DNA of 64,000 nucleotides from Elusimicrobia bacterium GWA2_66_18 (GTDB taxonomy: Bacteria; Elusimicrobiota; Elusimicrobia; UBA1565; UBA9628). The first letter of the stretch is position 1; the number at the start of each line of letters is the position of its first letter. A program made the translations under genes and the position numbers. Positions 1 through 64,000 of the stretch are shown here, one piece after another. Below the pieces are notes generated by a model that was not told the DNA's origin, ran no database searches, and worked only from the letters and a program-made list of their open reading frames with translations. The stretch spans positions 1 to 64,000 of the forward strand of contig MGTX01000014.1 in assembly GCA_001799675.1 (NCBI GenBank), read 5' to 3'.

Positions 1-685
1 GAAGTTCAATCCGCTGATCAAGGCCGGGAAGGCGGCGGAGGCCAAGAAGGTGCTTCGAACCCAGCTCCGTCCGCTCTACGAGGAGCATCGAAAGGGGATC
101 GACAAGGTCGTCCAATTATCGCGGGCGATGGGAATCAAGCTCGAGCGGCAGATCACCTCGGCCGCGTCCGAGCGGGAAATCATGATCGGAGGGCCGCTCT
201 ACCACAAGATCATTCAGATTAAGGACATCATCTCGGACGTTCTTCCCCCGCCCATGTACATCATTGAGACGTACTTGACGGCCATGGAACTGGTGGACGC
301 TGCGGATGCCCGCGCCTCGCGAGAACGGATCGACGAACTCGCGAAATACGGGCTCAAGCTGCGGGACGGCAACGTGCAGACGAAAACTCCAGGCTACAAT
401 GAGCGCCTTCCTCAATGGGAGAGAGCGCTCCCCAACGACGTTCCGGAGGAGCCTGAGCTTGAGCGGTTGATGACGAAGGCGTCGGTTGAACCTGCTCATA
501 AGTTTTTTGATGCCTTGGAGAATCGGCTGATCCCGGCGACCAAGCGGGGCGACATCGCTGAAGCAAAGAACATCCTCCGAAAAAACATGCTTCCTCTGTA
601 TGAGGAGCACCGGAAGAATATCGACCTGCTGGTCGCGGCGGCCGACAAGAAATTCAAGGAAATCGAGAGGAAAATCCTGGAATAG
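1..685 (+). CDS. C-terminal part of a secreted protein with an MCP-like four-helix sensor domain (5' end outside window)
   Basis: Frame is open from base 2. Contains IGGPLYHKIIQIKDIISDVLPPPMYIIETYLTAMEL, resembling the DILPPPxYIIExYL motif of methyl-accepting chemotaxis protein sensor regions. Near-identical to 1217-1899. Confidence 0.7.
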   Translation, partial: KFNPLIKAGKAAEAKKVLRTQLRPLYEEHRKGIDKVVQLSRAMGIKLERQITSAASEREIMIGGPLYHKIIQIKDIISDVLPPPMYIIETYLTAMELVDAADARASRERIDELAKYGLKLRDGNVQTKTPGYNERLPQWERALPNDVPEEPELERLMTKASVEPAHKFFDALENRLIPATKRGDIAEAKNILRKNMLPLYEEHRKNIDLLVAAADKKFKEIERKILE

Positions 686-695
686 TCTTTAGGCC

Positions 696-724
696 TTGAC
701 ATAGCGCTATTGATCTGTTATTTC
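696..724 (+). promoter_or_regulatory. sigma70-like promoter TTGACA-N17-TATTTC upstream of the second tandem copy
   Basis: TTGACA at 696-701, 17-nt spacer, TATTTC at 719-724; G-rich SD (gaaaggggg) before ATG 775. Confidence 0.5.
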
Positions 725-774
725 ATCTTGGTCCAGCTCGACTAAGCGGTACAAAAAAAAGAAAGGGGGCTATA

Positions 775-1899
775 ATGATAAGTAAGTTGTTGACCGTCTT
801 CCTGGGGAGTGTGATGGTGTTCGCCGGCGCCCCAGCGGCGTCGCGAGCGCAAGGCAGCAGCGACAGATCGATCGGCGGTCCGGCCTATCGCAAGATTATT
901 CTCATGAAAGACCTGATCGCGGACATTCTCCCTCCCCCGGCCTACATCATCGAATCCTATCTGACGGCGCTGAGAGCGGTCGATGAGGCCGAACGAGAAT
1001 CGCCCGATAAGTCGAAGATCAACGCTTTGCTCGAGTATGGACGCCTCCTTAAGGAAGGCGACAGTTCCAAAAGCGAGATGGCCGGCTACTACGAGCGGAT
1101 CAACGTTTGGAAAAAGGACCTCTCCGAGGAGAACGAGGACTGGAAGGCGATCAAGCACAACCTGGTCAAGGTCTCCTTCGATCCGGCGAAAAAATTCTTC
1201 GAGATCCGGGACACGAAGTTCAATCCGCTGATCAAGGCCGGGAAGGCGGCGGAGGCCAAGAAGGTGCTTCGAACCCAGCTCCGTCCGCTCTACGAGGAGC
1301 ATCGAAAGGGGATCGACAAGGTCGTCCAATTATCGCGGGCGATGGGAATCAAGCTCGAGCGGCAGATCACCTCGGCCGCGTCCGAGCGGGAAATCATGAT
1401 CGGAGGGCCGCTCTACCACAAGATCATTCAGCTCAAAGACGTCGTCTCGGACGTTCTTCCCCCGCCCATGTACATCATTGAGACGTACTTGACGGCCATG
1501 GAACTGCTGGACGCGGCGGATGCCCGCGCCTCGCGAGAACGGATCGACGAACTCGCGAAATACGGGCTCAGGCTGCGGGACGGCAACGTGCAGACGAAAA
1601 CTCCAGGCTACAATGAGCGCCTTCCTCAATGGGAGAAAGCGCTCTCAAGCGACACTCCGGACGACCGCGAGATCAAGCGGTTGATGACGAAGGCCTCGGT
1701 GGAGCCCGCCCAGAAGTTTTTTGACGCCCTGGAGAATCAGTTGATTCCGGCTGTGAAGCAGGGCAACGTCACGGAAGCCAAGAACATCCTCCGGAAAGAT
1801 ATGCTTTCTCTGTATGAGGAGCACCGGAAGAATATCGACCTGCTGGTCGCGGCGGCCGACAAGAAATTCAAGGAAGTCGAGAGAGAAGTCCTGAAGTAG
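775..1899 (+). CDS. Secreted protein with two tandem MCP-like sensor domains and no transmembrane or signalling module
   Basis: Signal peptide MISKLLTVFLGSVMVFAGAPAASRAQ; two repeats (IGGPAYRKIILMKDLIADILPPPAYIIESYL and IGGPLYHKIIQLKDVVSDVLPPPMYIIETYL). Confidence 0.75.
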   Translation: MISKLLTVFLGSVMVFAGAPAASRAQGSSDRSIGGPAYRKIILMKDLIADILPPPAYIIESYLTALRAVDEAERESPDKSKINALLEYGRLLKEGDSSKSEMAGYYERINVWKKDLSEENEDWKAIKHNLVKVSFDPAKKFFEIRDTKFNPLIKAGKAAEAKKVLRTQLRPLYEEHRKGIDKVVQLSRAMGIKLERQITSAASEREIMIGGPLYHKIIQLKDVVSDVLPPPMYIIETYLTAMELLDAADARASRERIDELAKYGLRLRDGNVQTKTPGYNERLPQWEKALSSDTPDDREIKRLMTKASVEPAQKFFDALENQLIPAVKQGNVTEAKNILRKDMLSLYEEHRKNIDLLVAAADKKFKEVEREVLK

Positions 1900-1922
1900 T
1901 TTTAGACGGCGTACCGAGTCAA

Positions 1923-1950
1923 AGGGGCCCGTCATTGCTGACGGGCCCCT
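1923..1950. terminator. Hairpin between convergent genes
   Basis: Perfect 12-bp inverted repeat aggggcccgtca-ttgc-tgacgggcccct located between convergent CDSs ending at 1899 and 1987. Confidence 0.7.
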
Positions 1951-1986
1951 CTTCGTCTCAAAGCACCCTATCCCATTCGCGCAAGG

Positions 1987-3156
1987 CTAGAACTGGTAGA
2001 TCCACTCCGCCGCGACGGTGTTTTGAAGCCGGCTCATGCGGTCGCCCTTTGCAAAGATCGCCTTGCTGGAGCTGTCCTGCCGGTACTCAAGCCGGGTGAT
2101 GAGGTCGCTCCAAGGCTTGTATTCTCCGGTCGCCGTCCACTCGGTGATCTTTTGCATCGTCCCGACCGTGATTCGGGCTCCGTCCAAGTCGGAGATGCGC
2201 TCGGCCCGTCCGGAAACGGCCCATCGGCTGTTGACCTCCCACCGCGCATAGCCCGCGACTCCGCTCCAGACCGCGTTCTGTCCGGCCGCGATGCCGCTGG
2301 CCCTTTGCTCGGACCCGTAGTCCCAGTTCGCCATCAAGGTGAATTTCTCGAGGAATTTCCAGCAGCCGACCAGGTCCATCAAATACCGCTGGTTCCGGTT
2401 ATTGCCCGCCTGTTCGGGTCCATAGAGCCCGGTCAGCGCGACGTTGATTTCCTTGGTAGGCGTCACGCTCAGGCTGCCCTCGAAGGTCTTGCCTTTGTTG
2501 CCGTTGACGGCGTTGCTGTCTCTATTGTTGTCCCAACCATTGACCAGACCGACCGTCATCGACCCCTTGTCGTTGGGAGCATAGGTCGCCCGCGCTCCGA
2601 GATGTGAAAACGGGATGGCATAGCCGAAAAGCAGGCCGCGCGAATGCTGCCAGTTGTCCTTGGATTCGATGACCTCCGCCCCGGTCATCGTCACGAATTT
2701 TCCCGCCTTGAGGCTGAGCCCCTGGAGCGCCCCGGGCTTCGCTTCGACGTAAGCCTGCGTGACGTCCAATTCTCCGCCCGTTTTTCCAGCCGGCGAAAAG
2801 AGGTTGGCGTCCGCTCCCCAAAACATGCGGGCTTTAAAACCCACGCCGCCGGTCTCCGGCGCGGCTTTCTCCATGCTTAACTCCAGCGCGTGCAGGTTGA
2901 AGTTGTTCGATTCCGTGTCGAACACGCGGGCCGTGTTCAGCCGGCTCGGCGGATTGTTGAAATTATTGGTGTAGGCGGCGTCCAGGTAGCCGCTGACGGA
3001 CACCCCCGCAAACGGCGATGCTCCGCCTTTCTTTTCCAACATCTCGACGCGTTTTTCCAAATGGGCCATCTCGTCGCTCCAGCCGATCCGCGCCGCGCAG
3101 ACCAGCGTTGCGATGCAGACAACCGCGATCCTCGCGGCGTAACGGGATATTTTCAT
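1987..3156 (-). CDS. Outer-membrane beta-barrel porin (BBP2/OmpL-like)
   Basis: Signal peptide, short coiled coil HLEKRVEMLEKK, then SVSGYLDAAYTNNFNNPPSRLNTARVFD and a barrel ending in aromatic EWIYQF. Confidence 0.75.
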   Translation of the reverse strand: MKISRYAARIAVVCIATLVCAARIGWSDEMAHLEKRVEMLEKKGGASPFAGVSVSGYLDAAYTNNFNNPPSRLNTARVFDTESNNFNLHALELSMEKAAPETGGVGFKARMFWGADANLFSPAGKTGGELDVTQAYVEAKPGALQGLSLKAGKFVTMTGAEVIESKDNWQHSRGLLFGYAIPFSHLGARATYAPNDKGSMTVGLVNGWDNNRDSNAVNGNKGKTFEGSLSVTPTKEINVALTGLYGPEQAGNNRNQRYLMDLVGCWKFLEKFTLMANWDYGSEQRASGIAAGQNAVWSGVAGYARWEVNSRWAVSGRAERISDLDGARITVGTMQKITEWTATGEYKPWSDLITRLEYRQDSSSKAIFAKGDRMSRLQNTVAAEWIYQF

Positions 3157-3264
3157 GAAGTCCTCCTGTCTTTGACATTGACGTATCCGGGATTATACAT
3201 ATGATGATCGGCAAATCAATTCGTATAATAACGGCGATCTATCATCCAAAGGAGACACACCGCC

Positions 3265-4320
<1,056 letters not shown>

Positions 4321-4337
4321 CCCCGGATGAGGCGCTC

Positions 4338-4709
4338 ATGAAGGCCGCGGCGGTCCTGCTCTCGCTGACGATCTCGGCGCACGCGGCCCCCGCCGTCGCG
4401 CCTTCCACGATGGCCGCCGCGGGCGTCGAGCCGATCACCGTGACGGCCCCGCGTCCCGTCCTCGACCCCGCGGAAATTCCCACGCTGCAGACCGCTCGGA
4501 CCGCGGGCGCGGTCGCGGGCGGCATGGGGGTGGGGCTCATGAGCTATGTCGTCTTTTTTAGCGCCGGAGGCCCCTTCGGCTGGGCCGCCGCCCTGATCTT
4601 CGTCGGCGGGATGACCGCCTACCTCTCCCATCGGCGGCTCCAGGAGCATCAGGACTTCCCGCCGACGCCGCCCCCCGCCCCGGCGCCCTCCAAGAGCGGC
4701 GCTATTTAA
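4338..4709 (+). CDS. Small secreted/membrane protein of unknown function
   Basis: 123 aa from ATG 4338: signal peptide, two hydrophobic segments, Pro-rich tail. Confidence 0.5.
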   Translation: MKAAAVLLSLTISAHAAPAVAPSTMAAAGVEPITVTAPRPVLDPAEIPTLQTARTAGAVAGGMGVGLMSYVVFFSAGGPFGWAAALIFVGGMTAYLSHRRLQEHQDFPPTPPPAPAPSKSGAI

Positions 4710-6579
4710 GGACGGCGGTCTCCAGCAGGATCAGGATCAGGCCGATGATCGAGCCGCCGGCGATGGCGCCGGCGCAGACCGTCTCCTGATTGTCCACCAG
4801 GGCTCGGAATCCCAGGGACTTCCGGTCCGTGAAATACTTCCCGGCCAGCCAGAAGAGGAACGCGCCCAGGGCCATCGAGAGCGAGTCGCTGAACTTCAGC
4901 ACGAACGCCAGGCCCAGGCCGACGCCCGAGACGGGGAAGCGGCCCTGGGTGCGTTGGTTGGCGACCTCGATGACGAGGCCGATCACGGCGCCGACCGCGA
5001 TGGCCAGCTGGGCCGTGGGATGGAGGAAGCTCAGGCCTTTGGTCAGGACCACGGCCACCGCCTTCCAGATTTGCGCGCCCGGCATGGGCAGCCGGTCCGA
5101 CATCAGGATGGAGATGTCGCCGTGGAAGATGGCGTAGAACACGGGCACCGCCACGAAGGCGCCGGCGAAGATGCCGAGGGCGTGCCCCAAGGCCTGGTGG
5201 CGAGGCTTGCCGCCCAGCATGTAGCCGGGCTTGATGTCCATGAGGAGGTTGGCCGCGCTCGAAGCCACCTCGCCCGTGATGCCCGCGGTCATGATGTTCG
5301 TCTTGATGTTGCCCGGGGCCAGCACGCTGTAGGTGAGCTGGGTCAGCTTGCCCAAGGCGCCCGTCGGCGTGATGGAGGTCAGGCCCGTGGCGTTGACCGC
5401 GATGAGGGTGAAGACGAAGACCAGCGGCACGGCGATGACGCCCAGCCACCAATGCACGCCGAAGAAGGCGTGTCCCGCCCAGACCGTGGCCAAGCCCATG
5501 ACGGGGATGCCCGCCGCGAAGAGCCACATGGGAAGCTCGATGTCCTTGAGCACGTCCTCCCCCCGGGAGCCCTTCTTGGCGAACATGCCGCGGAAGGATT
5601 CCAGGATGACCTTGGGCTTGGACAGGAAGGAGTAGAGAGAGGAGGTCGTCATCAGCGCCACTCCGCCCCAGAGAGCCCACATCGTGATGTTCTTGAAGCC
5701 GGGGCCCGCGATGACGCCTTTCTGGATGAGGATGGGGGCCAGGACCATGTAGTTGACGACGGCCCCGATCATGAGGGACGCCGCGGTCTTCGTGCCCATC
5801 AGGCCGCCGGCCGCGACCATGACGATGGATGTGTCGAAGGCGACGGTGAGGTCCTTGAGCGGCGTGCCCAGGATCCTCGGCGTGAACCACTTGTAGACGA
5901 GGTCGTCCCATTGCGCCGGCAGCGAAAGCCGGGACAGACGCATGGCCCCCATCACCTTCTCGTTGCATAGGGTCTCGATGAGCGCCGAGACGCCCGCGCC
6001 CGCGCCCAGGAGCTTGGCCTTGAAGACTCCCTGCGCGCCCGCGCCGGCGTGGAGGTTGTCCATCACGATGCCGGCCGCGTAGCCCTCGGGAAACGGGAGC
6101 TGCTCGTCGTTGATGAAGCGCTTCTTGAGCGGGAAGGCGAAGAGCACGCCCAGCAGGCCCAGCAGGATGATCCAGACCATGGCGTGCTGCCATGGGATGA
6201 CCTGCCCGGTCACCGCCATGTAGGCCGGCATGGAGGAGATGAGAGGAGAAGTCATGTAGCCCGCGCTCGTCGCGATGGACTGCATGGCGTTGTTCTCGAG
6301 GACCGTCATCTCGTCGCCGATCTTGAGCTTGGAGAAGACCTTGAAGATGGCGAAGGAGAGGATGACCGAGGTGATGCCCACGCCCAGCGTCCAGCCCGTG
6401 CGGATGCCGACATAGAGATTGGTGAGGCTGAGGACCCCTCCCAGGATCATCCCCGTCAGCGCGGAGCGCAAGTTGAGCTGGGGCATGTCGCCCTGGTACA
6501 CGTTCTTGAGCCACCAGCGGTCCTTCTCCGCCAGGCTCATTGCGTGGATCTGCTCGTGGGTCAACTCGAGGATTGCCAT
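4702..6579 (-). CDS. OPT family oligopeptide transporter
   Basis: Start MAILELTHEQIHAM; many TM segments; NNAMQSIATSAGYM, PFPEGYAAGIVMDN, DIKPGYMLGGKPRHQALGHALGIFAG are typical of the OPT family. Confidence 0.9.
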   Translation of the reverse strand: MAILELTHEQIHAMSLAEKDRWWLKNVYQGDMPQLNLRSALTGMILGGVLSLTNLYVGIRTGWTLGVGITSVILSFAIFKVFSKLKIGDEMTVLENNAMQSIATSAGYMTSPLISSMPAYMAVTGQVIPWQHAMVWIILLGLLGVLFAFPLKKRFINDEQLPFPEGYAAGIVMDNLHAGAGAQGVFKAKLLGAGAGVSALIETLCNEKVMGAMRLSRLSLPAQWDDLVYKWFTPRILGTPLKDLTVAFDTSIVMVAAGGLMGTKTAASLMIGAVVNYMVLAPILIQKGVIAGPGFKNITMWALWGGVALMTTSSLYSFLSKPKVILESFRGMFAKKGSRGEDVLKDIELPMWLFAAGIPVMGLATVWAGHAFFGVHWWLGVIAVPLVFVFTLIAVNATGLTSITPTGALGKLTQLTYSVLAPGNIKTNIMTAGITGEVASSAANLLMDIKPGYMLGGKPRHQALGHALGIFAGAFVAVPVFYAIFHGDISILMSDRLPMPGAQIWKAVAVVLTKGLSFLHPTAQLAIAVGAVIGLVIEVANQRTQGRFPVSGVGLGLAFVLKFSDSLSMALGAFLFWLAGKYFTDRKSLGFRALVDNQETVCAGAIAGGSIIGLILILLETAVLK

Positions 6580-6642
6580 AGGTGTCGGGAAGTGTACATA
6601 ATACCCGGGTTCCCGGGAGCCGTTCCCCCGGAGGGAGGCGCG

Positions 6643-7221
6643 ATGTTCGAGATCCGATTCCACGGCCGCGGCGGGCAAGGCACCGTCCTGCTGGCCAAGA
6701 TGATCGCCGACGTGGTCCTGCGCTCGGGCCGCGGCGAATGCATGGCCATCCCCGAGTTCGGCGTCGAGAGGCGCGGCGCGCCCGTCCTGGCCTACGCGCG
6801 CGTCTCCGATAAGCCTATCCACGTGCGCACCCGCATCTACGCGCCCGACGCGGTGGCCGTCCTCGACACCGCTTTCGCCAACAATCCCGCGCTGACCGCC
6901 GGCCTCAAGAAGGGCGGCGTTATCGTGCTCAACACCGAGGAGCCGCCGGCCGCGCTGGCCGCGCGCTTCCCCGGATTTGCGACGCGGGCCGTCCCCGCCA
7001 AGCGCATCGCGCTCGCCCACCAGCTGGGCTCGGCGACGAGCCCCGTCGTCAACACCGCGATGTGCGGCGCCATCTGCGCCATTTTCGACCTGGCCGACCA
7101 GGCCGCGCTCGAAGCCGCGATCCGGGAGGCCGTGCCCGTCAAGCACGACGAGAACGCCGCCGCCGCGCGCGAGGCGTTCCTTCTCTGCTCCCGCAAGGAG
7201 AAGGCTCATGCCGCGGCTTAA
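6643..7221 (+). CDS. porG: 2-oxoacid (pyruvate):ferredoxin oxidoreductase, gamma subunit
   Basis: MFEIRFHGRGGQGTVLLAKMIADVV...PEFGVERRGAPVLAY; SD GGAGGGAGG. Confidence 0.9.
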   Translation: MFEIRFHGRGGQGTVLLAKMIADVVLRSGRGECMAIPEFGVERRGAPVLAYARVSDKPIHVRTRIYAPDAVAVLDTAFANNPALTAGLKKGGVIVLNTEEPPAALAARFPGFATRAVPAKRIALAHQLGSATSPVVNTAMCGAICAIFDLADQAALEAAIREAVPVKHDENAAAAREAFLLCSRKEKAHAAA

Positions 7222-7489
7222 GGACGAACCCCTCTCCACGCCCGTCGTCACGCCCTCGGCGCGTCCCATGTCCGAGAATCCGACCGGCGACTGGCGCAGC
7301 GTGGCCCCGCGCATCGACGCCGAGAAATGCACCGGCTGCCTCCTCTGCTGGAAGTTCTGCCCCGAGGCCTGCGTGGACGTCGCCGGCGAGGTCCCGAGGA
7401 TCGACCTGCACTACTGCAAGGGCTGCGGCGTCTGCGCGACGGAATGCCCGGCGCACTGCGTCCACATGTCCGAGGAGGCCGCGTCATGA
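7208..7489 (+). CDS. porD: 2-oxoacid:ferredoxin oxidoreductase, delta subunit (2x[4Fe-4S] ferredoxin)
   Basis: CTGCLLCWKFCPEAC and CKGCGVCATECPAHC; overlaps porG and porA. Confidence 0.9.
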   Translation: MPRLKDEPLSTPVVTPSARPMSENPTGDWRSVAPRIDAEKCTGCLLCWKFCPEACVDVAGEVPRIDLHYCKGCGVCATECPAHCVHMSEEAAS

Positions 7490-8640
7490 AGAAGGTCCTG
7501 ATGGGCAATCACGCCGCCACGCTGGGCGCGGCCCTGGCGCGCGTCCAGGTGGTGGCGGCCTACCCGATCACGCCGGCGACCCAGATCGTCGAGCTCATCG
7601 CGGAAATGTCGGCCAAGGGGACCTTCCCCGGAAAGTTCCTGCGCGTGGAATCCGAGCACTCCGCCATGGCCGCGCTCCTCGGCGCCGCCACGGCCGGAGC
7701 GCGCACGTTCACCGCGACCTCTTCCCAGGGCCTGGCCTACATGCACGAGCTCCTGCATTGGGTCTCCGGCGCCAGGCTTCCCGTCGTGATGGTGGACGTT
7801 AACCGCGCCCTGGCCGCGCCCTGGAACCTCTGGACGGACCAGACCGACTCCCTCTCCCAGCGCGACACCGGCTGGCTGCAGTTCTACTGCGCGACCAACC
7901 AGGAAGTCCTCGACACCGTGCTCATGGCCTACAAGGTGTCCGAAAATCTCCTCCTGCCCTCCATGGTCATGCTCGACGGCTTCACCCTCTCCCACGTCTA
8001 CGAGCCCGTCGACGTCCCGGACCAGAAGGCCGTGGACGCCTTCCTGCCCCCTTTCAAGCCCGCGGCTTTCCTCGACGTGAAGAACCCCGGGGCCTTCGGC
8101 TCGCTGGAGACCCCGAAGCCCTACTTCCGCCTGCGCCGGCGCATCGCCGTCGACATGGACCGCGCCGAGGCGCTCGTCGAGCAGGTCGGCGCGGACTTCG
8201 AGCGCTCCTTCGGCCGCGGCTACGGGGCCGTCGAGAGCTACCGCAGCCAGGACGCCGACGTCAGCCTGGTCTGCTCCGGCGCCGTGGGCTCCACGGCCAA
8301 GCAAGCCGTGGATGAGCTGCGCGCCGAGGGCCACGCGGCGGGTCTTCTCCGCTTCCGGCTCTTTAGGCCCTTCCCGGCCGCGGCGCTCAAGCGCCTGACG
8401 CGGCCCGACATGAAGCTGGCCGTCGTGGACCGCAACTACTCACCCGGCCACCAGGGGATATTCTGCGAAGAGATCAAAGCCTCGCTTTACGCAACCGAAC
8501 GCAGACCGGAAGTGTACGGCTTCGTGGCGGGTCTGGGCGGCGGCGACATCACCGTCGAGCTTCTCAAGGAGATCTGGCATGAAGTCAAGGCGGGCACGGC
8601 CGACCCGGTCTCCCCGCTTTGGATGGAGGAGGCCCGATGA
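7486..8640 (+). CDS. porA: 2-oxoacid:ferredoxin oxidoreductase, alpha subunit
   Basis: MKKVLMGNHAATLGAALARVQVVAAYPITPATQIVELIAE; overlaps flanking por genes by 4 nt. Confidence 0.92.
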   Translation: MKKVLMGNHAATLGAALARVQVVAAYPITPATQIVELIAEMSAKGTFPGKFLRVESEHSAMAALLGAATAGARTFTATSSQGLAYMHELLHWVSGARLPVVMVDVNRALAAPWNLWTDQTDSLSQRDTGWLQFYCATNQEVLDTVLMAYKVSENLLLPSMVMLDGFTLSHVYEPVDVPDQKAVDAFLPPFKPAAFLDVKNPGAFGSLETPKPYFRLRRRIAVDMDRAEALVEQVGADFERSFGRGYGAVESYRSQDADVSLVCSGAVGSTAKQAVDELRAEGHAAGLLRFRLFRPFPAAALKRLTRPDMKLAVVDRNYSPGHQGIFCEEIKASLYATERRPEVYGFVAGLGGGDITVELLKEIWHEVKAGTADPVSPLWMEEAR

Positions 8641-9518
8641 AGCCCTCGATCTCCGTCGACGAGTTGATGACCTCGGGCCACCAGGCCTGCCAGGGCTGCG
8701 GCGCCACGCTGACCATGCGCTACGCCCTCAAGGGCCTGGGCCCCGAGACCGTCGTGGTCCTGCCCGCTTGCTGCTGGACGATCATCGCCGGGGCCGCCCC
8801 GCGCTGCTCCATCGGCGTGCCCCTGCTCCACGCCCCCTTCGCCGCGGCCGCCGCCGCGGCCTCGGGAGTCAAGGCGGGCCTCTCGGCCCGCGGCGACGGC
8901 CGGACCACCGTCATGGCCTGGGCCGGCGACGGCGGCACCTACGACATCGGCATCCAGGCCCTCTCGGGCGCGGCCGACCGCGACGAGGACATCATCTACT
9001 GCTGCTACGACAACGAAGCCTACATGAACACCGGCATCCAGCGCTCCGGCGGCACCCCGAGCGGCGCCTGGACCATGACGACCCCCGGCAAGGAAGGCAG
9101 CGAGCGCCCGAAGAAGGACCTCGACGCCATCATGGAGGCGCACCGCATCCCCTACATCGCCACGGCCACCCCGGCCTATCCCGAGGACATGGTCCGCAAG
9201 TTCGCCAAGGCCAAGACCATCAAGGGCTTCCGCTTCATCCACGTCCTCTCGCCCTGCCCTCCCGGCTGGAAGTACGACACCGCCGACACGGTCAAGCTCT
9301 CGCGCTTGGCGGTGCAGACCGGGATGTTCGCCCTCTACGAGATCGCAGAAGGCCGCTTCAAGCTGAACCTGAACCCGGCCAAGCGCAAGCCCGTCGGCGA
9401 GTACCTCAAGCCCCAGGGGCGCTTCCGCGGCCTCAAGCCCGACGCGGAGGCGGCCATCCAGGCCGAGGTGGACGCGCGTTGGGCCCTGTTGTCGCAACGA
9501 CACGCCCGCGGGACCTGA
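8637..9518 (+). CDS. porB: 2-oxoacid:ferredoxin oxidoreductase, beta subunit (TPP binding)
   Basis: HQACQGCGATLTMRYALKGLG...AWAGDGGTYDIGIQALSGA...CYDNEAYMNTGIQRSG. Confidence 0.92.
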   Translation: MKPSISVDELMTSGHQACQGCGATLTMRYALKGLGPETVVVLPACCWTIIAGAAPRCSIGVPLLHAPFAAAAAAASGVKAGLSARGDGRTTVMAWAGDGGTYDIGIQALSGAADRDEDIIYCCYDNEAYMNTGIQRSGGTPSGAWTMTTPGKEGSERPKKDLDAIMEAHRIPYIATATPAYPEDMVRKFAKAKTIKGFRFIHVLSPCPPGWKYDTADTVKLSRLAVQTGMFALYEIAEGRFKLNLNPAKRKPVGEYLKPQGRFRGLKPDAEAAIQAEVDARWALLSQRHARGT

Positions 9519-9616
9519 ACCGGCGCCGCGCCGGCGATGGCTTTAGCGTTGCTATGTTGACGAGTTGTTGAGTTCGCGGGTGGCGGTCATCCCCGCTATA
9601 TCCAGGAGGATCATCG

Positions 9617-10102
9617 ATGCGACAGTCCCTGTTGGTTTTCAGCATTCTCGCCGGCGCCTGCCTGTTCGCCGTCGCGGCCAAAGCCGAGGATAAGAAGGAA
9701 ACCCCGAAGGCCGAAACGTCCGCTCAGCCCGTCGCGGCCGCTCCCGTGACAGATACCACGACCGCTACCGCTCCCGTAACCGATACCACGCCCGCGGCCG
9801 CGGCTGCGGCCGCGGGCGACAAGAAGGAAGCCCCTGAATTTCTCGCCTTCGACAAGGCCAAGCTCGGCGCGGTGAAGTTCCCGCACAAGGCGCATGCCGA
9901 CAAGGTCGGCTGCGCCGCCTGCCACGAAGGCAAGGAGCCTCTCTTCGTCCAGAAGCTGACGGGGGGATTCAAGATGGCGGACATGTACGCGGGCAAGACC
10001 TGCGGCTCTTGTCACAACGGCAAGGAAACGACCGTCGGCAAGGACAAGAAGATCGTGTTCGCGGCGAAAGGCGCGTGCATCAAGTGCCATAAGAAGGGCT
10101 AG
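9617..10102 (+). CDS. Periplasmic triheme c-type cytochrome (c7/c3-like)
   Basis: Signal peptide; Ala/Thr/Pro-rich linker; three CXXCH motifs (CAACH, CGSCH, CIKCH); SD aggagg. Confidence 0.85.
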   Translation: MRQSLLVFSILAGACLFAVAAKAEDKKETPKAETSAQPVAAAPVTDTTTATAPVTDTTPAAAAAAAGDKKEAPEFLAFDKAKLGAVKFPHKAHADKVGCAACHEGKEPLFVQKLTGGFKMADMYAGKTCGSCHNGKETTVGKDKKIVFAAKGACIKCHKKG

Positions 10103-10104
10103 AA

Positions 10105-11112
10105 CTATTGCAGCGGCTCGGCGAGAGTGGCCTCTTCCTTCGTCATGGGCTCGTGAGCCTGGTGGGGCTCGACGCGGATGGGGCAGGCGTCGTCGGTGCA
10201 GCGAGCGCAGTACTTGCGCCGGCAGGGGTCGATGTGGGTGTGGACCTCGCCCTCCAGGCCGGCCGCCGCGATGAGAGCCGTCTCGAAGCGCTCCGCGGCG
10301 TCGTGCGCCTTGACGACCTCCTCGTACTCCGGCACGACCAGGTGGATGTCCACGTGCGTGTAGCGCCCCGAGCGGATGGCGCGCAGGCCGTGCACGGTGA
10401 TGATCCCGTTCTTCGCCACGCCCTTGTGCAGGAGCCCGTCGAGGCTGGCCACGATGATCTCGATCATGCCCGTATCCTCCTCATCGAGGAGCGCGGAGGC
10501 GGCCTCGCGCACCAGGCCGAAGCCGGTCTTGGCGAGGATGAGGGCGACGAGGATGGCCACGAGCGGATCGAGCCATCTCAGACCGGTCGCCATGACCATC
10601 AGGAGTCCGATCAATATCCCGACCGAGGTATAAAAGTCGGAGAGGACGTGGCGCCCGTCGGCCACGAGCGTCTTTGACTTAAGACGCTGCCCCGCATGGA
10701 TGAGATAGCGGCCCAGCAGTCCGTTGAGAGCCCCCGCCAGGACATTCAGGGCCAGGCCCACACCCAGGCTCTTGAGCTCGACGCCCCTGAAGAGGACCAT
10801 CACCGACTCGTACAGGATGATGACGGCCGCCAGCGAGATGAGGCCGCCTTCGAAGGCGGCGGCGAAGTACTCCATCTTGCCGTGGCCGTAGGGATGATCG
10901 CGGTCGGCGGGCTGGCCGGCGAAGAGGACCGCGCCCAGGCTGAAGGCGGCGGCCACGACGTTGACGATGCTCTCCAGCGCATCCGATTGGAGGGCCATCG
11001 AACCGGTCAGGAAGTAGGCCGCCGCCTTGAGCGCCAGGATCGCTATACCCGCGACGAGCGAGATGAGGATGGCGCGCACGCGCCCGCGTTGGGCCTGCTC
11101 GGCGTGAGTCAT
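10105..11112 (-). CDS. Cation diffusion facilitator (CDF) family transporter
   Basis: SMALQSDALESIVNVVAAAFSL, HPYGHGKMEYFAA; C-terminal Cys cluster CRRKYCARCTDDAC. Confidence 0.9.
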   Translation of the reverse strand: MTHAEQAQRGRVRAILISLVAGIAILALKAAAYFLTGSMALQSDALESIVNVVAAAFSLGAVLFAGQPADRDHPYGHGKMEYFAAAFEGGLISLAAVIILYESVMVLFRGVELKSLGVGLALNVLAGALNGLLGRYLIHAGQRLKSKTLVADGRHVLSDFYTSVGILIGLLMVMATGLRWLDPLVAILVALILAKTGFGLVREAASALLDEEDTGMIEIIVASLDGLLHKGVAKNGIITVHGLRAIRSGRYTHVDIHLVVPEYEEVVKAHDAAERFETALIAAAGLEGEVHTHIDPCRRKYCARCTDDACPIRVEPHQAHEPMTKEEATLAEPLQ

Positions 11113-11116
11113 ATGT

Positions 11117-11560
11117 TTACGGTCCGACGACACACTGCCCTCCCAAGCCGGTATTGACGCCTCTTTGGACGTCGATGACGCTGCACGAGCCGTCGCCGTT
11201 TAAATCCGACGTGCAAGCCGCCGCGCCCAGGGCCGCATTGACCTGCAATTGCACGTCCGCCACGTCGGTCGAACCGTCCCGATTGACGTCGCAGGCGGAA
11301 TAAACGCTCAAGGTGAGCGTGCCGGCGCCCGTGCCGCCCGCGTTGGCGGCGCTTATGGCCACGCTGGAAGTCCCGATCGTCGCGGGCGTTCCGGAGATGA
11401 GGCCCATGACGGTGTTGACCGACAAGCCCGCCGGCAGGCCGGCGGCGTTGAAGCTCGTGGGGCTGTTGGCGGCCGTGATCTGATAGCTCAACGCGGTTCC
11501 TACCGTGCCGGTCGAGGTCAGCGCGCTGGTGATGACCGGCGCGAGGCTGCCGGTCGCGCC
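11117..11560 (-). repeat. Putative-Ig + dockerin tail cassette, copy 1
   Basis: Core ttggcggcgcttatggccacgctggaagtcccgatcgtcgcgggcgttccggagatgaggccc is identical to copy 2; the rest is highly similar. Confidence 0.9.
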
Positions 11561-14500
11561 TAGAGTGAAAATATAACCATTGCCCATTATCTGACCATTG
11601 CTTGCATCAACCGCGACGGTAAAATTGCTCTTCAACTTAATCGTATTGCCGACGACGTTAACATCCGCGCTCCCATCTCCAGACTCTATGAAGTAGCCAT
11701 CCACGCGTTGCGTGGAGAGCACCGCTTCACCAGCTTTAAGCGTTACGACCCCATTCGTTGAATTGAACACCACGAAGAGTTTTCCTTTATTAACTAGGTT
11801 GGCGGTTCCGGGATGGCGGGAATACATCACATCTCCATCTATGCGGCTTTGTTGATAGCCGTTGGCGTCGTAGCTGTCGTAGACGGGGTTGGTAAGGCTA
11901 GTGTTATTGTTCAAAACACGATGAGCAGGGTCAACCGCTATCCCATTGAGATTATCCCAATTTGGAATAACGCGGATAAGCTTGAGACGGGGGTAGACCT
12001 GGGTGATACTTTGAAAATCCGGCATAGTCCCTACCCCTCCAAATCTTCCAAACCAATTAAACCAAGCCCCATTTTTGCCTGCCTTTGCTGCAATTCGACG
12101 ATTAACGAGTTCTTCTACTTTACTCGATTGCGCCGAACCCACCATATCTTTGGTGATTTTCATGCCGGCATAAGCCGGCATACGGTTCGGATCATTAAAA
12201 TCATCAATAAATTCAGTTGTTGCGCCTTCAGAGAGCAGTATATCCGGAGCTAGTGAATCCCTATCTGCCAACCTTTGACTTACTGTGTATATCCATTCCT
12301 CTATAGCCTGCGGATTATATAACCAAGATGGCTCCAATCCCCATTTGGCATTACTATAGGTTTTCTTGGTTTCTGCGCTAAGCTGCTTATGATACTGCGC
12401 CATACCGTTACTATATGTTGTGAACTGCTTAATGGTTGTTCCATCCAATCCTACATGAGAAACCCCGGAATCTGTACCTGTCCATAAAGCCAAAGTGGCT
12501 GAACCGCCAGGAGGGTTTGCGGTATCTCTATAAAACACTCCGGTAATCGCGGCCACATCTGAAATATAACCAGCAAAACTCATCCCGGTATTAGTTTTGT
12601 AAGCATTTACAGATGCGATTATACCATTAACAACTTCATCAATAACTGCTTGCTGCTGGAAATCCCAGGTTGGTTGGAACTTGGTCGAGACATACGGTGG
12701 GGGATTGCCTCCACAAGCAAACATATCAGGCCATGTCGATTTAGCATCCTTCCATGTCATTCTCTTACTGTACCAATCTTTTTGCGCCTGTGTATAAACA
12801 AAACCAGACCCAGGAGTAACATCTATGACTCTCGGATTAAGGATCGTTTTCCCATATGCATCTGTTTTAGGAAGAGTAGCGAACAAATTGTAATCATAAT
12901 ATGGGTCAGTCAGATAAAAACTTAGTCCGACTCCTTGCGTATTATAAACATTAACCCCAGATCTCATGATGGCAATATGGTCATAGCCCATCTGTTTGGC
13001 ATATTTTATTGAATTGAATGCGTTATCTCTCCAGGCAATGGCATAAATATTTTTCCAGCTCTCGTCCTTAGCCAGAACGATAGAAGCGCTGTAAGCTGAG
13101 GATAAATTGCCCAGGATATCCCTATACCAGACATAGACAGTTTTGCTTCCGTCTTGGGGAGAAAGATAATAGGGCATAAATCCGGAATAATTCGCGGATG
13201 GAGCGACGCTCTTCCAGTTAGGGCTGGAAGCAGGGGGGGCAGTGTTTGATTCTGAAGCGTAATAAGCGTTGACCTGATCGGGATCGTCAGCGGCCAGGTT
13301 AAGATAAACCCGCTCGCTATTCGTGGGAATAAGGGTTCCGTAGTTTATCTGGAGTGAGCCGGTAGGCCCGGAGTTTTGAGCCGCAGTTGTGGCGCCGGCT
13401 GGACTGCTTTGAGCGCTGGCATTGCCTGCGGCGTCATAAGCCGAAATAGTATAATAATAATTAGTATTCGCTGAAAGGCCGATATTTGAATAGGTTGTTC
13501 CGGAAGTTATCGAAGCTATCAGGTTTGTCCCTCTATACACACGATATCCGGCAACTCCCACATTATCATTAGAAGCGCTCCAGGAAAGGTCTATCCGGGA
13601 AGAAGAAATAGCGGTAGCGGTAAGATTCTGCGGGACACTGGGCGCAGTGCTATCTAAAGTAGTAAAAGACATCTCGCTCCCATTAGTAGTGCCTGCGCTG
13701 TTAGTAGCCGCCACCCTATAATAATAGGTGGTATTTGGGGATAAGCCGGTTAAATTGGCTCCTACTGATGTAGTGCCGCTTGAAGCGGATATGCTATTGG
13801 GATTAGCATTAATCTTCCCATAATAAGAGCCTGAGGTTGTACCATAGTCAAAGTGAACATTGGTAGACGAACCGTTGGGGTTAACGTTGCCGTTTAAAGT
13901 GGCTGAAGTTGCGGTTCGGTTAGTTTCGGAGTTAGTAGTTGCCGTAGGGGCTGCCGAAGTTGATTGGGATAGAGTAAAGATATAGCCTGCGCCCTGCGCT
14001 TGTTCTGTAGCAGTCAAAGCTCTGGTTAAGGTTATTTGATTTCCTGAAATGCTAAAGTCACCGCTTTTAACATCACTGCCTGCCTCAATAAAATATCCGT
14101 CAACACCATAAGCTGAAAGCGCTGTCTCCCCAGGCTTAAGATTAATCACTCCATTAGTGGTATTAAACACCGCGAAGAGCTTGCCGGTCTTCCAGTGGCG
14201 GGAATACATCACATCGCTGCTAATATAACTATTTGTGCTTTGATATACAGAGCCGTTCCAAGAACGCGACCCAAGCGGAACATTCGTAAGATTATCCCAG
14301 TTGGGAATACACTTAATTAATTTTAATCTTGGATAAACCTGTTTAATGCTTGTCCAAGACATAACAGTTCCAGAAGTGCCAAATGTCAGGCTCCAATTAA
14401 ACCAGGCTCCATTAATTCCTGCTTTTCCAGCGATAGTTCGATTTTCTACTTCTCCTGCAATATTCGGGCCGGAAGACATTTGGCTTCCAACCATATTTTT

Positions 14501-15604
14501 TGTGATAGCCATGCTGGCAAGATCCTGGGCTCGTAGCGTATTATTAAAATTATCGACAAATTCGGTTGTTGGCCCCTCCTCGGATAGCATATCGGGAGTT
14601 AATAAATCCTTATCTGACCTATTGCTTACTTGGTTAACGTATTCATCTACTGTCCATGGTTGTGTAGTATCATTCCAATTCCATAATCTAGCCGGCTCTA
14701 TCAACCATTTAGCATTCGACCATTGCCCCTTCATTCTGGCATTTAAATCCTTATAAAACGCAGCCATTCCGTCACTATAGATTGTATATTGTTTAGTCGA
14801 AGTTCCATCTATTCCAATGTGGGGAACCCCATAATTTCCTCCTGTCCAATATTTTAAGGTGGTAATACCGGGTGTTGCAGGGATTCCCGTACCGTCAGAA
14901 TAAAATACACCCGTCAGCGTAGGCACATCAAAATAAACTCCCGCAAAAGGCATAGATGTTTTTGCTACAAAATTTGCCGCCGCCGCAAGAATATTATCAA
15001 CAACCTCTTTTATTACTGCTTGCTGTTGGAAATCCCAAAAAGGAGCAAATCTAGTATAATTTGTCAACCATCCCCAACCTCCATTAGCAAGATTATTAGG
15101 CCATTGTGCTGTTGTATTTTTCCATACCATGCGCTGGTTGTACCAATTCTTTTGCGCTTGCGTATAACAATAGACCGTTCTTGGTGTACCGTCAGAATTG
15201 GTTCCTCGTGTACCGTCAGGATTATAGACAGGAGTAACATCTATCATTCTTATATTAAGTACAGTTCTTCCATTTAGGTCTGGTTGTGGAAACGCGGCAT
15301 AAACCTGCGGGTCATAGTAAGGATCTATCATAAAGAAACTGAGTTTCTGGTTTGGATTATTTATACTGTCAGTCTTATAAACATTATTATTCTGCCAAGC
15401 AAAAGAGGGTTTAATACCGATATGATCATAACCCATCTGTCTTGCGTAAATTACAGCATTGGCAGGAACATCGTTTGCAATAATTGTATACCGATTTTTC
15501 CAGCTCTCATTTGACTGCTGCTGTGATTGCGCGGAGGTGTTTAGTGCAGAAACCTGAGTTAATACTAAAGCCGTCAACCCCAAAAGCTTAATCATCTTTT
15601 TCAT
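11117..15604 (-). CDS. Large secreted modular protein: duplicated putative TIM-barrel/glycosidase-like module flanking two FN3-like domains, then putative-Ig and dockerin-type tail
   Basis: Start MKKMIKLLGL signal peptide. Modules begin ESWKNRYTIIANDVPANAVIYARQMGYDHIGI and ESWKNIYAIAWRDNAFNSIKYAKQMGYDHIAI. FN3-like APSVPQNLTATAISSSRIDLSW. C-terminal DVNRDGSTDVADVQLQVNAALG / DLNGDGSCSVIDVQRGVNTGLG. Confidence 0.75.
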   Translation of the reverse strand: MKKMIKLLGLTALVLTQVSALNTSAQSQQQSNESWKNRYTIIANDVPANAVIYARQMGYDHIGIKPSFAWQNNNVYKTDSINNPNQKLSFFMIDPYYDPQVYAAFPQPDLNGRTVLNIRMIDVTPVYNPDGTRGTNSDGTPRTVYCYTQAQKNWYNQRMVWKNTTAQWPNNLANGGWGWLTNYTRFAPFWDFQQQAVIKEVVDNILAAAANFVAKTSMPFAGVYFDVPTLTGVFYSDGTGIPATPGITTLKYWTGGNYGVPHIGIDGTSTKQYTIYSDGMAAFYKDLNARMKGQWSNAKWLIEPARLWNWNDTTQPWTVDEYVNQVSNRSDKDLLTPDMLSEEGPTTEFVDNFNNTLRAQDLASMAITKNMVGSQMSSGPNIAGEVENRTIAGKAGINGAWFNWSLTFGTSGTVMSWTSIKQVYPRLKLIKCIPNWDNLTNVPLGSRSWNGSVYQSTNSYISSDVMYSRHWKTGKLFAVFNTTNGVINLKPGETALSAYGVDGYFIEAGSDVKSGDFSISGNQITLTRALTATEQAQGAGYIFTLSQSTSAAPTATTNSETNRTATSATLNGNVNPNGSSTNVHFDYGTTSGSYYGKINANPNSISASSGTTSVGANLTGLSPNTTYYYRVAATNSAGTTNGSEMSFTTLDSTAPSVPQNLTATAISSSRIDLSWSASNDNVGVAGYRVYRGTNLIASITSGTTYSNIGLSANTNYYYTISAYDAAGNASAQSSPAGATTAAQNSGPTGSLQINYGTLIPTNSERVYLNLAADDPDQVNAYYASESNTAPPASSPNWKSVAPSANYSGFMPYYLSPQDGSKTVYVWYRDILGNLSSAYSASIVLAKDESWKNIYAIAWRDNAFNSIKYAKQMGYDHIAIMRSGVNVYNTQGVGLSFYLTDPYYDYNLFATLPKTDAYGKTILNPRVIDVTPGSGFVYTQAQKDWYSKRMTWKDAKSTWPDMFACGGNPPPYVSTKFQPTWDFQQQAVIDEVVNGIIASVNAYKTNTGMSFAGYISDVAAITGVFYRDTANPPGGSATLALWTGTDSGVSHVGLDGTTIKQFTTYSNGMAQYHKQLSAETKKTYSNAKWGLEPSWLYNPQAIEEWIYTVSQRLADRDSLAPDILLSEGATTEFIDDFNDPNRMPAYAGMKITKDMVGSAQSSKVEELVNRRIAAKAGKNGAWFNWFGRFGGVGTMPDFQSITQVYPRLKLIRVIPNWDNLNGIAVDPAHRVLNNNTSLTNPVYDSYDANGYQQSRIDGDVMYSRHPGTANLVNKGKLFVVFNSTNGVVTLKAGEAVLSTQRVDGYFIESGDGSADVNVVGNTIKLKSNFTVAVDASNGQIMGNGYIFTLGATGSLAPVITSALTSTGTVGTALSYQITAANSPTSFNAAGLPAGLSVNTVMGLISGTPATIGTSSVAISAANAGGTGAGTLTLSVYSACDVNRDGSTDVADVQLQVNAALGAAACTSDLNGDGSCSVIDVQRGVNTGLGGQCVVGP

Positions 15605-15644
15605 AGGCCCCCTCTCTCCATTCGTCTGGGCGCAAGTCATATAT

Positions 15645-16070
15645 TTATGGACCGACGACACACGGTCCTCCCAAGCCGGCATTGACGCCCCTTTGAACGT
15701 CGATCACGTTGCATAAGCCGTCGCGGTTTAAATCCGACGTGCAAGCCGTCGCGCCCAAAGCCTGATTGACCTGCAATTGCACGTCCACCACGTTGGTCGA
15801 CCCATCCTGGTTTAGATCGCAGGCCGAATAGACGCTCAACGCCAGGCTAGCAGAGCCCGTGCCGCTTGAGTTGGCGGCGCTTATGGCCACGCTGGAAGTC
15901 CCGATCGTCGCGGGCGTTCCGGAGATGAGGCCCGTGACGGTGTTGACCGACAAGCCCGCCGGCAGGCCCGCGGCGCTGAAGCTCACGGGGCTGTTGACGG
16001 CCGTGATCTGGTAGCTCAACGCGGTTCCTATCGTGCCGGTCGAGGTCAGCGCGCTGGTGATGACCGGCGC
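15645..16070 (-). repeat. Putative-Ig + dockerin tail cassette, copy 2
   Basis: Same cassette as 11117-11560, including the shared ending CVVGP. Confidence 0.9.
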
Positions 16071-18278
16071 GGAGATGCCGGGGTTGTTGACCACCACGGT
16101 GACGGCCGCCAAGGCGGCGTTGCCCGAGATGTCGACGGCCCTGGCGGTGATGATATGACTGCTATTGGTCAGAGCGGCGGTGTTGAAGCTGAAAGTCCAG
16201 GAAGCTGTGCCCGAGGCCAGGCCGTAGGCCGCCCCGTCGATGAAAACGGCAACGCTCGAGACGACGACGTTGTCGGTGGCGACGCCGGTGATGACCGTGA
16301 TTCCGGACACATTGCTTCCGGTGGTGGGGCTGGTGATGGCAATAGACGGGAGTTGAGTATCCGAGCCTGATGGCGCATTATTCCTTATCATCGCTCCGGG
16401 AAGGTTGGCGATATCCGCAGCATAAGCCAGCTTGTTGCGCAGGGTAAAAACCTGAGTAAACCAATCAATTTCGTCAATAAATCTGGTTTCATTTTTAACC
16501 GTTTTAACAGTTTTATTGATATCCAAAATATAGGAATTCCATAATTCAAAACTTCTTGAACCGATATTGAAAGCGTTGTAAAAGCCTTGGCGTATTTTTA
16601 GGAACTGGCTGTCGTCCAAAGAACTGCTGTCAAAGAAACTGTTAGATGCCTGCGTCCAATTCATTCCTCCGTCTTGACCGGCTGCTCGCAGGTTCCACCA
16701 ATTGCGGACAGGGGGGATAGGAATGGTCTCATCATATTGATTTCCGGTTAAAGCGTATTCGATCCCTTTAGTGTCGCTCGTGCTGCCGTCAAGGCTGTAA
16801 TTGGCAAAAATAAGACCGGGGTCTCTGGGAAAGGGCTTATTATCCAGCATCACGGCGTTATAAAAATAATCGTACCAATCGCTTTTACCGTCATATTGGT
16901 CGCCCCAACTTGTTTTAAACCAATTATGGTTTAAAAAAGAGTTTGAATTAATAACGTAACCGGAGTTGTTTTTTATGCCGGCGACGACGCCGGCGCCATA
17001 TTGAGGAAAAGCGCTCAAGGCCCAGCTCATCCATTGAGCTCGAGTCATGTTGTGAGAAGACAGATATGTCTTGAACTCGGTCGGATCCAACCCATACCAG
17101 CCATATTGGCCGGGATCGGGACCGGGAGCGGCGACCGGCCGGGAGATAAAGCCGATGACGGAATTAAGAGGATCGGTTTTATCACCGTAAACACCCATCA
17201 CCACATCGTAAAGAGCATTGTTAGCGCTATTGTGCACGATAAGCTCGCTTAAGTCGTTGATAGTCGTGTCGTCGTAGACTTCCAACCAGCAAGAATCCGG
17301 CTTGGGCAGGCTATTCCTGTCTATAATCATTCTGAATGAATGACCCTTAGCCTCCCAATCATCATAGGCCCAAACTGGACCGAAATTAGTTTGACTGCCG
17401 TCCAGGTTGTTTTTATCATCACATGTCGTTGCCCCGCTTGAAAGCGCAATTGAATTAGTGCCTCTGATATATAAATTAACTTTTTTATCTGCGGCGCCGG
17501 CTTGAGCGAGAATCCTGGCCACATATTGACCCATTGAGCTGGTTTTATACTGTTGGGGAGTGATCGGGCCGTTGGGCTGAATCCTGGACCAGGACAAACT
17601 CAAGGATAGACCATCAATCCAATTTTGATTCAGCGCCCATATTGGAGAACCAGGCTGAGTATCGAGAGTGGATGTAGAAATGTTTCCAAACCAGTAGATG
17701 CCTCCCCAATGAGTTTGACGTGGGCTTACGGCCAGCGCGCCGGCTTGCATGCCTATTCTTTCCGGCTGAGCGAGAAGCCAACGGATGGACATCGGCCCGG
17801 AGTTGGCGCTGAAGGCATTCCTTTTGATAACCAGCTTAATATTACGGTCTGTCTGAGTGTAAGCGGCTTGACTCGGCAAAGGATCATTCCAATCATTATC
17901 ATTGATCAGAAGCATGAAAAATCCGTCCTTGCCGTTGTTTTTCCAAGGACCGCCGAAATTATTATAATCTTCCATTGCTTGAATACTGCCGACGGATTTC
18001 GAAATACCCGTATTATCCACTAAATCAAAAGAAATCACGTCGCCGGTTTTTACATTCTTCGCTTGAAATAATAAGCGGATATTGCCGGGCATTTGAGGCA
18101 GACCAAGGGCTTCGATTGTATCCGCTGCAATTCCCCGATCACCGGCGTCGGGATAGCCGAAAGAGACCGTCTGCGCCGATGCAATATTGCCAGACGATAA
18201 AAACAGAGTCGCCGCAATTGCGGTTCCCATGCCGCGATCCCTAATTCTACTGTGCCGCACTTGGTATAAATCCATCAA
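15645..18278 (-). CDS. Secreted modular protein of unknown catalytic function with Ig-like repeats and dockerin-type C-terminus
   Basis: Signal peptide (possible start M17 at 18230), Big-type SPTTGSNVSGITVITGVATDN, putative-Ig APVITSALTSTGTIGTALSYQITA, dockerin-like DLNQDGSTNVVDVQ/DLNRDGLCNVIDVQ, terminal CVVGP. Confidence 0.7.
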   Translation of the reverse strand: MMDLYQVRHSRIRDRGMGTAIAATLFLSSGNIASAQTVSFGYPDAGDRGIAADTIEALGLPQMPGNIRLLFQAKNVKTGDVISFDLVDNTGISKSVGSIQAMEDYNNFGGPWKNNGKDGFFMLLINDNDWNDPLPSQAAYTQTDRNIKLVIKRNAFSANSGPMSIRWLLAQPERIGMQAGALAVSPRQTHWGGIYWFGNISTSTLDTQPGSPIWALNQNWIDGLSLSLSWSRIQPNGPITPQQYKTSSMGQYVARILAQAGAADKKVNLYIRGTNSIALSSGATTCDDKNNLDGSQTNFGPVWAYDDWEAKGHSFRMIIDRNSLPKPDSCWLEVYDDTTINDLSELIVHNSANNALYDVVMGVYGDKTDPLNSVIGFISRPVAAPGPDPGQYGWYGLDPTEFKTYLSSHNMTRAQWMSWALSAFPQYGAGVVAGIKNNSGYVINSNSFLNHNWFKTSWGDQYDGKSDWYDYFYNAVMLDNKPFPRDPGLIFANYSLDGSTSDTKGIEYALTGNQYDETIPIPPVRNWWNLRAAGQDGGMNWTQASNSFFDSSSLDDSQFLKIRQGFYNAFNIGSRSFELWNSYILDINKTVKTVKNETRFIDEIDWFTQVFTLRNKLAYAADIANLPGAMIRNNAPSGSDTQLPSIAITSPTTGSNVSGITVITGVATDNVVVSSVAVFIDGAAYGLASGTASWTFSFNTAALTNSSHIITARAVDISGNAALAAVTVVVNNPGISAPVITSALTSTGTIGTALSYQITAVNSPVSFSAAGLPAGLSVNTVTGLISGTPATIGTSSVAISAANSSGTGSASLALSVYSACDLNQDGSTNVVDVQLQVNQALGATACTSDLNRDGLCNVIDVQRGVNAGLGGPCVVGP

Positions 18279-18291
18279 CCTGAATTGGCCT

Positions 18292-18395
18292 CGGAGATCT
18301 CCCTCCGCTGCTGGGGTCTGCTGCCGGGCGCTCCGATGCCTTCCCGGGCGGGACTCGCACCCGCTGGTAATGCGCGACCTTACGGCGCGACATAT
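18292..18395 (-). other. Candidate structured RNA/leader upstream of the 15645-18278 gene
   Basis: Consecutive inverted repeats: cggag-atctcc-ctccg (18292-18307), ccggg...cccgg (18323-18346), gcggg-actcgca-cccgc (18348-18364). Confidence 0.35.
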
Positions 18396-18504
18396 TCACA
18401 GTGTAACACATGAATGTTAAGCCTGCGTCTCTATAACCTTAAGATTGTGTAAAGGCCCTGCTCGTGTCGGTCGAGTTCGAGAGGCCGGCCTGTCCGGCGC
18501 CCGA

Positions 18505-19536
18505 TCAGTCGCCGAGCACCGACTCGGGACGCAGGAAGTGGCAGGTATAGCCCTTCGGGTGCTTCTCCAGATAGTCCTGGTGGTCCTCTTCGGCCTTCCA
18601 GAACGGTCCCGCCTTGGAGATCTCCGTCGCGATGGGCGCTCCCCACTTGCCCTTCTTGTTGAGGCGTTCCTTCATGGCCTCGGCGGTCTTGCGCTGATCT
18701 TCGGTATGGAAGAAGATGGCCGAGCGGTAGGAAGCGCCGGTATCGTTGCCCTGTCGGTTCAACGTCGTCGGGTCGTGCATGCGGAAATACCAGCGAAGAA
18801 GACGCTCAAAAGGCAGTTTTTCGGGGTCATAGATCACCTGGACCGCCTCGGCGTGGCCTTCGTGGTTCTTATAGGTCGCGCCGGCGACCTTGCCGCCGGC
18901 GTAGCCGACCTCGGTGCGCAGGACGCCGGGGATTCCCCTTAAGATGCGCTGCATGCCCCAGAAGCAGCCGCCGGCCAACTCCACGGTCTGCGTGCGGACC
19001 GTCTTTAAAAGCGGCAGGAACCGGCCGTAGCCCTCGGCCTCCAGCTTGTCGAGGGGCACAAAGCGCAGGGCGGCGGAGTTCATGCAGTAGCGCAGGCCCC
19101 CGGCCTCCTTGGGTCCATCGGCAAAGACATGCCCGAGATGCGCCTGACCGTGCTTGGATCGCACCTCGGTACGCCCAGCGAAGAGCTTGCGGTCGGTCTT
19201 CTCCGTGATGTTCTCCGGGACCAGGGGCCGAGTGAAACTGGGCCAGCCCGTGCCGGAGTCGAACTTGTCGAGCGAGGAGAAGAGCGGCTCGCCGCTGATG
19301 ACATCCACGTAGATGCCGGGCGCGTGGTTGTCCCAATACGCGTTCTCGAAAGGAGGCTCGGTTTCCTCGTTGCAGGCGACCGCGTACTGCCGGGGCGTCA
19401 GCTTCTTGCGGAGATCCTCGTCGGAGGGCCTCTGGTAGTCGCTCATCGTATTCTCCTTCGGGGCGTCGGCGGCGCGAGACGGCGCGGCTAACGCCATGGA
19501 AAACGCCGCGGCGAATAGTCTCATCCTGGTCATCAT
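18505..19536 (-). CDS. msrBA: Exported bifunctional peptide methionine sulfoxide reductase, MsrB-MsrA fusion
   Basis: MsrB-like [10 protein letters not shown]...[13 protein letters not shown] followed by Msr[18 protein letters not shown]...EVGYAGG; N-terminal signal peptide [23 protein letters not shown]. Confidence 0.9.
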
Positions 19537-19603
19537 AACACTCCTCGGCGGCGCTCCGCGACCTTTGATGACAGGGCCGCGGGCGAAATTATAGACTCGA
19601 CCC

Positions 19604-20341
19604 ATGATCCAGTCCGACACGGTCGGCTACGGCACGGCTTTCCTCGCGGGGATCGTCTCCTTCCTCTCTCCGTGCGTCCTGCCGCTGGCTCCCGGCTACA
19701 TCTCCTTCATGTCCGGGCTCTCCCTGAAGGAATTGGGCCACGGCGCCAAGCCGGGCGAGACCTTCCGGCACGCGGGCTGGGAGTCCCTCTTCTTCGTGCT
19801 GGGCTTCTCGACGGTCTTCACGGCCCTGGGGGCCAGCGCCTCGGCCGCGGGCTCCTTGCTCGCGGCCAACATGCCCGTCGTGACCAAGATCGCGGGCGCT
19901 CTCATCGTGCTCTTCGGCCTGCACATGACAGGCATCATCCAGATCCCCATCCTTTATTACCATAAGCGCGCCGACGCGGGGGCCTTCAAGGCCGGCTATC
20001 TCGGCTCCTTCCTGATGGGCCTGGCCTTCGCCTGCGGCTGGACGCCCTGCATAGGCCCCATCCTCTCCGGCATCCTCGCCCTGGCCGCCACGCGCGAGAC
20101 CGTCCTCCAGGGCATGCGCCTGCTCTTCGTCTACTCCATGGGCCTGGGCATCCCCTTCATCATCACGGGCTTCGCGGTCGGCGGCTTCCTGCGCTTCTTC
20201 GCCCGCTACAAGAAATACATCCGCGCCGGAGAGGTCTTCGCGGGTGCGCTCCTCGTCGCCGTCGGCATCCTCATCTTCACCGACCGCCTGACGACGTTCA
20301 TCCGCATCATGCCCAAGAGCCTGGTCGGATCAACCCTCTGA
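19604..20341 (+). CDS. ccdA: Cytochrome c biogenesis / thiol-disulfide interchange membrane protein CcdA
   Basis: [23 protein letters not shown] and [22 protein letters not shown]. Confidence 0.9.
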
Positions 20342-20856
20342 TGATATCGAAGAAGATCGGCGCCGCCCTCGTCCTCCTCGTCGTCGCCGTCCTCGTCTAC
20401 CTGCTCGCCGCCGGACCTGCGTCCCGGGATCCGGCAGGTTCCGCGAAGGCCCCTCCCCTCTCGGGACCGCTCGCGGGCGGCGGCGCCGCCGCCCTTTCCG
20501 ACTACGCGGGCAAAGTCGTGCTGGTGGACTTCTGGGCCACCTGGTGCGACCCGTGCCGCGAGGAGATCCCGGGGCTGGGCGAACTCCACAAGAGGCTCTC
20601 GCCCAAGGGCTTCGCCGTCCTCGGCGTCTCGATGGACGAGGAAGGAGAGCGGGCGGTCAAGCGTTTTCTGACCAAGCAGGCCATCCCCTATCCGGTGATC
20701 TTGAACGGCGGCGAGCGGCCGCCCGCCGGCTGGTCGGCCCCCGGGCTGCCGACGGCCTACCTCATCGGCAGGAACGGGGCCGTGCTCCGCCGCTGGTTCG
20801 GCGGCAAGGACCTGCGCGAAGTCGAGCGCGACATCGAGACCGCGCTGACGAAGTAG
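20341..20856 (+). CDS. TlpA/ResA-like membrane-anchored thioredoxin
   Basis: N-terminal TM; VVLVDFWATWCDPCREEIPGLGELH; overlaps ccdA stop by 1 nt. Confidence 0.88.
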   Translation: MISKKIGAALVLLVVAVLVYLLAAGPASRDPAGSAKAPPLSGPLAGGGAAALSDYAGKVVLVDFWATWCDPCREEIPGLGELHKRLSPKGFAVLGVSMDEEGERAVKRFLTKQAIPYPVILNGGERPPAGWSAPGLPTAYLIGRNGAVLRRWFGGKDLREVERDIETALTK

Positions 20857-20864
20857 CCTCTTGC

Positions 20865-20870
20865 TATAAT
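20865..20870 (+). promoter_or_regulatory. Extended -10 (TGCTATAAT) 6 nt before the mutS start
   Basis: ttgcTATAATttgaatATG; no SD in the gap. Confidence 0.5.
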
Positions 20871-20876
20871 TTGAAT

Positions 20877-23486
20877 ATGTTATCGACGGAGGACTTCCCC
20901 GACACCCCGGTGATGCGGCAGTACCGGGAACTCAAGGGCCGGCACCCGCAGGCGCTGATGTTCTTCCGCCTGGGCGACTTCTACGAGCTCTTCGGCGACG
21001 ACGCCCGCGATGCTTCCCAAATCCTCGGCCTGGTCCTGACCCAGCGCCAGGGCGTGCCGATGTGCGGCGTGCCCTTTCATAACGCGCAGAACTATCTGGC
21101 GCGCCTGCTGCGCGCGGGGCGCAAGATCGCCATCGCCGAGCAGTTGGAAGCCCCCTCCAAGGACAAGAAGCTCGTGGCGCGCGGAGTCATCCGCGTGGTC
21201 ACTCCCGGCACCGTGGTCGAAGACGAGCTCCTCGACCCCAAGACCTCCAACTTCCTCGTCGCCGTCGAGCACGACCTGGCGGGCTGGGGCGCGGCGTGCC
21301 TCGACGTCTCCACCGGCGAGTCGTGGGCGACCCAGACCCTCAACGACCGCCAATCGCGCAAGCTCTTCGATCTGCTGGCGAGAATCAACCCCGCCGAGGT
21401 CGTCGCCACGAGAGAGGCGGCCTCCGCGTTATGGCTGCGGCAGGTCCTTCCGGCGAAAACCTGCCTGACCATACAAGAAACGGCGAAAAACGGGGAGCTC
21501 CCGGCTTGGGCCGATGGGTTGATCTGGAAGAACCATCATTTAGCCCTGAAGGCCGCGCTTTCGGCGCGGCGATATGTCGATGAGGCCCGCTTCCGGCTTC
21601 GCGAACTTCCCGAGCCCGCGTACCAAGAAGCCGAGGCCGTGATGCAGCTCGACGAGACCGCCATCCGCACCCTGGAACTCGTCGAGTCCGCCTCGGGCGA
21701 GAAGCGCCACACCCTCTGGGGCCTGCTCGACGGCTGCCTCACGCCCATGGGCAGCCGCAAGATCAAGAACCGGCTCCTGCATCCCTCTACGGACCTGCGC
21801 GAAATCGAGCGCCGCCAGAACTGCGTCGAGGACCTTCTCGATAAGCCCGACGCGCGCCGGTCATTGGGCCGCCTCCTCCAGCAGATCGCCGACCTGCCGC
21901 GCGTGACGAGCCGCCTGTCCACCCGCCAGGCCGGGCCGCGCGACCTGGGCGCGCTGCGCCGTTCGCTCATCCGTCTTCCGGACTTGGAGCGATGGATCGC
22001 CGAAGTCTCTTTCTCCTCGGGCCTGGCCGACCTCGCCGAGGACCTCCGAGAGACGGCGAAGACGATAGAACCCCTGCGGGAATATCTCCAAAAGGCCCTG
22101 ACGGACGATCCCCCGGCCAAACTCTCGGACGGCGGCCTGATCCGACCGGGCTTCCATGCCGAGTTGGACGAACTCCGACGGCTGAAGAACGACTCGGACC
22201 AAGTCTTGCGCGAGTTGGAAGAGCGCGAAAAGAAGGCCACCGGCATCTCGAGCCTGAAGGCCGGCTACAACTCGGTCTTCGGTTATTATCTCGAGATCAC
22301 CAAAGCCCAATCTTCCAAGGCTCCGGCGACCTATATCCGCAAGCAAACTCTCACCAACGCCGAGCGCTACATTACCCCGGAACTCAAGGAGTTGGAGACT
22401 CGAATCCTCTCCGCTGAAGATCAAATGCTGCGGCTGGAAGCGCATCTCTTCGACGAGGTCCGCGAGAAGGCCCTGGCGCACGACGCGCCGCTCCTGCGCC
22501 TCGCCGAGATCCTCTCCGAGTTGGACGTCTTCCAGGCCCTGGCCGCCGTCGCGGCCATGCAGGACTTCGTCAAGCCCAAAGTGGACCTCTCCCACGACCT
22601 CGAGATCGTGGAGGGCCGCCATCCCGTGCTGGCGGCCCTCCTCCCCCAGGGCGCCTTCGTGCCCAACTCGCTGGTCCTCAACGCGCGCGACCCCCAGATC
22701 CTCATCCTGACCGGCCCCAACATGTCGGGCAAGTCCACCTACCTGCGCCAGAACGCGCTCATCGCCCTCATGGCCCAGGCCGGCTCCTTCGTGCCGGCGC
22801 GCTCGGCGCGCGTGGGCGTGGTGGACAAGATCCTGACCCGCATCGGCGCGCAGGACGCTCTGGCCCAGGGCGACTCCACCTTCATGGTCGAGATGAAGGA
22901 GACCTCGCACATCCTGCGCTCGGCGACCGCCCGCTCCCTCGTCGTCCTCGACGAGGTCGGCCGCGGCACCTCCACCTTCGACGGCATCTCCATCGCCTGG
23001 GCCGTACTCGAGCATCTGCACGGCGCCTACGGCGACGGTGGCGGCGCCGACTCGAAACCTCGCGGCCCGCGCACCCTTTTCGCCACGCACTACTTCGAGT
23101 TGACCGGACTTGCCAAGACCCTGCCCGGCGTGGTCAACGTCAACGTGGAAGTCAAAGAGTGGCGCAATGCCGAGGGCCGCGTCGAGGTCGTCTTCCTGCA
23201 CAAGATCGGCGAGGGCCCGGCCGACCGCTCCTACGGCATCCACGTGGCCGCGCTGGCGGGCCTGCCCGCTGCGCTCATCGCGCGCGCCAACGAGATCCTC
23301 TCGGGCCTGGAGAACGAGTCCGCCTCCGGACGCCTGGCGGGCAGAGCCGCGCGCGACTCTTCGCCCAGGGATCTCCCGCTCTTCGAAACGAACCCGATCC
23401 TTCAGACCCTCATGCTTCTCAACCCCGAGACCATGACGCCCATCGAGGCGCTCTCGGCGCTCAACGCCCTGAAAAAGATGTTCTGA
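20877..23486 (+). CDS. mutS: DNA mismatch repair protein MutS
   Basis: TPVMRQYRELKGRHPQALMFFRLGDFYELFGDDA; Walker A GPNMSGKSTYLRQ; DEVGRGTSTFDG. Confidence 0.97.
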   Translation: MLSTEDFPDTPVMRQYRELKGRHPQALMFFRLGDFYELFGDDARDASQILGLVLTQRQGVPMCGVPFHNAQNYLARLLRAGRKIAIAEQLEAPSKDKKLVARGVIRVVTPGTVVEDELLDPKTSNFLVAVEHDLAGWGAACLDVSTGESWATQTLNDRQSRKLFDLLARINPAEVVATREAASALWLRQVLPAKTCLTIQETAKNGELPAWADGLIWKNHHLALKAALSARRYVDEARFRLRELPEPAYQEAEAVMQLDETAIRTLELVESASGEKRHTLWGLLDGCLTPMGSRKIKNRLLHPSTDLREIERRQNCVEDLLDKPDARRSLGRLLQQIADLPRVTSRLSTRQAGPRDLGALRRSLIRLPDLERWIAEVSFSSGLADLAEDLRETAKTIEPLREYLQKALTDDPPAKLSDGGLIRPGFHAELDELRRLKNDSDQVLRELEEREKKATGISSLKAGYNSVFGYYLEITKAQSSKAPATYIRKQTLTNAERYITPELKELETRILSAEDQMLRLEAHLFDEVREKALAHDAPLLRLAEILSELDVFQALAAVAAMQDFVKPKVDLSHDLEIVEGRHPVLAALLPQGAFVPNSLVLNARDPQILILTGPNMSGKSTYLRQNALIALMAQAGSFVPARSARVGVVDKILTRIGAQDALAQGDSTFMVEMKETSHILRSATARSLVVLDEVGRGTSTFDGISIAWAVLEHLHGAYGDGGGADSKPRGPRTLFATHYFELTGLAKTLPGVVNVNVEVKEWRNAEGRVEVVFLHKIGEGPADRSYGIHVAALAGLPAALIARANEILSGLENESASGRLAGRAARDSSPRDLPLFETNPILQTLMLLNPETMTPIEALSALNALKKMF

Positions 23487-25318
23487 TGCCGATCATCAAG
23501 CAATTGCCGGAGGCGGTCTACTCCCGCATCGCCGCCGGCGAGGTCGTCGAGCGCCCGGCCTCGATGCTCAAGGAGCTCATCGAGAACTCCGTGGACGCGG
23601 GGGCCGCCCGCATCGACGTGGACGTCGCGGGCGCCGGCCGCGTAAGCCTGCGCGTGGCCGACGACGGCTGCGGCATGGACGAAGCGGACGTGCGGGCATG
23701 CTTGGAGCGCCACGCCACGAGCAAGCTCTCCGCCTTCGAGGACCTCGACGCGCTCGCCACCTTCGGCTTTCGCGGCGAGGCTCTCTACGCCATCGCCGCC
23801 GTCTCCAAGGTCGTCATCACCAGCGCCACGCGCCAAGCCAAAACCGGCTGGCGCGTCTCAGCCGACGCCGGGAAGGTCCAGTCGAGCGGCCCGTCGCCGG
23901 CGGTGCCGGGAACGACGGTCCTGGTCAAGGAACTCTTCTACAACACGCCCGCCCGCCTCGAATTCATGAAGTCGGACGGGTTCGAACGCGCCAAGCTCGC
24001 GTCCGTCGTCGAGGAAGCGGCCATCGCCAACCCGGGCGTGCGCTTCACCTATAAGTCCGAGAATCGCCTCGTCCTCCACTTCGAGCCGGAGCGCACCGGC
24101 CACGCCTTCCAGGATTTCGATCTGCGCGTCTCCCAAGTGCTGGGCGACGATCTCTCCGGGGGCCTCCTGCCCATCGACGTGCAGCGCCCCGGCGTCAGGG
24201 TGAGAATGCTCGTCAGCCCGCTCGACAAGATGCCCTCCTCGCGCAACTTCCAGCACTTCTTCGTCAACAAGCGCCCGGTCGCCTCGCGCATCCTCCAGCA
24301 GGCCCTCTACAAGGCCTACGGCGAGCGGCCCTCGGGCAAGCATCCCGTCTGCGTGGCGATGCTCGAGCTCAACGCCGACGCCTTCGACGTCAACGTCCAT
24401 CCCGGCAAGCGCGAGATCCGATTCAAGAAGGACGGCGAGATATTCGAGATCGTCTCGGGCCTGACCGCGTCGGCCCTGGCCAAGGCCAAGGCCGCGTCCC
24501 CGATCACGATCACGCCCCCCGGGATCACGACCGCGCCCCCCCCCATCACGATCTCGCCCGAGGGCGCCTCCATGACGGCCGACGCCCCGGCCCCGGCTTT
24601 CGCCGCGCCGCAGGAGGCCCCGTCGCATTACCTCGGCGGCCGCTCCTTCTTCCCCGAGGAGTTCAAGCAGCTCAAGCTGGGCGCCGCCATGGCCCTGGTC
24701 GCACCCGAGGGCGCGCCCGCCTGGTACACGCCGCCCTTCCGCTGCCTGGGCCAGATCGAACGCAGCTATCTCCTCTTCGAGGCCTCGGGCGGGCTCTTCG
24801 TGCTGGACCAACACGCCGCGGCCGAGCGCATCCTCTTCGAGCAGCTCATGGCGGAGATCGCGCAAGGCGGGGCCAAGTCCCAGAAGCTGCTGCTCCCCGT
24901 CCCCGTGGACCTGCCGGCCAGCGCCGCGCGCCTGGCGCTGGAGAAGGCCGGGCGTCTGCGCAAGATCGGCTTCGACATCGAGGCCCGCGGCAAGAACGGC
25001 CTCCACGTGACGGCCATCCCCGCCGTTTTCACCGCGGCCGAGGACGTCAAAAGGCTCGTGCACCGCGTGGTGGACTCTCTCTCGGACCCCGTCGATGACG
25101 CCGCCCAACTGCGCCACGACGCCGTCGCCACGGTGGCCTGCAAGGCGGCCGTGAAAGCCCACGATCGTTTGGGAGAGGAAGAAGCCTACAAGCTCCTCGA
25201 CCTCCTCAAGGACTGCAAGGACGGCTCCGCCTGCCCGCACGGCCGGCGCACCATGCTCTCCCTGAACCGGGAAGAACTGGCCCGGCGCTTCCAGCGCCCC
25301 GGCGCCCCGCCGCTGTAA
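23486..25318 (+). CDS. mutL: DNA mismatch repair protein MutL
   Basis: IAAGEVVERPASMLKELIENSVDAGA; GFRGEALYAIAAVSK; C-terminal LDQHAAAERILFE, ACKAAVKAHDRL, CPHGRRT. Confidence 0.97.
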   Translation: MPIIKQLPEAVYSRIAAGEVVERPASMLKELIENSVDAGAARIDVDVAGAGRVSLRVADDGCGMDEADVRACLERHATSKLSAFEDLDALATFGFRGEALYAIAAVSKVVITSATRQAKTGWRVSADAGKVQSSGPSPAVPGTTVLVKELFYNTPARLEFMKSDGFERAKLASVVEEAAIANPGVRFTYKSENRLVLHFEPERTGHAFQDFDLRVSQVLGDDLSGGLLPIDVQRPGVRVRMLVSPLDKMPSSRNFQHFFVNKRPVASRILQQALYKAYGERPSGKHPVCVAMLELNADAFDVNVHPGKREIRFKKDGEIFEIVSGLTASALAKAKAASPITITPPGITTAPPPITISPEGASMTADAPAPAFAAPQEAPSHYLGGRSFFPEEFKQLKLGAAMALVAPEGAPAWYTPPFRCLGQIERSYLLFEASGGLFVLDQHAAAERILFEQLMAEIAQGGAKSQKLLLPVPVDLPASAARLALEKAGRLRKIGFDIEARGKNGLHVTAIPAVFTAAEDVKRLVHRVVDSLSDPVDDAAQLRHDAVATVACKAAVKAHDRLGEEEAYKLLDLLKDCKDGSACPHGRRTMLSLNREELARRFQRPGAPPL

Positions 25319-25368
25319 GCATCGCCCGCGACCGGTCCGCAGCTACGCAAACGCCGCGCTCTCCGTCG

Positions 25369-25396
25369 TCAAGGCCCACAATTTTTTGGGCCTTGA
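25369..25396. promoter_or_regulatory. Perfect 10-bp inverted repeat downstream of mutL, overlapping the next -35 box
   Basis: TCAAGGCCCA-caattttt-TGGGCCTTGA. Could be a terminator or an operator. Confidence 0.55.
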
Positions 25397-25420
25397 CTGA
25401 AAAAAAATCGGAGCTATACT
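25393..25420 (+). promoter_or_regulatory. Strong sigma70-type promoter TTGACT-N16-TATACT
   Basis: -35 at 25393-25398, -10 at 25415-25420; no recognisable protein gene on the + strand follows before the convergent queE. Confidence 0.7.
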
Positions 25421-25426
25421 CAATAT

Positions 25427-25652
25427 CGTCACCCGTCCCGAACCCGGTGTCGGAGGCGCTCAAGAAGGACCCCGGGTTGAGGCTGAGGCCGGAACCGGAG
25501 GTCGGAGTCGAAGGCCGTCGTCGTGAGGCGCCCGTCGCGGGTTTGCCGAGACGCGTCGGGCCGCCTGGAGTGGCGGGCGTTACGGATTCGGGGCGGGTGA
25601 CTTACGAGGCGCTGAGACGGTCCGATTAAAAGGACGCCTGTCTCGGCGCCTC
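25427..25652 (+). ncRNA. Candidate structured non-coding RNA (6S RNA-like architecture?)
   Basis: 15-bp closing stem GTCACCCGTCCCGAA (25428-25442) / TTCGGGGCGGGTGAC (25587-25601), one G-U pair. Internal pairs GACCCCGG/CCGGAGGTC, GGCGCTCA/TGAGGCGCC, CCGCC/GGCGG. Then a 13-bp hairpin at 25606-25652. Confidence 0.6.
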
Positions 25653-25659
25653 CTGTCCG

Positions 25660-26337
25660 TCAGGGAAGGCGCCAGTAGTGGTGCCACTGAGGCACCACCC
25701 TCACGTCCCGCACGACCCGCCTGGCCAAGTCCTCGAAGCGCAGGCAGCGCGCGGGCGCAATCGCCTGCGCGCCGTGCAACGGGGTCGCCGGCTGGAGCAC
25801 CAGAGGCAGGCGCCGGGGCGCGCCGCGCAGGAGCGACAGCACCCGGCGCCACTCCCCCTCGGTCGAGAGCGAAGTCAAAACAACCTTCACGAAAGTCCCG
25901 CGCGGGGCCTCTTTTAGGAAGGACTCGTGGAGGTCCCAACTCTCGCGCCCCGTGGAGGACGGGAGTTTAATGTCCATGGCCACCGTGTCGCAGAGCGGGG
26001 CCAGGGCGCGCATGGCGGCCGGCAGCGTCCCGTTGGTCTCCAGATAATTCTCCAGCCCCCGAACACGCACCCATCCCATCAGGGGCCTCAAGAACGCGGC
26101 GTGAAGGAGGGGCTCTCCCCCCGTCCAGGAGACGCTGCGATGCCGACGCCCGCGGTCTAAACGCGCGATGGCGGACTTCACGAACCCGGCGCTCACGACC
26201 TTGCCGGAGGGGATCGGAATCGCGTCCGGCTCGTCGCAATAGTCGCAGCGGAGGTTGCATCCGCCCAGGCGCACGAAGATCTGCCTCTCGCCCACGCGCA
26301 GGCCTTCGCCCTGAAGCGAGGAGAAGACCGACACCAT
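25660..26337 (-). CDS. queE: 7-carboxy-7-deazaguanine synthase (radical SAM)
   Basis: [36 protein letters not shown]; exact start uncertain. Confidence 0.88.
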
Positions 26338-26372
26338 GCGGGCGCGGGACTCGTCGGAGAGCTTCAGCGCCC

Positions 26373-27047
26373 TCAAAGCGCGGGATCCTCGACGCCTGCT
26401 TCCCGGAAGCCCTTCTCGCGGAGCCGGCACGAATCGCAACGGCCGCACGGCCGCGAGCCCCCGGCGTAGCACGACCAAGTTAAAGACAACGGCGCTCCGA
26501 CCTTTTCCGCCAGGCGCACGATCCCCTTCTTGTCTAGACGCAGCAACGGCGCCAAGACCCTCAGCGGTTTCTTCTCAGTCCCGCGCTTCGTGCCCAGCTT
26601 GGCCGCTTTGGAGAAGGCGTCCAGAAACGAAGGGCGGCAGTCGGGATAGCCGGAGTAATCGAGGGCATTGGCGCCGATGACGATCGCTCTCGCCCCGACC
26701 GAATCCGCAAGCGACGTCGCGAGGGCGAGGAAGATGGTGTTGCGTCCCGGGACATAGCTGGAGGGGATTGCGCCGCGGCCGATCCTCGATAGAGGCATTT
26801 CCGGCAGCTTCAGGCGGCGATTCATGAGAGACGAGCCGGACAACCACGGCAAAGACAACGACACCTCGCGCAAAGGCGCCCGCGCTTTCTTCGCCACGGC
26901 CCGGGCCGCAAGGAGTTCGCGATCATGCCGTTGACCGTACCTGATGGAGAGCGCCACGAGCCGGTAGCCCTTCTTGCGCGCCCAGAAGAGACACGTCGTC
27001 GAATCCAGACCGCCTGACAGGAGGATGACCGCCGTCTCCTTCTTCAT
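26373..27047 (-). CDS. queC: 7-cyano-7-deazaguanine synthase
   Basis: [63 protein letters not shown]. Confidence 0.93.
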
Positions 27048-27832
27048 GCCGAGGCTTTCTTGGCCGGGAACTTGCCGTCGAGGGCCTCGCGGCATATCCG
27101 GATCACGTCGGCGCTGAAGTTGCCCTTGTCGATCATCCAGTTGATGTAGCCGCGGTCCTGAGCGACCACCTCGCGCAGAGTCTTGCCCTTGTGCTTGTTG
27201 CCGAAGCCGAACGCGGCCTCGCCGCTCTTCCAGACGAACTTCCCCTCCGCGTCCACGCGGCCGGGGTCCACGGCGGAGCAGAACGCGTCTAGGCCCGCCG
27301 CGTCCTTGGGCAGGTCCGCGTAGCGCTCCACCTGCGCGAAGAGCACCTCGGCCGTGGCGCGCGCGTCCGCCTCGGCGCGGTGGCCTCCGGCCAGGTCCTT
27401 GCCGCAGTAGAACTTGTAGGCGGCCGTCAGATCGCGGCGCTCCTTGCGCGCGAAGATCGTGAAGGCGTCCACGACCCGCTTGCCCGCCAGCGGCCAGTCG
27501 AAGCCGGCGCGCTTGAGTTCGTTGGTCAGCAGGGGGATGTCGTACTTGACCGCGTTGAAGCCTGCGAGGTCGGCGCCCTCGAAGAGCTCCAAGAGCTTCG
27601 GGGCCAGGTCCTTGATGGCGGGCGCGCCTCTCACCATGTCGTCGGTGATCTTATGGATGGCCGTGGCCTCCGCCGGGATGGGAACGCCGGGGTCGACCAG
27701 CGAGGAGAAGAGGCTCCGGCTCCCGTCGGCCTCGAAGCGCAAGACGCAGACGTCGACGATGCGGTCGCTCTGCGGGTCGGCGCCCGTGGCCTCCAGGTCG
27801 AAAATGCAGAGGGGTCGGTCGAGCTTCATCAT
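27044..27832 (-). CDS. DnaQ-like 3'-5' exonuclease
   Basis: LCIFDLEATGADPQSDRIVDVCVLRF; FNAVKYDIPLL; HRAEADARATAEV. Confidence 0.85.
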   Translation of the reverse strand: MMKLDRPLCIFDLEATGADPQSDRIVDVCVLRFEADGSRSLFSSLVDPGVPIPAEATAIHKITDDMVRGAPAIKDLAPKLLELFEGADLAGFNAVKYDIPLLTNELKRAGFDWPLAGKRVVDAFTIFARKERRDLTAAYKFYCGKDLAGGHRAEADARATAEVLFAQVERYADLPKDAAGLDAFCSAVDPGRVDAEGKFVWKSGEAAFGFGNKHKGKTLREVVAQDRGYINWMIDKGNFSADVIRICREALDGKFPAKKASA

Positions 27833-28311
27833 CGGGAAGGCTCCAGGGAGGGGACAGTCGAGGTGGAAGACAAGACGGGCGGGATCACGAGCAGGGGCAT
27901 CCGAGCCGGCGCGGTCGAAGCCATCACCTCTGGGGAGCCGGCGAGGCGGCACTCGTAGACAAGATGGATGAACGGCTCGATCTTGTAATGCTCGCCGCCA
28001 TGCTGGATGTTGACGGCCAGGTCGTCGCCCACGTAGGGCGCGTCGGCGTCCTGGCGGGCGTACTCGTCGACGACGCGCGGCTCCAGGTCCTTGCCGCAGT
28101 TCTTGCGCATGAGGCGGCGGGCGTGCCGCCGGCGGCCCTTTACGAACCAGGACCAGCCGTCGAGGGAGTAGCGCACGCTGCCTCCGCCGAGATCCACATA
28201 ACCCACTTCTTTGACCGGACCCTTGCGGGGACGGCGGCGCTCCACGCTCTCGGCCACGCAGGCCGAGAGCAGGACGGCGGCGGAGGCGGCGAGGAGGACG
28301 GCGCGTCTCAT
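27829..28311 (-). CDS. Putative lipoprotein of unknown function
   Basis: MRRAVLLAASAAVLLSACVAES lipobox; coupled by overlap to neighbours. Confidence 0.55.
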   Translation of the reverse strand: MRRAVLLAASAAVLLSACVAESVERRRPRKGPVKEVGYVDLGGGSVRYSLDGWSWFVKGRRRHARRLMRKNCGKDLEPRVVDEYARQDADAPYVGDDLAVNIQHGGEHYKIEPFIHLVYECRLAGSPEVMASTAPARMPLLVIPPVLSSTSTVPSLEPSR

Positions 28312-29666
28312 GCGAGGGGTTGAAGCTCCCCGCCCGCCGCGGCCGGGCGCGCGGAGGCGACGCCGGCCAGGCGCTCGGCGCAACGCTTGCCGTCGAGGAG
28401 GGTTTCCTCCATGAAGGAATATTTCCAGCCCCCGTAGCGGCCGATGGATTGCGCTCCGAGCTTGGCTAGGTGGCGCAAGATCGCGTTCACGGCCGGGGTG
28501 CGGGCGAAATCATAGACGACATAACCGACCGGGATGGGCATCCAAGCCATGGTCGAGATCTCGTCGCGCTTCTTCAAGATCCCGGCCTCCCGCAGGCCGT
28601 CGAGGATCGAGACTTCGAGCTTCGCCGTGTCCACGCGCGCGCCGCCCGGCCGCGCGACCTCGACGTAGAGGGCGCTGTGGCCCGCGGGCGCCGCGGCGGA
28701 AGAGAAATTGCTGGAGAAGCCGACCCGGTAGAACGGGAACTTCTTCTCGGGGAAATAGACCCAGTGCCGGTCGCCTACGACCGGACGGGCGACGCCCAGG
28801 TTGAGGTTCCAGACGGCGTTCCAGCGCAGGCGCCCTCGGGCTTGCCGCACCGCGTCCGGCAGGGGACCCGCGAGGTCCAGGAATGTCGTCAGCGGGAGGG
28901 TGTTCACCAGGCGCTCGTAGCGGACTTCCCCGAGGCCCGCGACCTGCGCGACCTTCCACCGCAGGTCCACCGCCGTGACGCGAGCGCCGGTGCGGACCAC
29001 GCCGGGCTCCAGGCGGCGGGCCAAGGCGTCGGGCAGGGCTTGGATGCCGCCGCGGACCGGGTAGCGGAAGGAGGCGTTGTAACCGAAGCGCTTGTTCTGG
29101 TCGGCCAGCGCGCCGTAGAGGACCTCGGTGGCGGAGGGCTTGGGCACGAAGCGGCCCTGCCATTCGGTCGTCATCCGCGCCAGACTCGTCTGCCAGAGTT
29201 TCTCATTGTACGGCCGCATGAAATGACGAGTGATGCCGTCGCCGAAGGCGGCGCGGCACCAGGAGAGAAAATCACCTCGCTTCGACGGACCGCTCGGCCG
29301 GTGCACCGTCTCGAGGAAGCCGGCCACGCAGTCCACCACCACGCCGAGGGGAAGGCCCTTCGTATTGGCCTGGAACGGGTAGCGCGTCATGACCCCTTTG
29401 GAAAAAATCGCCGCCCGGCGCTCGTGGACGGCGAGATTCCCCTTAAGCAGGTCCAGGACGTATCCCTTGCCGTAGGGGTCGTGGAGATGGAGGAGGTGGC
29501 CCGTGTAGTCGAAGGTGAAGCCGTTCTTCGTCACGGAGCCGGCGACGCCGCCCACCGTCGGCTTCGCCTCCACGACCAGGCGCGAGCGCACTCCGAGCCC
29601 GAGCAGGTGGTGGGCCGTCGAGAGGCCGGCCAGGCCCGCGCCCAGGATGAGGACGTCGGTCTTCAT
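28308..29666 (-). CDS. FAD/NAD(P)-dependent amine-oxidase-family protein (protoporphyrinogen oxidase/UGM-like)
   Basis: MKTDVLILGAGLAGLSTAHHLLGLGVRSRLVVEAKPTVGGVAGS; WQTSLARMTTEWQGRFVPKPS. Confidence 0.75.
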   Translation of the reverse strand: MKTDVLILGAGLAGLSTAHHLLGLGVRSRLVVEAKPTVGGVAGSVTKNGFTFDYTGHLLHLHDPYGKGYVLDLLKGNLAVHERRAAIFSKGVMTRYPFQANTKGLPLGVVVDCVAGFLETVHRPSGPSKRGDFLSWCRAAFGDGITRHFMRPYNEKLWQTSLARMTTEWQGRFVPKPSATEVLYGALADQNKRFGYNASFRYPVRGGIQALPDALARRLEPGVVRTGARVTAVDLRWKVAQVAGLGEVRYERLVNTLPLTTFLDLAGPLPDAVRQARGRLRWNAVWNLNLGVARPVVGDRHWVYFPEKKFPFYRVGFSSNFSSAAAPAGHSALYVEVARPGGARVDTAKLEVSILDGLREAGILKKRDEISTMAWMPIPVGYVVYDFARTPAVNAILRHLAKLGAQSIGRYGGWKYSFMEETLLDGKRCAERLAGVASARPAAAGGELQPLA

Positions 29667-30697
29667 CGCATGTCGATGAGCGCCATGCGGCGGCCCAGCC
29701 AGAAGACCACCGCGGCGACCAACGCGTACAGGGCGAGCGCGCCCTTGAGAGGATAGACCGTCGCGAGGAAAGCGCAGAACGAGAAAAAGGTGGCCGCCAG
29801 CGCGGCCATGAGCACGACATGGTCGCGCAGGAAGCCCAGGCGCTCCAGGCGCAGGGCGAAGTGATCGCGCGAGCCGAGGAAGGGCGAGCGCCCCTGGTTG
29901 AGGCGCAGGATGCTCACGAAGAAGGTGTCGAAGACGGGAACAAAGAGGATGAGCAGCGGGGCGAAGACGCCCACGTTGTTGACGTCGGAATAGCGCGCGC
30001 CCAGGGAGATGCCCGCCAGGAGGAAGCCGATGACGAGACTGCCCGAGTCGCCCATGAAGACCTTGTGGCGCCGGGAGAGATTCCAGGGCAAAAAGCCCAG
30101 GGCCGCGCCCGCCACGGCGGCCGAGGCGAAGTTCACATACAACTCCTCGGAAGGAAGGGACACGAGCAGGAACCCGCAGGCCGCAACCAGGGCCTGGCTG
30201 GCGGCCAGACCATCCATGATGTCTATGATGTTGAAGGCGTTGGTCACGCCCACGACCCAGACGATGGTGACGAAGCCGGCGACCCAAGGCGGGTGAATGA
30301 AGCGGATGCGCAAGCCGAAGCGCACCAGGAGCGCCGTCGCCAGGAACTGCACCAGGAACTTCGGCTTATACCCGAGACCCGAGGGACGATTGAGGTCGTC
30401 GGCGAGCCCGAGGAGGAAGGCCAGCGTGGCCCCCAGGACCAGGGCACGGAGATTGTAGAGAGTGCCCGAAGGGAAGTTCGTGGTCAAGCGCAGGAGCAGG
30501 ACCGCGCCCACGAAGCCGGCGTAGATGGCCACGCCGCCGAAGATGGGAGTGGGCGATTTGTGCGTCTTGACCTCGGAGCTCACCGTGTCGAGAAAGCCGA
30601 AGCGGATCGAGACCAGGCGCACGAGCGGCGTCAGGAAGAAGGTGATCGTGGCCGCCGCCGCGAAGCAGGCGGCGTAGAGACCGAAATCGGCCTTCAT
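29663..30697 (-). CDS. Undecaprenyl-phosphate glycosyl-1-phosphate transferase (MraY/WecA/TagO family)
   Basis: VKTHKSPTPIFGGVAIYAGF; LGLADDLNRPSGLGYKPKFLVQ; NAFNIIDIMDGLAA; VFMGDSGSLVIGFLLAGISL. Confidence 0.88.
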   Translation of the reverse strand: MKADFGLYAACFAAAATITFFLTPLVRLVSIRFGFLDTVSSEVKTHKSPTPIFGGVAIYAGFVGAVLLLRLTTNFPSGTLYNLRALVLGATLAFLLGLADDLNRPSGLGYKPKFLVQFLATALLVRFGLRIRFIHPPWVAGFVTIVWVVGVTNAFNIIDIMDGLAASQALVAACGFLLVSLPSEELYVNFASAAVAGAALGFLPWNLSRRHKVFMGDSGSLVIGFLLAGISLGARYSDVNNVGVFAPLLILFVPVFDTFFVSILRLNQGRSPFLGSRDHFALRLERLGFLRDHVVLMAALAATFFSFCAFLATVYPLKGALALYALVAAVVFWLGRRMALIDMR

Positions 30698-32616
30698 CGC
30701 GCGGACTCCAGGGAGGCGACCAGACAGGCCGGGCCGCGGAACTCCGTCTTCAGGAGCGACTCCAGGCCCAGCCAATTGGCCCGGCCGCGCTCGGTGAGTG
30801 CGCCGAGGCCTGATCCCAGGCGGCGGGCTTCGCGCGGCACGAAGAGCAGGCGCGTGTAGCCGTCGCGGCGCAGGGCGCGGGCCAGATCCTCGGCGGAAGA
30901 GGCCTCGTCGGCGCGTCGCAGGTACGGGTTCGGGGCGTGCACGGTGCTGGTCCGGTGCGGCAGGGGCAGGTAATAGCCGCGCTGCTCCCCCACGACGAGG
31001 ACTTTATCATTTTGCCCGAGACGCTCCCGGGCGTACGTCGCGCACGGATAGTAGTCGAGGCGCTTGGCAAGGAAGGCCTCCCGGTCCTCCAAGGCCAGAA
31101 GGACGGACCCGGAGCCGAAGACCCCGTGCACGAACAGGGCGAGGAAGAGATGCGAGACGATCAGGACCCCCGCCGCGGCCGCGGCCAGGCCGCGGAAGAG
31201 CGGCGAGGTCCTCGAGCGCTGGTCCGCGACTCCCGCCGCGCCAAGCAGCGCCATGGCGGGCGCCAGCGCCGTCAGGAAGCGCAGGACCACGCCCGTAGCG
31301 AACCAGCCCGTGAAGTAAAGGAGCGTGAAGAGAGCCAGGCCCCGCGGGCCCCTCTTCTTCCACGCTGCCCACAGGCCGAGGGGCCACAACCAGAGGGTCA
31401 GGTCCCAGCCGATGTCGCCCAGCACGTCCATTCCCCCTCCAAAGCGCAGGGGATTGCGAAAAAGCAGGACGGGCAGCGACGCCAGGTCCCGGAGCAAGCC
31501 GTGGGCGTGGCCGTATTCGGTCAGGACCGAGAAATAACCGGAGGCCAAGTCCGCGGTCCAACCGACGGCCGTGGCCGGGAAAAATTGATAAAGAAACGGG
31601 AAGACGGGATTGCCCACCAGCATCCAATTCTTAACCAACCACGGAGCGAACAGTCCGACGGCGACGGAAGAGAAGAGAAGCGATTCACGCAGGCGACGGC
31701 GGTACAGCAGTCTCAAGACGATGATCAGAGCGGTCAGGCCGGCATAATATTTCGTGCCCAAAGCCAAGCCCGTGAATAATGCCGACAGGGCGAGAAGTCC
31801 CTTCTTCTCGCCGACATCGGAGATCTCGAAGGCGAGGATCGCGGCGGTGCTCCACAGCATCACCAGCGGCTCGACGTAAGTGGTCGATGACATGACCAGC
31901 ACGGCGGAATGCGTCCCCACCAAGACCGCCGCCCAAGGGGCGGCGGGGGTCAGACGGCGGCCGAAGCTCAGCAGCCAGACGACGGTCAGCGCCGCGGCCA
32001 GCCAGACGTACATCTGCGCCAGGAGGTCCGAGCCGAGGGCCAAGGCCAGGGTGAAGAGCATCTCGCCGTTCTGCGGGAAGTGGGAATAGACCAGGCCTTC
32101 CGGAGCGTGCAGGCGGCCGACGCGGAGATACTCTTGGGGGAGCTTGAGATGATAGACGAGAGAGTCATACTGATGAGGCGGCACGAGGCAGGCCCAGAGC
32201 GCGGCCAACAGGGGCAAGCCGATCAAGAGGCACAACCACGGCCTCTCGACGGCGCGGCGAAGACCCGAGGACATCGAGTCCAGCATCGGACGGACTTCAG
32301 GCCAAGCGACGAGCCAGAAAAGACCCAGCAGGGCCGAGCACGCCCAAGGTTTGAAGAGACCGAAACAACCGAGGCAAAAGACGGAGAGGGCGATTAATCC
32401 GAGGCCGAGCGTGACGCCAGCGACGGTCTTCTCCTCTTCAGCGAGAGCGTCGGTCAGGAGAGCGACCAGGCGCCGGCCCGCGCCGGCCGCGGCCGCGGCC
32501 GAGAGGATGAGCAGGAGCAGGGGGAGGATTCCGGGCCGCAAGGCGGGGAGCAATCCATCCGCGGCGACCGCCGCGGCGAGCGCGACCGTCAGCGCGGCGA
32601 GGATGGGTCCGCTCAT
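30694..32616 (-). CDS. Polytopic GT-C type membrane glycosyltransferase
   Basis: Many TM helices; PPHQYDSLVYHLKLPQEYLRVGRL loop; GTKYYAGLTALIIVLRLL. Confidence 0.7.
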   Translation of the reverse strand: MSGPILAALTVALAAAVAADGLLPALRPGILPLLLLILSAAAAAGAGRRLVALLTDALAEEEKTVAGVTLGLGLIALSVFCLGCFGLFKPWACSALLGLFWLVAWPEVRPMLDSMSSGLRRAVERPWLCLLIGLPLLAALWACLVPPHQYDSLVYHLKLPQEYLRVGRLHAPEGLVYSHFPQNGEMLFTLALALGSDLLAQMYVWLAAALTVVWLLSFGRRLTPAAPWAAVLVGTHSAVLVMSSTTYVEPLVMLWSTAAILAFEISDVGEKKGLLALSALFTGLALGTKYYAGLTALIIVLRLLYRRRLRESLLFSSVAVGLFAPWLVKNWMLVGNPVFPFLYQFFPATAVGWTADLASGYFSVLTEYGHAHGLLRDLASLPVLLFRNPLRFGGGMDVLGDIGWDLTLWLWPLGLWAAWKKRGPRGLALFTLLYFTGWFATGVVLRFLTALAPAMALLGAAGVADQRSRTSPLFRGLAAAAAGVLIVSHLFLALFVHGVFGSGSVLLALEDREAFLAKRLDYYPCATYARERLGQNDKVLVVGEQRGYYLPLPHRTSTVHAPNPYLRRADEASSAEDLARALRRDGYTRLLFVPREARRLGSGLGALTERGRANWLGLESLLKTEFRGPACLVASLESAR

Positions 32617-33365
32617 CACGGCTGTTTGGGCTCGAAGAGCTCGAAGCGCGCCAGCCCCAGGCGCTGGAGCACGGAGAGGGCCAGGCAGTAGAGGGCCGAC
32701 AGCCCGTACACGCAGGAACGGCGGAAGTTGATGGAGGAAGCCTCGGCGAAGTAGCGCGCGGCCACGGGGACGTCGCCCAGGCGCTGCTTGAGCAGGGCGG
32801 CCTGGATGAGGAACTGCTGGTCGAAGACGAAGTCGTCGGAGTTCTTCTCCCAGGGGACGGTCTCCAGGCACTTGCGCGAGTAGGCGCGCAGGCCGGAGTG
32901 CCACTCGCCCAGGTTCTGGCCGGTGACCGCGTTCTCGAACATGGTCAGCAGGCGGTTGAAGAGGTACTTGTAGACCGGCATCCCGCCGCCCAGCGCCTCC
33001 CAGCGGGTGCGGATGCGGTTGCCGCAGACCATGTCGCAGATGTCGTGGGTGATGAGGTCCGCCATGATGGGCACCAGGCGCGCGTCGTACTGATAGTCCG
33101 GGTGGACCATCACGACCACGTCTGCCCCGCGCTTCAAGGCTTCCCGATAGCAGGTCTTCTGGTTGCCGCCGTAGCCCTGGTTCGTCTGGTGCTCGATGAC
33201 GGTCAGGCCCAGCTTCCGGGCCAGCGCCACGGTCGCGTCGCGCGAACGGTCGTCGACGAGGATCACCTCGTCGACGGACCCCGGCGGGATGTCCTTGATG
33301 GTGCGCTCGAGGGTCTTCTCCGCGTTGTAGGCCGGCATGACGACGATGACTTTGGGCTTGGGCAT
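32616..33365 (-). CDS. Family 2 glycosyltransferase (dolichyl-phosphate mannosyltransferase-like)
   Basis: [57 protein letters not shown] lies 9 nt before ATG. Confidence 0.85.
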
Positions 33366-33399
33366 GAGAGAAGGATTATAGGATATCCCTCCCCCAGCG

Positions 33400-34101
33400 T
33401 TATCGGAGACGGCAGTCGAATTCGATGCTCCTGACGCCATCCACCAACGAGTCAAGAGTCACCTTGAAGTCCACTCCCTTAACGGCATTGACGCGTATCT
33501 GTGTAGACCGCACATAAATACCGTCGTATGGAGAGCTTCCTATCCGTTCGCCGGCAGGGACATCCTCCTTGGATTTTTTGACCTGGCTGATGGTAAGGGT
33601 GAATCCTTCAAAATTCCCGGCCTGAATTTCGCGTCGGTAATAGGGATTCACGTAAACATCAACCACTGGTAGAATCTTAGCATCATCGGCGTTGCCTGTT
33701 AAGCTGACGCCTCGCCCACTGCTCCCGGTCTTATTCTGCTCGACCCGGTCAAACTGAGCCAAGTCCACCGAAAAGTTCGGGAAAAAACCGCCGTCGAAGG
33801 AAACGCCGGCATCCAGATCCTTGCTCGTCGGAGCCATCCAGTAAAATATGCCGGCCGAGTTTCTCTCCTTTCTATAGTCAACACTGTACAAGGGATAACA
33901 TTGCAATGATGCGGCTTTTTCAGCGGCTGCCTTGTCGGCTGCGGCGTGCTCGACCTGGGACGCTGCGATTTTTGCCTTGGCATCATTAACTTCCGTTGTT
34001 ATTTCTTCACCCACCTGTCGCGCTTGATCTTCAAAGGCGCCTGCATAGGCTCGCCCGCCAGCCAAGCACAAAAGCCCCACGATCACACTGATCTTTTTCA
34101 T
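33400..34101 (-). CDS. Secreted protein of unknown function
   Basis: [20 protein letters not shown] signal peptide followed by a short Ala/Lys-rich helix. Confidence 0.5.
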
Positions 34102-34289
34102 GCCTTCATCTCCTTGCGTCATTCGATAGACATATCACGCCGACGCCATTCATTTTAAGCGAATTCAGATTTTTTCACATAGGCCGACTGGGTGCGATAT
34201 GAAGGATCAGAAGACCCGGAATGTCTGGGCCCCCGAGCAGAGGGCGAGGGCGGCGGCAGCGTATCGTCGGAGCCTTTGATTGCAGTCCG

Positions 34290-36116
34290 TCAGCCGGGGG
34301 TCCTATCGGCATCATCCAGGCCCCACGGGGGCGTTTTCCCGACGACCTCGCGGATGTGCGCCATGGCGGGAAACGATGAAGGCTCATGGCCCGTCGCCAG
34401 CCGAATTTCCTTGAAGCCGCGGCGGGCGATCTCCCGGGCCGCGTCCTCGCCCTTGACCCCGTCGGCGAGGCTTGAGTCGATGTAGACGGGCGTATCCGCG
34501 GGGATGGAGCCCGCGTCCAGATCCGCCAGGAAGGCCGCCGCGTCCGCGTACGTCTGGAGGGTTTTCCCCGCCCGCTTGGCCGCCATGTTCCAGGTCATCC
34601 TTGCCAGCGCGTCGTCGTCGATGAGCGCCGCGTCGAGCCGCGCGCTGCGCCCGTCCGGCCCAGGCTCGCCCGCGCCGGCCGCCGGCCGGACCCGAATGGG
34701 AACGAAGCCCGCCAGGCCCTTGGGAATCATGCGGGCTTGGAGCCGCAGGCATTCCGCGAGGATCGCATCCTCCTCAAAACGGCTCGTGACCAGGATCGCC
34801 CGCTCGCCGAGGCCCAGCTCCGCGATCAGCGACAGGCCGGTGTCCTGGTGGCCCAACAGCTCATAGTCCATCAAGTAAACGGTGCCCCGCGCCCGCGCCG
34901 CGTCGGCCTTCACCCAGCCGCGCAGCTCGGCGGGCGTCGAGAAGTGCAGGACCTCAAGAGCCTGTCCCGTCGGTCGCAAGGAGTCGAAGCGCCCCTGCCA
35001 GACCTGGTGGATGCTCGTGTCGTCGTCGAGCACGACCACGGGCCGCCGAGGGTCAAGTTCCAGAACGCAGACGAACCACTCCGGCGGGCGGGCCTGGGGA
35101 AGGTTCAGGATCGCGGTCGTTCCCCGGCCCGTTTCGGACTGAAGCTCCAGTGATCCGCCCCAGGACTCGGCGGACGCGCGGGCGTGGTAGAGGCCGAGGC
35201 CCAAGCCGCCGGCCTTGCCGTGGGTCTCGCCCCGCGCCCCGAGCTTGGCCAGAATCTCGGGCGGGATGCCTTTCCCGGTGTCCTGGACCTCAAGCCGGAG
35301 CCGATCCGCCTGCGCGACCAGGCGCACCGTGACCGTGCCCTCATCGCCCAGGGCTTCCACGGCGTTGTTGACCAGGTTCGATATGAGCCGCTTGAACTCG
35401 ACGGCCTGGACCATGGCGAACAGGCCGTAGGAAGCGGCGTCGACGCGGTTCTCGATCTCGACGCCTATCCTGGAGCGGAACTGTAGGCGCTTTTCGGTGA
35501 CGACGGAGTCGAGCAGGCTCGACAGCAGGAATACCTCGGGCGGCGCGCCGGGCCGCTCCGAGGCCGCGCCTTTAGACAGCACCTTGCCGATGAAGTCCAC
35601 GCGCAAACCGACCTCGATGAGTCGGGTCCGAGCCCGATTCGGCAGCGTCAGGAACTTGAATGGCTTCGGCTCAGGGTTCGGGGGAATGATGGGCGTCGTC
35701 ATCGATCTGGCCCTTCCTGTCACGAGATCGGCATACTTGGGACAGAATGAGTAGAGGTTCGGGATTAAATTCGGATCCTCGTTCGTCGAGCGGATGAAAC
35801 GCCCCTTGGCGTCGATGATGAATAGGTGTGTAACTCCGAGTTCATCGCGCAGCCCTTTTAAGCGACCTGTCGGCAGTGGACCGTGCTGGTCGTCATCAAG
35901 GACAACCGCCCGGCCTACTCCGTAGAGCAACGTCTCAGCGTTAGACTCCAATTGATTCAGAGTGTGGCCGAGGGAATCTGCGAACAGCGAGCATTTTGCG
36001 ACGTAGGTCAACCGCGCTTGAGTCTTCATGTAGGCGCGGGCGGCCAGCGTGACACCGAGACCTAGTGATGCGGCGATGAGAAAGGCGAAAAGGAAGAGCT
36101 TATCGGCGAATCGCAA
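34290..36116 (-). CDS. Hybrid histidine-kinase-like protein: extracytoplasmic sensor, HATPase_c, two receiver domains; apparent loss of TM2/DHp region
   Basis: N-terminal TM; sensor THLFIIDAKGRFIRSTNED; HATPase N/G boxes (NLVNNAVEAL, DTGKGIPPEIL, GLGLYHARASAESWGG); receiver RRPVVVLDDDTSIHQVW...LMDYEL...VTSR...PKG; second receiver DAALIDDDALARM...YIDSSL...GKTPPW. Confidence 0.75.
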   Translation of the reverse strand: MRFADKLFLFAFLIAASLGLGVTLAARAYMKTQARLTYVAKCSLFADSLGHTLNQLESNAETLLYGVGRAVVLDDDQHGPLPTGRLKGLRDELGVTHLFIIDAKGRFIRSTNEDPNLIPNLYSFCPKYADLVTGRARSMTTPIIPPNPEPKPFKFLTLPNRARTRLIEVGLRVDFIGKVLSKGAASERPGAPPEVFLLSSLLDSVVTEKRLQFRSRIGVEIENRVDAASYGLFAMVQAVEFKRLISNLVNNAVEALGDEGTVTVRLVAQADRLRLEVQDTGKGIPPEILAKLGARGETHGKAGGLGLGLYHARASAESWGGSLELQSETGRGTTAILNLPQARPPEWFVCVLELDPRRPVVVLDDDTSIHQVWQGRFDSLRPTGQALEVLHFSTPAELRGWVKADAARARGTVYLMDYELLGHQDTGLSLIAELGLGERAILVTSRFEEDAILAECLRLQARMIPKGLAGFVPIRVRPAAGAGEPGPDGRSARLDAALIDDDALARMTWNMAAKRAGKTLQTYADAAAFLADLDAGSIPADTPVYIDSSLADGVKGEDAAREIARRGFKEIRLATGHEPSSFPAMAHIREVVGKTPPWGLDDADRTPG

Positions 36117-36121
36117 GAGAA

Positions 36122-37159
36122 CTACTCACTGCGCGTGAAGCGTTCGATGTCGGCCGTAAGCTTCGGGTAACGCGCCGTCAGAGCTTTTCGAGCGCCAAGT
36201 TCAAAGTCGCTGAATTCAAAGCCCGGCGCCATGGTGGTCCCCAGCAACGCCCAAGAGCCCCGGCCTTGCAGCCGTGTGCCTTGCCAAACGCCCGCCTGGA
36301 CGAGCACCTGAGGCTCGTGGCCGCTCAAGACATCAGGACCAAGAAGGACTTTCTTCACCGTTCCATCCTCGGAAATCTGAAGCATCTCGACCGGATCTCC
36401 GGCATAGAAGTGAAATAGCTCATCGGTTTTCAGCCGATGCAAGGCCGAGAACTCATCAGGGCCCACGAGGTAAAATATCGCGGTACCCACGCTGCGGCGA
36501 CCTTCGGCATCGATGCCGACCGACTTAGCATCGACGGTCGCACCGCTACGGTAAGTCTCCCGGTAGTAGCCGCCCTCCCCTGGCAGGGGGAGAAGCCCCA
36601 GCTTCTTGATGATGTCTTCCTTGGTGTCCATTCGGCCTCTCTTGCCTGGAATCTTTCGCCAGAGCATCTTTGGATTCAGAATCGTCGTCATAACCCGCCT
36701 GATGATGGACGGAGATCGGGAATCGACGGGCCATGAATCGACTGCGGACGAACGCGATGTGGTACCGTCAAATCGCTGATCCTCGGACATCTTGTCCGTC
36801 TTGCCATCTCTGTCGACGCCGTCGAGAATGGATGATCGAGACGCGGTCGGGACAGGAATCGCGGATGGATCCTGCGGCTCTGGATACGTCGAGGCTATAG
36901 CGAACTTAGCCTGGATCTCAGATGCAGGCAATGAGGCAAGCTGAGCGGTCAGGCCTGGAACGGGAGCCGCGAGAATGGTTCCAACGGCTGAGGGAAGAGC
37001 CAACGATAACTCGGAGAGCATGGGCGCAACGCCGATAGTTGCGGTTTCGGGGAAATAGGTGATGCTCGGGATGACCGAGACTCGCGCAGACCCGGACGCC
37101 CCTGCCTGCGCCGCAGCTGTTACGAGCAGGGACGCAAGACTCAACTCGTGGAAGCGCAT
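36122..37159 (-). CDS. Secreted-leader protein with C-terminal cupin DUF985 domain
   Basis: MRFHELSLASLLVTAAAQAGA leader; C-terminal IIKKLGLLPLPGEGGYYRETYRSGA...SALHRLKTDELFHFYAGDPVEM...APGFEFSDFELG. Confidence 0.75.
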   Translation of the reverse strand: MRFHELSLASLLVTAAAQAGASGSARVSVIPSITYFPETATIGVAPMLSELSLALPSAVGTILAAPVPGLTAQLASLPASEIQAKFAIASTYPEPQDPSAIPVPTASRSSILDGVDRDGKTDKMSEDQRFDGTTSRSSAVDSWPVDSRSPSIIRRVMTTILNPKMLWRKIPGKRGRMDTKEDIIKKLGLLPLPGEGGYYRETYRSGATVDAKSVGIDAEGRRSVGTAIFYLVGPDEFSALHRLKTDELFHFYAGDPVEMLQISEDGTVKKVLLGPDVLSGHEPQVLVQAGVWQGTRLQGRGSWALLGTTMAPGFEFSDFELGARKALTARYPKLTADIERFTRSE

Positions 37160-37495
37160 GAGAAAGCTTAATCGAAACAATGGATTCCGACAACGGCATT
37201 AAGACCCAGGTCCCAGGACCCAAACGGCCCATCGTGGTCGATTCGAGCATCGAACGAGCGTCGGAGTCGGACCGGTCCAAGCGTCGTCATCTTGTTTGCT
37301 CTCGAGTCATGCGGTCATGATTATCCCCTGCCACGAGCAGATAGAACCGAGTTGCGAGAGGCCATCGATTGTCGGTGTTCATGTGTTAAGGCAGTGAGAA
37401 CACTGTATGAAAATTGTCATTCACCGACTTGATACGGGAAAGGGCCCCTAGACCCACCGCTTCCCAGGCCCCAAGGCCCGCATCTTCGGACATTC

Positions 37496-38509
37496 TCAAC
37501 GCTTCAACACTTCCCCCATCCTGGCCCGGACGCCCTGCGCGAGCATGACGCCCAGATAGCCGCAGAACAGGAGGCGGACGCCCTCCCCGGCGCACAGGCG
37601 CCCGTCCGCCAGGAACCGGCGCAGCGCCGCCGACAGGAAGAGACCGCCCCTCCAGACCAGATAGACCGTGTAGCCCGAGAAGGCCGCCAGATAGGCGGTG
37701 TGGAGGGCCCTCACCCATCGGCGCTCCTGGAAGCGCTCGTAGATGTCGTGATAGCACCAGTAGCCGTCCGTGTGCAGGAGCGGGTTGAGGTTGAATATCA
37801 GAAGGCCGGACAGCGCCTGGAGGGCCAGCAGTAAGGCGTCCTGGCCGGTCGCCAGGAAGGCCGCCTCTAGGCCGAGCATATAGAGGGTCTGGGCGGAGAA
37901 GCCCCCCAAGCTGACGGCGATCTGGCCGCGCAGGTCGAGGGAGCGGATGCCGGAAACGTTGGTGTAGAAGACGGGGCAGTACAAGTAGAGCGAGAGGCCG
38001 ATGGGCCGCGCCCCCAGGCCCAGCGCCCAAGTCGAGGCCGAATGTCCCAACTCGTGTACGATCATCCCGGCCAAGGCGAGAAGAACGGTCGCCGCGCCCG
38101 TACCGCCATGCAGGGCCGCCGGGCGCGGCGCAAGGAGCCAGACGGCGGCGGAAAGGGCCGCGCCGGAGGCGGCGAGCAGGCCGTTGAGCGCGAAGGCTTT
38201 AGATCCGCAGCGCTCCGGGTCCAGGCCGAGGCGCCGGAACGCCCTCTCTTGGACGAGCGGCTTGAGCAAGGTCAACCGGGGCTGCAGGAGCGCCGAGAAT
38301 ATCCTCCGGTGGAGCGGCCGGGTATTCTCCGGCGTCAGGGTCCCGTTGGCGACCAGCGTCGCGAAGGCGCCCGGAGAGTCCAACTCCGCGAGCGCCCTCT
38401 GGAAGTCGGCCGGCGCGCCGCGGCGGGGCAGTCCCGTGACGAGGCGCAGAAGTTCCTCGCCGGCCTTGAAGCAGCCGTCGCCGGTGACGAGGAGATACGA
38501 GTCTGCCAT
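37496..38509 (-). CDS. M50/YydH-like membrane zinc metalloprotease with possible PqqD-like N-terminus
   Basis: HELGHS in a TM segment; YCPVFYTNVSG; NLNPLLHTDGYW second motif. Confidence 0.7.
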   Translation of the reverse strand: MADSYLLVTGDGCFKAGEELLRLVTGLPRRGAPADFQRALAELDSPGAFATLVANGTLTPENTRPLHRRIFSALLQPRLTLLKPLVQERAFRRLGLDPERCGSKAFALNGLLAASGAALSAAVWLLAPRPAALHGGTGAATVLLALAGMIVHELGHSASTWALGLGARPIGLSLYLYCPVFYTNVSGIRSLDLRGQIAVSLGGFSAQTLYMLGLEAAFLATGQDALLLALQALSGLLIFNLNPLLHTDGYWCYHDIYERFQERRWVRALHTAYLAAFSGYTVYLVWRGGLFLSAALRRFLADGRLCAGEGVRLLFCGYLGVMLAQGVRARMGEVLKR

Positions 38510-38856
38510 GCAGGGGCTTTTCGTTTCTCACCCCCAAGTGCAGGCCATTGAAAGTAGGTGCGTGCTCAGAGGGCTTGGCCTGCTCCTTGAGCGCGGCGGG
38601 TGATGGCGGGGGTTGGATCGCCCCGGGTGCGCGAACGGCACCGATAGGCGACGGCGCGCAGAGGGGCGATGGGGCCCCCGCCGACAGGACCCGCCGCGCT
38701 ATATCAAGCAAGCAGGCCATGCCCGGTCAGGCGCGCCACTTTCAGTGGATGCACCCGAGCCGGCGCTCAACCTCGCCTCGGAGAAATATTATGATACCCT
38801 GGATCAAAGGCGCGCCGAGCGCGCCGGAGCCGATCAAGCGGGAGAGGAGCGAAGAC

Positions 38857-40149
38857 ATGGGCAAGACCGTGATTCTGAAGTTGGACGGCAAGGAGATCGA
38901 ATTGCCGATCATCGAGGGCAGCGAGGGCGAGCGGGCCATCGACATCTGCGCGCTCCGCGCGCAGACCGGCTATATCACGCTCGACAACGGCTACATGAAC
39001 ACGGGCTCCTGCCTGAGCTCCGTCACCTTCCTCGACGGCGAGCGCGGCATCCTGCGCTATCGCGGCATTCCCATCGAGCAGTTGGCCGAGCAGTCCACCT
39101 TCGTCGAGACGAGCTATCTCCTCATCTACGGTCGCCTGCCCAATAAGAAGGAGCTCGAGGCCTTCACGGTCAACATCACCCGCCACACGATGCTCCACGA
39201 GGACATGAAACACTTCTACGAGGGCTTCCCCCGCGACGCGCATCCCATGGCGACGCTGGCCTCGGCGGTCAGCACTCTGTCCACCTTCTACCAGAACGCT
39301 CCGGGCAAGGCGACCAGCCGCAAGGATCTGGATCTCTCCATCTATCGCCTGCTGGGCAAGCTTCCCACCATCGCCACCTACTCGCACAAGAAATCGATCG
39401 GTCACCCCTTCGTCTACCCGGACAACAAGCTCGACTACGCCGCGAATTTCCTTAAAATGATGTTCGCGGTCCCGGCCGAGGATTACCAGGCGGATCCGGA
39501 AGTGGCCAAGGCCCTGGACCTGCTCCTTATCCTCCACGCCGACCACGAGCAGAACTGCAGCGCCTCCACGGTGCGCATGGTCGGCTCCAGCCGCGCGAGC
39601 CTCTTCGCGTCGGTCTCGGCCGGCATCTCCGCCCTCTGGGGCCCGCTCCACGGCGGCGCCAACCAGGAAGTCATCGAGATGCTCCAGCAGATCTGGGAGA
39701 GCGGCATCTCCCCGAAGGACTACCTCGCCAAGGTCAAGGTCAAGGACAGCGGCGCGCGCCTCATGGGCTTCGGCCACCGCGTCTACAAGAACTTCGATCC
39801 TCGCGCGAAGATCATCAAGAAGGCCTGCGACTCGGTGCTCAATAAGCTCGGCATCAACGACCCCCTGCTCGACATCGCCAAGCAGATCGAGGAAGCCGCG
39901 CTCAAGGACGAGTACTTCATTTCCCGCAAGCTCTACCCGAACGTGGACTTCTACAGCGGCATCATCTACCGCGCCGTCGGCATCCCGACGAACATGTTCA
40001 CCGTCATGTTCGCCATCGGCCGCCTGCCCGGCTGGATCGCCCAGTGGAAGGAGATGAACGAGGCCCCGAACTTCAAGATCTGCCGTCCGCGGCAGATCTA
40101 CACGGGTCCGAAGGAGACCGCCTACACGACCGTCGGGCGCCGCAAGTAG
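38857..40149 (+). CDS. gltA: Citrate synthase (type II)
   Basis: MGKTVILKLDGKEIELPIIEGSEGERAIDI; HADHEQNCSASTVRMVGSS; GPLHGGANQEVIEML; MGFGHRVYKNFDPRA. Confidence 0.95.
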   Translation: MGKTVILKLDGKEIELPIIEGSEGERAIDICALRAQTGYITLDNGYMNTGSCLSSVTFLDGERGILRYRGIPIEQLAEQSTFVETSYLLIYGRLPNKKELEAFTVNITRHTMLHEDMKHFYEGFPRDAHPMATLASAVSTLSTFYQNAPGKATSRKDLDLSIYRLLGKLPTIATYSHKKSIGHPFVYPDNKLDYAANFLKMMFAVPAEDYQADPEVAKALDLLLILHADHEQNCSASTVRMVGSSRASLFASVSAGISALWGPLHGGANQEVIEMLQQIWESGISPKDYLAKVKVKDSGARLMGFGHRVYKNFDPRAKIIKKACDSVLNKLGINDPLLDIAKQIEEAALKDEYFISRKLYPNVDFYSGIIYRAVGIPTNMFTVMFAIGRLPGWIAQWKEMNEAPNFKICRPRQIYTGPKETAYTTVGRRK

Positions 40150-40151
40150 CT

Positions 40152-41807
40152 TTACCGCCGCAGCCGGTAGGCCCGCAGCCAGGGCCCGGCGGCCGCGCCG
40201 GGGCCGGAAGGGAACTCGCGCACGAGGTCGGCCTGCTCGGCCAACTCCGAGAAGAAGGTGGCCAACTCGCGAGAGCGGCGAGGATCGGCGCCGTAGCTGG
40301 TGGTGACGACCCAGTCCACGCGCGCCGCGCGGACCAAGTCGAGGCCCGGGCGCACGTCCAGGAACTCGCCGTCGGCCTGCGAGGCGGCGACGTGCCGGGG
40401 CGAAGACCAGAGGTCGCGCGCGGCGCGCTGGATGCGGTAGATGCGCCAGCCTCCGCCCGGATGCCGGGCGGCCATGGCGCGCAAGAGACGGGCGCGCGGC
40501 GAACCCGCCCGTTCGGCGCGCTCGGCCAGTTCCTCGCACTGCTCCTTCAAGGGATAGGCCAGCGGACCCGCATGCGGCTGGTCTAGGAGGAGGCTCGCGC
40601 CCGCGGGCACGGTCTCCCGCAGCCAGGCGGCGGCCTGCGCGCGCGTGTCCGGGCGCAGAAGGTCCGCATCCTGCTGCCACGTGAGGAAGAGACCCGGAGC
40701 CAGCGCCAGCGCCGCGACGACGCCTCGCCGCCAGGCGCCGGTCCCTCCCAACAGCGACAACCCCTCTCCGGCCAAGAGGGCCAGCGCCGGATAGGCGCCC
40801 AGAAGATACCGCGGCACTCCCCCATCGAAACTGGCCGAGAGCAGGGCCGCGTAGACTCCGACCGGCATCAGGAGAAGAAGGGCGCGCTTGGCCTCCTTGC
40901 GGGCGACGGCGGCGAGTCCCAGGAGCGCGGCCGCCCCGGCCGGCGAGCCCTCGCCCCCGAAGCACCAGAGGTTCTTCATCACCAGACGAGCGGTCTCGAC
41001 CGCGTCGTGGGGCTTGAGCCTCCCCAGATCGCCGTAGTCGCGCCAGTCGGCCAGGAAACGCTCATGGTCGATGAGCGCGTAAGGCGTGCCCGCAGAGAAG
41101 CCGAGGGCCGACAGGAGCCCCGCTTGGAGCAGCCAGGAGAACGGAGCGGGGCCGCCCGCGCGCAGGAGCCAGGCCAGGGGCACGACCAGCCCCGCGGGCG
41201 CGGCCGTGTACTGCGCCGAGCAGGCCAAACCCGCGAGGACGGCCGAGCCCATCAGCCAGCCCTTTTCGCCGCCGCGCTGGAAGCGCAGGGCCGCGGCGGT
41301 GGCGCCGGCGACGAGAAGGAACATGAAGGAGTCCGGCTTGGCGGCGTGGGCGAGCTCGACGAGGGCGGGCGAAGCCGCCAGGACCGCCGCGCCGTAAGGC
41401 CAGCGCAGCGCGTCCTTGCCGCGCTCACAGCGCGCGAGCACGATCAAGGCCCCCAGTTGGCAGAGCCCCGACAGCACGCGCGCGATCAGGTAGAAGCCCG
41501 TCGGCTCGAAGGCGTACTTGGCCGCGAAGTCGAGCGCGCCGCGCAGGAAGCCGAAGCCGGACCAGAACGCGTACCAGGCCCCATAGCCAGCGGCGAGCAT
41601 TTCGGGCCACAACGTGGGATACTTGAAGGAGTGCGGGCGCAGGCCGCCGGCCAGCGAGACCGCCATGTTGATCACATGAGGCTCGTCGGCATTGTAGACG
41701 TGCGGCAGGCCCCAGGTGATGCCTACGAGGCGGGGCAGGGCGGCCAAGACGAGCAGGACGGCGGCGGCGGGGACGAAGGAGCGCCCGCGCTGAACGGCGC
41801 GCCTCAT
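40152..41807 (-). CDS. GT-C type membrane glycosyltransferase (ArnT/PMT-like)
   Basis: GITWGLPHVYNADEPHVINMAVSLAGG with multiple TM helices. Confidence 0.7.
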   Translation of the reverse strand: MRRAVQRGRSFVPAAAVLLVLAALPRLVGITWGLPHVYNADEPHVINMAVSLAGGLRPHSFKYPTLWPEMLAAGYGAWYAFWSGFGFLRGALDFAAKYAFEPTGFYLIARVLSGLCQLGALIVLARCERGKDALRWPYGAAVLAASPALVELAHAAKPDSFMFLLVAGATAAALRFQRGGEKGWLMGSAVLAGLACSAQYTAAPAGLVVPLAWLLRAGGPAPFSWLLQAGLLSALGFSAGTPYALIDHERFLADWRDYGDLGRLKPHDAVETARLVMKNLWCFGGEGSPAGAAALLGLAAVARKEAKRALLLLMPVGVYAALLSASFDGGVPRYLLGAYPALALLAGEGLSLLGGTGAWRRGVVAALALAPGLFLTWQQDADLLRPDTRAQAAAWLRETVPAGASLLLDQPHAGPLAYPLKEQCEELAERAERAGSPRARLLRAMAARHPGGGWRIYRIQRAARDLWSSPRHVAASQADGEFLDVRPGLDLVRAARVDWVVTTSYGADPRRSRELATFFSELAEQADLVREFPSGPGAAAGPWLRAYRLRR

Positions 41808-42997
41808 GTCCCCGGGGGCGCGCGGCGGCGCAGAAGAGCGGCCAGACCGGCGCCGGCCAGCACGGCCAGGACCGGCTCGAGGGGCAGACGGTAGCGGAGG
41901 TTGCTGGCGAAGACGGCGTGGAGCAGGTTCAGATGCGCCGCCCAGGCGAAGAGGAACCAGACCCCGGGCGCGGCCGCCGCCGCGGGCAGGCCGGCGAGGG
42001 CCGCGGCGAAGAGCGCGAGCGTGAAGACTCCGGCGCCCAGGCGCACGAGACGGGAGTGCGGAGGCTCGGGGGCGAGGCGCCAGAAGCGGGCGGCCTTCAC
42101 GGCGCACAGCCGCAGGAACGCCCCGGGGTTCGCCCTGATCCACGACCGAGCCTTGGCGCCGAAATGCTCGTCGCGCGCGAACGGGTCGGAAAGTCCCAAC
42201 GCGCGCGCCTCCTCGCCCATGGCCCGCGCGCGCGTGTGGCGGATCTCCTCGGGGTCGACGGTCAATCCCTCGTAGAAGTTCCAGCCTCCTTGCACGGTCA
42301 CCGGCGCGAAACGATGGTGCTCCGCCCAGTTGCGCGCGGTCCAAGGAACCAGCGCCGCCGCCCAGACCAGACCGCAGACGGCGACGAGCGCGGCCCAGCG
42401 CGGCTGCTCGCGCCGCCGCCACAGAGCGACCAGGGCCAGCGCGCCCCCGAAGGGAAGCATCACGGGACGCGTGAGCGAGGCCAGGCCGCCCAGCAGCCCC
42501 GCCCAGGCGGCGTCCCGCGGCGAGCCCGTCCTCCACGCGCCGACCCACGCCAGGAAGAAACCGACGACCAGGGCCGTGAAGAGGGATTCGCTCATCATGC
42601 GCGCGCTGAAAAAGACGAGCATCGGGTGGAACGCGACGAAGAGCCCGGCCGTCAGCGCGGCGGTCCGGCCGAGACTCAGCGCGGACGCCAGCCGACGGGC
42701 CAGAACGGCCGTGTACGCCGAGAGGAGCATCTGGGCCCAGAGGGCCGGCGAGACGCCCGCCTCTCCAAGGGCCAGGAAGGGCGCCAGGGCCATGGAGTAG
42801 CCGGGAGCGTGCGTGAGCGCGACCGGACCCCGCCCGAGCAGGCCTCGCGCCATGTCGAGGAAGACGCCGTCGTCATAGGCCCCGTCGTCGCGGTAGCCCC
42901 AGAACCTGCCCGCCCAGACGGCCCAGGCGACGCGCGCGGCGAGGGCCGCGAGAAAGATCCACAGGCCGTCCCGGCGTTTCCCGATCTCGCGGTCCAA
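41804..42997 (-). CDS. Glycosyltransferase family 39-like membrane protein
   Basis: YRDDGAYDDGVFLDMARGLLGRGP loop, multiple TM; TTG start inferred. Confidence 0.7.
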   Translation of the reverse strand: MDREIGKRRDGLWIFLAALAARVAWAVWAGRFWGYRDDGAYDDGVFLDMARGLLGRGPVALTHAPGYSMALAPFLALGEAGVSPALWAQMLLSAYTAVLARRLASALSLGRTAALTAGLFVAFHPMLVFFSARMMSESLFTALVVGFFLAWVGAWRTGSPRDAAWAGLLGGLASLTRPVMLPFGGALALVALWRRREQPRWAALVAVCGLVWAAALVPWTARNWAEHHRFAPVTVQGGWNFYEGLTVDPEEIRHTRARAMGEEARALGLSDPFARDEHFGAKARSWIRANPGAFLRLCAVKAARFWRLAPEPPHSRLVRLGAGVFTLALFAAALAGLPAAAAAPGVWFLFAWAAHLNLLHAVFASNLRYRLPLEPVLAVLAGAGLAALLRRRAPPGT

Positions 42998-43001
42998 GGT
43001 C

Positions 43002-43733
43002 TCAGTCCGTGAAGCGGTAGCGGATGATCGCGAGGAGGACCCGCGTGCCGTCGCGCCAGAAGCGGATCTTCTTGCCTTCGGCGCGGCTGCGGGCCGTGTA
43101 TGAAACCGGCAGCTCCGCGAAGCGGACCCCCTTCTTGGCGAGCTTGGCCGAGATCTCCCAGTCGTAGTCGAACACGTCGCTCTTCAGCACGAGGCCTTCG
43201 AGGTCCTTCGCGCGGAAGATCTTGAACATCGTCGCGCCGTCGGTGAGCCTCGTGCCGTAGAGGGCGTTGAACAGGGACGTGAAGAGCACGCCCCCGAGGT
43301 TGACGAGGAGACCGTAGAGGCGCTCGAGGCCCGAAAAGCGGCGGAACTGCCAGGCCTGAGGCGAGCGCATCACGCGCGAGCCGAACATCACGTCGCATCG
43401 CCCCGCGATGAGCGGCTCGAGCAGGCGCGGATAGTCGGCCACGTCGTACTCGAGGTCGCCGTCCTGGATGAGCACGAGGTCGCCCGTGACCTGGGCCAGA
43501 CCCCGGCGCACCGCCGCGCCCTTGCCGCGGGGCGCGTCCTCCCAGACGATCTTGACGCCGGGCCGGCCCTCATGGCGCCGGACTTCCTCGCTCGTGCCGT
43601 CGGTCGAACGGCCCTCGACGATGACGATCTCCTTCTCCATCCCGCGCGGCAACTGGACGCCCAGGACCCGCTCGATGAGGACCGGGAAGGTCTTCTGCTC
43701 GTTGTAGACCGGGAGGATGATGGAGAGCTTCAT
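43002..43733 (-). CDS. Family 2 glycosyltransferase (dolichol-phosphate mannosyltransferase-like)
   Basis: MKLSIILPVYNEQKTFPVLIERVL; LIQDGDLEYDVADYPRLLEPL. Confidence 0.88.
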   Translation of the reverse strand: MKLSIILPVYNEQKTFPVLIERVLGVQLPRGMEKEIVIVEGRSTDGTSEEVRRHEGRPGVKIVWEDAPRGKGAAVRRGLAQVTGDLVLIQDGDLEYDVADYPRLLEPLIAGRCDVMFGSRVMRSPQAWQFRRFSGLERLYGLLVNLGGVLFTSLFNALYGTRLTDGATMFKIFRAKDLEGLVLKSDVFDYDWEISAKLAKKGVRFAELPVSYTARSRAEGKKIRFWRDGTRVLLAIIRYRFTD

Positions 43734-43739
43734 GGCGCT

Positions 43740-44711
43740 TCAGCGGCTGACGTAGACGATCTTCGATCCCTCGGGCTCCAGGGCGAAGGGGATCTCCCGC
43801 CAGGACGACAGCGCGCGGCGCACGGCGCGGCGCTTGGCCGGCGGCGCGAAGAGCAGGAGGAAGCCGCCGCCGCCCGCGCCCAGGATCTTGCCGCCGGTCG
43901 CGCCCGCCTTGCGCGCGGCCTCGTAGGCGCGGTCGATGCCCGGGTTGGAGACGCCGCCGGAGACGCCCTTCTTGAGATCCCAACCCTCGTGGAGCATCGG
44001 ACCGAGGGCGTCGACGTCGCCGTCGCGCAGGGCCTCGCGCGCCTCGTAGGCCAGGTCGCGCAAGCGCGTCATCTGCCGGTCCTTGGCCTCGAATTTCGCG
44101 CGGAAGCGGCGCAGGACGGAGCCGGCCTTGCGCGTGACGCCGGTGTAGAGCAGCAGTGTGCGTTCGGCGAACGCCGCACGGGTCTTCTCACTTAGAACGA
44201 TCGGGTCGACGCGGACGGTCTCGTCGGGCAGGAACTCGATGGACTGGAAGCCGCCGTAGGCGGCGATGTATTGGTCCTGCTTGCCGATCGGCTCCCGCAG
44301 GAACTCAATCTCGATGAGACAGGCTTCTCGCGCCAACTCCTCGGCGGTCCGATACTCGCCCTTGAAGGCGTGCAGGGCATGCAGGACGCCCACGGTGAAG
44401 CTCGACGAGGAGCCCAGGCCCGTGCCGCCGACGACGTCGGCCATCGAGGTGATCTCGACGCCGCGCTCGATGCCAACGAGCCTCAGGCACTCGCGCAGGA
44501 TGGGATGGCGGATGTCGGACACGCGCTTGACCAGCTCGGTGCGGCGGTATTTCAAGATGATCGAATCGTCGAAGTATCGGTTGACCGTCACGTACATGTA
44601 CTTGTCGATCGCGGTCGACACGACCGCGCCGGGACGGCGGCGGTAGAAGGCCGCCAGGTCCGTGCCCCCGCCCACGAAGCTGATGCGGAACGGCGTGCGC
44701 GAGATGATCAT
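43740..44711 (-). CDS. hddA: GHMP-family D-glycero-D-manno-heptose 7-phosphate kinase
   Basis: MIISRTPFRISFVGGGTDLAAFYRRRPGAVVSTAIDKYMYV; GGTGLGSSSSFTVGVLHALHA; GAGGGGFLLLFAP. Confidence 0.85.
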   Translation of the reverse strand: MIISRTPFRISFVGGGTDLAAFYRRRPGAVVSTAIDKYMYVTVNRYFDDSIILKYRRTELVKRVSDIRHPILRECLRLVGIERGVEITSMADVVGGTGLGSSSSFTVGVLHALHAFKGEYRTAEELAREACLIEIEFLREPIGKQDQYIAAYGGFQSIEFLPDETVRVDPIVLSEKTRAAFAERTLLLYTGVTRKAGSVLRRFRAKFEAKDRQMTRLRDLAYEAREALRDGDVDALGPMLHEGWDLKKGVSGGVSNPGIDRAYEAARKAGATGGKILGAGGGGFLLLFAPPAKRRAVRRALSSWREIPFALEPEGSKIVYVSR

Positions 44712-45412
44712 CGGCGCGGGAGCCCGGCCTCGGCGCGCGCCAGGCGCTCGGGCGTGCCGAGGTCGGCCAGCGTCTCGCCGGTCTTGTAGCCGCGCAGCTC
44801 CAGGCCGCGGCGCAGGGCTTCGGGAAACACGTCGCGGCCGAAGTCGCTGGGACGGTCGCGCGGCGCGAGGTCGAGCAGGGGGCCGCGGACCGCCCACACC
44901 GCCGCCAAGGCGAGCGGCTCGCACGGCGTGCCTGGCCGGGCGCGGTAGAAGCCGGTCAGGCGCTCGCCCTCCAGGCGCGCCAGGTCCGAGTCGAAGGGGT
45001 GATCGGTCTCGATGAGGACGAGGGAGGAGGCGGCCGAGGGACGCGCGGCGTGGAAGTCGACGAAGCGCCGGAAGTCCATGTCGGCGTAGAGGTCTCCGTA
45101 GACGACGAGCAGGTCGTCGCCGACCTCGGCGCGAAGATCAGCCACGGCGCCGGCCGTGCCGCGGGGACTCTTCTCGACATGATAACGGAGCTTCACGCCC
45201 CAGCGCGAGCCGTCGCCGAAGTGGGAGGTGACGGTCTCCGGACGGTAGCCAAGGCTGAGATGAATCTCCCTCCAGCCCGCCGCGGCCAGGCGTTCTACGA
45301 GATATTCCAGGATCGGTTTGCCTCCGAAGGGGAGCATCGGCTTGGGCAGGCCCTCGGTCGCCGCGCCCATGCGCTCGCCCCGGCCGCCGGCCACGATCAC
45401 CGCGGCAATCAC
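44708..45412 (-). CDS. hddC: Nucleotidyltransferase, D-glycero-alpha-D-manno-heptose 1-phosphate guanylyltransferase-like
   Basis: AAVIVAGGRGERMGAATEGLPKPMLPFGGKPILEYLVERL; GTG start overlapping gmhA stop. Confidence 0.8.
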   Translation of the reverse strand: MIAAVIVAGGRGERMGAATEGLPKPMLPFGGKPILEYLVERLAAAGWREIHLSLGYRPETVTSHFGDGSRWGVKLRYHVEKSPRGTAGAVADLRAEVGDDLLVVYGDLYADMDFRRFVDFHAARPSAASSLVLIETDHPFDSDLARLEGERLTGFYRARPGTPCEPLALAAVWAVRGPLLDLAPRDRPSDFGRDVFPEALRRGLELRGYKTGETLADLGTPERLARAEAGLPRR

Positions 45413-46041
45413 GTCTTCTTCTGCTTGAGGTAGAACGTCAGGATGTGAGCGACGGACATATGCATGTCCTCGATGACGCCGTACTGATCGGAGGGGATCA
45501 GAAGAGACTCGTCGCACATCGCCTTCAGCCTGCCGCCGTCGAAGCCGAGCAGGCCGATGACCTTGGCCCCGCGCCCGCGCGACAGCTTCGCGGCCTTGAG
45601 GAGGTTCGGGGAGTTGCCGCTGCCCGTAATGAGGACGACGACGTCGCCGGCCGCGACCACGTTCTCCAGTTGGCGGGAGAAGGTCTCCTCGAAGGAGAGG
45701 TCGTTGCCGACGGCGGTCATGAAGGCGGTATTGTCCGACAGGGAGACGGCCTTGAGGGGCTTGGCTCCGGCCTTGGCCGCGGTCTTGCCGAAGTCGCAGC
45801 CGACGTGGGCGGAGGTCGCCGCCGAGCCGCCGTTGCCGCAGACCCAGACGAAGCGGCCCGTCCTCTGGGCCTCCTCGATGGCGGCCGCGACGCGGGCCAG
45901 GGCCGTCAGGTCCAGCGCCCGCCACTGCTCGAGGGCGCGCTTGCGGTACCAGCGCGCGAAACCCTGAACGTCGAGCCCCCCGGGACCGGTGACGTGCGCG
46001 GCTCCAGGCTTGGCGCCTTTGATCTTCTTTTTTTCCGTCAT
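45409..46041 (-). CDS. gmhA: SIS-domain sedoheptulose-7-phosphate isomerase
   Basis: FVWVCGNGGSAATSAHVGCDFGKTA; VLITGSGNSPNLLKAAKLSRGRGAKVIGLLGFDGG. TATACT 7 nt before ATG. Confidence 0.85.
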   Translation of the reverse strand: MTEKKKIKGAKPGAAHVTGPGGLDVQGFARWYRKRALEQWRALDLTALARVAAAIEEAQRTGRFVWVCGNGGSAATSAHVGCDFGKTAAKAGAKPLKAVSLSDNTAFMTAVGNDLSFEETFSRQLENVVAAGDVVVLITGSGNSPNLLKAAKLSRGRGAKVIGLLGFDGGRLKAMCDESLLIPSDQYGVIEDMHMSVAHILTFYLKQKKT

Positions 46042-46073
46042 CGCCCGCAGTATATCAATTGTCGCCCGGCGCT

Positions 46074-48008
46074 TCACTTGCGGGCGTCGGCGACTCCGGC
46101 GGGAAGCGTATAGGCGAGTTGGATGAGGCGGGTGCGCTGCTCGGCGTTCAGCGCGGGGAAGCGCGCCTTGATCAGGAGATGACCGTCCTGGTTGTGGTGA
46201 CAATGGACCTTATGAACATCCACGCGGCAAGAAATGCCGTCCGAGCGGATATCCACGGTGAAATGATCCGGGACATGCCCTCCTTGCGGCAGGCGCAGCA
46301 GACAGCCTTCCTCCGACAGATCCACCGTCTCGGCCTCGCGGCCCACGCCGTCTGCGATGATGGTCGCCGGAAGATTGATCCGCACGCGCGGGGCGCGCCT
46401 GCGGTAGGGCTGGTCCTGCGTGCAGCCGATCGCCAAGCCGCAAAAGATGACGTTATAAGCCGCCCACAAGCCGTTGATCAAAATCAGCTCCCAGGCGTCC
46501 GGAAACCGGAGGTATTTCCAGATGCCCGCGGACAGTCCCGCCAAGAGGGCGAGGAACAGGACCAGGATCGGAGCCGCAGTCCGCCAATTATTCCGCCGCG
46601 CATGGGACGTATCGCCTTTCGGCGTCACGAGGAACTCGGCCTCGCGCAGCCATGGGCAGAGGAATGTCTTCGCCATCCGCGCCAGGACGGGAACCATCTG
46701 GATGATTTCGTAAATGGAGCACAGGGCGAAATGGGAGACGTGTCCGCAAACCGCGTCGAACATGACGAGGTTGACGAGAAATGCCGGCAGGAAGTAGGAG
46801 CCCAAGCTCCCGATGTCGGTCTGCAGGCACCGCCAGCCCATGGCCAAATACCACAGCGGAGCCGTCATGTAGATGAGCCGCTGCAAAGGGAAGAAATAAT
46901 ACGCGAGCAGGTTCACGAAGAACACCCTCTGATACCAGCGCAACCCCGGCTTCCAAATCGGATTGTCTTTCAGGAAAATCTGGAAATTCCCGGTCGCCCA
47001 ACGCAGCCTCTGAACGAGGAAACCGTAGAGCGTCTCCGGCACCAGGCCATGGATGAGGTCCTTGTTGAGGTATTCGATCCGGTAGCCGCGGGCCAGCAGG
47101 TTGATGCTGGTATGGGTGTCCTCGGTGACGGTCTCCATGCGAAAACCGCCGATCTCCTTGAGCGCGGAACGGCGGATGACGCCGGCGGAGCCGGCGAAGA
47201 AAGCGGAATCCCAAAGCCCCAGGCCGTGCATGATGACTTGATAAAAGAGCTCCTGCTCGTTGGAAATCTCGCGGCCGGCGCGGAAGTTGCGGCGGAAAGG
47301 ATCGTCATTGACGAAATGATGCGCCGTCTGAACGGCCGCGATCCGGGGATCCTTGAAAAACGGCGCGGTCTCCTCCAGGAACGTGCGCACGGGTATATGA
47401 TCCACGTCGAAGACGGCGATCAACTCCCCCTGGGTGCGCTCTAAAGCGTAGTTCAGGTTTCCGGCCTTGGCCCCCCGGCGGGTGCCGCGCCGGAAATAGC
47501 CGCAGCCAAGCTCCCGCGCCAGGGCCTCGACCTCGTCGCGGCCGCCGTCATCGAGGATGTGCACCGCGCGCGGCAGGTAAGCTTGAGACAGACAGCCGAT
47601 CACCGTCCGGGTGAGGATAGCGAGGGGCTCGTGAGTAACGGTGACGAAGATGTCGACGCTCGGGCGCCCCTCCCAAGACGGCGCCTGGGGAAGGGGCCGG
47701 TCGATGTTCCAGAGATGGACGTAAAAAAGGGACATGTTCACGGCGCCCCAGACGTCGGCGGCCAAAAGCAATCCGCTGCAGATTGCGTTGGCCGTCGTGT
47801 CGAGCGCGAGCGTCGATGTCCAGCGCCAGGCCAGGAAGCGCAGGGTCAGGAATACGCTGAGCAGAAGGCCGGTCTTATGCAATCTCCGGTTTCTTGGCCG
47901 CAAGAACAGCAAGGCGAGGAAAAGCGCCGTCCCCGTCCAGACGGCGTGCTCGGGCCGCAAGAGCTCCCGCCCGAGCTCGAACCAGTTGATTTCCCTGGTG
48001 AAGTCCAT
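46074..48008 (-). CDS. BcsA-like processive family 2 glycosyltransferase with C-terminal PilZ (c-di-GMP) domain
   Basis: DDGGRDEVEALARELG, AVFDVDHIPVRTFLEET, TEDTHTSINLLARGY, QRLRWATGN; PilZ RRAPRVRINLPATI...DLSEEGCLLRL. Confidence 0.88.
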   Translation of the reverse strand: MDFTREINWFELGRELLRPEHAVWTGTALFLALLFLRPRNRRLHKTGLLLSVFLTLRFLAWRWTSTLALDTTANAICSGLLLAADVWGAVNMSLFYVHLWNIDRPLPQAPSWEGRPSVDIFVTVTHEPLAILTRTVIGCLSQAYLPRAVHILDDGGRDEVEALARELGCGYFRRGTRRGAKAGNLNYALERTQGELIAVFDVDHIPVRTFLEETAPFFKDPRIAAVQTAHHFVNDDPFRRNFRAGREISNEQELFYQVIMHGLGLWDSAFFAGSAGVIRRSALKEIGGFRMETVTEDTHTSINLLARGYRIEYLNKDLIHGLVPETLYGFLVQRLRWATGNFQIFLKDNPIWKPGLRWYQRVFFVNLLAYYFFPLQRLIYMTAPLWYLAMGWRCLQTDIGSLGSYFLPAFLVNLVMFDAVCGHVSHFALCSIYEIIQMVPVLARMAKTFLCPWLREAEFLVTPKGDTSHARRNNWRTAAPILVLFLALLAGLSAGIWKYLRFPDAWELILINGLWAAYNVIFCGLAIGCTQDQPYRRRAPRVRINLPATIIADGVGREAETVDLSEEGCLLRLPQGGHVPDHFTVDIRSDGISCRVDVHKVHCHHNQDGHLLIKARFPALNAEQRTRLIQLAYTLPAGVADARK

Positions 48009-48012
48009 GGGC

Positions 48013-49554
48013 TCAGAAACGCGCTTGGATGGCCGCGACGACGTGACGCGACACGAACTTCGGTCCGCCGTCGAGCCGGGAGACGAGATAATAGCCGTCG
48101 ACGGCGGCGCGCAAGCGGCCCCAATCCATCTTCAGTCCGGCCTCGACGCTGTCGCCGGTTTGGCGTCCCTGCGGCTGATAGAAGAGCAAGTTCGAAACCT
48201 CGACCCGCAGCCGGCCCAGCCGCCCCTTGGCGCGGGCGGCCCAGCCGTGGGAAAGATAGCCGTCGGGGCTGAAATAGAGCGGGCTCGGATGCTGGACGTC
48301 CAAGTAATAGAGTTGATAGCCCGTCTCGACTCCCTGTTCCGGCCCACCCGCCAAGCGGTAAAAGACTTGATCGACGCTGGAGAACTTGCGGTTGCCGCCG
48401 GCATGGCGATAGACGCCGTAATGGGCGTCGGCATGGAGACGCCAACGGCCGGGCTCGGCGGAAAACGCGGCCGCGAAGTCGTCGAGCTGGACGCGCCGCT
48501 GGACCGAGGCCAGGGAGGCCTCATCGAACGAGCCGATGACTTCGCTTGGGGCGCCCGCATAAAGATCGGCTCGCTGATAAGAGGCCATGACGTGGACGCC
48601 GTCCGCCGCAAGCCCGCCGGCGCGCGCGCGCCCGCTGAAGGTGGCGGGCCCGCTCTGGAACCACGTCCCGCGGGCCTCTCCATCGAAGCGCCAACGAAGC
48701 CCGACTTGCCCATCGAGGCGAAGGTCGGCGGAGTCCGCCTCGATTGCGCTCTTTCCGAACTGCAGGTAGCGCCAATGGGTATGACTGGGCGCCAGCCGCC
48801 AGTTATCGAAAGGCCGCAGGCCGATTTCCGTCGTCAACGCCGAGCGCTGGAATCCGTTCGAGTTGGAGAAGAAGGCCGGAGTCAAAGAAGCCTCCGGCCG
48901 TCTGGAGTCTTTGAGACGATTCCAGCCGTCCTGCGCCTGCTTATCCTCGGCGGAAAGCGCCAGCGCCCGTCCGAATTCTGCGCGCGAGGAAGCCCAATCC
49001 CCCACCCAGGAATGAAGCTCGCCCAGAGCCGCGTGAGCCTTCGCGCTGCCGGCGTCTTGCGCCAGCGCCGAACGCAATTCGCGCTCGGAAGCGATCAGCC
49101 TCCCGCTCCAGCCGAGAAGCTGGGCGCGCTCCAGCGTGAGATCCCGGCGGGAAGGGCCGCTGGCGAGCAGGACGTCGTAGAGTTCCAGGGCCTGCCGATG
49201 CCTGCCCGACCAAGCCAAGGCGCGCGCGCGCGCGATCCGCGCCGGAGCAAACGCCGGATCGATCTTAAGAGCCGCTTCGGCCTCGGCGATGGCCCGGTCG
49301 TATTGATGGTCCCAGGCGAGCACTTCGGCGAGTTCCGCCATCGCCGGAAGAGCCTCGGGTCCGGGCGCCTGAGCCGAGAGCGATCGGCGGTAGAGCTCGA
49401 TCGATTCGCGATAGCGCCCCGCCCACGACAGCCGCCGCGCCGCATCGATCGACTGCGGGCCCGCGACGGCGGCCGCGGCGACGTGCCCCGCCGTCAAGAG
49501 CGACGCGACGCAGAGACCGGCGCGGCATGACGCTCGAATGATTCCGCTTCTCAT
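48013..49554 (-). CDS. TPR-containing outer-membrane beta-barrel protein, BcsC/PgaA-like export partner
   Basis: Signal peptide; TPR-like AARRLSWAGRYRESIELYRRSL etc.; barrel C-terminus ending HVVAAIQARF. Confidence 0.75.
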   Translation of the reverse strand: MRSGIIRASCRAGLCVASLLTAGHVAAAAVAGPQSIDAARRLSWAGRYRESIELYRRSLSAQAPGPEALPAMAELAEVLAWDHQYDRAIAEAEAALKIDPAFAPARIARARALAWSGRHRQALELYDVLLASGPSRRDLTLERAQLLGWSGRLIASERELRSALAQDAGSAKAHAALGELHSWVGDWASSRAEFGRALALSAEDKQAQDGWNRLKDSRRPEASLTPAFFSNSNGFQRSALTTEIGLRPFDNWRLAPSHTHWRYLQFGKSAIEADSADLRLDGQVGLRWRFDGEARGTWFQSGPATFSGRARAGGLAADGVHVMASYQRADLYAGAPSEVIGSFDEASLASVQRRVQLDDFAAAFSAEPGRWRLHADAHYGVYRHAGGNRKFSSVDQVFYRLAGGPEQGVETGYQLYYLDVQHPSPLYFSPDGYLSHGWAARAKGRLGRLRVEVSNLLFYQPQGRQTGDSVEAGLKMDWGRLRAAVDGYYLVSRLDGGPKFVSRHVVAAIQARF

Positions 49555-49620
49555 GACCCAATTTCCATCACAGTCGGAGCCGGAACGGTTGACGAGGTCG
49601 TGGCGCTGCAAAAATAGACG

Positions 49621-51156
49621 CTACTGGTTGTATCGGTCCTGGGCGTACTTGCGCAGGGCTTCGGCCTCTTTGGCGCTGAGGCCCTTCTGCCAGACATGCT
49701 CGTCCTTGGCCAGGACGGCCGCGACGCGAGCCTGCCACTTCTTCTCCATCTCCGGGCTCTTGAGCTTGGCCGCTTCGATCACCGCCGGCAGGAACTTCGT
49801 GTAGAAGTGCTTGGAGACCTCGTACATGCCGTGCCAGTGAGTGTAGTCCGGACCCATCATGCTGGCGCCGTGGCGCGCGCGCCGGCCTTCATGATGCCAG
49901 AGTTCCCAGTACACCCACTGGACCTCGTGCTCGAAGGGCGCCTTCTGCTGGAGCACCCCGTCCTTGATCAGGTCGTCCATGATCTCTTTGGCCGGCCTGG
50001 CGAACTTGTCGTTGTAGAGGGTCACCAGGCTGTCGTACTGCTTGTAGAAGTTGTCGACGAAGCTGTCTCCGTGGCAGTTGACGCAGGCCGCCTTCATCTT
50101 GCCGCGCCGCTCCTGCCAGGTGAGGATCTTCGCCACCTTGCGCGCGACCTTCCTGGTCACGAGCGCGTCGCCCTCCCGGACCTTCTCGGCCGTCTCGACC
50201 GTCTCGCCCGGCTTGGGCAGGGCGCGAGGCTCCGGGTAGTCCTCCTTGAAGCCGTCCTCGAAAACGACCAGGTTGAGCTTGGCGCTGATGACGGGACGCA
50301 GGGTCCAACTGATGCGCTCGCCCACGTCATGGCTGTTGCCGGCGACCTTGCCGTCCTTGGTCATGTGTCCCGAGATGTGGCAGGTCGCGCAAGTCGGGGC
50401 CGCCGAGTAGTCCTTGCCCAGGATCCACTCGTCTTTGTCGAGCGCCATCTTGTCGCGGTTGGCGTTGAAGGCGATGCCGTGCTTGGACTCGTTGTAGATC
50501 TCGATTTGCGGATGGTCGGGGCCCATGTGGCACTTGCCGCAGTTCTCCGGCGAGCGCGCGGTCTTGGCCTCGAAGGCGTGGCGCGAGTGGCAGGCGTTGC
50601 AGGAGCCGCGCGAGCCGTCGGGGTTGATGCGCCCGATGCCGCTGTTGGGCCAGGTCTCGGGGTCGAGGACCGGCTTGCCTTCCGGCCCCTCGCGCAGGAG
50701 CTCGCCCTTGGCGTCCTTTTTGAACTTGACGACCCCGCCGTGGCACTGCAGGCAGCCGTTGACCGCATCGGCGTTGTTGCCGGGCATGCCCGCGGCCTTC
50801 TCGGCCAGGACGTTGTCGAGGCTGGCGAGAATCTCCCCGGCCAGGGCGTGATGGCTGCGGGAGAACTCCTCATTCTCCTTGGCATGGCATTGGGCGCAAT
50901 CCTTGGGGGTCACGATCATCGAGATGCGCTCGCCGTGGTGCACCCAGGAGCCGGCCTTATTCTGATCGGCCTTGTGGCAGGCCAGGCAGTCCACGCCGTT
51001 CTTGGCGTGCTTGGAGCGTTCCCACTCCATGACGAGCGCGGCGGACTGCTTGCGGTGGCAATCGGAGCAGCCCTCGGCCGCCCGAGCCGCGCCCGGAAGG
51101 GCCGCCGTCAGAAGCAGGAGCGCCCAAGCGCGGATGATGCTGAAATTCGATTTCAT
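49621..51156 (-). CDS. Octaheme hydroxylamine oxidoreductase-like (HAO family) cytochrome c
   Basis: Eight CXXCH (CSDCH, CLACH, CAQCH, CLQCH, CNACH, CGKCH, CATCH, CVNCH); CNACHSRHAFEAKTARSPENCGKCHMGPDHPQIEIYNESKHG and MMGPDYTHWHGMYEV. Confidence 0.85.
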   Translation of the reverse strand: MKSNFSIIRAWALLLLTAALPGAARAAEGCSDCHRKQSAALVMEWERSKHAKNGVDCLACHKADQNKAGSWVHHGERISMIVTPKDCAQCHAKENEEFSRSHHALAGEILASLDNVLAEKAAGMPGNNADAVNGCLQCHGGVVKFKKDAKGELLREGPEGKPVLDPETWPNSGIGRINPDGSRGSCNACHSRHAFEAKTARSPENCGKCHMGPDHPQIEIYNESKHGIAFNANRDKMALDKDEWILGKDYSAAPTCATCHISGHMTKDGKVAGNSHDVGERISWTLRPVISAKLNLVVFEDGFKEDYPEPRALPKPGETVETAEKVREGDALVTRKVARKVAKILTWQERRGKMKAACVNCHGDSFVDNFYKQYDSLVTLYNDKFARPAKEIMDDLIKDGVLQQKAPFEHEVQWVYWELWHHEGRRARHGASMMGPDYTHWHGMYEVSKHFYTKFLPAVIEAAKLKSPEMEKKWQARVAAVLAKDEHVWQKGLSAKEAEALRKYAQDRYNQ

Positions 51157-51233
51157 GATTCTCTCTTGAAGTTGGGAATGCCGTAGACGATTCGCGATTA
51201 TACTCAATAAACATGCCGCGGCGTCAAACGGCG

Positions 51234-51566
51234 TCAGGCGCGGATCATCACCAGCATCATCTTGAAGCGTTCCACCGCGTTCAAGGCGTGCGGTTTGCCC
51301 GCCGGCATGACGATTAACTGCCCCGCCGCGACGCGGTGGGGCGTGCCGTCCACGACCACCTCCGCGGCTCCATCGAGAATATGCGCAAGGGCGTCAAAAG
51401 GCGCGGTATGCTCGCTGAGGCCTTCGCCCTTGTCGAAAGAGAAGAGCGTCACGGTCCCTACGGGCTTCTTGACGATCGCGCGGCTGACGACCGCCCCGGC
51501 GTCATAGGCCACGAGGTCGGCCGCGACGAGCGGCCGGCCGCGCAGTTCCTCGGGGGAATCGCTCAT
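51234..51566 (-). CDS. Small cupin-domain protein
   Basis: LSEHTAPFDALAHILDGAAEVVVDGTPHRVAAGQLIVMPAGKPHAL. Confidence 0.85.
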   Translation of the reverse strand: MSDSPEELRGRPLVAADLVAYDAGAVVSRAIVKKPVGTVTLFSFDKGEGLSEHTAPFDALAHILDGAAEVVVDGTPHRVAAGQLIVMPAGKPHALNAVERFKMMLVMIRA

Positions 51567-51694
51567 ATCACCCGAGTCATGAGTTCTTGAATAGCGGCTT
51601 CCATCGTTCTCCTCTATCAGCGTTACTTGAAGGATGCTAGCAATTATGAATCACGCCATTGTCCCCTCGGTCCGCGAAGGGGTAAGATGTCGCC

Positions 51695-53119
51695 GTGTCC
51701 GATCCCTTGAAAAACCTTTTCCGAGCCCGCTTCGGCGCCGAGCCGGGCAACCCCGTCCCCGTGCGCGCCGACGGCTCCAACCGCAAGATCTACCGCCTCT
51801 CGGGCGCGGGCGCGACCGCCATCGGGGTGCTCAACGAGGACGCCAAGGAGAACCGCGCCTTCATCGAATTTTCAAAACATTTCCGAAAGGAAATGCTTCC
51901 GGTCCCGGAAATCTACGGCGAGTCGCCTTCCGGCACGGCCTACCTCGAAGAGGACCTGGGCGACACCACCCTGTTCCAATTCCTCGGCAAGCGCCGGGGC
52001 CCCGCGGGATTTCCTGAAGACGTGGTCGCCGCCTACCGGGAAGTCGTGCGCTGGCTGCCGAAGATCCAGATCGCGGCGGGCAGGACCCTCGACTATCGCT
52101 GGTCCTACCCGCGCCAGGGCTTCGACAAGCAGTCCATGCTCTGGGACCTCAACTATTTCAAGTACTACTTCCTGACGCTGGGCGGCATCCCCTTCCACGA
52201 GGAGCGTCTGGAGGAGGACTTCGCGGTCTTCACCGACCACCTGCTCGGCGCCGAGCGGGACTTCTTCCTCTACCGCGACTTCCAGTCGCGCAACGTCATG
52301 CTCAAGGACGGCAAGCCCTACTTCATCGACTACCAGGGCGGACGGCGCGGCGCGCTCCAGTACGACGTCGCTTCCCTCCTTTATGACGCGAAGGCGGACG
52401 TGCCCTTCGACCTGCGCGACGAGCTCTTGGCCCTCTACATCCGCGAGGCCGGCAAGCACGCGACGGTGGATCGCGCCGAGTTCCTGAAGTTCTTCCCCGG
52501 CTTCGCGCTCATCCGCATCATGCAGGCCATGGGCGCCTACGGCCTGCGCGGCTTCCACGAGAAGAAGCCCCTCTTCCTCCAAAGCATCCCCTACGCCATC
52601 CGGAACATCGAGCATATCCTCCTGACCTCGAATCTGCCCGTCGAGGCGCCGGAGCTGATGGGGGTCTTCAAGCGCCTGGTGGGTTCCTCGGCCTTGCGGC
52701 AGTTCGGGGCGGCCAAGCTGCGGCTCACCGTCCGGATCCAGAGCTTCTCCTACAAGCACGGCATGCCCCGCGACGACCGCGGCCATGGCGGCGGCTATGT
52801 CCTCGACTGCCGCTGCCTCCCCAACCCGGGCCGCCTCATCGAGTTCAAGTCTTCCAGCGGCCTCGACGCGGACGTCGTCGCCTTCCTGTCCAAGGAGGAG
52901 ATGGTGGACCGTTGGGCGCGCTCGGCTTTCTCCCTCGTGGATCAGGCCGTGGAGGACTACGGAAGCCGAAACTTCACCGACCTCTTCGTTGCCTTCGGCT
53001 GCACCGCGGGCCAGCACCGCTCGGTGTACCTGGCCGAGCGCCTGGCCAATCACCTGCGCGACCAGGGGGTCCACGTCGTCGTGACGCATCGTGAAAAGAA
53101 GAATTGGCCCGCGCAATGA
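51695..53119 (+). CDS. AmgK-like sugar kinase (aminoglycoside phosphotransferase fold) fused to RapZ C-terminal domain
   Basis: N-terminal FLYRDFQSRNVMLKDGKPYFIDYQGGRRGALQYDVASLLYD; C-terminal SFSYKHGMP...VLDCRCLPNPG...VAFGCTAGQHRSVYLAERLANHL. GTG start with TAAGAT 6 nt upstream. Confidence 0.85.
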   Translation: MSDPLKNLFRARFGAEPGNPVPVRADGSNRKIYRLSGAGATAIGVLNEDAKENRAFIEFSKHFRKEMLPVPEIYGESPSGTAYLEEDLGDTTLFQFLGKRRGPAGFPEDVVAAYREVVRWLPKIQIAAGRTLDYRWSYPRQGFDKQSMLWDLNYFKYYFLTLGGIPFHEERLEEDFAVFTDHLLGAERDFFLYRDFQSRNVMLKDGKPYFIDYQGGRRGALQYDVASLLYDAKADVPFDLRDELLALYIREAGKHATVDRAEFLKFFPGFALIRIMQAMGAYGLRGFHEKKPLFLQSIPYAIRNIEHILLTSNLPVEAPELMGVFKRLVGSSALRQFGAAKLRLTVRIQSFSYKHGMPRDDRGHGGGYVLDCRCLPNPGRLIEFKSSSGLDADVVAFLSKEEMVDRWARSAFSLVDQAVEDYGSRNFTDLFVAFGCTAGQHRSVYLAERLANHLRDQGVHVVVTHREKKNWPAQ

Positions 53120-53850
53120 AGGCCCTGATCCTGGCGGCGGGCGCGGGTTCTCGTCTGGCGCCCCTCACGGACGAGACCGCGAAGGCCCTGATCCCCGTGG
53201 ACGGCGTGCCCCTGCTGGAGCGCATCCTCCTGCGCCTGAAAGCGGCGGGCGCGGACTCCTTCGTGGTCAACGCCCATCACCATGCCCTGAAGGTCGCCGA
53301 GTTCTGCGCGGACCTCTCGCGGCGGCAGGGCGTCCCCGTCTCGGTCTCGCGGGAGGACGACCTCCTCCTCGACACCGGCGGCGCGCTGAAGAAGGCCTCC
53401 GCGCTCCTGCGCGGGCGCGAGCCCTTCTTCATCCACAACGCGGATATCCTCGCCGACATCGATCTTAAGGCTCTCTACGCCGCGCACGTGGAGAACGGCT
53501 CCCTCGTCACCCTGTCGGTGCGCGCGCGGGAGAGCGGCCGAGCCTATCTCTTCGACGCCAAGGGACGGTTCGTGGGGCACGACGACCGGAAGGCCGGCCG
53601 GACCGCCTGGGCCAAGGGCGCCGTCACGGGAGCTCAAAGGCTGCCCTTCGACGGGATCCACGTCGTCTCGCCGTCCCTCCTCGACCGGATCACCGAGGGA
53701 GGCGTTTTTTCCATCACGAAGATCTACCTGCGCCTGGCCGCGGCCGACGCGGACATACGCGCCTTCCGCGCGGACCGCTGGGCCTGGCATGACGTCGGCA
53801 CGCCCGAGAAGCTCGCCGCGGCCGAACTCTGGGCTCGGCGAACCGTATGA
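53116..53850 (+). CDS. MurU-like sugar-phosphate nucleotidyltransferase
   Basis: MKALILAAGAGSRLAPLTDETAKALIPVDGVPLLERIL; FIHNADILADIDL; 4-nt overlap with the kinase gene. Confidence 0.85.
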   Translation: MKALILAAGAGSRLAPLTDETAKALIPVDGVPLLERILLRLKAAGADSFVVNAHHHALKVAEFCADLSRRQGVPVSVSREDDLLLDTGGALKKASALLRGREPFFIHNADILADIDLKALYAAHVENGSLVTLSVRARESGRAYLFDAKGRFVGHDDRKAGRTAWAKGAVTGAQRLPFDGIHVVSPSLLDRITEGGVFSITKIYLRLAAADADIRAFRADRWAWHDVGTPEKLAAAELWARRTV

Positions 53851-53897
53851 TGAGTGAAGCCGCCCGGCGCCGAAACGCCCGGGGGCCGGGAGAAACC

Positions 53898-54287
53898 ATG
53901 AAGACCACGCTCGCCGCCGCATTCCTCGTAGTCGCCGGATGGGCCGCCGCCGAGAGCCCCCAGCCCGCGGCGCCCGAGGCGAAGGCCGTCGCCGCCGACA
54001 GGCAGGCCATCCGAAAGGACTGGGAGGCGCAGAAGGCGCAGGTCCAGGACCTGCGGACCCAGGAGAAAGCCGCCATCGACGCGGTCAAGGCCGATGCGAC
54101 GAAGTCCGCAGCCGACAAGAAGACCGCCATCACGGCGATCAGGGCCGACTTCAAGACGAAGAAAGAGGCCGTCCGAGCCGAGATGAAGTCCGACCGCGAG
54201 GCCAAGCGCGCCGACATCAAGGGCAAGCGCGAGAACATCCGTAAAGAGCGTCACGAACGCCGCGAGATCAGGCGCCAGGGCAATTGA
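53898..54287 (+). CDS. Exported highly charged coiled-coil protein
   Basis: MKTTLAAAFLVVAGWAAAES signal peptide; remainder is K/R/E/A-rich helix. Confidence 0.55.
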   Translation: MKTTLAAAFLVVAGWAAAESPQPAAPEAKAVAADRQAIRKDWEAQKAQVQDLRTQEKAAIDAVKADATKSAADKKTAITAIRADFKTKKEAVRAEMKSDREAKRADIKGKRENIRKERHERREIRRQGN

Positions 54288-55537
54288 TCCGAGAGAAAAA
54301 CGCGACGGCGCCGGACGACGACGAGTCCGACGCCGTCGCGCGGCCGCGCCCCGTGCTCAAGGGACGGCCCAAGACCCACGAGCTCCCCATCCCCTGGGTG
54401 CGGCTGCGCTCGGCCGCCTCGGGCCACCAACTCTACAAGCGCATGCTCGGTTCGGTGGACCCCAGGGCCCGCCCCGGCGACCTGGTCGCGGTCTACGACC
54501 GCGCCGACGCGCCGTACGGCGTGGCCCTCTACAATCCGCGCAGCCTCATCGCCCTGAGGCTCCTCACCCGCGGCATCGGCGCTTTCGACGCCGACGCCTT
54601 CTTCATGGACCGCATCGGCACGGCGGCGCAGTTTCGGCGCCAGGTCCTGGGCCTCGACGCCGTAAGCGACGCCTACCGCCTCGTCCACGACAACGGCGAC
54701 GGCCTGCCGGGCCTGGTCATCGACCGCTACGGCGACTGCGTGGCCCTGGAATTCTACTCGCTGGGCATGTACAAGCAGGCCGCGCGCATCGAGCGGGCCG
54801 TCAAGGCGCTCTACCCCAACGCCCGCTTCTTCCATCGCGCGTCCCCCCATACCCAGAGCATGGAAGGCTTCGACCTCAAGCCCAACATGGGCACGGGCAC
54901 GCGGGTCAAAGAGAACGGGGTGACTTTTCTCGTCGACCCTTCCAGCGGCTACAAGACCGGCTTCTTCACCGACCAGCGCGACAATCGCATGGCCATCGTC
55001 CCCTTCGCCAAGGGCAGGAAGGTCCTGGACGTGTGCTCCTACACCGGCGGCTTCGGCCTTTACGCCAAGAAGCTGGGCGGCGCCGAGGAAGTCACGGCCG
55101 TCGAGCTCGATCCCGAGGCGGCGGAACTCCTCAAGAAGAACGCCAACGCCAACCAGGTCCGCATCGACGCGGTCTGCGCCGACGCCTTCCCCTATCTGCG
55201 CCAGGCGGGGCAGAACCAGCGCCGCTACGGCCTCGTCATCCTCGATCCCTACAAGCTCATCGCCAACCGGGAGGGCTACGCTTTGGGCCGGCAGAAGTAC
55301 ATCGACCTCAACCGCCTCGGCATGACGGTGCTCGAGCCCGGAGGGATACTCGTCACCTGCTCCTGTTCCGGCATGCTCGGCTGGGACGAGTTCCTCCAGT
55401 TCGTGCGCACCGCCGCAGGCTCCGCCGGCCGCCGCGTGCAGATCTTCCGCAAGAGCGGCGCCGGCGCCGACCACCCCTTCGCCGCCGACCACCCCGAGGG
55501 CGAGTACCTCAAAATCCTCTGGTGCCGCGTCCTCTGA
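54284..55537 (+). CDS. Class I SAM-dependent rRNA methyltransferase (RlmI/RlmK-like)
   Basis: N-terminal PUA-like region; HDNGDGLPGLVIDRYGD; KVLDVCSYTGGFGLYAKKLGGAEEVTAVELDPEA; LDPYKLI; SCSGML. Confidence 0.88.
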   Translation: MIREKNATAPDDDESDAVARPRPVLKGRPKTHELPIPWVRLRSAASGHQLYKRMLGSVDPRARPGDLVAVYDRADAPYGVALYNPRSLIALRLLTRGIGAFDADAFFMDRIGTAAQFRRQVLGLDAVSDAYRLVHDNGDGLPGLVIDRYGDCVALEFYSLGMYKQAARIERAVKALYPNARFFHRASPHTQSMEGFDLKPNMGTGTRVKENGVTFLVDPSSGYKTGFFTDQRDNRMAIVPFAKGRKVLDVCSYTGGFGLYAKKLGGAEEVTAVELDPEAAELLKKNANANQVRIDAVCADAFPYLRQAGQNQRRYGLVILDPYKLIANREGYALGRQKYIDLNRLGMTVLEPGGILVTCSCSGMLGWDEFLQFVRTAAGSAGRRVQIFRKSGAGADHPFAADHPEGEYLKILWCRVL

Positions 55538-55541
55538 GACG

Positions 55542-56390
55542 ATGATCCTCGTCGCCGGCGCGACCGGCAAGGTCGGCCGAGAACTGGTCATGGAGCTCAA
55601 GATCCGCCGGGCCGCGTTCAAGGTCCTGGTCCGAGACCCCGCCAAAGCGAACGCGCTCCTCGGCCCGGTGGACTGCGCCCACGGCGACTTCAACGCGCCG
55701 CATGCTCTGGATAAGCTATTGGCCGGCGTGGAGGCCGCCTTCCTTCTCACGCCCGCGGATCCGCGCATGGGCGCATGGCAGACCGCCTTCGCGCGCGCGG
55801 CCAAGAAGGCGGGCGTCAAGCGCCTCGTCAAGGTTTCCGTCCTGGGCGCCGCCCCGGAATCGGCCATGGCTCTGGGCCGCTGGCACGGCGAGATCGAAGA
55901 GGAGATCAAGAGACTCGACATCCCCTTCGTCATGCTCCAGCCGGCCTATTTCTACCAGAACCTGCTCGGACTGGCTCCCCTCATCCTGCGCGGCGTGCTC
56001 CCCGGGCCGATGGGGACCGCGCGCTTCGCCATGGTGGACGCGCGCGACGTCGCGGCCGCGGCCGCCGAGGTCCTCACCAAGCCCGATCATGACGGCAAGA
56101 CCTATGTCCTCACCGGCCCGGCCGCGCTCTCCTATGCCGAAGCCGCCGCGACCTTGTCGAAGGCGCTGGGCAGACCGGTGGCTTACTCGGACACGCCCCC
56201 CGCGGCCGCGCGCGAGCACATGATCACGGGCGGTTATCCTGAGTGGCGGGCGGATGCGCTCCTCGAGTTGGCCGCGGCCTTGCGCTCCGGCAAGGCCGAT
56301 CTCGATACCGACGCGGTGAAGACCCTGACTGGACGCGCGCCCATCGCCTTCGAGTCCTTCGTGCGATCCTACAAATCCTCGTTCGGCTAA
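55542..56390 (+). CDS. NmrA-like NAD(P)-binding protein
   Basis: MILVAGATGKVGRELVMELKIRRAAFKVLVRDPAKA. Confidence 0.85.
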   Translation: MILVAGATGKVGRELVMELKIRRAAFKVLVRDPAKANALLGPVDCAHGDFNAPHALDKLLAGVEAAFLLTPADPRMGAWQTAFARAAKKAGVKRLVKVSVLGAAPESAMALGRWHGEIEEEIKRLDIPFVMLQPAYFYQNLLGLAPLILRGVLPGPMGTARFAMVDARDVAAAAAEVLTKPDHDGKTYVLTGPAALSYAEAAATLSKALGRPVAYSDTPPAAAREHMITGGYPEWRADALLELAAALRSGKADLDTDAVKTLTGRAPIAFESFVRSYKSSFG

Positions 56391-56405
56391 GGTATGCTTA
56401 TTGTG

Positions 56406-57062
56406 ATGATGAAAGCCATGAAGGACTTCCGAGCCGCCGCGCTCGTCGTGCTCTTGGTACTGACCGCCTGCGCCACTTGGCGCTGGTCAGGCTCCCCTCC
56501 CCGAGACGAGCGGACCGCGAATGCTCCATTGGCCGCTCGAAGCGCCGGTGGAGAGCTCCACCCGCGCCCCGTGGAGGCGCCGCCGGAGATCGAACTGCGC
56601 CTGTCCACCGCGCCCGCCGCGGTCAAGCCGCAGGTGGTCGTTGCCCCCACGCCCCCCGAGAAGCTCAAGACCGCCGTTTATCCCGCCGACCTCGGTCCCG
56701 AGACCGTGGACGTCTCGGGTTATCCTCCTCGAATACGCGCCGACTACCAGGTCTATGCGCGCGTCTGCGCCAAATGCCACACTTTGGCCCGCGCGAACTA
56801 CTCGCAGCACGTCGAACGCGCCTGGTGGAGGCTCTACATCACGAGGATGCGCGCGCGAGCCGCTTGGAAGGGCTCTCGCCTGTCCCGCGACGAAGTTCGC
56901 GCCATCCTCAACTTCCTCAGTCACGACTCGCGCGCGCGCAAACGGGAGCGCCGAAAGGAGTTCGAGAAGACCACCGCGGAACTGGAGCGCCGCTTCGACG
57001 CGGAGATGGCCCTGCGCCTGCAGCGCCTGCAGAAAGGACGCCCCGTCCTCGACGGACGCTGA
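56406..57062 (+). CDS. Monoheme cytochrome c-like lipoprotein
   Basis: Lipobox-like VVLLVLTACATW; single VCAKCHTLARANY heme motif; TATGCT 7 nt before ATG 56406. Confidence 0.6.
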   Translation: MMKAMKDFRAAALVVLLVLTACATWRWSGSPPRDERTANAPLAARSAGGELHPRPVEAPPEIELRLSTAPAAVKPQVVVAPTPPEKLKTAVYPADLGPETVDVSGYPPRIRADYQVYARVCAKCHTLARANYSQHVERAWWRLYITRMRARAAWKGSRLSRDEVRAILNFLSHDSRARKRERRKEFEKTTAELERRFDAEMALRLQRLQKGRPVLDGR

Positions 57063-57069
57063 GGCCCTG

Positions 57070-57834
57070 ATGGAGGCGGTCGCGCATTTCCTTCGCGCCC
57101 GACTCGAGCAAGCCTGGCGCCTCCTATCCGGGCCCGGCGCCCCGGACGACAAGGCCGTCCACCTCGCGCGCAAGCGCCTGAAGGACGCCCGCGCGGCCCT
57201 GCGCCTCCTGCGCCCGGTCCTGGGCGAGGCATGCTCGGCGCGCGAGGAAGCGGCCCTGCGCCGCGCCGCCCGGAGACTCTCGGCGTTGCGCGACGCGCGC
57301 GTCGTCGCGGACCTCCTCGCTCGCATGCGCGTCCCGGGACGCCCCGCGCTCCGGCCTCCGCCTTCGCCTCTCCAAAATCCGCGGCGCTCCGGCGCCGAAA
57401 TCGCGGCCTGCCGCCGCCGGCTGGCCTGCGCCCTCCATCGCGAACTCGCTCCCAAAGAGGCCCGGGAAGGGCTGAAGCACAGCTACCGCCAGGCGCGCCG
57501 GCGCCTGCGCGCGGCACGGCGCTCGGCAACGGGCGCGGACCGTCACGCCCTGCGCAAGAGCGTCAGGCGCCTGCGCGCCCAATTACGCCTGCTCCAGCCT
57601 GACTCGAAGCTGACCCGGGGGCTGGGCCACCTGGCGCGCCTGCTGGGCGGCGAGAGAGACTTGTCACTCCTTCTGCGCTCCCTATCCCGACGGCAAACGC
57701 AGCCGTTATGGGTGAGCGACGCGGCGGCGCGCGCGCAGCTCCGCCGGGCCCTGCTTGCGCGGCGCGCCCTCGCGCAGGCCCGCCTCCTGCTGGCGGCTTC
57801 CACGCGCGACTTCGTCCGGGACCTGGGCCTCTGA
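57070..57834 (+). CDS. CHAD domain protein
   Basis: VHLARKRLKDARAALRLLRPVLG and KHSYRQARRRLRAARRS...HALRKSVRRLRAQLRLLQP: Arg/His-rich helical repeats of CHAD. Confidence 0.8.
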   Translation: MEAVAHFLRARLEQAWRLLSGPGAPDDKAVHLARKRLKDARAALRLLRPVLGEACSAREEAALRRAARRLSALRDARVVADLLARMRVPGRPALRPPPSPLQNPRRSGAEIAACRRRLACALHRELAPKEAREGLKHSYRQARRRLRAARRSATGADRHALRKSVRRLRAQLRLLQPDSKLTRGLGHLARLLGGERDLSLLLRSLSRRQTQPLWVSDAAARAQLRRALLARRALAQARLLLAASTRDFVRDLGL

Positions 57835-57862
57835 AGGTCGGCGCCGCGATGCTATGATACGA

Positions 57863-59545
57863 ATGGCCATGACCACGCAAGCCAAGAAACGGATCCTGAT
57901 CGTGGGCGGGGTCGCGGGCGGAGCCTCCGCCGCGGCCCGCGCGCGACGGCTCTCTGAAGACGCGGACATCGTGCTTTTCGAACGCGGCCGCCATGTCTCG
58001 TTTGCCAACTGCGGCATGCCCTATTATATCGGCGGCGCCATTCTGGACCGCGACCGCCTCCTCGTGCAGACCGCCGACGGCCTCAAGGCCCGCTACGGCA
58101 TCGAGGTCCGAGTGCAGACCGAGGTCCTGCGCGTGGACCGCGCGCGCAAGCTCCTCGTTGTCCGCGGCCCCGACGGCGCTGAAAAGAGCGAAACCTACGA
58201 CGCTCTCATCCTCTCCCCTGGAGCTCAGGCCATCAGACCGCCCCTGCCGGGAGGCGCGCATCCGCGCGTGTTCACCCTGCGCTCCCTGGCGGACATGGAC
58301 GCCATCAAGACGGCGGTGGACGGGCTGAAGGGCTGCCGCGCGCTCATCATGGGAGGCGGCTACATCGGGCTCGAGATGGCCGAGGCCTTCCGCGCCCGCG
58401 GCCTGGAGGTGACCCTCGTCGAGTTGAGCGGCCAGGTCTTCGCCCCCGCCGACCCGGAGATGGTTGCGCCCGTCCACCGGCGCCTGCGCGACAACGGCGT
58501 GGACCTGCGCCTGGGCGTCTCCGTGACCTCGCTGTCGCAAGCCGACAACGGCCTGAAAGCGGCGCTCTCAACGGGAGACGAGCTGGACTGCGCCCTGGCG
58601 CTGCAGGCCATCGGCCTGCGTCCCGAAACGGCCCTGGCCCGCGAAGCGGGCTTGGCCCTCGGCCCGAGCGGCGGCATCGCGGTGGACGCGCATATGCGCA
58701 CCAGCGACCCGTCCATCTACGCGGTGGGCGACGCGGTCGAAGTCTCCGAATTCGTCACGGGCAACAAAGCCCTCATCCCCCTGGCCGGCCCGGCCAGCCG
58801 CCAGGGCCGCATCGCCGCGGACAACGCGCTGGGCCGGGACTCCTCCTACAGGGGCACGCAGGGCACGGCCATCTGCAAGGTCTTCGACCTGGCCGTGGGC
58901 GTCACCGGCCTCAACGAGAAGACGCTCAAGCGCCTGGGCCGGGCCTACGAGAAGGTCCACATCCACCCCACGCATCATGCCGGCTACTACCCGGGAGCCG
59001 CGCAGATGAGCCTCAAGATCCTCTTCGACCCGAAGGACGGACTCCTCCTCGGCGCGCAGGCCGTGGGGCTGGAAGGCGTGGACAAGAGGCTCGACGTGCT
59101 GGCCGTGGCCCTGCGCGCCAAGATGACCGTGCGCGACCTGAGGGACCTGGAACTCTGCTACGCGCCGCCCTACGGCTCGGCCAAGGATCCGGTCAACTGC
59201 GCGGGCTTCGCGGCGACCAACGCTTTGGAGGGCGACGTGCGGCTCTGGCACGCGGAGACTCTCCCCCCGCGGCCCGACCAGGTCCTCCTGGACGCGCGCA
59301 CGGCGGGCGAGTTCGCGGCAGGGAGCATCCCCGGCGCTCTCAACGTCCCCGTAGACGACCTGCGCGCCCGGCTGGGGGATCTGCCCAAAGACCGGGAACT
59401 GCTGGTGTTCTGCCAGGTCGGCCTGCGCGGCTATCTCGCCTGCCTCATCCTGTCGCAGAACGGCTTCGTCTGCCGCAACCTCTCCGGCGGCTACCAGACC
59501 TACCAAGCCACGGTGTCCTCCCCGGCCGCCTCCGAACGGCGGTAG
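57863..59545 (+). CDS. CoA-disulfide reductase with C-terminal rhodanese domain (CoADR-Rhd)
   Basis: ILIVGGVAGGASAAARARRLSEDADIVLFERGRHVSFANCGMPYYIGG; C-terminal LLDARTAGEFAAGSIPGALNVP...FCQVGLRGY. Alternative ATG 57869. Confidence 0.9.
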   Translation: MAMTTQAKKRILIVGGVAGGASAAARARRLSEDADIVLFERGRHVSFANCGMPYYIGGAILDRDRLLVQTADGLKARYGIEVRVQTEVLRVDRARKLLVVRGPDGAEKSETYDALILSPGAQAIRPPLPGGAHPRVFTLRSLADMDAIKTAVDGLKGCRALIMGGGYIGLEMAEAFRARGLEVTLVELSGQVFAPADPEMVAPVHRRLRDNGVDLRLGVSVTSLSQADNGLKAALSTGDELDCALALQAIGLRPETALAREAGLALGPSGGIAVDAHMRTSDPSIYAVGDAVEVSEFVTGNKALIPLAGPASRQGRIAADNALGRDSSYRGTQGTAICKVFDLAVGVTGLNEKTLKRLGRAYEKVHIHPTHHAGYYPGAAQMSLKILFDPKDGLLLGAQAVGLEGVDKRLDVLAVALRAKMTVRDLRDLELCYAPPYGSAKDPVNCAGFAATNALEGDVRLWHAETLPPRPDQVLLDARTAGEFAAGSIPGALNVPVDDLRARLGDLPKDRELLVFCQVGLRGYLACLILSQNGFVCRNLSGGYQTYQATVSSPAASERR

Positions 59546-59562
59546 ACCCCGGGACCGCGCCG

Positions 59563-59889
59563 TCAGGCGAAGATCGAACCGTCCCTCTCGGGACCTTCGG
59601 CGGTGACGATGGTCTCTCGCTCCTCGGACGATTTCCAGCGGCCCTGGCCGGCCCGCGCGCGCGCGACGATGCGCGCGCGGCCGGGCGAAGGCGCCCAATC
59701 GAACCAGAAGTGCCCGACCGAATCTCGGCAGTCGCTCCACGGACCGCCGTCGAAGCGGACCTGCGCCGAAGAGGCCCCCGCGGCCGAGATGCGCAGGCAG
59801 TAATGGCCCGGCTTGACGATCTCGCCGCGCCGGGGATAGTCGATGCCGACTTCAAGCCCTCTCTTGCTAACGGCCTTTTTCTTTACCAT
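59563..59889 (-). CDS. Small Ig-like/carbohydrate-binding-like protein
   Basis: VGIDYPRRGEIVKPGHYCLRISAAGASSAQVRFDGGPWSDCR; TAAAAT 5 nt before ATG. Confidence 0.5.
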   Translation of the reverse strand: MVKKKAVSKRGLEVGIDYPRRGEIVKPGHYCLRISAAGASSAQVRFDGGPWSDCRDSVGHFWFDWAPSPGRARIVARARAGQGRWKSSEERETIVTAEGPERDGSIFA

Positions 59890-59904
59890 CGCTCATTTTA
59901 GCAT

Positions 59905-60306
59905 TCAGGGCCGCACTCGCCAGGGGCGTCCGCTCGCGTCGCCTTCGGGCAGGCCCATGAGACGACCGACCTCGGCGCAGAGGACCTCCCGCTCGAACGG
60001 CTTCGTGAAGTAGGCGCTCGCGCCTTCCTCAAGCGCGCGCTTGGCGATCGCAAGGTCGGAGGAGCCGGTCAGCATCAGGACGACGAGTCCTTTGTCGAGG
60101 CGGCGCGCGGCGCGCAGGACCTCCAAGCCGCCCATCTCCGGCATCACCACGTCGAGCAGCATCAGGCTCGGCTTCTCGGCCTCCAGCAGGCGCAAGGCGT
60201 CGACGCCGTTGGTCGCCGTCAAGACCTCGCCGACCGAGCCCAGGATGCGGCGCAGCATCTGGCACAGGGCGGGATCGTCGTCGACGACCAAGAGCTTTCG
60301 CGTCAT
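59905..60306 (-). CDS. Single-domain response regulator
   Basis: LLVVDDDPALCQML...LMLLDVVMPEMGG...LMLTGSS...YFTKPFE. Confidence 0.92.
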   Translation of the reverse strand: MTRKLLVVDDDPALCQMLRRILGSVGEVLTATNGVDALRLLEAEKPSLMLLDVVMPEMGGLEVLRAARRLDKGLVVLMLTGSSDLAIAKRALEEGASAYFTKPFEREVLCAEVGRLMGLPEGDASGRPWRVRP

Positions 60307-60383
60307 AGGATCGGCGGGCGGCCGCTTCTCTTACAAAGTCTACACCCGCAACCGGGTCCTTCGCAAGACCCGGGTCGGCGGCG

Positions 60384-60602
60384 TCATTTCCGGCCCATAG
60401 GGGCGCCGCAGTTCGGGCATTTGAGGGCGGAGAAACGGAAGCCCGGCTTGGGCGGGACCTCCGTCCGGCAGGAGGGGCAATGACCGACGACTTTGGTCGA
60501 TCGGACCTGCGCGCTCGCGGCGTTGCGCGGAGCGCCGCCTTTCGGCCCGAAATTCTTCGCCGACTTGACCGGATTCTGTCCATTCCTCTGCATACGGTTC
60601 AC
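60384..60602 (-). CDS. Small zinc-ribbon protein
   Basis: CPSCRTEVPPKPGFRFSALKCPNCGAP: two CxxC pairs. Confidence 0.55.
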   Translation of the reverse strand: MNRMQRNGQNPVKSAKNFGPKGGAPRNAASAQVRSTKVVGHCPSCRTEVPPKPGFRFSALKCPNCGAPMGRK

Positions 60603-60612
60603 CCTCCTTGCT

Positions 60613-61383
60613 TCATCTGCGCTTGAACGCGAACGGACCGAAGGCTTGCATGACCGGCATCATCTGCAGGCGGTTGATGTTGAGATGGCGCGGCAGCGTG
60701 CAGGACCAGAAGATGGCCTCCGCGACGTCCTCGGCCGAGAGGGGCGTCAGCCCCTGGTACGGCCGGCCGGCCTTCTCGGCGTCGCCCTTGAAGCGCACCA
60801 GGGAGAACTCGGTCTCGGCTAGGCCCGGCTCGATGTTGGTGACGCGCACATTGGCGCCGAGCAGGTCCGCGCGCAGGTTGAGCGCGAACTGCTTGACGAA
60901 AGCTTTCGTCGCGCCATAAACGTTGCCGCCCGGGTAGGGATAGTCCGCGGCGACCGAACCGATCAAGACCACATGTCCCTCGTCGCGCGCCACCATGCCC
61001 GGCAGGACCGCGCGCACGGTGTAGAGAAGGCCGTTGATGTTGGTCGCAACCATCTCCTCCCAGTCCTCCATCCGGGCCTGGTGCGCGGGCTCCAGACCCA
61101 GCGCCAAGCCGGCGCCGGCGACGACGACGTTGACGCGGGTAAACGCCTTGGGAAGGGCGTCCAGGCACGCCTGCGCCGCCTTGCGGTCGCGCGCGTCGAA
61201 CGCAGCGACATGGCAGAGGCTTCCGAGCTCATCCTTGAGCGCCGCCAGACGCTCGGAGCGCCTTCCGGCCGCGATCACCCGGGCCCCCGCTCCGGCGAAA
61301 CGACGGCACGCCGCCGCCCCGAAACCCGAGGTGGCTCCGGTGACGAGGACGGTCAGGGACTTCGCTTCGACCATGGCGATCAT
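60613..61383 (-). CDS. Short-chain dehydrogenase/reductase (YdfG-like)
   Basis: VLVTGATSGFGAAACRRFAGAGARVIAAGRR; YPYPGGNVYGATKAFVKQFA. Alternative start 61374. Confidence 0.9.
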   Translation of the reverse strand: MIAMVEAKSLTVLVTGATSGFGAAACRRFAGAGARVIAAGRRSERLAALKDELGSLCHVAAFDARDRKAAQACLDALPKAFTRVNVVVAGAGLALGLEPAHQARMEDWEEMVATNINGLLYTVRAVLPGMVARDEGHVVLIGSVAADYPYPGGNVYGATKAFVKQFALNLRADLLGANVRVTNIEPGLAETEFSLVRFKGDAEKAGRPYQGLTPLSAEDVAEAIFWSCTLPRHLNINRLQMMPVMQAFGPFAFKRR

Positions 61384-61742
61384 GCGGTCGCGCCCCCCTT
61401 CGGCGCGGCGGCGGCCGTCACGAGGGCGTGGCTGCGAACGATCAGCGCGCGAACCTCCGTCCAGTCCGTGTCCCGGTCGAGCTGGAGGCACAGCCACCCA
61501 TGATGGTCCGTGTAGGGTGAGAGAGCGAAGCGCCGATCCGCGAGAAGATCGTCCTGCCCCGCGACGCCCGTGAAGAAGGAGAGCGTTTTCCTCCCTTTGA
61601 ACTCATCGAAGGCGGCGAAGAGCTTCTTACCCACGCGCCAGTTCGCATGGCCCCACGAGGAGGTCTCGGTCATGTCCGGGATTTTGAGGCAGATCTCCCT
61701 CACGCGCTTCAGCGTCTTATCTTCGCCGCTCATCGCCGCCAT
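61380..61742 (-). CDS. MmcQ/YjbR family protein
   Basis: MTETSSWGHANWRVGKKLFAAFDEFKGRKTLSF...HHGWLCLQLD. Confidence 0.8.
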   Translation of the reverse strand: MAAMSGEDKTLKRVREICLKIPDMTETSSWGHANWRVGKKLFAAFDEFKGRKTLSFFTGVAGQDDLLADRRFALSPYTDHHGWLCLQLDRDTDWTEVRALIVRSHALVTAAAAPKGGATA

Positions 61743-61839
61743 CAGGGATTATTCTAGCCTATCGCGTTGACAAGACGAAAGGATGGACGGAGGTCGAGCA
61801 CGGGCCCTCCTCCCGACGAATTGATATGATGGCGGCTTG

Positions 61840-61872
61840 ATGATGCAACCTCTGTCGCGGGAGGCGCTTTGA
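61840..61872 (+). other. Possible 10-codon upstream ORF (MMQPLSREAL) overlapping the lptD TTG start
   Basis: TATGAT at 61825-61830, ATG at 61840, stop TGA 61870-61872 overlapping TTG 61869-61871; GGGAGG inside uORF 5 nt before TTG. Confidence 0.35.
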
Positions 61873-63962
61873 AAGGGGCCTTACTGGCCTTGCTGCTGGC
61901 CGGAACCGCATCGGCCGCGGACTACGCCCTGCCCTCCCCGCCGCCCGGCCCTCACGTGGACTATTGGGCCGACCAGATCGAGTTCGACGAGACGAAGTCG
62001 ACTCTGCACCTCTGCGGCGGCGTCACGATAAAAGATTCGACGATGACGATCAAAGGCCAGGATTTCTGGATCGACATCTCGAGTCGCACCGGCCGCTCCG
62101 CCCAGCCGTTCATCCTCAATGACGGCCTCTCGGCGGTCTACGGCGAATCGGGCGAGTTCGACTTCGCCAAGCGCACCGGACGCCTCTCGCGGGCGTCGAT
62201 GGGCATCGCGAGCTGGCGCATCCACGCGCGGCAGGCGCAGTTGTATCCCGACCGCCGCATCGAGTATCGCGCCGCGAATTTCACGTCATGCGACCGGGTC
62301 CCTCCCGATTACCGCTTCCGCGCCTCATCGGTGCGCATCGTACCGGGCAAGCATCTGCTCGCCAAGAATACGTTGTTCTATTTAGGCAAGGCGCCTGTCT
62401 TATATCTTCCGATCTTTTATCACTCCCTGGATCCTAATCGGAGGCTCCAATGGCGATTCCAGCCCGGCGTCGACCGCCGCAGCGGCTATTATCTCAAAGG
62501 AACCCTCACGACCCGACTCTCCGAAACGACCTACAGCAAGATCTTCGACGACTATTACACGAATCTAGGCTTCGGCTTGGGCGGGGAGGTGGATCATCGC
62601 GCGGGGCCAGATTCCCGAGGCTCGTTGTTCGGCTACCGGATCCACGAGGATGGCACCGTCAACAACCGCTGGGGATTGTTCGGCGGCGGCTACAAGGATC
62701 TCGGTTCGTCTTTTTCCCTGCAGGGCCGCATCCAGTTCCAATCCGACCCGAGCTTCACCAATCACTATGTTCGCTCCGACATCTTCCGCCTGACGCCGAA
62801 TCTAGTCAATAGCGCCGCGTTGACCCGGAACTTCTCCAAAGGCATGGTGCGCCTGATCTATGCCCGCGAAGACGTCTTGAACCCGGTCAATCCGAATCGA
62901 TTCGTCAAAAACATCGAGAGCACCCCGCGCCTGGAGGCCGCGAGCGCGTCGTTGCGCATCTGGAAGCTGCCCTGGCTCAACACGTTCACCGGATTTGCCG
63001 ACAACAACTTCAATAATTCACGCCTCCATCTCGAAAAATCGGTCAACGCCGCATGGACCGGGACTAGGAGCTTCCACATAGCCCGAGGCGTCAACTTCAC
63101 GCCGTCGCTCAACTATAGCGAAACCTACTACAACCGTTTCGACCTGACGAATTTCGCGACCTCCGAGACGAGCCAGAATCGAAACTCCTTGCTGGGACGC
63201 TGGACCGCGTCCAATAACCTGCGCTTCAACACGCCGTTGGGCGACATCGACGCGACGCACAGCTACGGCAAGCGCCTCAAGCCCGACGGCTTCACCGAGG
63301 ACACGGAGAATGCCGACAAGGGCGTCGAACAGAACGCGGTCACGCTGGCGGATGTCTTCATGCCCGCTTCGCGGATGTGGGCGCGCCTGTCCACCGGCTA
63401 CGATTACAGGACCTTCCGTGATCACTCGTTGACCTTCGACCAGAGGATACGTCCCATCACCACCGACGTCAGCTGGCAGTCGTCGAAGAGCCTCGCCTTT
63501 GCGTTTCATAACGACTACCAGCTTGGACCGGGAAAGGGCGAGAACCGCACGGTCATCGGCGACGTCCAGTGGGGAGACGAGCAGGGTGTTTCGCTGCGAG
63601 GCGGGGTCGGCTATAACCTCTCGAGCCCGGCAACCTCTTATCAAAGCCTGGATTTCTCGTTTGCGCCTTCCAGCCCCACGTGGCGCCTCGCGGTGGGACT
63701 GCGAACTCTCGTCGTAACCCCGCATGGGCTCTCGAGCGCGCAGCGCATGAGGCTCTTCGAGAAGGAGCTCACCTGGAGCAGACGTTGGCACGATTTCTAC
63801 ACGAAGATCGTCGCGAGGGTCCGTCCCGGCGGCGTCGGAGAACTCACGGCCCGAATCGAATTCAAGTTCGGGACCAGCGACCCTCGCCAGGCTCCCCATC
63901 GCGACTGGGAGTCCGAATGGTTCCCCGGACGGGCCAAGGAAAGCGACGATCTGAGGCCGTAG
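61869..63962 (+). CDS. lptD: LPS-assembly outer-membrane protein LptD-like
   Basis: YWADQIEFDETKSTLHLCGGVTIKDSTMTIKGQDFWID (OstA-like) and YRFRASSVRIVPGKHLLAKNTLFYLGKAPVLYLPIFYHSLD; TTG start inferred. Confidence 0.8.
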   Translation: MKGALLALLLAGTASAADYALPSPPPGPHVDYWADQIEFDETKSTLHLCGGVTIKDSTMTIKGQDFWIDISSRTGRSAQPFILNDGLSAVYGESGEFDFAKRTGRLSRASMGIASWRIHARQAQLYPDRRIEYRAANFTSCDRVPPDYRFRASSVRIVPGKHLLAKNTLFYLGKAPVLYLPIFYHSLDPNRRLQWRFQPGVDRRSGYYLKGTLTTRLSETTYSKIFDDYYTNLGFGLGGEVDHRAGPDSRGSLFGYRIHEDGTVNNRWGLFGGGYKDLGSSFSLQGRIQFQSDPSFTNHYVRSDIFRLTPNLVNSAALTRNFSKGMVRLIYAREDVLNPVNPNRFVKNIESTPRLEAASASLRIWKLPWLNTFTGFADNNFNNSRLHLEKSVNAAWTGTRSFHIARGVNFTPSLNYSETYYNRFDLTNFATSETSQNRNSLLGRWTASNNLRFNTPLGDIDATHSYGKRLKPDGFTEDTENADKGVEQNAVTLADVFMPASRMWARLSTGYDYRTFRDHSLTFDQRIRPITTDVSWQSSKSLAFAFHNDYQLGPGKGENRTVIGDVQWGDEQGVSLRGGVGYNLSSPATSYQSLDFSFAPSSPTWRLAVGLRTLVVTPHGLSSAQRMRLFEKELTWSRRWHDFYTKIVARVRPGGVGELTARIEFKFGTSDPRQAPHRDWESEWFPGRAKESDDLRP

Positions 63963-63975
63963 AGCGGCGAAGTGG

Positions 63976-64000
63976 TATAATCGACGGCGATGGGACTTCC
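63976..64000 (+). promoter_or_regulatory. Extended -10 (TGGTATAAT) 8 nt before the ATG of a gene truncated by the window end
   Basis: TATAAT 63976-63981, ATG 63990; reading frame runs off the window. Confidence 0.4.

Follow-up and report, generated by a model that had tools for sequence, protein, structure and literature searches.

Firmicutes and Bacteroidetes are known to have cohesin-dockerin systems, and MAGs have added Cloacimonadota to the list (PMC6071333, PMC8542988). In the Cloacimonadota MAG of “Candidatus Stygibacter”, dockerin enzymes are accompanied by a cohesin protein that ends in a domain for surface attachment; the complex has one large scaffoldin with CBMs (PMC8542988). The phylum Elusimicrobia has been described as largely devoid of cellulase machinery (PMC7031533), and its rumen member Bin206 has one dockerin and no cohesin (PMC6071333).

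The genome of Elusimicrobia bacterium GWA2_66_18 (here, G000) can be compared with each of these. Like the clostridial cellulosome (type I cohesin-dockerin), it has a C-terminal dockerin with a duplicated Ca loop on secreted proteins and a cohesin that is recognized as such (PF00963, 1g1k). Unlike it, the G000 assembly has neither a many-cohesin nor a CBM3-bearing scaffoldin, 18 of 19 genes have a He_PIG domain ahead of the dockerin, the dockerin has four conserved cysteines, and body and tail form a composition mosaic. As in “Ca. Stygibacter”, the evidence comes from a MAG outside the Firmicutes, and a T9SS type A sorting domain is found in a cohesin protein of a second Elusimicrobia genome (G226); unlike in that complex, there are two cohesins in the G226 protein and one per protein in G000. 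Within the same phylum, Bin206 (PMC6071333) and GBS-CoSAG_05 (PMC7031533) have an isolated dockerin or CBMs and, in contrast to G000, no reported cohesin-dockerin pair.

We consider it quite likely that G000 has a lineage-specific, cellulosome-like cohesin-dockerin system into which foreign bodies were recruited by attachment to a GC-rich tail, the tails being then duplicated and homogenized. The tail would be a docking module, composed of an Ig spacer and a dockerin, within a system that belongs to this lineage alone. Secreted bodies, the majority of them enzyme-like and the majority foreign and AT-rich, would have been fused in frame upstream of the native GC-rich tail, and the tails would have been duplicated and homogenized via recombination, chiefly among tandem-array neighbors, with the bodies staying divergent. 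The exported proteins would dock by their tails on cohesins, namely, a small protein with a single cohesin, an adaptor that combines cohesin and dockerin, and possibly a T9SS-sorted multicohesin scaffoldin located in an assembly gap, to form a cellulosome-like complex at the cell surface. Both the surface anchoring of this complex and the catalytic function of the bodies are what we infer from sequence.

Two of the genes, w1 and w2, lie next to each other on the minus strand of the analyzed window (64,000 nucleotides; contig MGTX01000014.1, positions 1 to 64,000); both products are predicted to be secreted, and coordinates are based on the likeliest ATG starts. According to its open reading frame, translation, and Pfam and profile matches, w1 (11117..15604) encodes a signal peptide (MKKMIKLLGLTALVLTQVSA), two copies of a body domain that we call A1, two fibronectin-III-like domains (13400..13912; Pfam fn3/Pur_ac_phosph_N) and the tail. 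The first A1 copy (13967..15511; GC of ~0.42) was delimited by profile match and composition and the second (11561..13066) by profile match and alignment, in which the two are 52% identical. The GC-rich w1 tail (11117..11560), defined by its GC content, the GC3 change-point and the copies found elsewhere in the genome, contains a He_PIG domain (11312-11542) and a two-loop dockerin with its core at 11165-11290. In w2 (15645..18230; open reading frame and Pfam), an AT-rich body (16341..18155), bounded by the change-point and without a match in Pfam, is followed by a GC-rich Big_7 Ig domain (16143..16349; Pfam, change-point and GC) and by a He_PIG-dockerin tail (15645..16070; Pfam and genome copies), in which He_PIG (15831-16070) is recognized by Pfam. 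The two tails share 84% identity at the protein level and 89% at the DNA level. The perfect core of ~60 bp that the earlier note had described is their longest exact common run, 64 bp (11342..11405 in w1, paired with 15870..15933 in w2, both on the minus strand), and both tails end in CVVGP as it had stated. On motif pattern alone, the A1 family may be glycosidase-like. AlphaFold predictions for the w1 body and for the tail, made from two-row alignments, had pLDDT values of 34 and 34, too low to be of use.

A genome-wide search detected the tail in ~19 genes of the 2.79-Mb genome, as well as a fragment on contig C7. Two of these genes are in the window, nine on contig C2, three on C4, two on C24 and one each on C10, C19 and C31. 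Eighteen of the 19 have He_PIG plus dockerin, the C31 gene has the dockerin without He_PIG, and C24a appears truncated. The nine C2 genes form one tight operon with intergenic gaps of mostly 8 to 23 bp. The dockerin has a duplicated Ca-binding loop and four conserved cysteines. Its Dockerin_1 matches in w1 and w2 are weak and under the curated Pfam cut-off (E values of 0.0092 and 0.08), and copies of the same tail in C24b, C4a, C31 and C4b exceed that cut-off (whole-frame scores); the tail profile had no match among dockerin structures in the PDB. The A1 body family occurs in six genes, among them w1 with its two copies, and the other bodies, including Sortilin/BNR-like propellers, right-handed beta helices, GHL15 plus GH20 and PA14, are present in one to four genes each. 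Domains assigned among the dockerin proteins are GHL15, GH20, beta-helix, Sortilin/BNR and NPCBM; the A1 and w2 bodies have no assignment. An Rfam search near the tail arrays yielded only a tRNA. The start of C7 lies inside a gene for a Big_7 plus T9SS-sorting-like protein (L029:3-580), directly after which there is a dockerin-tail remnant of ~25 codons. A 492-amino-acid protein (L067:5081-6559) has an N-terminal dockerin-like pair of Ca loops that is unrelated to the tail family.

Body and tail differ sharply in composition. In a window with a GC content of 0.641, the w1 body has 0.439 and the w1 tail 0.673, and the w2 body has 0.468 and the w2 tail 0.634. Likelihood analysis of GC3 places the change-point at codon 1348 of w1 (window position ~11560; log-likelihood gain of 60) and at codon 630 of w2 (~16340; gain of 43). 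The abrupt switch from AT-rich bodies to GC-rich, nearly identical tails, which had been noted from the sequence alone, is thus seen in both GC and GC3. For w1 it falls exactly where it had been placed; for w2 the switch is real, and its position is ~270 bp upstream of the proposed ~16070, because Big_7 belongs to the GC-rich part and marks its true start. Fourfold-degenerate sites show the same break (GC in body versus tail, 0.39 versus 0.90 in w1 and 0.53 versus 0.84 in w2), so an amino acid effect is ruled out as its source. A rise in GC3 from ~0.4 to 0.6 up to ~0.8 is present in 14 of the ~19 tail genes; the genome baseline is 0.83, and tail GC3 is at the baseline level. C4a, C10, C19 and C31 have GC-rich bodies and no clear GC3 break. 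The break lies on a domain boundary in eight of the 14 genes. It is located 5 to 8 codons ahead of He_PIG in w1, C2e, C2g and C4b; ~90 to 103 codons ahead of it, at the start of Big_7, in w2, C2d, C2f and C24b; within Big_7 in C2b, C2c and C2h; and farther upstream in C2a, C2i and C4c. In C2i (L023:10302-12257) the change-point is 175 codons ahead of He_PIG, inside the A1 body, which suggests either that recombination took place within this body or that the end of the gene has become more even in composition.

Body and tail of the tail-bearing genes have different histories. In pairwise comparisons of A1 genes, synonymous sites are saturated in the bodies (dS above 1.7 or undefined), versus a dS of 0.22 to 0.48 in the tails, by a method that ignores codon bias (GC-rich third positions are estimated to saturate near a pS of 0.6; the observed pS is ~0.19 to 0.35). 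Tail similarity follows the array (permutation P = 0.0005) and not the family to which the body belongs (P = 0.22). In the C2 operon, for example, tail identity is 0.875 for same-body pairs and 0.874 for different-body pairs. Neighboring sites in the tails are also more compatible than shuffled ones (P = 0.001, home-made PHI-like test). Similarity by location together with this recombination signal is the pattern of concerted evolution or gene conversion, and the suggestion that tails were copied between neighbors gains support from it and is compatible with attachment. A single phylogeny and composition for body and tail, which the earlier note had named as contrary evidence, was tested for and not found.

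In searches of 341 genomes of the phylum, the A1 and w2 bodies were each found in one, G000, and in none of the other 340. The A1 body had no match in plasmids, phages or viral contigs, and the w2 body had none in plasmids; the BNR body matched only distant plasmid proteins (~21 to 29% identity). Most of the bodies are presumably foreign, a horizontal origin that rests on their atypical composition and, for A1 and w2, on their absence from the 340 other genomes. A search of 18 congeners found the tail in none of them, and we regard it as resident in this lineage rather than in the genus. Elsewhere in the phylum, its dockerin is present in one genome among the 341, G226, which belongs to the same family and another genus, and a relative of its He_PIG, at 72% identity, is encoded in a named Elusimicrobia genome. 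The proposal that a resident tail was joined to horizontally acquired bodies is backed by the composition break, the dS contrast and the absence of the A1 and w2 bodies from 340 genomes. The word “resident” holds for the native composition of the tail and for the nearest named relative of its Ig domain; it does not hold with respect to the 18 congeners.

Three other accounts of the seam were weighed. That an assembler joined AT-rich foreign DNA to native tails is almost certainly wrong: the assembly is a draft of 34 contigs, and tail genes are found near contig ends (C4, C24, C31 and C7), but the 14 junctions are in frame, many of them on domain boundaries, the frames are open, GC-typical genes flank the C14 and C2 arrays on both sides, and contamination is 0.56%. 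The tails are multicopy and recombine, as would be expected if native bodies had drifted toward AT and GC-biased gene conversion among ~19 copies had raised the GC content of the tails. However, the bodies, not the tails, are the deviants from the baseline, four of the bodies are GC-rich, and the A1 and w2 bodies are missing from congeners and phylum, which makes this account very unlikely. It is likewise quite improbable that entire genes, body plus tail, came from outside and were then duplicated. The absence of the tail from 18 congeners speaks for such an acquisition, as does an AT-rich signal-peptide leader common to C2 genes with different body types (68% identity versus 37% for other signal peptides); the native composition of the tail, breaks that often coincide with domain boundaries, synonymous sites that are saturated in the bodies of one family and not in their tails, and the Elusimicrobia relative of He_PIG speak against it.

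A cohesin partner was sought across the genome. No cohesin is visible in the window, in agreement with the earlier note, and the search that it had proposed located two outside it. The C10 protein combines a cohesin (PF00963; E values of 2.4e-10 and 4e-10, above the cut-off) with two He_PIG domains and a dockerin of the w1/w2 type. The other, encoded by a C24 open reading frame next to two dockerin genes, is below the Pfam cut-off and is 57% identical to the C10 cohesin. A cohesin profile of four sequences matches type I cohesins in the PDB (1g1k, scaffolding protein; E value of 6e-5). This cohesin profile and the dockerin profile are each found in two of the 341 genomes, the same two, G000 and G226; all four sequences behind the cohesin profile come from these genomes, which limits its reach to distant cohesins, and the co-occurrence holds for that cohesin type. 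In G226, a PorV-like gene comes before a dockerin gene, and directly after the latter lies a gene for a two-cohesin protein. This protein was identified through 63 to 67% identity to the C10 domain (the Pfam Cohesin model gave no score), and its T9SS type A sorting domain scores over the NCBIfam cut-off. Dockerins on several secreted proteins and a cohesin thus occur in the same genome, and binding of the C10 and C24 cohesins to the w1/w2-type dockerin is likely because of co-occurrence, fusion and adjacency. Set against this, the tail might be a surface, Ca-binding or sorting module unconnected with cellulosomes and not the partner of the cohesins. Dockerin-like modules outside cellulosomes have precedent (Peer et al. 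reportedly described them in 2009, as cited in PMC8542988), the Pfam Dockerin_1 scores are borderline, and there are two cohesins for 19 tails; nevertheless, cohesin and dockerin co-occur exactly, in two genomes out of 341, and are fused in one protein and adjacent elsewhere, which renders this alternative unlikely.

A scaffoldin with multiple cohesins was not found in the G000 assembly, which contains only single-cohesin proteins, and the G000 search for T9SS tails gave only subthreshold matches. Contig C4 ends 4 bases into a possible gene, and the region upstream resembles that of the C10 cohesin gene. The 18-bp TTTTTACCGTAGCGCGGT is present after C4c at the contig end (L024:16493-16548) and before the C10 cohesin gene (L026:7240-7295); in both copies the 18 identical bases are followed by similar sequence and have the same distance to an ATG, and they could represent a shared promoter or operator. 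The gene at the start of C7, ending in Big_7 and a T9SS-like tail, resembles part of the G226 cohesin protein. Our guess is that a repeat-rich scaffoldin was lost in an assembly gap between the end of C4 and the start of C7. A third cohesin gene of G226 (L135:8322-8831) is interrupted by a contig end, and cohesin genes may have broken the assemblies of both genomes. Contig C164 of genome G004 (L068) has cohesin-like and thrombospondin-like repeats; its cohesin-like proteins look unrelated to the G000 and G226 cohesins, and it is possibly a contaminant from another phylum.

Traces of duplication are found around the tails. Past the w1 stop, 19 nucleotides (11098..11116, minus strand) include what is probably the ATG (~11112) of the next gene downstream, which encodes a CDF transporter, and a copy of this start region with 15 of 19 nucleotides identical follows the w2 stop (15626..15644, minus strand), as a direct repeat at the junction; its match was equaled by none of 20,000 random 19-mers from the window. 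The copy is probably a scar of a duplication of the tail plus its downstream flank, which looks as if it predated the arrival of the w1 body. A leftover tail end lies upstream of the first C2 gene (C2i), and ahead of C2c there is a leftover signal-peptide start with a frame that ends at the C2c ATG. Regarding the ancestral site, many members of the genus have CDF and MsrAB genes, but none of the stretches examined shows MsrAB beside CDF; in G004, CDF retains a nearby cytochrome neighbor and w1 and w2 are absent.

As an extension of tail-mediated recruitment, we tentatively propose that tandem tails might serve as homologous-recombination landing pads, at which single crossovers between tails would insert, delete or swap enzyme units in frame. 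Within an operon, each body would be flanked by the tail of the preceding gene and by its own tail, and the operon geometry and the scars are consistent with this possibility. Integron cassette arrays also combine variable parts with a constant one in tandem. The resemblance to variable bodies with a constant tail is an analogy only: the proposed homology here is the coding tail itself, and an unsystematic look at the junctions noticed no attC-like site or integrase. If true, the landing pads would amount to an integrase-free cassette array that loads captured foreign enzymes onto the organism's own scaffold.

The evolution of dockerin enzyme sets is usually deduced from old genes in which differences in composition have already been lost. 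What is unusual in this system is the visible composition seam, together with tails that are shared array-wise. Because the seam between a foreign-looking body and a native docking tag can still be seen in the nucleotide sequence of 14 genes, the stages of recruitment (foreign body, tagged, homogenized) can be ordered and tested. The analysis adds two or more orphan body families and a new candidate pair of cohesin and dockerin, in a lineage for which no report of a cohesin-dockerin system was found. This bacterium appears, as far as its genes can tell, to have its own multienzyme digestion machine, built by tagging captured enzymes.
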